Source: a virus. From it: DNA of 25,508 bases. Both the position numbers and the translations under genes were made by a program. Location: IMG/VR virus record IMGVR_UViG_3300029448_000393, positions 1-25,508 of that record; one strand, written 5' to 3'. The notes beneath the pieces were generated by a model that saw only the letters and a program-made list of their open reading frames with translations, did not search any database and was not told the origin of the DNA. This document shows positions 1-25,508 of the stretch, one piece after another (the stretch's first letter is position 1; every line of letters begins with the position of its first letter).

Positions 1-2427
1 TTAGATCCCAGAATGAAAGCAAGAATTGACGATCCATCGTATGAAGGTGGCTGTCTTAAGCTTAGAAACGCAGTTTTAACTTCGCAAGGCTCTGCTTTCC
101 GCAGACCAGGAACACTATTCGTTGACTCTCTATCAGCCTCAGACGTTGATGAGGTAAGGTTAGAGTCTTTTATATTTTCTGAAACACAAGAATACTTGTT
201 TTGTTTTGAAGTAGGCAAGTTAACTGTATATGAAATAAACAATACTACTGGAGCTACAACAAAAGTAGGATCTTCTGTTACTACATATACACTAGGATCA
301 TCAACACCAACACTTCCTATAACATCTTCTAATATAAGAGAGTTTACTTTTGCACAGCAAGGAGACACTTTTATTATATGTCACAATACATTTACTCCTA
401 TTATAATACAAAGAGCAAGTGCTACAAGTTTTACAGCTAAAGCTTTAACATTTAAAGTTTCTTCTAACAATGAGGAAACATATCAACCTTACACAAAGCT
501 GGCAGATAGTGACGTAACAATATTACCTAGCTCCAATATTGGATCAATTACACTAACTGCCAGTGAATCTATTTTTACATCAGAATGGGTAGGCGAGTCA
601 ATACAGTGGCATGGAAAGGAAATATTAATATCTGCTTATACTAGCGGAACTGTAGTAACTGGTACAGTTAAAGACAGACTGGAAATTGAATTAGGTCTTA
701 ATCCTTTCCGCTCTATATCTGGTACAAATACAGTAGAGATAACATTAGTTAATCATGGATTTGCAGCTGGAGATAAAATATCTTTAGAAGGATTTGCTGG
801 AGAACCTGGTCTTATCAATAGGTCTGGATTAAATGGTACATTCCAAATAGGTCGTATTGTTAATGATGATGCGTTTATGATTCAATCTACAACAACCACA
901 AACCAAACTGTTAGTCCATTTGGATTTTTCTTTACAGGAGCTTATACCGCAGCTGGAGGATTTGCTGTTGGTGGCGGAGCTATATCAGGATGGGCCACAT
1001 ACAATTCTGACAATGAAGTAGCTGGGTATACAGGAACTTCTGCTAATACAAACCCTAACGGCAATGGATCAAGAGACTTTGGTGGTGCTAGTATTAAGAT
1101 AACTGGTGCAGACTTACCTCCTTCTAGGTCATGGAAGGAACAAGCATTTGGAACTAGGAATAAATTTCCAAGAGCAATTACGTTTCATCAAAATAGATTA
1201 TGGTTTGGTGGTACAACCAGTCAACCTGATGCTTTATTTGCGTCACAATCTGGTGACTACTTTAATTTTGACGTAGGTACTGGAGCAGCAAATGATTCAA
1301 TACAAACTATACTAGCGTCTGACCAACTTAATGAAATAAACCATATTGTATCTAACAAAGGTTTATCTATATTTACAAGCGGTGGTGAGTTTGTTGTGTT
1401 ACAAGAAGCTGGTACACCATTAACACCAACTAACATACAAATAGAAAGGATAACAAGTTATGGATCAACCAGAGTATCTCCTTATATGTGTAATGGTAAT
1501 ACTTTTTTTGTCCAAAGAAATGGTAGGACTATACGAGCTGTTGAAACGTCAGGTCAAAATGCGTTTGTACCAGCAGACATTTCAATACGTTCTAGTCATC
1601 TTATTAACAACCCTATTGACTCTAGCTCTTTTAATGGCTCTAACACAAGACCAGAGGAGTTTATTTACTATGTTAACGCAGATGGAACTGTTGGAGTATT
1701 TCATACTGTTATAAGTGAAAGCATAGCTTCATGGGTACTATGGGATAATACAGATCAAACTCCAGGACAAAACGGTTATTTAAAAGCAGTTAAATCAATA
1801 TCATCTGTAAACGAACATTTGTTTTGGGTTACACAAAGAGAAGGTTTAGGAACACAAATAGAAAAATTTACTAACTTTGATGAGTCAGATATAACAAAAG
1901 AAAATTACTTAGATGATGCTGTTGCTGTTACTGTTTCAAGTAATCAAACTATATCTGGTATTCCTAGTCATTGGCATAACAGAACTGTTCATGTTATAAA
2001 AGATGATGGTAGTTACAGAGGTACTCAAACTGTATCAGCAACAGGAACTTTAGATCCAGTTGCATTAAATTTAAAGTATGAAACAAGTGAAGTTTTTGAT
2101 AGAGCATATATAGGGTATTCATATTTCTTGAACATAGAAACTATGCCAGTAGACTATGCTTACACAGGAGGTTCGTTGACTGGTGGTAGAAGAAGAATAG
2201 CCAGAGTAAACGTAGAAACAGAAGGATCGTTATCAATGTCAGTAAATGGTAAAGAACTATTTAACAGAACAACAGCAACAGGGTTAATACAACAAGATCC
2301 TAAAAGAGTTACTGGTAGGCAAGACTTTAGAGTATTAGGTTATTCTAAAGATCCAACAATAGTTATTAAACAAACACTACCAAACTCTTGTGGTGTGTTA
2401 CAGCTTAGTAGTGAGGTAACTATATAA
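1..2427 (+). CDS. T7 gp12-like tail tubular protein B / phage stabilisation protein (5' partial)
   Basis: Large structural protein of the tail tube or nozzle. In T7-like phages gp12 forms the distal nozzle through which DNA leaves. The N-terminus reads LDPRMKARIDD, then a YEGGC segment and FRRPGTLFV. This matches the conserved opening of tail tubular protein B/stabilisation proteins (SPRM-x-R-x-D, then N-x-x-x-x-x-QG and RRPGT). The four codons before the first ATG (position 13) are in frame and complete that motif, so the ATG at 13 is probably internal and the gene starts before base 1. The visible part is 808 codons, close to T7 gp12 (about 790 residues), so little is missing. The rest is rich in beta-type sequence, with HQNRLWFGG near residue 395, a common motif in this family. 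The stop overlaps the next start (TAATG), which suggests translational coupling to the core proteins. Confidence 0.85.
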   Translation, partial: LDPRMKARIDDPSYEGGCLKLRNAVLTSQGSAFRRPGTLFVDSLSASDVDEVRLESFIFSETQEYLFCFEVGKLTVYEINNTTGATTKVGSSVTTYTLGSSTPTLPITSSNIREFTFAQQGDTFIICHNTFTPIIIQRASATSFTAKALTFKVSSNNEETYQPYTKLADSDVTILPSSNIGSITLTASESIFTSEWVGESIQWHGKEILISAYTSGTVVTGTVKDRLEIELGLNPFRSISGTNTVEITLVNHGFAAGDKISLEGFAGEPGLINRSGLNGTFQIGRIVNDDAFMIQSTTTTNQTVSPFGFFFTGAYTAAGGFAVGGGAISGWATYNSDNEVAGYTGTSANTNPNGNGSRDFGGASIKITGADLPPSRSWKEQAFGTRNKFPRAITFHQNRLWFGGTTSQPDALFASQSGDYFNFDVGTGAANDSIQTILASDQLNEINHIVSNKGLSIFTSGGEFVVLQEAGTPLTPTNIQIERITSYGSTRVSPYMCNGNTFFVQRNGRTIRAVETSGQNAFVPADISIRSSHLINNPIDSSSFNGSNTRPEEFIYYVNADGTVGVFHTVISESIASWVLWDNTDQTPGQNGYLKAVKSISSVNEHLFWVTQREGLGTQIEKFTNFDESDITKENYLDDAVAVTVSSNQTISGIPSHWHNRTVHVIKDDGSYRGTQTVSATGTLDPVALNLKYETSEVFDRAYIGYSYFLNIETMPVDYAYTGGSLTGGRRRIARVNVETEGSLSMSVNGKELFNRTTATGLIQQDPKRVTGRQDFRVLGYSKDPTIVIKQTLPNSCGVLQLSSEVTI

Positions 2428-2867
2428 TGGCAATAGATATATTAACAGCAGTATTAATTGGATCAAGCACAGGGTTACAAGCTTTAGGAGCTTATACATC
2501 TGGTAAAGCAGCACAACAATCTCATAAAGCTAAAGCACAAGAATTAAAAATAGCTAACGAAATAGATTTAATAAACGCATTAGCTACTGAAAATGCAACA
2601 ATTCAAGCACTAAATGACAACACAGCTTTGAACTTAGCAAGTACATCTGGTGGTGAATCTGCCATGGCATTTATAGAAGATCAATCAAGAACAACAGCTA
2701 TTGATGTTAAAAGATTAAAAACTAATACATTATTAAATAGAGACTCAAAAAGAAGATCTATTAGGTCACAGTATCAAGCTGGTAGCATGGCTAGAAAAGG
2801 ATCACTATTAGAAATTGGAACAGCTTTAGTTGGTGGTGGCATTGATTATAAAACATTGGGTAAATAA
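2427..2867 (+). CDS. T7 gp14-like internal virion protein (putative)
   Basis: A 146-residue protein in the position of T7 gp14, the small ejection protein that in T7 inserts in the host outer membrane. A hydrophobic, Gly/Ala-rich N-terminal stretch (about residues 5-25) could be a membrane-inserting helix. It is followed by a long Ala/Lys/Gln-rich helical region that probably forms a coiled coil. This build is usual for small podovirus core proteins, and the length is somewhat below T7 gp14 (196 residues). The ATG overlaps the upstream stop by one base and a GAGGT sequence lies about 9 bases before it. The next gene starts directly after its stop. The assignment rests on gene order (gp12-14-15-16) and overall build rather than a diagnostic motif. 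Confidence 0.6.
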   Translation: MAIDILTAVLIGSSTGLQALGAYTSGKAAQQSHKAKAQELKIANEIDLINALATENATIQALNDNTALNLASTSGGESAMAFIEDQSRTTAIDVKRLKTNTLLNRDSKRRSIRSQYQAGSMARKGSLLEIGTALVGGGIDYKTLGK

Positions 2868-5228
2868 ATGGCTTTAAAAAAAGTAACAAGTTTAACAAGT
2901 TCAATAGGCAACATTAGTGTTGGAACAAGTGATATAGGCTCGACTGCTTCTGCAAGTTATTTTGGTTCTGCTGTATCAAATGCTGGTAAAAGTTTACAAC
3001 AAAAAGTTAGACAAAGTATTGCTACTCAAAACAGTTTTGAATCTGATCCAGAATACAAAAGATTTAAAAGTAAAAATACTATATTAAGCCAAGTTAATAC
3101 TGCAGATGGGATAGCAAAACAAATAGAAAATTGGAATAATCAAATAACATATGCACAAGAATCTGGTAATGAAGATATGCTTAAAAGATCTATTAGTGAT
3201 TTTGAAGCACAAAAAGAAGTTTTTGCTGCAAGAGAAACTAATGCTCTTCAAAATACAGCAATAGCTAACATTACTAATAACGCTGTATCAAGAATAATGA
3301 ATCAAGAAGAAATTTTAAATAAAGATCCAGGATTATTTTTTACAGCTTTAGAAACAGAAGGTTTAGACTTTGGTCTTTTATACTCTAATAAAGAATTAAA
3401 AGAAGCTTTAGCTTTAAATGATGAACAATATGATGATTGGCTTCTAACTAAAGCAGCAAGAGATCTTGATAAAACATTAAATAATAAAAGAATAGCATCT
3501 TTAAAAAAATACAATGAAAATCAAGAAAAAATACAAATGAATGAAAATAAAAACAATTTTAAAATACAGCTACCTGATTATTTTAAAGGAAAATTAGATG
3601 AAGAAGCATCAGTTACAAACAATTTACAAAATTTAAAACAAGCTTATATTGATACAGTAGAAGGCAACGGAATCTATAGGCCAGAAACTCATGGAACTCT
3701 TGATATAACAACTTTAGATAGAGAATATGGTTCACAATTATCTGATCTTATTGTTAGCTATGCTACTAGATCAGAAAAACCAGAAGAAGCTTATAATATA
3801 ATTACTAATTTCTTAGAAGAAAGAGAAGGAAGTATAAATTTAAACGGTCAAGATATTACATATAAAGAATTTACAGAATTTCTACCAGAAAATGTTGAAG
3901 AATCTTTAATAGCTGATATTAAAAATAATGTAAGTGTTGCTCAAGGTAACTACTTAAAAAATAAACAAAATGAAATTATGACTAGTGGCGAAAATGCAAA
4001 TAGAAATGCTTTGAGTTATAGTGTTGTAGATGCAAGAACAAAAGAACATTTAGAAAAATTACAAGTTTTAATTGCTGAATCAAATCTTCCTACTGAGCAA
4101 GTTATGATGGAAATAACAAATATAATAACATCAACAAAAGTTGGTGATTTTTCTACTATGGGTGTTGTTACTGAATCTATAGCTAGTTTTATAATTGAAA
4201 AAGCTTTAAGTGGTACTGCAGAAGATTTTAACGCAACAATGGGATTACTTCAAAGCTCAATGAGATTTTCAAGGCAACAAGGTGTAGAATGGAATTTTGC
4301 ATCTGTTGGCAATGATGGAAAAATACCAGCTGATATAAAAAAATTACAAGATATTTTTTACAAATGGAATCAATCATCCTTTGTTGATACAGCTGGTGTT
4401 GGTAATGATTTGGCAAATGTTTTTTCTGAAATAAAAATGGGCGATTATCGTATTAATGTTTTTAATCCTGAGCTTGGCGACACAGGAATGGGAAGGATTG
4501 CATCAAGTGCAGTAGAAACAATATATGATGATTATGAAAATAAACTTTTAAAAATGACTACTGATAGATTTTTTGGTCCTAATTTTGAAAAATTAAGAAC
4601 AGATTTAAGTACTGAAGAATTTAGAAATCTTATTAGAACTAACTCAAAATTAAATGGCTACATAAAAGAACAAGTAGAATACAGATTAAAAAATAATATT
4701 CATGCAGACTCACCTAGTGAAATAATAGATAAAGTTGTAAACGATATAGAAAACAATTTTGTTTTTGCTAGTGTTGCATCTGGAGGATTTATTACTAAAC
4801 AAGAAGCTACATACATGAATACTTTAAATTTTGAAGAAGATATAAAAGATTTAAAATTACAATTAGATAATAGAGTTTTAAATAATATAGTTTACACAGA
4901 TGATAATGATAGATCAGCAACACTAAGAAAAGAAGATTTTGAATTAGGTAAAAATATATTTATAGAAACATTTGCAGAAGGAATTGATAGTAGTACTGGA
5001 GAGGTTATTTATGAATTTGTCTACACTTATTCTCAAAATAGTGGTGGAATGAGTATGCCAATTAAAGATAGCGATGGTTTAATAATTGTAAGTGAAGCAA
5101 GACTTCCAAAACAAGATACGTCAAATTTAACTATTGATGAACTTAATGAAAGAAAAAAAAGAAATGACTCAAGCGAAATAAATGTAACAGGAAGTGCTAT
5201 TAATCCTGCTGGATTTGGAAACTTTTAA
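2868..5228 (+). CDS. T7 gp15-like internal virion protein (putative)
   Basis: A 786-residue protein, almost entirely predictable as helical, rich in Asn, Lys, Glu and Ile, with no signal peptide or obvious membrane segment. T7 gp15 is about 750 residues and forms the periplasmic part of the DNA-ejection conduit with gp16. Size, position between a gp14-like and a gp16-like gene and helical content are the grounds for this call. A Ser/Gly-rich start (residues 8-45) precedes the helical body, and the C-terminus is Asn/Ser/Gly-rich and probably flexible. Its ATG follows the upstream TAA with no gap, and its own stop overlaps the next ATG by one base, so the four structural genes read as one coupled block. 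I recognise no enzymatic motif. Confidence 0.6.
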   Translation: MALKKVTSLTSSIGNISVGTSDIGSTASASYFGSAVSNAGKSLQQKVRQSIATQNSFESDPEYKRFKSKNTILSQVNTADGIAKQIENWNNQITYAQESGNEDMLKRSISDFEAQKEVFAARETNALQNTAIANITNNAVSRIMNQEEILNKDPGLFFTALETEGLDFGLLYSNKELKEALALNDEQYDDWLLTKAARDLDKTLNNKRIASLKKYNENQEKIQMNENKNNFKIQLPDYFKGKLDEEASVTNNLQNLKQAYIDTVEGNGIYRPETHGTLDITTLDREYGSQLSDLIVSYATRSEKPEEAYNIITNFLEEREGSINLNGQDITYKEFTEFLPENVEESLIADIKNNVSVAQGNYLKNKQNEIMTSGENANRNALSYSVVDARTKEHLEKLQVLIAESNLPTEQVMMEITNIITSTKVGDFSTMGVVTESIASFIIEKALSGTAEDFNATMGLLQSSMRFSRQQGVEWNFASVGNDGKIPADIKKLQDIFYKWNQSSFVDTAGVGNDLANVFSEIKMGDYRINVFNPELGDTGMGRIASSAVETIYDDYENKLLKMTTDRFFGPNFEKLRTDLSTEEFRNLIRTNSKLNGYIKEQVEYRLKNNIHADSPSEIIDKVVNDIENNFVFASVASGGFITKQEATYMNTLNFEEDIKDLKLQLDNRVLNNIVYTDDNDRSATLRKEDFELGKNIFIETFAEGIDSSTGEVIYEFVYTYSQNSGGMSMPIKDSDGLIIVSEARLPKQDTSNLTIDELNERKKRNDSSEINVTGSAINPAGFGNF

Positions 5229-8200
5229 TGGCAATAATTGATAACAATAAAGAAAGAAACATAATATATACTAACGCTGATAGAAATGATAATTCTGTTT
5301 ATAGTGCTAGAGAATATGATGAATCTAATTTTTTTGAAAATTTGTCAGATGTTTTTGAAAATCATTTTTGGGATGAACAATTTACAGAATTTAAAGCTTT
5401 AGGAAATACTGATCCTAATTTTAATTTTGGAGAATCTGTTTCTGAACTTTATCCTGACCTAGTAAACAATGATAGTTTTATAGAAAATTTAAGTAGAGCT
5501 AATAGTGTAGATCAGTTAAAGGTTCGTGGAGATAACATAAGAAGTAATTTACAATCAAAACAAAATCTAAGTCATGCAAATTTTGGCTATCATTTAATGA
5601 TGGATATGTTGGCTTATACAGTTTCAGATCCTTTAATGCTTACTCCTATTGGTGCTAGAAAATGGGCGTATCAACCATTAAAAAGCACTTGGTATAAATA
5701 TGGTGCAACAGGCATGGCAACAATAGCACCTTATGAATTTGCTAGAGTAAGTGCTAATCCTATTATAGATCCAAAAGAAGCTTTATATACAATACCTACA
5801 GCTGGTGTTTTAATGAGTGCTGTTGGCCCAGCATTAGGTAGAATTTTTAAAGGTGTATTAGACGATAAAGCTGTAAAAGAAATAGTTGAAGATACTAAAT
5901 GGCAAAAACCTTTTGATAATAATGATTATCTTTCTTTAAAATTTAGAGCAAAAGATTTAGATGACAACAATATTATTATTAAAAACAAAAATGGTATTCC
6001 TATAAGAGAACCAAAACCAACAGAAGAACCATTATCTGTTCCATTAGGTGGATCTGGTTATCAAGCTACAAGAAAAGTTTTAACAAAACCATATGGGTTA
6101 GATCAAAGTGAATACGATCTTATAAAAGATATTGGTTTACTTTGGAGTAATAATAAATCTTTTATGTCATCTGTAAGTAACAATGATATTAATTTTGTAT
6201 TAGATATAGCTGATGAAATAGCATCAGATATGTCAACAATGATGGCTTCTAATCTAACAAGATCAACTCCAGCAAGTGTTGACACATTGTATAAACGCAA
6301 CTGGTATTCTAGTATGTATGATGCAAGAGCTGCAATAGATAACGGGTGGGCAAAAATAATTAATTTGCCAGGTCGTGTTGAAGGATCTCCAGATGTCTCA
6401 CAAACATTTCAAGGGTTAAATAGAAAAGTAAGTGCAGCTGATATGTCAGATTGGAGAGCTAGAAAAACAAAAGGTTTTTTAGGTACAAAACAAAAAATAA
6501 GCAAAAAGAAATTTCAAAGATTAGTAGCTACAGAAATATTAAGACCAAACAAAAAAAGTCACCCAGCAGTTAAAGAAGCAGCAAAAGAAATAACAAAAAT
6601 TTATGAAAAATTTGGTAAAGCTATTGATGAAGCTGGATTAAGTTATGGAGAACAAAATATAAAAAGAAGCATTGATAGATTAACTAAAAGATTAGAAAGA
6701 CTTGAAGAAGTAAAGCTTAACAAATATACAAACAAAGATATTAAAACAAGAATAAAAGATACTAAAGAAGAAATAGCTACATTAAAAAGTGAACTTGATG
6801 AATTAAAGTTAAGACCTTTTGGATCAACTAAGACATCAAAAAATTATTTTCCATTATTTTGGAACGTTTCAAAAATAAGAAGAAATAAAGAAGAAGTAAT
6901 AAGATTATTAACAAATGAGTTTCAAAGAGAAATGCCGTCTGGTGCAAAAAAAAGAGCAACTGAAACTGTTAACAGAATGATAAGAGAAGAAGGTCACTTT
7001 GAAGGAACTAGCATGACTGGAAAAAGTATGACAAATTTAATGTCAAGAAAATTAGACATTAAAGACGATTGGTTTTTAAAATATATAGAACTTGATACCG
7101 AAATAGTAATAAGAAACTACATAAAAAGAATGGGTACTCATATTGAAATGGCAAAATTAGGAGATGGAGACAGACGGCTTACAAATAAATTAGATGGCAT
7201 TAAAGAAAAATTTGGCAATATGAGAAAAAGTATAAACGATAACAAAAGTTTATCTGTAGCTGAAAGAAAAAAATTAACAGATGAATTAGATATTCAAGAA
7301 TATCAAGTATTAGATTCAGTAGAAACTTTAAGAGATAGAGTGTTAGGAACATTTGTTTCTGGAGAACAAATACATTCATATAGTGCAAGGTCTGCAAGAG
7401 TTTTAAAAAACATGGGAGTTTTAGCTCTTGCTGGTAAATTTACTATTAACTCTACTGCTGATTTAGGAACTTTAGCATTACATTATAATATGAAAAATAG
7501 TTTTGGAACAATGTTTCAAAGAATGTTAGGTCCTCAAAACAATCCAGCAATAGGGCAAGTATTTCAATCAGGAAAAAGAGATGCAAAATTATTTGGATCT
7601 GCTTTTGATACAGTAATGCATAGTGCAAACGCAAGAATGATGGAGTTTGATGGTGTAATTCCTGGTCAAAATACTAGGTTTGAAAGTTTTTTAGAAGATA
7701 ATGCTAACAGAATGTTTAAGTTTAATATGCTTAATTATTGGACAACTATGAATAAAGAACTTGCTACTGTTTTATCTGTAGACACAATTATAAAAGATTC
7801 TGTTAGACTTGCTGGTTTATATAAAAAAAATGGAAACACAATTACTAATGATGTTGCTAACGATTGGGTAAGATTAAGATCTCAAGGTTTAAAAGATAGC
7901 GATATACTTAGTATTGGAAATAATACAGGTGGTGTAAAATGGAAAAGAGTAGAGTTTAAATCTAATAAAGTTTTAGAAGAACATAAAGAAATTGGTTGGA
8001 TAGAAACATCAGCAAAAATGACAGAAGATGATTACAAATATGTTGCTGATACTGATGGTTGGACAAATACAGGCATAGCAGAAAGATTTGGTACAGCTGT
8101 TCATACTGATGTTAATATGTCTGTTATGACTCCAAGTATTGCAACAAGACCGGGATGGCTTGATGGTATGTGGAAAGGAGTACCTCATAGTAAAAAATTT

Positions 8201-9112
8201 GCAAAAGAAAAAAAGAAAGCTCAAGAAAATATTAATAGATTAACATCAAATGTTCAAACAAATTTAGGTAGATTAAGAAAATTAGGAATAGAATTAGACA
8301 ATCATGGATCACCAGATAAGTATTATAAATTTTTAAAAGAATTAGTAGATCATAAAAATCCAAATGTTCAAAAAATAGCAAATGATTTACAAAATCAATT
8401 TAAAGAAATAGATAATTTTAAAGATAGATACACAACAATATCAAGAAAATACAAGCCATTACTTTCTTTATTTTTCCAGTTTAGAACTTTTGGTATATCT
8501 GCTGCATCAAAAATTACTTTACCAACAATTCAAGGAAGAGCAAGATACCCAATGCAAGGAGCTTTAGCTTTAGTTACTTTAGCTTATTTTTCACAATATG
8601 CAAAAAACCCACAATCATTTTTAAATAAAGATTTTGGAGAACAATTTTTAACAGCTATGGAATATTCTGGTATGTCTAATTGGCTTGTTGATTTTAATAA
8701 CACTATGGAAACTTTAACAGAAGCCTTGGGAAATCAAGGAATAGGCCCAGAAGGTGGTATTGGAATAAGACCAGCTTTTAATATGGATGAGAAATATACA
8801 TATGATAGCGATGAAGATGCATTAGGATCTTTAGCTGGAACTCCTTTTGTTGTTCCTTTAAATATTTTACAAGCAATAACAGGACAAACTTTAGGTGGTG
8901 GATCATTATCTGATAGAGAAAGAATTAAGATGCTTTACAGAATACTTCCTTTTAATAATTTATTTTTATTAGATTTACCTTTTAATTTACCTGGTAGTAC
9001 AGATCTTTTAGATGCTGGAATAACTGCTATAGGTGGAAATAATGTAGATAACGATTCTAAAAAGAAAAGATTGCAAAGGAAAAGAAGAAATAGATCAATT
9101 TTCTCTAATTAA
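5228..9112 (+). CDS. T7 gp16-like large internal virion / DNA-ejection protein (putative)
   Basis: A 1294-residue protein, close to T7 gp16 (1318 residues), the largest core protein, which is ejected into the cell to span the envelope. I do not see the lytic transglycosylase catalytic motif that T7 gp16 carries at its N-terminus, so the peptidoglycan-cutting activity may be absent or supplied elsewhere. Visible features: a hydrophobic patch near residues 190-213, a charged heptad-rich coiled coil around 475-535, and a hydrophobic segment near 1107-1126 (PMQGALALVTLAYFSQYA) followed by Gly-rich sequence. The extreme C-terminus is strongly basic (KKKRLQRKRRNR). The ATG overlaps the upstream stop (TTAATGG). 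A 41-base gap separates it from the fibre gene, the first gap in the block. Assignment is by order and size. Confidence 0.6.
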   Translation: MAIIDNNKERNIIYTNADRNDNSVYSAREYDESNFFENLSDVFENHFWDEQFTEFKALGNTDPNFNFGESVSELYPDLVNNDSFIENLSRANSVDQLKVRGDNIRSNLQSKQNLSHANFGYHLMMDMLAYTVSDPLMLTPIGARKWAYQPLKSTWYKYGATGMATIAPYEFARVSANPIIDPKEALYTIPTAGVLMSAVGPALGRIFKGVLDDKAVKEIVEDTKWQKPFDNNDYLSLKFRAKDLDDNNIIIKNKNGIPIREPKPTEEPLSVPLGGSGYQATRKVLTKPYGLDQSEYDLIKDIGLLWSNNKSFMSSVSNNDINFVLDIADEIASDMSTMMASNLTRSTPASVDTLYKRNWYSSMYDARAAIDNGWAKIINLPGRVEGSPDVSQTFQGLNRKVSAADMSDWRARKTKGFLGTKQKISKKKFQRLVATEILRPNKKSHPAVKEAAKEITKIYEKFGKAIDEAGLSYGEQNIKRSIDRLTKRLERLEEVKLNKYTNKDIKTRIKDTKEEIATLKSELDELKLRPFGSTKTSKNYFPLFWNVSKIRRNKEEVIRLLTNEFQREMPSGAKKRATETVNRMIREEGHFEGTSMTGKSMTNLMSRKLDIKDDWFLKYIELDTEIVIRNYIKRMGTHIEMAKLGDGDRRLTNKLDGIKEKFGNMRKSINDNKSLSVAERKKLTDELDIQEYQVLDSVETLRDRVLGTFVSGEQIHSYSARSARVLKNMGVLALAGKFTINSTADLGTLALHYNMKNSFGTMFQRMLGPQNNPAIGQVFQSGKRDAKLFGSAFDTVMHSANARMMEFDGVIPGQNTRFESFLEDNANRMFKFNMLNYWTTMNKELATVLSVDTIIKDSVRLAGLYKKNGNTITNDVANDWVRLRSQGLKDSDILSIGNNTGGVKWKRVEFKSNKVLEEHKEIGWIETSAKMTEDDYKYVADTDGWTNTGIAERFGTAVHTDVNMSVMTPSIATRPGWLDGMWKGVPHSKKFAKEKKKAQENINRLTSNVQTNLGRLRKLGIELDNHGSPDKYYKFLKELVDHKNPNVQKIANDLQNQFKEIDNFKDRYTTISRKYKPLLSLFFQFRTFGISAASKITLPTIQGRARYPMQGALALVTLAYFSQYAKNPQSFLNKDFGEQFLTAMEYSGMSNWLVDFNNTMETLTEALGNQGIGPEGGIGIRPAFNMDEKYTYDSDEDALGSLAGTPFVVPLNILQAITGQTLGGGSLSDRERIKMLYRILPFNNLFLLDLPFNLPGSTDLLDAGITAIGGNNVDNDSKKKRLQRKRRNRSIFSN

Positions 9113-9153
9113 GTGCGTTGCGTATTAACTAACAATAAGGAAAGTAAGACATT

Positions 9154-11391
9154 ATGGCTATAAGTGTATCAGATACAACTCCAAGGATAGAGTATACAGC
9201 ACCAAGTAGTGGACAAACAGTATTTTCAGTACCTTTTGCTACCGAAGTAGCAACAGATATTAATGTATATGTTGATGATGTCCAAGCTACTTATGTTGCT
9301 AGTCTTTCTGGGCAAACAGGAACAGCGTTTACTTTAAATAATGTAGGTACTGCTAACAGTACAACTGTAGAGTTTGCTTCCTCACAAAAAAGTGTGACTA
9401 TTGATATAATTAGAAACGGTGCTATATCTAGGACAACAGACTATAACACCGGTGGATTCTTTGACATCGAAACATTGAATAGTGAGCTGTCAAGAATTAC
9501 CAGAAACCTACAGGACTTAGAGTTAAGAATTGACCAAGCAATTAAAGCACCTATACAAGAAGGCGGTACTGGTACTTTACCGACAGCTTCCTCGAGAGCT
9601 GGAAAGCTCTTGGCTTTTGACGCATCTGGTAATGTCACCACTCAAACATCTGCTATTACTGAGTACCTTGGAGCTTTTGCGTCTGATTTAACAAACAGAC
9701 CTGATGGTTCTGCATTACAAGTAGGTGACATATATTACAACACTACTCAAACAGAAACTCGTATATGGACAGGAAGTAATTGGGATTTAGTATTTGGTAG
9801 AGTGCAACCTTTATCAACAACTTACACAAGTACAGGCTTAACAACAATAACACTTACTGCCAGACCAAGCTCTGTACTTGCTATATTAGTTATTATTGAT
9901 GGTGTTTTGCAAAACGTAAACAATTACACATTAAATGATAATGTTATTACATTTACAACAGCTCCTCCTATTGGATCTTCTGTAGAAATTAGAGATTTTA
10001 GCTCTACTGTTTCTTCTGGTAGCGGAACTATTGTTAATGTAGCTAGTGGATCAGAAGTTACACAAGCCAATATTGATATACCAACATTGTTAAATGATAT
10101 AGCCTCTGCTACAGGAAGGATTGATACTTCTCAATTATCAACTTCTTTACAAAATCAAATATCAAATATAACAAGTGTTGAAGGAAGAACATTAGTTTTA
10201 GAAAACATTATTACGCAAAGCGGTGTTAATGTAATTACAGACCAAGGCACAAAAATTACAGCATTAGAAACATTAACATCTGGTTTAGATAATACAGTTA
10301 ACGGTGCTGCATCTACATCATTAGGTCAAAGAGTTTCTGCTTTAGAAGTATTACAAGTACAAGGCTCTGGAAGTATAACATTAGATCTTAATAGAATTAC
10401 TAATTTAGAATCACAAGTATTTGAAGCAGATGGATCAACTGCAAGATTAGCTACAGTTAATCAACACAACTCATTAAACGCTACTGTTAATACTCTTGAC
10501 GGTACTAGTACAGCACACGCTTTAAGATTAAATAGTTTAGAAGCTATTGCAACTGGAGGTACTGGAACAAGTGTATTAGCAACAAAGTCTGAATTGACTT
10601 TTGTTACAGCTGATGCTGGAACAGCATTACAAAAAGCAAATGCTGCGGTTGCAAGTGTTTCTACATTAAGTGCAACAGTAGGTGTAAACACAGGAAACAT
10701 AACATCAACACAAGAAGTAGTATCTGGTGTTGATGGAGTACAAAGCAAATATGGTGTAAAAGTTTCTGCTAATGGTTATGTAAGTGGCTTTGGATTAATA
10801 TCAACATCTAATGAATTAAGTGGTAGTCATACTGCTTTTGGAGTTAATGCTGATAAATTCTGGATAGCAGATAGAACTAATCAAAATCATACTCCTACTA
10901 TAGCTTTTGAAGTAAGTAACGGTGTTACTAATATTCGTGATGCTGCTATTGATTCTTTACAAGCTAATAAAATTAGAGGTGATGTTAATAAACAACAATT
11001 TGTAGAAACATCCTCATCTTCATCTTTAACATCTTCTTATGTAGTAAAAGCAACTTGTGATTTACCAGCACCAGATAATACAGGATCTACATCTGAAGGT
11101 CATGCTGCTATGGCTATGGCTAGTTTATATTTTAGTAGCACATCTGACGGTGTGCATGGAAAATTAACTGCTTGTACTTTAACAGGAAGCACAGAAGGTA
11201 CTGAGTATGTATTGCATGATGTGTATGAAGATTGGTATGTATCTACGTTACATCTTAACGCTAGAGTACCAGCACAAATATCTGCTTCAGGAAAAGTAAC
11301 AACTGGGATTAGATTTAAACTATATGCAAAACATGATGGTACTTCTTGTAATTTAACTAAAGGCAATATACTTGCCATGGGATTAAGATAA
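9154..11391 (+). CDS. Tail fibre: T7 gp17-like N-terminus joined to a lambda gpJ-like (DUF1983-type) segment
   Basis: A 745-residue receptor-binding fibre. Residues 1-130 match the T7 gp17 N-terminal adaptor that docks fibres on the tail: a beta-rich start with F-x-V-P-F, then V-Y-V-D-D near residue 40, then a T-x-Y-N-T-G-G-F-F near residue 95 followed by a short coiled coil (ELSRITRNLQDLELRIDQ). The middle has long heptad-like stretches with repeated 'aLE' units, typical of trimeric shafts. Around residues 527-600 the pattern SKYGVKVSANGYVSGFGL then FGVNADKFWIAD resembles the central straight fibre region of lambda gpJ-type proteins, unusual behind a T7-type adaptor. The remaining C-terminus is probably the receptor-binding tip. 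A clear ribosome site (AAGGAAAG) precedes the ATG. The stop overlaps the next start by one base. Confidence 0.85.
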   Translation: MAISVSDTTPRIEYTAPSSGQTVFSVPFATEVATDINVYVDDVQATYVASLSGQTGTAFTLNNVGTANSTTVEFASSQKSVTIDIIRNGAISRTTDYNTGGFFDIETLNSELSRITRNLQDLELRIDQAIKAPIQEGGTGTLPTASSRAGKLLAFDASGNVTTQTSAITEYLGAFASDLTNRPDGSALQVGDIYYNTTQTETRIWTGSNWDLVFGRVQPLSTTYTSTGLTTITLTARPSSVLAILVIIDGVLQNVNNYTLNDNVITFTTAPPIGSSVEIRDFSSTVSSGSGTIVNVASGSEVTQANIDIPTLLNDIASATGRIDTSQLSTSLQNQISNITSVEGRTLVLENIITQSGVNVITDQGTKITALETLTSGLDNTVNGAASTSLGQRVSALEVLQVQGSGSITLDLNRITNLESQVFEADGSTARLATVNQHNSLNATVNTLDGTSTAHALRLNSLEAIATGGTGTSVLATKSELTFVTADAGTALQKANAAVASVSTLSATVGVNTGNITSTQEVVSGVDGVQSKYGVKVSANGYVSGFGLISTSNELSGSHTAFGVNADKFWIADRTNQNHTPTIAFEVSNGVTNIRDAAIDSLQANKIRGDVNKQQFVETSSSSSLTSSYVVKATCDLPAPDNTGSTSEGHAAMAMASLYFSSTSDGVHGKLTACTLTGSTEGTEYVLHDVYEDWYVSTLHLNARVPAQISASGKVTTGIRFKLYAKHDGTSCNLTKGNILAMGLR

Positions 11392-11852
11392 TGCCTAAAT
11401 ATACAGCACAACAAATAGAAGAAAGACAAAATATTTTAGAAGCTCAACAAAAATTAGTACAAGAAAAGTACGAAACAGAACAAGAGCAAGCGCAAATACA
11501 AAAAGAAAATCAACAATTTAATTTAGATAATTCTGTTGATGGTTACTATATACAAGTATTAGGCGATAATGAGTATGGATCACAAATAGGTCCAAATAAA
11601 ATAGATAGTAGTTATGAAATTATAATACCTTTTATTGGTTTAGTAAGTCCGGGTTATGAAATATATATAGAAAGAAACAATGCTGGTGTGCTAGAGCAAA
11701 GAATAAGAAAAGAAAATTTAGGATATAAAGCTGAAAGAAAATTAAATTACCCAAGCATACCAGAACAATTAGATATGATATATCACGATATAGATAAGTG
11801 GAAAGAAACTATAAAACAAATAAAAGATTTACACCCTAAAGGAGATAACTAA
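11391..11852 (+). CDS. Small tail accessory protein (fibre-associated, chaperone-like)
   Basis: A 153-residue protein between two fibre genes. Residues 5-45 form a Gln/Glu/Lys-rich coiled coil. A short beta-type middle follows, and the C-terminus contains [18 protein letters not shown] (about 122-139). That Y-P-S/P-I-x-x-Q-L-D-x-x-Y/W motif is widespread in small phage tail proteins encoded next to fibres, often annotated as tail accessory or assembly proteins. Its molecular role here is not shown by sequence; a fibre assembly factor or a minor tail component are both possible. The start overlaps the upstream fibre stop and its own stop overlaps the next start (TAATG), so it is co-translated with both fibre genes, which supports a shared function. 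Confidence 0.6.
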
Positions 11853-14800
11853 TGGCTATTACTACAGTACACGGTAGAATGGTAACAGATGGTTCTATTG
11901 GAACTGCTGACTTAGATGGTAGTGGTGTAACTACTGGATTTACTGGTGTAACTAAAACAGATAATGGTAATGGTACATTAGATATTATTTTTACTGCTGT
12001 TGGTGGTGCTACATATACTATTACAACTCCTGATTTATCTGGTCCAACTGGAGCTACTGGAAGTGCTGGTGTAGCTGGATCAACAGGTAGTGCTGGCGCT
12101 CAAGGTCCAGCTGGACCAACAGGACCAACAGGACCAGCTGGTACATCTGGACTAACTGTAACAAATTTTTCTGCTGTCAATAATGCTAACAATACAATTA
12201 CGCTTAACTTTACTTTTTCTGATAATAGTACACATACTTTTACATCTCAAAATTTAAAAGGTGATACTGGTGCAACTGGCAACACAGGACCTACTGGTCC
12301 ACAAGGTGATACAGGACCTCAAGGAACAACTGGTAGCACAGGCCCACAAGGAAATACTGGTAATACAGGGCAAACAGGCAGTACTGGACCTCAAGGAATA
12401 CAAGGCATACAAGGTATACAAGGTGAAACTGGAGCAACTGGACCTCAAGGTTCTGGATTAGCAAGTGTTTTAAATGATACTACACCACAGCTAGGTGGTA
12501 GTTTAGATGTTAACGGTCAAAGCATTGTGTCTTTATCAAATGGTAATATTAATCTTTTACCTAATGGTTCTGGCAAAGTTAACCTTGATGGTAATGGATC
12601 TTCTGGTGGTGTTACAATATCAGATGGCTTAGTAGATGTTAGAACAGGCACAGGATCTATTGCTAAAATTAATTTATATTGCGAAAGCTCTAATGCTCAT
12701 GCACAAACAATACAACCTCAACCACATTCAGCAAATGTAAGTAATGAATTAACTTTACCAGCTGGAGGGGATCAGGAATTAGTAGGTACAACTGCAACAC
12801 AAACATTAACAAACAAAACTATTAGTTCTGCTCAATTAACTGGTGCGTTGCCAGCTATAGATGGTTCAGCATTAACAGGAATAGAGTCTGGTGGAGGACA
12901 TGATAGAAACTACACAGCTAGTGGCAGTATCACCGCAGGCAAGCCATTAATCTTAAACGCTAATAATACAGTTACACAAGTCGCTGAAACATCTTCAACT
13001 ATTCCCGCAGGTTTAGGAACTAACTCATCAATAGCAATATCATCATCAGTATATGACCAACAAGTATCAATGGGAGCGACAAATCAATTTATTAGTTTGT
13101 ATACCTTTGCTAATGATACAAAATGTTATTTAACTCCAAATACAATATCAGCAACAGACTTAAAAACTATTACAAGTGGTGTAGAAACTAATTTTGATAC
13201 AGGCGCAGAAAGAAATATTGGTATTATTTATGAACCAAATCAGGGAAAATATGTCGCTTTTCATGTAAATAGTAATAATTATCCTTGTGCAACTGTTATA
13301 GATTTTGTTAGTTCAGGTGCAACAGCAACTTTATCAATAGGCACAACAACTGTACTTGATTCAAATACTATCGCATCAAGTACATTTGATAACGATATGA
13401 TAACTTATGACACATCTGCTCAAAAAATTATTATATCCTTTGTAAGAAGTAACTCGTCAGGATGGACAATGTCAGTAAGTCTATCAGGTTCTACAATTAC
13501 AGCAGGAACACCTATTGCAGTTCCTATGTATGGAAGTTATGTAGGTGGAGCAAACATAACTTGTTCATATTCATCTACTGCTGATAAAACAGTTTATTTA
13601 TATACTGATAATAATACAGAAGATTTATATACTACTGTTGGTACAGTATCAGGTTCATCTTTTACTTTTGGTTCAACTGCTGTTGTTTCAAATTTACCAA
13701 CAGGTAATTTTAATGGTGCTGATGCTTGTGTTGGTGTTGATAATAATGGTGTTGTCGTTTTATCCTATTTAGCTCAAGATATTACACCTGCTTATACATT
13801 ATTTTCACAAGCAGGAACACTTAGCGGAACAACGATAACATGGGGTTCACCATCTCAAGTATCAAATGTTACTTGTTTAGGTAATGCAAAAAATGAATGT
13901 TCCATAGAATCAATAGCATCTGGCAAAATGATAATTACAAGAGCAACTCGAAGTGACAGTCCATCAAATGCAGATGATGGAATTTTTGTTATTGTAACAT
14001 CTTCAGGCACAACTGTTACTAATGGAAGTGTTCAAACTTTTTCAACATCAGCTACAAGATACCCAAGCGTTTCAACAAATTATTCTAAAACACAAGCTGT
14101 TATTAATTATGGAGACTCATCATCAATGGATGTAAATAATATTGTTTATATTGAGTCTCAACAATCAGGTGGTCTAGTTACTAATTTATCAAAAGACAAT
14201 TACTTTGGTATTGCAGCTGAAACTAAAAGCAACGGACAAGATGTAAAGGTAACACGCCCAGGTTCTTTAAACAAAAATCAAAGTGGCATGACCGCAGGTA
14301 AGGATATGTATGTAACTGATGCAGGTCTCATAAAACAACGTACAACGACAACGACTACACTAGCATCAACACCAACTGTATCTGCATTAGTAGAAGATTC
14401 AACATACTATACAAATACCAATAGACTAGGTTCTCAAGCAGTAGCTTATGACTCAAACTCAGGAAGTTATGTCAGAATTATTGGAAACATGGGTAATGAA
14501 TATCCTACTGTACAAGCAGGCACATGGTCTAATGGCGCAATAACTTGGGGAACAGCTACAGTATTGCAATCTCATGCCACAGGAAGTAATGCTCCAAATG
14601 TTATATCGGCAGATGGTAAAGTTATATTTTATTGGATGGCTTTAGTAAGTTCTAATTATTATTTAAATACACAATGGGCTACAATTTCAGGAACAACATT
14701 TACTCTTAATACAGCAGGTATTCAAAATATTGTAACAGCAAATACTACTACTAATAGACAAAGTGGAGTGATGGCTTATGATGTAAATGCTTCAAGATTA

Positions 14801-17095
14801 GTTTATAATTATTATGATTATACTAATAAAAAAGTATATGTAGTAACAGGAGAAATAACATCAACTAGCTTTACTTTTGGTACTCCATTAGAGGTTGATG
14901 ATTGTTTTAATGCCTCTAATAATGCTCATATATCTTCAATAGTTTATGACGCTAGTAAACAAAGAACAGTTTTATTTTATTTACAAAAAGATTCAGGAGT
15001 TGATACTGGTAAACCAAATGCAGTAGTTTTACAAGTTGGCTCATCTACTATAACAAAAGGAACAGCAGTAGAAGTCCTAAATTCAAATATGGAAGTTTCT
15101 ATACCATCTTATGCTATATACGATAGTACAAATCAAAAAGTAATGTTTTTGTGGCGACAAGATTCTCCAAATAGAATGTATTATTCTATCGGTACAGTTA
15201 CAGGCGGTGGAACAAACTCTATATCTTGCACAACCCCTGTTGATTTTGGTGGTGGTTCTAGTGTTGAGGGTATAGGTATGCTTTATGATACAGGAAAATC
15301 ACAAATTCTTTTTCCACATCAAACAGGCAGTCATCCAAATAGGATAGTTACTGTTAATGCCTATACATCAGATGGCTCTACATTAACATTAGCATCTTCA
15401 ACAGCAAGTTCTGGTACTTTTCCTGCGATGGGAAAGGCGTGTGCGTCAGCTTATGGTACAGATAAAGGTAGTTTATTTTATTTTGCTATTGATGGTGAAA
15501 GTAAAAACGGACAAGTTACATCTTACTTTGGCTCAACAACATCAACTGTAGTAAATGGATCGCAGTTTGTAGGTACTGCAAGAAGCGGAACAGACCTAGA
15601 ATTATCTGAGTCACCAACAGAATTAATTGCAATGGCTAATGGTTCTATTACTAAAGGCAAGCCTGTTATTCTAAGAACGGATGGTGACTTTGCTGAAGTT
15701 GGTGGTACAAGTAGTTCAGGAAGTACAGTTAGTCCTGAGACACAACAAATATCTGGTCAACAAAACACCGAAGATAAATTCTATATTGCAGATAATGGAA
15801 ATGGTATTTTTGCTGTTGTTTCAATAACAAGTCACAGAGCAAGAATTATTCTTGGTGAAGATACAGGAACTTCAATAACGTGGGGAAGTGAAGTAACTCT
15901 TGATGATACAAGTGAAAATATTACAGGTGTTTCAGTTTATTATGACTCTGTAGAAGATAAATTTATTGCAACCAATGTAAGTGGTGGCTCACAAAATGTT
16001 TGCTCTTATATTGTATCTTATAGTGGAACAACAGCAACTAAAGGAACACAATCATCTTTATTAGCTTTAGGTTTTCCAAATAGTAACTACGTTTTAGCCT
16101 CAGATTATAACACAACAGATAAAAAAGGAATTGTATGTATTGGTAAAGATACAGGTAAAATGTTTACTGTTACAGTATCAGGAACAACTATAACTCAAAG
16201 TGCTTTATCTTCTCAATTTAGTGGATCAAGCAACTCAGCACAATTTTTTCAAATGGTCTACGATAATACAAATAGTGTTGGTTATATAACTTATAGAAAT
16301 GAGGCAATTTCAGATTATCCTTATATTCAAACATTTACAGTATCAGGAGATACTTTTAGTTTTGGTACTGAAACTGTAATACAATCACTAGCGGCAGATG
16401 GATATGTTGGAGTTGCAGAAGGTTCAGCAGATGGAAAAGGTGTATGTGTAGCATGGAGAAGGTCAGGAACTGGTATTAACTATATTACTCCAACATTTAG
16501 CGGTCTTGTACCAACGATAGGTGGCGTAACTACATTGTCAGGTGGTCAAGTTCCTGATACATCACTTTATTGGGAAGGAGCACAAGTTGTAAACTATAAC
16601 CCTGTGTCACAATCATTTATTCTTGCTTACCAAGATACAAGTGGAAAATATGACATAATTACTAACAATGGTACAGTATCAGGCGGTACTCTTACCTTTA
16701 GTGATTATGATGTTGTATATCCTACAACTAATGCGTCTCAATATTATGCTATAAGCAATCCTACAGGTAAAAATGCAAATAATGTTTTTATAATACAACA
16801 AAGATATAATCAATCTACTTATAAAACAGCAGGTTCAATATGGGGTGCATCTTACAACAATACAACAACCAATTTAACGTCTACAAACTTTATAGGATTT
16901 GCTCAAAATACTGTTGCAGATAATGAAGATGTAAAAGTAAAAGTAATATCACAAAGTGATCAGAATCAAACAGGACTAACAATAGGTTCACAATACTTTG
17001 TTCAAACTGATGGTACTTTGTCAACTACAGCAGGAACTCCATCTGTATTAGGTGGAACTGCATTATCAAGTACAAGTTTATTAATCAAGTCATAA
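11852..17095 (+). CDS. Giant collagen-like / beta-propeller tail adhesin
   Basis: A 1747-residue probable receptor-binding or fibre protein. Two short beta-type units are each followed by Gly-x-y collagen-like runs (residues 64-100 and 137-202). Next comes a motif common in phage fibres ([17 protein letters not shown], near 210) and a [11 protein letters not shown] segment. From about residue 350 to the end there are three blocks of roughly 430-450 residues. Each contains recurrent units of the type Y-D-x-x-x-x-K-x-V/I-x-x-Y/F alternating with G-x-x-x-G-x-x-I/F-T/x-x-G-x, as in beta-propeller blades. Blocks are bracketed by related linker modules near residues 355, 783, 1233 and 1679. The C-terminus ends in a SSTSLLIK sequence. 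An AAGGAGAT ribosome site precedes the ATG. Propeller folding is inferred from the repeat pattern only. Confidence 0.8.
12041..12151 (+). repeat. Collagen-like Gly-x-y repeat, first copy
   Basis: Codes for 12 consecutive Gly-x-y triplets plus one Gly (residues 64-100 of the adhesin), dominated by GPT, GPA and GSA. It follows a beta-type unit (residues 30-63), and the pair is repeated downstream. Such runs form triple-helical shafts in phage fibres, which implies a homotrimer. Confidence 0.85.
12260..12457 (+). repeat. Collagen-like Gly-x-y repeat, second copy, with a 9-base tandem repeat
   Basis: Codes for 22 consecutive Gly-x-y triplets (residues 137-202), rich in GPQ, GNT and GST. It contains three GIQ triplets from a near-perfect 9-base tandem repeat around 12397-12423. 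Low-complexity DNA of this kind is prone to slippage, so copy number may vary between relatives. A long open frame in +1 across it is only a by-product of the repeat. Confidence 0.85.
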
Positions 17096-17105
17096 GGAGA
17101 TAATC

Positions 17106-17402
17106 ATGGCGCAGACTATAACATGGAATACTAACATTGAGGGCCAAGCTGATAGATTGAATACTTCAATTTATTTGTTTGAAGATTCAGATGTTATTGA
17201 TATAGCATCTGACCAGACAACTGTTAGTGACAGCGATGGTAATCCTACTTTAATAATCTCTGATGTAAATAGTGGTAACGCAACTTTACATACTGGTGTT
17301 GAAACTCCAGAAGATTATTTTGGTTGGAAATATACATATGCTGATAGCACATGGACAGCTGTTGTTGGTTGGGTAGATCCCAGACTAGAAGAAGAAGAAT
17401 AA
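17106..17402 (+). CDS. Small acidic protein of unknown function, fibre-linked
   Basis: A 98-residue acidic protein I do not recognise. It has no signal peptide or membrane segment. Sequence is beta-type with aromatic motifs (YFGWKYTYADSTW at about residues 71-83) and ends in four glutamates. The ATG at 17106 has a good ribosome site (AAGGAGAT, 4 bases after the adhesin stop). It sits between the adhesin and the lysis-like genes, so a minor tail component or fibre-capping protein is conceivable, but nothing in the sequence proves it. Confidence 0.6.
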   Translation: MAQTITWNTNIEGQADRLNTSIYLFEDSDVIDIASDQTTVSDSDGNPTLIISDVNSGNATLHTGVETPEDYFGWKYTYADSTWTAVVGWVDPRLEEEE

Positions 17403-17405
17403 TAA

Positions 17406-17615
17406 ATGTCTGGTCTTACACCATTAGAGCAAGGCAAACTTCTTGAAGCAGTAAATAGATTGTCGGACCAGGTGGAAGATCTTAATGACAGACTTTTAGT
17501 AATGGAAGCACAGGTTGCAAGAGGTAGAGGATTACTCTTTGGAATAATTTTTGCAGCTGGTGGTTTATCAGCTGGTCTAACAAATTTTTTATCCACATAC
17601 TTTGGAGGTAACTAA
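17406..17615 (+). CDS. Small membrane protein, XhlA-like holin accessory (putative)
   Basis: A 69-residue protein. An amphipathic coiled-coil N-terminus (residues 6-37, heptads of Leu/Val) is followed by basic residues (ARGRG) and one transmembrane helix (about 42-62, Gly/Ala/Leu-rich). This build, a short cytoplasmic coil plus a C-terminal membrane anchor, is typical of XhlA/haemolysin-type small phage proteins that assist holins. The next gene, a lipoprotein, overlaps its stop by one base, and a three-TM holin candidate follows, which supports a lysis role. It could instead be an unrelated membrane-anchored regulator. Confidence 0.5.
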   Translation: MSGLTPLEQGKLLEAVNRLSDQVEDLNDRLLVMEAQVARGRGLLFGIIFAAGGLSAGLTNFLSTYFGGN

Positions 17616-17755
17616 TGAAAAAATCATTAGCAGTAGTATTTATTTGTACGTTTACCTTTGTTGGTTGTGCATCATCACACATAAATGTGAGCACAAATGT
17701 ACCAACAGGGAAAAACATATCAATTAAGATAGAAACTACAGACAAAATAGATTAG
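17615..17755 (+). CDS. 46-residue lipoprotein (candidate outer-membrane spanin)
   Basis: Short gene easily missed because of its length. The ATG overlaps the stop of the upstream gene (TAATG), and a GGAGGT ribosome site lies 7 bases before it. The protein starts MKKSLAVV, then a hydrophobic stretch ending in a lipobox-like FVGC with Cys at residue 18. About 28 polar residues follow, ending in a TAG stop at 17753-17755. This is a lipoprotein signal peptide followed by a tiny mature peptide, the usual form of Rz1-type outer-membrane spanins. Phenylalanine at the -3 lipobox position is less common than leucine. Mature Rz1 proteins are often proline-rich and this one is not (one proline), so spanin is a suggestion. 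The matching inner-membrane partner could be the gene at 18304. Confidence 0.65.
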   Translation: MKKSLAVVFICTFTFVGCASSHINVSTNVPTGKNISIKIETTDKID

Positions 17756-17869
17756 TAGTATTTAAACAAACACAGAAGCTCATACAGTTAATGTTTTAAT
17801 TCTGTATCTTCTACTATTCAAACAAAATTTTAACTGTACTGGTGCTTATTTATAGGAGAATTTTTTCTG
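17756..17869. other. 114-base gap with weak inverted repeat
   Basis: Non-coding gap between the lipoprotein and the holin candidate. An imperfect inverted repeat with 6-base arms (ATACAG and CTGTAT, about 17782-17807) is visible, without a following T-run. I see no convincing -35/-10 pair. The AGGAG ribosome site for the next gene lies at its right end, with a rather long spacing of about 11 bases. Confidence 0.4.
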
Positions 17870-18307
17870 ATGATCGCATTACTCGGCTCAGTTTTGGGCT
17901 TTACATCCAGTACTCTACCAAGTGTATTAGGATTCTTTGAAAAAAAACAAGAACACAAACAACAACTAGCATTATTAGAAGCTCAAGCTAAATATAAAGT
18001 GTCTGTTGCTCATGCTGAAGCTGATGGAAAAGAAGCTGAAGGATTATACAAGCATGATTCAACACTAGCTACTCACTCTGCCAAGTGGGTTACAACTTTT
18101 GCTAGTACTTGTAGACCAGTCATTACATATTTATTTTTATTTTGCTACTTAGGTGCAAAGACTGTTGCTATTGTGCAATCATATCAAAATGGTATAGAGT
18201 TACACAAGAGTATTGATTTGATCTACACAGAATATGACGCTGGTATCATGGCTAGTATAATTTCTTTCTGGTTTGGTCAACGTGCTATGATGAGGAGAAA
18301 ATCGTGA
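17870..18307 (+). CDS. Three-TM holin-like membrane protein (putative)
   Basis: A 145-residue protein with three hydrophobic segments: residues 1-23, 82-103 (PVITYLFLFCYLGAKTVAIV) and about 125-138 (GIMASIISFWFG). Between the first two lies a charged helical region with a Gln/Lys/Glu/Ala-rich coil (24-58). The C-terminus is basic (MMRRKS). The order of coil, W-x-x-x-F-x-x-x-x-R-P and membrane pair, then W-F-G-x-R, is seen in phage and gene-transfer-agent holins of the three-TM type. It would permit lysis by opening the inner membrane, but no endolysin is seen next to it. A four-base GTGA overlap links it to the following gene. Confidence 0.6.
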   Translation: MIALLGSVLGFTSSTLPSVLGFFEKKQEHKQQLALLEAQAKYKVSVAHAEADGKEAEGLYKHDSTLATHSAKWVTTFASTCRPVITYLFLFCYLGAKTVAIVQSYQNGIELHKSIDLIYTEYDAGIMASIISFWFGQRAMMRRKS

Positions 18308-18594
18308 AGGTATCAGACTCAAGTGTAATATCTATACCATTAAGAAACTTGGTAAGTTTAGTTGGTGGTGCAATGATACTTGTTTATGGTTACTTCGGTG
18401 TAACAGAACGATTAAATTTTTTAGAGCATGAGTTAGAACTACAAGATAAAGATATTATTCTTAACTCTGAGTTTAGAATTAAATGGCCCAGGGGAGAGAT
18501 GGGTTCTTTACCAGATGATGCACGTCAAGACATGATGATTGATATGTTAAAAGATGAAGTGGCTACAATTAAAACAGAACTAGAAAAACAATAG
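18304..18594 (+). CDS. Membrane-anchored coiled-coil protein, spanin-like (putative)
   Basis: A 96-residue protein starting with GTG inside the GTGA overlap with the holin candidate; GAGGAGAA lies just upstream. One N-terminal membrane segment (about residues 12-32) is followed by a heptad-rich helix (35-56), a short RIKWPRGEMG element, and a second helix to the end (72-96). A single membrane anchor with a long periplasmic coil next to a holin and near a small lipoprotein resembles an inner-membrane spanin. It is shorter than typical Rz, and the WPRG element is not something I can assign. It could also be a tail-associated or host-takeover membrane protein. Confidence 0.5.
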   Translation: MKVSDSSVISIPLRNLVSLVGGAMILVYGYFGVTERLNFLEHELELQDKDIILNSEFRIKWPRGEMGSLPDDARQDMMIDMLKDEVATIKTELEKQ

Positions 18595-18602
18595 GAGCTA
18601 AT

Positions 18603-18815
18603 ATGATTAACCAAGAAACTTTTTTAGAAGATGTAATAGAGGATGACCAACAAGTATATGTCATACCTTATGCAGACAAGTTAAGGATATGCGTTAATAA
18701 CAAAACAGTCTGGAAGCCTATGACTGTTGATGCGTACATGCACTTTATTGTTGGATGTATAGACTCAATGCAAGAGATGAGAAGATTAAACAAATGCAAG
18801 TGTGGTAAAAACTAA
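18603..18815 (+). CDS. Small protein of unknown function with C-terminal Cys pair
   Basis: A 70-residue protein I do not recognise, preceded by a good ribosome site (AGGAG, about 6 bases before the ATG). It is acidic at the N-terminus and basic at the C-terminus, which ends CKCGKN; a third Cys (residue 52) and the C-x-C could bind a metal. No membrane segment or signal peptide is evident. The stop overlaps the ATG of the metallophosphoesterase gene, so the two are probably co-translated. Confidence 0.6.
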   Translation: MINQETFLEDVIEDDQQVYVIPYADKLRICVNNKTVWKPMTVDAYMHFIVGCIDSMQEMRRLNKCKCGKN

Positions 18816-19852
18816 TGCCTATGCCACCTGTACCAGAGGAAGAATTGTTAGAAGTTCTTACTGCTGATGAAAGTTTCAACAACAGATACGAAGCTGCTGA
18901 ATCTTTAGGATTAAAATACGCAACCTATATGCAAAGATTACATAAGGCTAAAAACTTACAACCTGATTTTGAAATACCAGATCTTCCTAATGAAGAGATG
19001 GACATAGAAGAATTAGTACAGACTGTAACAGATAGATACGAAAGAAGAGCTAAAGCAAAAGATGCTCAAGACTGGATTGATATTAAAGTAAATATTGATG
19101 GGCCTATAGGTATACTATGGATGGGAGATCCACACATAGATGATAACTACTGTAACTGGACTAGACTAAGAGAAGATATAAAGCTTATACAATCTAACTC
19201 AGCTATTAAAGGTGCGTCTATAGGTGACGTTCATAATAATTGGATAGGGCGTCTCAGTTTAAAATGTAGCCCTGAGCAAGAGACCACTACGGCACAGACT
19301 TATGCTCTTATACATTGGCTTATAAACAATATGGATCCTCTTATATTAATTAGAGGTAACCATGATTGTTGGACACCGTTTCATAAGGATGCAATGACAT
19401 GGATGTCACAACCTAAAAGCATTACCAATGACTGGCAAGTAAAGTTTAAATTAAATTTTCCTAATGGGTATAGTCTTAGTGTAGATTCTCGTCACGATTT
19501 TCCAGGTCACTCTCAGTATAATCCTCTTCATGCTCAGATGAAAGCTTCTCTTTGGAATAGTGATGCTGATCTGTATATTGCTGGTCATCGTCATAACTGG
19601 GCAATCCAGAAAATAGAACAACGAAATGGGAAAGTTGCTTCGTTAGTTCGGTTAAAAGGATATAAAGATTACGATCAGTATGCTGTTGAGAAAGGGTTTT
19701 CTCAGCAGAAACATGGTCAATCAATACTGCAAGTGATTGATCCATACTCTTCATCAGAGTCAAAACAGAATTTCTTTGAGAATCCTCAAGAAGGTCACGA
19801 CTTTCTTTTGTATCTTCAAGATAAGTATGGTAAAGATCCACATAAGAAGTAA
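18815..19852 (+). CDS. Calcineurin-like metallophosphoesterase with N-terminal helix-turn-helix-like region
   Basis: A 345-residue protein. Residues 1-50 form a small helical unit (RYEAAESLGLKYATYMQRL) resembling a DNA-binding helix-turn-helix. The catalytic domain follows with the classical two-metal motifs: GDPHID (104-109), GDVHNN (137-142), GNHD (181-184), RHDFPGH (226-232) and GHRHN (257-261). These supply the Asp/His/Asn ligands of the calcineurin-like superfamily, so a phosphodiesterase or nuclease acting on nucleic acid or nucleotides is likely; the natural substrate cannot be read from the sequence. Homologues occur in other phages near the end of the late region. The start overlaps the previous stop by one base. 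It is the last + strand gene. Its final 377 bases are also open on the opposite strand as the end of the DnaA-like gene. No T-run terminator follows it. Confidence 0.85.
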   Translation: MPMPPVPEEELLEVLTADESFNNRYEAAESLGLKYATYMQRLHKAKNLQPDFEIPDLPNEEMDIEELVQTVTDRYERRAKAKDAQDWIDIKVNIDGPIGILWMGDPHIDDNYCNWTRLREDIKLIQSNSAIKGASIGDVHNNWIGRLSLKCSPEQETTTAQTYALIHWLINNMDPLILIRGNHDCWTPFHKDAMTWMSQPKSITNDWQVKFKLNFPNGYSLSVDSRHDFPGHSQYNPLHAQMKASLWNSDADLYIAGHRHNWAIQKIEQRNGKVASLVRLKGYKDYDQYAVEKGFSQQKHGQSILQVIDPYSSSESKQNFFENPQEGHDFLLYLQDKYGKDPHKK

Positions 19853-20096
19853 GAATATTTTTATCTAATACTTCTGCTTTCTTACAACCATGCATTATAG
19901 TTGAATGATCTTTGTTAAACTTGTGTCCTATTTGTGTGTAAGATAAGTTAGTAAATTTTCTTGATAAGTAATAAGATATAAATCTAGCGTTGACTATAGC
20001 TTCGGTACGTCTTGAGCTTTTGATTTCATCCCATGAAGTATTGTTATCTTCTAATACTTTATTGATAACTTTGTTAAGTGATTTGTTTTTGAACAT
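19476..20096 (-). CDS. Stand-alone DnaA domain IV (DNA-binding domain) protein with antisense-encoded tail
   Basis: A 206-residue frame. Residues 5-85 match DnaA domain IV, the helix-turn-helix that recognises DnaA boxes: ARFISYYLSRKFTNLS (37-52), IGHKF (56-60), and the signature DHSTIMHGCKK (63-73), where the DH(S/T)T(V/I) segment contacts DNA. The ATPase and other DnaA domains are absent. The start chosen is the ATG at 20096, with AAAGGAA 6 bases before it; an in-frame ATG at 20138 lies next to the terminator T-run and has no ribosome site. Residues from about 82 to 206 are acidic, Ser/His/Gln-rich and lie antisense to the metallophosphoesterase 3' end, so the tail may be overprinted or merely readthrough sequence. 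It could compete with host DnaA or act as a regulator. The gene follows the ssb terminator, so its transcription is uncertain. Confidence 0.8.
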   Translation of the reverse strand: MFKNKSLNKVINKVLEDNNTSWDEIKSSRRTEAIVNARFISYYLSRKFTNLSYTQIGHKFNKDHSTIMHGCKKAEVLDKNILTSYVDLYHTYLEDTKESRDLLEDSQRNSVLTLMKSMDQSLAVLIDHVSAEKTLSQQHTDRNLYILLTELTKQLSHFVVLFSGLPSYDDDQQYTDQHHYSKEKLSSEHEEDYTESDLENRDENLH

Positions 20097-20139
20097 AAGA
20101 TTTCCTTTATAACATTTATATTTTTTTTTGGTACGCACT

Positions 20140-20180
20140 AAAAAAATAACCAGAGATCGCCGTTAAGAAATCTCTGGTTA
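20140..20180 (-). terminator. Rho-independent terminator after ssb
   Basis: Perfect 11-base inverted repeat (TAACCAGAGAT at 20147-20157, ATCTCTGGTTA at 20170-20180) with a 12-base loop. Read on the - strand it is followed by seven T (20146-20140). It would end the long leftward operon after ssb and before the DnaA-like gene. On the + strand there is no T-run, so it is directional. Confidence 0.8.
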
Positions 20181-20203
20181 ATAACTTCTAAGACACAATG
20201 ATA

Positions 20204-20242
20204 GACTGATAACCTTATAAGTTTAATGGAGTGTTATCAGTC
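20204..20242. repeat. Perfect 10-base inverted repeat at the ssb stop
   Basis: GACTGATAAC (20204-20213) and GTTATCAGTC (20233-20242) are exact inverted copies separated by 19 bases. They begin one base after the ssb stop codon. No T-run follows on either strand. An mRNA 3'-end protecting or processing hairpin, or a protein-binding site, are possibilities. Confidence 0.7.
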
Positions 20243-20243
20243 C

Positions 20244-20663
20244 TTAGAACGGTATATCACTATCATGTTTTTTTGATTCTATAGCTGGTGTTGATGCAGA
20301 CGTGTCTGTGTTTGCGTCAGATTTTTTGTCAAGAATCATAATCTCTCCACCAAATGACAGCTCAACACTATACATCTTAATTGTTTTACCATCATCTGTG
20401 TCCATCTTATAGTACTTAAGATCTCCTTTGATGTATAGCTTAGCACCTTTCTTTATATATGGAATTATATATTTATCTATTGTGCTTTCATTCCAGACTA
20501 CTACTCTATGCCATAATGTTTCTTCATCATTAGCACCAGTCTTAATCTTTGTTGCTATAGAAAGTACGGCATACTTCTTGCCGTTGTTTGTTTCTTTAAT
20601 CTCTGGATCATTCCCTAGATTACCTATTAGTTCTGTTGTTGCAAGTGTACCTGAGTAACTCAT
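20244..20663 (-). CDS. ssb: Single-stranded DNA-binding protein
   Basis: A 139-residue SSB. The OB-fold shows the usual order: start with IGNLGNDPEI (13-22), a K-x-x-x-x-S-I-A-T strand, then LWHRVVVWN (50-58), and YIKKGAKLYIKGDL (about 69-82). A Ser/Asp/Thr-rich linker ends in DSDIPF, equivalent to the DDDIPF tip through which bacterial SSB recruits partner proteins. It coats single-stranded DNA in replication and recombination. The start overlaps the upstream stop by four bases (ATGA), coupling it to the annealing protein and, through that, to the exonuclease. Family and C-terminal tip are clear. Length is shorter than E. coli SSB (178 residues), because of a short linker. Confidence 0.92.
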   Translation of the reverse strand: MSYSGTLATTELIGNLGNDPEIKETNNGKKYAVLSIATKIKTGANDEETLWHRVVVWNESTIDKYIIPYIKKGAKLYIKGDLKYYKMDTDDGKTIKMYSVELSFGGEIMILDKKSDANTDTSASTPAIESKKHDSDIPF

Positions 20664-21070
20664 TTTATGCTCCTGTTATCATTGTTGTTTTTAAAATCGT
20701 CTGACTCTACGTCACTATAGAATGTAGAGTATACATCAACACATTTAAGAACGACTCTATCATGCGCTCTCTTCTCTGCCATAGCCAAAGGGTATGCGTT
20801 GTGTGTATTCTTACTGCTAGTCTCACCAAAGGATTCAATTTGTAATCCTGTTACTGTATTCTTTGCAGTTGCTTTAAGATATATGTTGCCTAGTATTTCT
20901 TTAGGCTCACTATATGTTACGATAATTTTATTGTAAGCAGCAATTCTTTGGCAAGCTTGGTTACTTAATATCCATTGCTTGTTTTGTTTTAACTGCCATG
21001 CAAGTTTATCGTTTGGTTCTATGTCTGGGCAAAGACTTTTAATCTTTTCCCACGCTTGTTGTTTATCCAT
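20660..21070 (-). CDS. Putative single-strand annealing protein (Rad52/ERF-like)
   Basis: A 136-residue protein. Residues 31-110 follow the pattern of small phage annealing proteins: a WILSNQACQRIA helix, a strand V-T-Y, then I-E-S-F-G-E-T-S (78-85) and AYPLAMAEKRAHDRVVLK (92-109). The G-E-x-S ... N-x-x-x-Y-P-x-A-M-A-E-K-R-A-x-D-R arrangement recalls the G-x-G ... A-x-x-x-A motif of Rad52-like and ERF proteins. The short acidic/Asn-rich C-terminus may be an SSB-interacting tail. Being encoded between a YqaJ-like exonuclease and SSB is typical of phage two-component recombination systems. I cannot settle whether it belongs to the Rad52 or ERF group. Start has an AAAGGA site upstream; the stop overlaps the ssb start. 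Confidence 0.6.
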   Translation of the reverse strand: MDKQQAWEKIKSLCPDIEPNDKLAWQLKQNKQWILSNQACQRIAAYNKIIVTYSEPKEILGNIYLKATAKNTVTGLQIESFGETSSKNTHNAYPLAMAEKRAHDRVVLKCVDVYSTFYSDVESDDFKNNNDNRSIK

Positions 21071-21074
21071 TGTG

Positions 21075-21974
21075 TTATCCTTTTAGTCTTATTGATAGGT
21101 CATTTCTTTTATTACGGCTGACCACAACACCGTTGCAAGTAACAGACTTTGCGTCATCTGGTACTAATTCTTTGAGAGCTTCGGCTGTTTGTTTGCGTCG
21201 ATCCTCAGACTCTTTGGCAGTCTGATGCTCGACTTTATAATCGTAACTTAAGTTGTTAAACTCATTACCAAACGCTTCGTCTTTCCTCTCATCAAGATTA
21301 TATATCACACCTTTGTCTGTTGCAATCTTTAACTTCTTGTTTATATTATCTTTTGTCCAGACAGGAAGCGCTCTACTAAACTCTTCGTCATCCATCATCT
21401 CTTGTTTAAACCAATCATCAGTCTGGAAATTTTCTATTAGATCTATTATATCTTTGCATCTATCATAATAAGTTTCAATAAATTCAGAGTCTCTATATAC
21501 AGTACAATAATCATGTGATGCATTACCAAATATACAAGAGAATATTATTACTTCTTCACCAGATACCATCATATGATGTTGTAATTGTGGATAATAATAA
21601 GCCATTGCTTTGTCTAATGTATTACGTTCATTAGTGTGTTTAACTTCTACAATATATTCATTATAAACAGCGTCTACTGTACTTACTAATCTACCTTGAT
21701 AACGTTTAAAATGTACTTGTTCAGTTAATACTTTTGGACCTAAGATATTCCAATCTCTGTTAAGTTTTTTCTTTAACCATTCCAGATGGAATGACTCAGT
21801 TAATATACCTAACTGTACTGGTAGCACAGCAGACAAATCATCTGGATCTTTGAGAAAGAATTTTTCTTTCATCATGTTGGTTATCTTTCCGGTGGCTATA
21901 CTAATAGCATCACTGCTACCTATTCTTGTACTGTAGTATAGCTGTCGTTCTCCTTCTTTATATTCATAGTTCAT
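21075..21974 (-). CDS. YqaJ-like viral recombinase exonuclease (PD-(D/E)xK)
   Basis: A 299-residue nuclease. Visible motifs in order: R-x-IGSSDA (17-23), corresponding to the G-x-G/S-S-D-A helix of YqaJ enzymes; a G-x-x-x-E (56-60) with the first acidic ligand; STVDA (98-102) then IVEVKH (108-113), giving Asp101 and the Glu110-x-Lys112 core; and YYPQLQHHMMV (127-137), the Q-x-x-x-Y-type helix of this family. This is the lambda exonuclease fold, which degrades one strand from double-strand ends to yield 3' tails for annealing. Residues beyond about 215 form a charged region rich in Lys and Glu, probably helical. It lies directly before the annealing protein and ssb, as expected of a recombination cassette. 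The ATG is 3 bases after the upstream stop with GGAG before it. Confidence 0.85.
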   Translation of the reverse strand: MNYEYKEGERQLYYSTRIGSSDAISIATGKITNMMKEKFFLKDPDDLSAVLPVQLGILTESFHLEWLKKKLNRDWNILGPKVLTEQVHFKRYQGRLVSTVDAVYNEYIVEVKHTNERNTLDKAMAYYYPQLQHHMMVSGEEVIIFSCIFGNASHDYCTVYRDSEFIETYYDRCKDIIDLIENFQTDDWFKQEMMDDEEFSRALPVWTKDNINKKLKIATDKGVIYNLDERKDEAFGNEFNNLSYDYKVEHQTAKESEDRRKQTAEALKELVPDDAKSVTCNGVVVSRNKRNDLSIRLKG

Positions 21975-21977
21975 TGT

Positions 21978-22445
21978 TTACTCCTTAAGTTGTTGGCATA
22001 CTTGTTTATGTAAAGTGATTAAGAATTTTTTAAGTATGCGTTTTGGTATGTCTACTTCGTTACTGTACTTAATCAATACAGCAATAGTAGGGTAGTCACC
22101 TGTAGTTATTACTTTAGTACAGGCATATTCCAAAGCTACTAAACTGTATTCTTTTAGTGCTTCGTAATATAAGTTAATAAAATTATCAGCATCGTTATCT
22201 GGTATTATCTTGGGCCAAAGTAAAAATACTTTAGACAACAGCTCAACAAATGCTTCTTCATCTAATGGTACTAATAACTTAGTAACATTAAATAGATCTG
22301 CTTCAACATCATCTAAGGCATTACTTAGTTCTGTCTGAGATAGAGATGATGGTATCTCTATCTGTGCCAGAAACTTTACTCCTTCCAGATATTGCGTTGC
22401 GAATTTTGTCAGCGGCATCCGTGCTTTCTGCAACAGGGTATTCAT
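21978..22445 (-). CDS. Helical protein of unknown function, primosome-linked; start uncertain
   Basis: The frame is open from 22535, but its first part overlaps the primosome-like gene in another frame and is probably shadow. Credible starts: ATG at 22445 (weak AGGA), ATG at 22418 (no ribosome site), or a CTG at 22370, which has a strong AAGGAG exactly 8 bases upstream; there is no ATG/GTG/TTG at that spot. Starting at CTG the protein is 130 residues, all helical, with a motif (LSQTELSNALDDVEADL) and a fold-like spread of Leu. A GDYPTIAVLIKY stretch near the end recalls phage primosome/helicase-loader-associated proteins, for which similar 'FPS/YPT' endings occur. Function is not established. 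Downstream is the YqaJ nuclease with a 3-base gap. Confidence 0.6.
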   Translation of the reverse strand: MNTLLQKARMPLTKFATQYLEGVKFLAQIEIPSSLSQTELSNALDDVEADLFNVTKLLVPLDEEAFVELLSKVFLLWPKIIPDNDADNFINLYYEALKEYSLVALEYACTKVITTGDYPTIAVLIKYSNEVDIPKRILKKFLITLHKQVCQQLKE

Positions 22446-22695
22446 CTGTCCATCTTCCTGATTGTAGCCAGTTGTTTGCGTGCTGTGTGTACTGATTTGA
22501 TTCTTTAATAAATTTTTTGTATCGTCTTGCTCCATCTATTATCTCCTCCGATGTTGCATCACCATCTTGTATTGCTAATACAAAGTAGTATTGTGCTGAC
22601 CACTTGTTAGTATGTAGGGGGTATTGTTCCCAGAAAGAATTAAACTCTGATTCTAAGTTAGCCTTCTTTAGGTCTTTTGGTTTTAATATTTTCAT
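22321..22695 (-). CDS. Primosome / replication-initiator-like protein (DnaT/O C-terminal-like domain, putative)
   Basis: A 124-residue protein. The core contains FNSFWEQYPLHTNKWSAQYY (18-37) and YKKFIKESNQYTQHANNWL (59-77), then GRWTDEY. This F-x-x-F-W-x-x-Y-P-x-x-x-x-K-x-x-A ... Y-x-x-x-A-x-x-W-L-x-x-x-R-W pattern is frequent in the C-terminal parts of phage replication initiators and helicase-loading proteins. Here it stands alone without an N-terminal winged helix, so it may act with a partner, perhaps the downstream gene, at the primosome. The start is the second of two ATGs (22698, 22695), with AGAGG spaced 6 bases from the latter. The gene overlaps the XRE regulator by 38 bases and its stop lies inside the next gene. 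Confidence 0.65.
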   Translation of the reverse strand: MKILKPKDLKKANLESEFNSFWEQYPLHTNKWSAQYYFVLAIQDGDATSEEIIDGARRYKKFIKESNQYTQHANNWLQSGRWTDEYPVAESTDAADKIRNAISGRSKVSGTDRDTIISISDRTK

Positions 22696-22945
22696 CATGT
22701 TCCTCTATGTTTATTCTACACTGCAAAGCAGTAGCCCATGATGTAAGATTAAATGCACCTGGACTACGATCTCCACACTCCCACTTAGATACAAGACCAT
22801 CGGCATTGCCCATTACATGGTCAAGGTCAGACTGTGATAAGCATAACTCTTCACGTCTAACCTTAAACATATAGACTAATTCCCAATACCAGTCTGGCTT
22901 GTATTGTTTAGTCTGCCTTGTACTTATCCATGATTGTAGATCCAT
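22658..22945 (-). CDS. XRE-family (Cro/CI-like) helix-turn-helix regulator
   Basis: A 95-residue DNA-binding protein. Residues 26-60 read FKVRREELCLSQSDLDHVMG then LVSKWECGDRSPG, the classic XRE pattern: R-x-x-x-x-L-S-Q-x-x-L then a recognition helix with V-S-x-W-E. The short C-terminus carries no recognisable dimerisation or cleavage domain, so this is not a full lambda CI. It probably controls phage or host promoters. It has no ribosome site: the bases before the ATG are TATGCTTAGCC. A TTGCCT-17-TATGCT pair just upstream would place the transcript start at the A of the ATG. It overlaps the following gene by 38 bases. A start at Met26 would cut into the first helix, so the ATG at 22945 is preferred. 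Confidence 0.8.
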   Translation of the reverse strand: MDLQSWISTRQTKQYKPDWYWELVYMFKVRREELCLSQSDLDHVMGNADGLVSKWECGDRSPGAFNLTSWATALQCRINIEEHDENIKTKRPKEG

Positions 22946-22950
22946 GGCTA

Positions 22951-22979
22951 AGCATAGAATTGTTTTAGATCTTAGGCAA
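22951..22979 (-). promoter_or_regulatory. Possible promoter giving leaderless XRE mRNA
   Basis: On the - strand, TTGCCT (22979-22974), 17 bases, then TATGCT (22956-22951). The A of the XRE start codon lies 6 bases after the -10, where transcription normally begins. Each hexamer matches about four of six consensus bases. The site lies across the upstream stop codon and 3' end. No ribosome site precedes the ATG. Confidence 0.4.
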
Positions 22980-23402
22980 GTAAGTTTCTGCTAACTTGTT
23001 GTAAACAATATCAAGATCTACTGGCCCATGTAACTTAGGTTTGTAATTTGTCATGTGATAATCACAATCCATTTTAATTTTTTCTTCTAAGTTATTAAAG
23101 TGCCATGTAGGTTTAGTTACAAATGTTACATCATCTTCTATATATTTAACTTGATAGTATTGATCTGCATCTGTAACCATTAAGAAGCTATAACCATGAC
23201 TATCATTAAGTTCTTTTAATGCGTCATTATATAACTTATCTATCGCGTTAACACTTTCTTTTGCACGCTGTAGTTTTTCATACAACTCTTTCAAAGGTTT
23301 TATTTCCTTTGAATGTTTTTTGTTTAATCCTGATATAAGTTTATCAGCATTATCTCTTAGTCTGTTAGTTAGTTCTGTTTTTATTTGCGCACTTAGTCTC
23401 AT
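22965..23402 (-). CDS. Coiled-coil protein of unknown function
   Basis: A 145-residue protein I do not recognise. Residues 1-68 are strongly helical with Lys/Glu/Leu heptads (a likely coiled coil), followed by a beta-type region (YSFLMVTDADQYYQVKY, about 71-87) and a Tyr/Lys-rich end. It has a good ribosome site (AAAAGGAG) and starts in a 4-base ATGA overlap with the upstream basic protein, so both are translationally coupled. There are no cysteines arranged for metal binding apart from one Cys, and no membrane segment. It could be a DNA- or protein-binding early factor. Confidence 0.65.
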   Translation of the reverse strand: MRLSAQIKTELTNRLRDNADKLISGLNKKHSKEIKPLKELYEKLQRAKESVNAIDKLYNDALKELNDSHGYSFLMVTDADQYYQVKYIEDDVTFVTKPTWHFNNLEEKIKMDCDYHMTNYKPKLHGPVDLDIVYNKLAETYLPKI

Positions 23403-23644
23403 TGTATTCTCCTTTTAACTAATGCACTGATGTCTTGAATAACATCAGTTATGTTGACCAGTTTTTTTAATGATACATTAACAACATACTGGTCTGGACT
23501 ATTGTTAATGTATTTCTCTGCTTCATCTGTTGAGTTAGCTTGTACTACATAATCTACTTCAACAAATCGCATCTCTAATCTTTTAGTGTGGTACTCTTTC
23601 TTAGGTGTACCAGTTCTACCTCTGATTCTACCTCTACTAGTCAT
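23399..23644 (-). CDS. Small basic protein of unknown function
   Basis: An 81-residue protein with an arginine-rich start (MTSRGRIRGRTG) and an otherwise alternating strand/helix sequence: EMRFVEVDYVVQANSTDEAE then YVVNVSLKKLVNI. The beta-alpha-beta look with a basic tail hints at nucleic-acid binding, but I cannot name a family. The start chosen is the ATG at 23644, in ATGA overlap with the zinc-ribbon gene; an in-frame ATG at 23659 would intrude 19 bases into that gene. Its stop overlaps the next start in the same way. Confidence 0.6.
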   Translation of the reverse strand: MTSRGRIRGRTGTPKKEYHTKRLEMRFVEVDYVVQANSTDEAEKYINNSPDQYVVNVSLKKLVNITDVIQDISALVKRRIQ

Positions 23645-23793
23645 GCGTATATCCAGCATTTGTATTCACCACACTCACCATTATCTGCTTCAACACCACA
23701 GTACACGCATATGCCTTCTTTCTTTGCTTGTTCTAATTGTTCCAGATGTTCTTGAGCTTCAGCTGCCCAAGTATTAAATGTTTCTTTACTCAT
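23641..23793 (-). CDS. Zinc-ribbon-like microprotein (50 residues)
   Basis: A 50-residue protein: a Glu/Gln/Leu-rich helix (residues 9-25) followed by C-V-Y-C at 29-32 and Cys at 41 and 46, a spacing (C-x2-C-x8-C-x4-C) compatible with one bound zinc. The start at 23793 has a strong GGAGG about 6 bases upstream; a longer frame from 23823 lacks one and would overlap more of the upstream small gene. Such helix-plus-zinc-ribbon microproteins in phage early regions often bind host proteins or nucleic acid, but the partner is unknown. The start lies inside the end of the secreted/membrane gene (ATGAGTAA). Confidence 0.6.
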   Translation of the reverse strand: MSKETFNTWAAEAQEHLEQLEQAKKEGICVYCGVEADNGECGEYKCWIYA

Positions 23794-23965
23794 AGTTATC
23801 CTCCATTGTGATTTTATATTCACTGGTAGTGTGAATAATTTTTTTGTTTCTATGCTTACCGTGTACTAATTCCACAGGTATACTACCATTTACTGTTACG
23901 TTACATAACAGTACCGCAAATAAAAATATCGTGTTTGTTATTAGGTTCTTCCAATGAGTATTCAC
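23786..23965 (-). CDS. 59-residue signal-peptide / membrane-anchored small protein (GTG start)
   Basis: Small gene missed if only ATG starts or longer frames are considered. GTG at 23965 has a strong ribosome site (GGGAGG, 5 bases before it). The protein begins MNTHWKNLITNTIFLFAVLL, that is, a polar/basic start and a hydrophobic core to about residue 26 (ending VTVNG), like a signal peptide or anchor. About 33 polar residues follow, with KHRNKK and TSEYKITMEDN. Its TAA overlaps the zinc-ribbon start (ATGAGTAA), which supports coupled translation. The mature part would face the periplasm. I do not recognise the family; a superinfection-exclusion or envelope-modifying role is only a guess. A TATAGT -10-like element (24007-24012) lies upstream without a good -35. 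Confidence 0.6.
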   Translation of the reverse strand: MNTHWKNLITNTIFLFAVLLCNVTVNGSIPVELVHGKHRNKKIIHTTSEYKITMEDNYE

Positions 23966-24043
23966 CCTTACCTCCCACAGTAATAGGTAATACTAGGGAA
24001 TAAATACTATATAACTAGCTTGACAGTTACGTTTTTTTTAGTG

Positions 24044-24130
24044 TCAGTTTATAACTAATTGTACTTGTATTGTAATAAATAACACAAGTATAAGTACTGT
24101 AATTATTAAAGCTTTTGCACCGCTATCCAT
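24044..24130 (-). CDS. 28-residue single-TM microprotein
   Basis: Very short frame. ATG at 24130 overlaps the stop of the upstream gene (TAATG) and has an excellent AGGAG 5 bases before it; the TGA is at 24044. The peptide begins MDSGAKAL and continues with a hydrophobic helix of about 18 residues (IITVLILVLFIT), ending QVQLVIN. It would be a single-pass membrane peptide. Length makes it uncertain, but the ribosome site and coupled start argue that it is translated. It may act alongside the next small membrane protein. The 78-base gap after it holds an A-run and weak promoter-like sequence. Confidence 0.5.
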   Translation of the reverse strand: MDSGAKALIITVLILVLFITIQVQLVIN

Positions 24131-24318
24131 TAAAACTCCTCTACTATTTCAGACGCATCAATAGTTATTTCGCATCTGGTATTTTTTGTACTAGCTTTAT
24201 TTATCTTATTAATTATTTTGTGATAAAAATCTTTTGTCTCATCATCTTGTATACTACATAGGTATAGTATACTTGTCAGACTTTGACAGTCATCTTCGTT
24301 TAAATATATTGATGTCAT
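24130..24318 (-). CDS. Small acidic protein of unknown function
   Basis: A 62-residue acidic protein starting MTSIYLNEDDCQSL, with a helical middle and an EITIDASEIVEEF end. No family is recognised. AAGGAG lies about 5 bases before the ATG, and the start overlaps the upstream stop by one base while its own stop overlaps the 28-residue gene. It is part of a chain of short coupled genes. No membrane segment is evident; three cysteines are scattered without a metal-site pattern. Confidence 0.6.
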   Translation of the reverse strand: MTSIYLNEDDCQSLTSILYLCSIQDDETKDFYHKIINKINKASTKNTRCEITIDASEIVEEF

Positions 24319-24497
24319 TATAACTCCTTATCATTGTGTTTGTGTTCTGCTACCCAGATACAATCTTTTAATTCATCTCTATAGAATTGTTTTTCTCCAT
24401 GAGTTATAGCTTTACGAAGCATTTTTCTTGCTCTTGTAATGCGTTCAATCAATCGTATCTTACTGTCGTTGACAGGATTATCTTCTGGTATCATCAT
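24318..24497 (-). CDS. Small basic helical protein of unknown function
   Basis: A 59-residue helical protein (IRLIERITRARKMLRKAITHGEKQFYRDELKDCIWV core, about residues 14-49), basic in the first half. No family recognised. The likely start is the ATG at 24497: AAAGGA lies about 7 bases upstream. An in-frame TTG at 24500 and ATG at 24494 are alternatives. It overlaps the winged-helix gene end by 20 bases and the next start by one base. It might be a small protein-binding helix hairpin. Confidence 0.55.
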   Translation of the reverse strand: MMIPEDNPVNDSKIRLIERITRARKMLRKAITHGEKQFYRDELKDCIWVAEHKHNDKEL

Positions 24498-24891
24498 CAA
24501 TCATTCCTTTATTAAGTATTCTTCTGCGACCTTGACGAGTCAAACCAAAGACTCGTTGCTCACATCCAGATAATCCTTTACGTTTCATTACTGGTATTTC
24601 ACCAGCAGTTCTAACGTTACCATTCCAGTTAGCTTGGAAATCATGGAACACAAATGCGTACCCACCTTTAACAAGCTGACTTAATCTTGATGATACAGAC
24701 ACTTCTTTAGATGATATGTCATAAGCTATGTGTGAAAAGGTGCTGCCTCTATGACCAGCACGCCACATACTATGTAAAATTTTATCATCAAGAGTAACTT
24801 TAACTTTATTCTTAGATGTTACTGGATCTGTCTTGCGGTAAGGTGTAGCTGTATATAGTTCAACTACTTTGTCATCATAATCTACTATCAT
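24478..24891 (-). CDS. Winged helix-turn-helix DNA-binding protein
   Basis: A 137-residue protein. Residues 10-25 contain the T-D-P-x-T-S sequence often seen at the head of small phage winged-helix proteins. Residues 34-80 show the fold: helix DDKILHSMWRAG, G-x-T-x-x-x-I-A (50-56), recognition helix VSVSSRLSQLVKGGY (64-78), then a wing that resumes at RVFGLTRQGRRRI (113-125). The arrangement is MarR/winged-helix-like. It is the second gene after the strong early promoter, so an early transcription regulator or replication-linked DNA-binding factor is likely. The start overlaps the upstream stop by one base, with AGAAAAG-type purine sequence before it. No enzymatic motif is seen. Confidence 0.65.
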   Translation of the reverse strand: MIVDYDDKVVELYTATPYRKTDPVTSKNKVKVTLDDKILHSMWRAGHRGSTFSHIAYDISSKEVSVSSRLSQLVKGGYAFVFHDFQANWNGNVRTAGEIPVMKRKGLSGCEQRVFGLTRQGRRRILNKGMIDDDTRR

Positions 24892-25136
24892 TACTTTTCT
24901 CCATTATCTTCTGTTGCAAGGTCATCATTCATGGCGTTAATAAAACCACCAATCATTAGACCTTTGTGTGCCTCACTAAGTTCTGGGTTATTTAATATAT
25001 CTATTACATTACCCATTACATGGTCGACATACTTGGTCTTGTATTCATCAAGATAACCACCGTTATCTTTGATTACTTTGTTCTTCATGCCAGTAACTAA
25101 AGCGTCAGCTGGACTTGGTATTTTTTTATCAGTCAT
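24891..25136 (-). CDS. First gene of the leftward operon, unknown function
   Basis: An 81-residue acidic, helical protein (YVDHVMGNVIDILNNPELSE and HKGLMIGGFINAMNDDL segments). It has no recognised family, cysteines or membrane segment. It is the first gene after the promoter at 25161-25189, with a short 5' leader holding AGGAGA and spacing of about 6 bases to the ATG, so it should be expressed strongly and early. First-position small phage proteins often disarm a host function, but no evidence points to a target here. Confidence 0.6.
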   Translation of the reverse strand: MTDKKIPSPADALVTGMKNKVIKDNGGYLDEYKTKYVDHVMGNVIDILNNPELSEAHKGLMIGGFINAMNDDLATEDNGEK

Positions 25137-25160
25137 TGTGTTCTCCTATATGATAAAATT

Positions 25161-25189
25161 ATTATAGCACTATACACATTAATCCACAA
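25161..25189 (-). promoter_or_regulatory. Strong sigma70-type promoter of the leftward operon
   Basis: On the - strand: TTGTGG (25189-25184), a 17-base spacer, and a perfect TATAAT (25166-25161). The transcript would start near 25154, giving a short leader with AGGAGA before the ATG at 25136. Two DnaA-box-like 9-mers lie within the -35/spacer, and a 14-base palindrome lies just upstream. Confidence 0.75.
25170..25188 (+). promoter_or_regulatory. Two DnaA-box-like 9-mers in the promoter
   Basis: CTATACACA (25170-25178) and TAATCCACA (25180-25188) each differ by one base from the DnaA-box consensus TTAT(A/C)CACA, are on the same strand and one base apart. They overlap the -35 and spacer. Relevance is suggested by the phage-encoded DnaA domain IV; binding is inferred. 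Confidence 0.4.
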
Positions 25190-25200
25190 GCTTTGCTATA

Positions 25201-25214
25201 TTAAACTTGTTTAA
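25201..25214. promoter_or_regulatory. 14-base palindrome upstream of the promoter
   Basis: TTAAAC-TT-GTTTAA, perfect arms of 6 bases around 2 bases. It lies about 12 bases upstream of the -35 (about -47 to -60) and covers the stop codon of the preceding gene. It could be an operator for one of the phage regulators. Confidence 0.4.
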
Positions 25215-25492
25215 TCAGATGTTATGTTTTTAACAAACGTAAGTTCATCTGCGTTCTTATCAAGACGGGCCTCTATTATTATTATATTGTTAATAGAATA
25301 TTTATATGTTCGAGATCCGTCATCATTTATTTTATGAGTAACTCTGTGGTCACACAATGTGTGACTGTTACTAGATGATGTGCCTACCTTAATGGTAACA
25401 CGACCATCTTCTTTATTACCGTATGACTTGCTGCTTTTATATGCACAGTTAGTCACGTCATTCCAGATTGGGTATTGTCTAGTCATTGTCAT
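25211..25492 (-). CDS. Small protein of unknown function, upstream of the main early promoter
   Basis: A 93-residue protein I do not recognise. It is Ser/Asn/Asp-rich and beta-type (GRVTIKVGTSSSNSH, SRTYKYSINNIIIIEARLD, about residues 30-77), with two cysteines. It has a good ribosome site (AAAAGGAGA) before the ATG at 25492. It ends directly before the palindrome and promoter and so belongs to a transcript that begins outside the window, or is the end of a preceding operon. No membrane segment or signal peptide is seen. Confidence 0.65.
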   Translation of the reverse strand: MTMTRQYPIWNDVTNCAYKSSKSYGNKEDGRVTIKVGTSSSNSHTLCDHRVTHKINDDGSRTYKYSINNIIIIEARLDKNADELTFVKNITSD

Positions 25493-25508
25493 CTCCTTTT
25501 GGTTATAA

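Follow-up and report, generated by a model that had tools for sequence, protein, structure and literature searches.

The DNA stretch analysed here (the window) covers 25.5 kb of the genome of a short-tailed marine phage. Its late genes lie on the plus strand and extend up to position 19852; its early genes fill the minus strand, starting at the right end of the window and reaching down to 19476. Four relatives of this phage are circularly complete, with sizes of 34.5–37.0 kb and closure via end repeats of 77–123 bp. A SAR11 bacterium is the likely host, since a comparison of terminases puts Pelagibacter phage EXVC031P Hodr closest among cultured phages, with a TerL identity of 65.7% over 99%. 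The public record titled EXVC031P Hodr (OQ414635.1; L085) carries locus tags that read 'EXVC032PBaldr', its labels thus being inconsistent. Gene annotation recognised no polymerase, helicase, primase or integrase gene in the phage, which argues that the host replisome must be used. Among the other products, a 1747-aa protein encoded at 11852–17095 (+) has collagen-like GXT repeats close to its N-terminus and is probably a tail fibre.

The features discussed below are collected in Table 1. The early gene of interest encodes a stand-alone DnaA domain IV followed by a C-terminal tail. It comes last in the early operon, after the exonuclease, recombinase and SSB genes, a slot that is common to the uncultured outgroup phage G013 and to HTVC010P gp46. 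A Shine-Dalgarno-like AAAGGAA precedes its start, and an alternative in-frame GTG at 20138 is positioned directly behind the terminator-like hairpin. The ORF resembling replication-initiation and primosomal proteins is more likely than the DnaA-like protein to be the phage's own initiator, judging by family matches. As called, it shares 215 bases with the ORF at 21978–22535 (−), and the true start of the downstream ORF of the two is probably later.

Table 1. Positions of the features in the window that are discussed in the text.
Feature	Position	Strand	Remarks
Calcineurin-like metallophosphatase gene, 345 aa	18815..19852	+	Convergent late gene; tail overprinted on it
ORF, 206 aa, stand-alone DnaA domain IV and C-terminal tail	19476..20096	−	ATG at 20096, stop at 19476
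C-terminal tail (about residues 82–206)	19476..19852	−	Antisense to metallophosphatase 3′ end
DnaA domain IV (Bac_DnaA_C), residues 8–73	19878..20075	−	Profile, phmmer and fold
Terminator-like hairpin and T run	20140..20181	−	Between SSB and DnaA-IV genes
SSB gene	20244..20663	−	Final gene ahead of hairpin
RecE/YqaJ-like exonuclease	21075..21974	−	phrog_434
Replication-initiation/primosomal-protein-like ORF	22321..22698	−	phrog_270, phrog_9327
81-aa early gene of unknown function	24891..25136	−	Downstream of box pair; opens stretch leading to replication/recombination genes
Promoter-like element	25161..25189	−	TTGTGG (25189–25184), 17 nt, TATAAT (25166–25161), TGC just ahead of −10; read by eye
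DnaA-box-like site 1, CTATACACA	25170..25178	+	
DnaA-box-like site 2, TAATCCACA	25180..25188	+	Oriented like site 1, at a distance of 10 bp

The sequence-only reading had placed a DnaA DNA-binding domain devoid of the ATPase at 19476–20096 without naming a strand. The coordinates are right, the strand is minus, and profile, fold and recognition residues support a stand-alone phage DnaA domain IV. Pfam PF08299 (Bac_DnaA_C) matches residues 8–73 with 73.1 bits (E 1.9e-20), above its gathering threshold of 31.5; the match to TIGR00362 (DnaA) is confined to the domain-IV columns and, at 62.7 bits, stays below the equivalog cut-off of 343.9. Structure prediction likewise assigns the N-terminal part to domain IV: the AlphaFold model has a pLDDT of about 92 across residues 1–90, and its best Foldseek matches (probability 1.00, TM-score normalised to target 0.73–0.76) are 3pvp and 1j1v, the DnaA DNA-binding-domain structures of M. 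tuberculosis and E. coli that phmmer also retrieves. The AAA+ domain (PF00308) was absent from the window and from the four complete relatives in profile searches, in agreement with the lack of an ATPase domain claimed earlier. No PHROGs family was found for the protein, and scans of species genomes returned no bacterial relatives of it.

In bacterial DnaA, D433-H434-T435 read the CACA half of the DnaA box via the major groove, while R399 reads the TTA half from the minor groove. The base-recognising residues of the E. coli protein, R399, P423, D433, H434, T435 and H439 (PMC7561715), correspond to R30, T54, D63, H64, S65 and H69 of the phage protein, so that four of the six positions are identical (R, D, H and H), one is conservatively replaced (T435 by S65) and one is changed (P423 to T54). 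In clades B–D of the family, defined below, the position of H439 is occupied by N or S. The phage protein shares with bacterial domain IV (1j1v, 3pvp) the fold, comprising a basic loop and a helix-turn-helix, and most base-reading residues, but it differs in these two substitutions, in the lack of domains I–III and in its new tail.

Sequence-specific duplex binding by DnaA resides in domain IV alone (PMC5835720). Together with the largely kept recognition residues, this would suit a take-over of the host, in which the free domain occupies boxes at the host oriC or at host promoters and thereby blocks DnaA-ATP assembly and initiation. The set of recognised phage genes would also fit, since a phage that has no polymerase, helicase or integrase of its own must divert the host replisome. 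However, such a block is not needed for using the host replisome, and the relative Hodr has after its SSB gene an unrelated small helix-turn-helix protein, read as LexA-like, and no domain IV. A take-over of this kind also does not predict the conserved box pair that the phage itself carries, which would then serve only for autoregulation or as a sensor of host DnaA. We consider it unlikely.

Stand-alone domain-IV proteins of phages are already known, and DnaA has been reported in all HTVC010P-related phages (PMC6811365); what appears to be new, from the comparisons made here, are two features, the antisense tail and the conserved box pair. In Pelagibacter phage HTVC010P, gp46 (YP_007517744.1) shares domain IV, is too short for an AAA+ domain and, like the window gene, is the last of a minus-strand operon adjoining convergent genes. 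It differs in being a 177-aa 'hypothetical protein' whose domain is C-terminal, behind an N-terminal part. No annotated gene lies opposite its coding sequence, and a tandem box pair was not found in that phage. Proteins named 'Chromosomal replication initiator, DnaA C-terminal' from uncultured Caudovirales in BFVD are likewise stand-alone domains IV of 90–200 aa, but the matches span the domain only, full-length TM-scores are low and the tails are unrelated as far as seen. The short PRK06030 hypothetical proteins of NCBIfam (NF004686, NF004688) also have a DnaA-IV-like helix-turn-helix, yet the phage protein scores far under the family cut-offs and is not a member.

The closest parallel outside the family is offered by the outgroup G013 (locus L079), with which the window's phage shares the slot after the recombination genes, a related metallophosphatase (34% identical) and a related terminase. 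The 103-aa domain-IV protein of G013, however, ends about 30 residues past the domain, 1.5 kb from the metallophosphatase gene, and shows neither tail, overlap nor tandem pair. The sequence-only reading had noted that the C-terminal addition has no counterpart, which is true and is accounted for by antisense overprinting of the neighbouring metallophosphatase gene. The tail lies opposite the final ~125 codons (about 375 bp) of this gene. Position 1 of the tail codons faces position 1 of the metallophosphatase codons and position 2 faces their wobble base, so that nearly every synonymous metallophosphatase change in the overlap alters the tail. The tail sequence varies between clades. In 22 of 22 loci whose metallophosphatase is 68–100% identical, the same antisense frame is open and continuous with domain IV; these loci comprise 18 distinct sequences in four clades, A (window-like), B, C and D. 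Metallophosphatases of only 29–30% identity (L037–L039) are without such a frame, and domain IV is absent from their records. Because the domain of the outgroup is tail-less, the simplest account is that the reading frame of the domain-IV gene became extended into the convergent metallophosphatase gene and so acquired the tail; the tail thus looks overprinted, with the direction suggested by G013. AlphaFold predicts helices at residues 105–132 and 142–163 of the tail with moderate confidence and disorder for the last 44 residues (SMDQSLAVLIDHVSAEK is an example peptide from tail residues 85–206). Two weak tail matches, one with an acyltransferase family and one with chain 7pk0, were dropped as chance, since neither reached its threshold and this region runs antisense to another gene.

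Alternatively, the tail may be non-functional, the domain-IV gene having lost its stop and the frame being open by chance or owing to constraints on the metallophosphatase. This explanation covers the tail alone and is compatible with any functional reading of the protein. Single-gene synonymous shuffles leave the antisense frame open in 0.5–5% of cases, which makes the single-genome result weak evidence of tail coding, and both the predicted disorder at the C-terminal end and the sensitivity of the tail to synonymous changes would be in keeping with a dispensable extension. Yet the frame is open in all four clades, between which as many as about 45% of the synonymous codons are different. In a cross-clade permutation, codon columns with identical amino-acid patterns were swapped, which preserves relatedness and protein sequence and takes no account of codon context; against this null, 0 antisense stops were observed in the 18 sequences as compared with a mean of 53 (sd 17), a count reached in none of 5000 permutations, the null expectation in the overlap being about 6 stop columns. 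Permuting inside the overlap only gave P 0.002 for stops, and the similarity of the non-stop antisense residues was 2.70 versus 2.34 under the null (P 0.0007). The same frame upstream in the metallophosphatase gene, a within-gene control, showed an excess of neither openness nor similarity. The two other antisense frames in the overlap contain 113 and 266 stops, and across clades A–C (18 shared genes, 8945 codons) the overlap is the only run of at least 113 codons that is open in the frame of the tail in all three clades. In each of the eight comparisons between clades, the metallophosphatase gene shows reduced synonymous differences within the overlap; P is <0.05 for only two of these pairs, and the pairs are not independent of one another. 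In the overlap, both reading frames are therefore open and kept in diverged relatives to a degree above chance, as is expected of antisense overlapping genes. On these comparisons, the case for selection on the openness of the tail frame is strong and that for weak constraint on the tail residues is moderate, and a tail devoid of function appears improbable. That the tail is a working newborn domain, whose helical part pairs two molecules on tandem boxes and which makes both strands of the overlap encode a needed protein, may be put forward tentatively. In the portal-like gene of the complete relative G003, outside the window (rotated coordinates 202–1749, +), a 160-codon antisense run is also open in clades A–C; it lies in a frame where codon structure commonly yields long runs and is joined to no known domain.

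A candidate target of the protein lies ahead of the early operon, inside the segment 25160–25215 flagged by the sequence-only reading, which had offered a repressor among the possible functions. Two DnaA-box-like sites stand there in tandem, and TAATCCACA and TAATTCACA are found at the corresponding place in clades B and C. The tandem pair is present in every clade A–C locus that covers the place and occurs nowhere else in those loci, as compared with 0–0.007 expected per genome; the clade D contigs end short of it. In the box block, 16 of 20 alignment columns are invariant, versus 5 of 76 just before it. A search of the viral collection with the block's 18 fixed bases returned 26 contigs, 25 of which belong to the window's phage family and carry the block at the same place. 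The one remaining match, L104 (7279–7300), is an unrelated contig in which the 18-base tandem motif is followed by TGTGTATAATTACACA and may be another regulator's operator. On the minus strand the block covers the −35 and the spacer of a promoter-like element; the extended −10-like part of this element comes next, and the 81-aa gene starts 25 nt further along. This element is a weak consensus match with a poor −35 and is absent from the list of a stricter promoter scan. Box positions over the −35 and spacer are typical for repression, and the conserved pair lends support to the repressor among the functions offered by the sequence-only reading. In the tandem boxes TAA or CTA stands in place of the consensus TTA, so their affinity may be modest. 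The tandem-pair operator is not general, as no such pair accompanies domain IV in G013 or HTVC010P. Among other candidates, a triple ATCCAC(A/G) within 30 bp (G003 rotated 31888–31917), immediately ahead of a 221-aa early gene, was rejected as a family operator because G001 lacks the cluster, and a DnaA-box-like site between the SSB and DnaA-IV genes of clade B was dropped, not being conserved in clade A.

The two further roles proposed earlier, a block of the host oriC and binding at a phage origin, acquired no separate support. DnaA boxes are not enriched in the phage: genome-wide, 6 were counted and 5.8 expected. As an origin factor, the protein would bind phage boxes and help to load a helicase at the phage origin together with an O/DnaD-like protein. 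The position of the gene among replication genes would agree with such a role, as would the habit of annotators of naming such proteins DnaA (PMC6811365). Besides the missing enrichment and AAA+ domain, however, no iterons were found in the early region, and the GC skew turns at about 25.5 kb and in the divergent region at 32–33 kb (rotated coordinates), a pattern that does not mark out the box pair. This role seems somewhat less probable than the block of host initiation.

We favour, at a probability of roughly 45%, a transcription regulator made of domain IV, lacking the initiator ATPase, that exerts feedback on the early operon. Two molecules would bind the box pair side by side, 10 bp apart and on one face of the helix, perhaps held together by their helical tails, and would shut the promoter leading into the replication/recombination operon; activation is less likely. 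The stable hairpin stands at the corresponding place in clades A–D and in the outgroup, with differing sequences and, in clades A–C, a T run. As a terminator or attenuator it may cause the regulator, made last in the early operon, to appear late and at a low level, so that negative feedback would be delayed and early transcription turned down with time. Convergent late transcription, which would cross the whole DnaA-IV gene antisense, would then take over. By lowering expression of the gene, the hairpin would also count against feedback. Furthermore, the intended ligand of the pair could be host DnaA. The sites resemble generic DnaA boxes, and boxes of this kind mediate the repression of promoters by E. 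coli DnaA (PMC5835720); host DnaA might thus tie early phage transcription to the host cycle, with the phage domain IV acting as an anti-DnaA that relieves this control by competition. Both proteins would, however, share the sites, and relief requires a binder that itself leaves the promoter unblocked; this is the least probable of the roles considered.

Stand-alone DnaA-IV proteins are common in phages yet, as far as we found, unstudied: a full-text search, with subscription papers outside its scope, returned no study of their function, which is weak evidence of absence. The window's phage family supplies a candidate target site, which makes the role of these proteins directly testable. Long antisense coding overlaps under selection have rarely been demonstrated, and the four diverged clades, the tail-less outgroup and the within-gene control allow such an overlap to be tested here. 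The case shows how a protein may acquire a new half that is encoded on the strand opposite a neighbouring gene.
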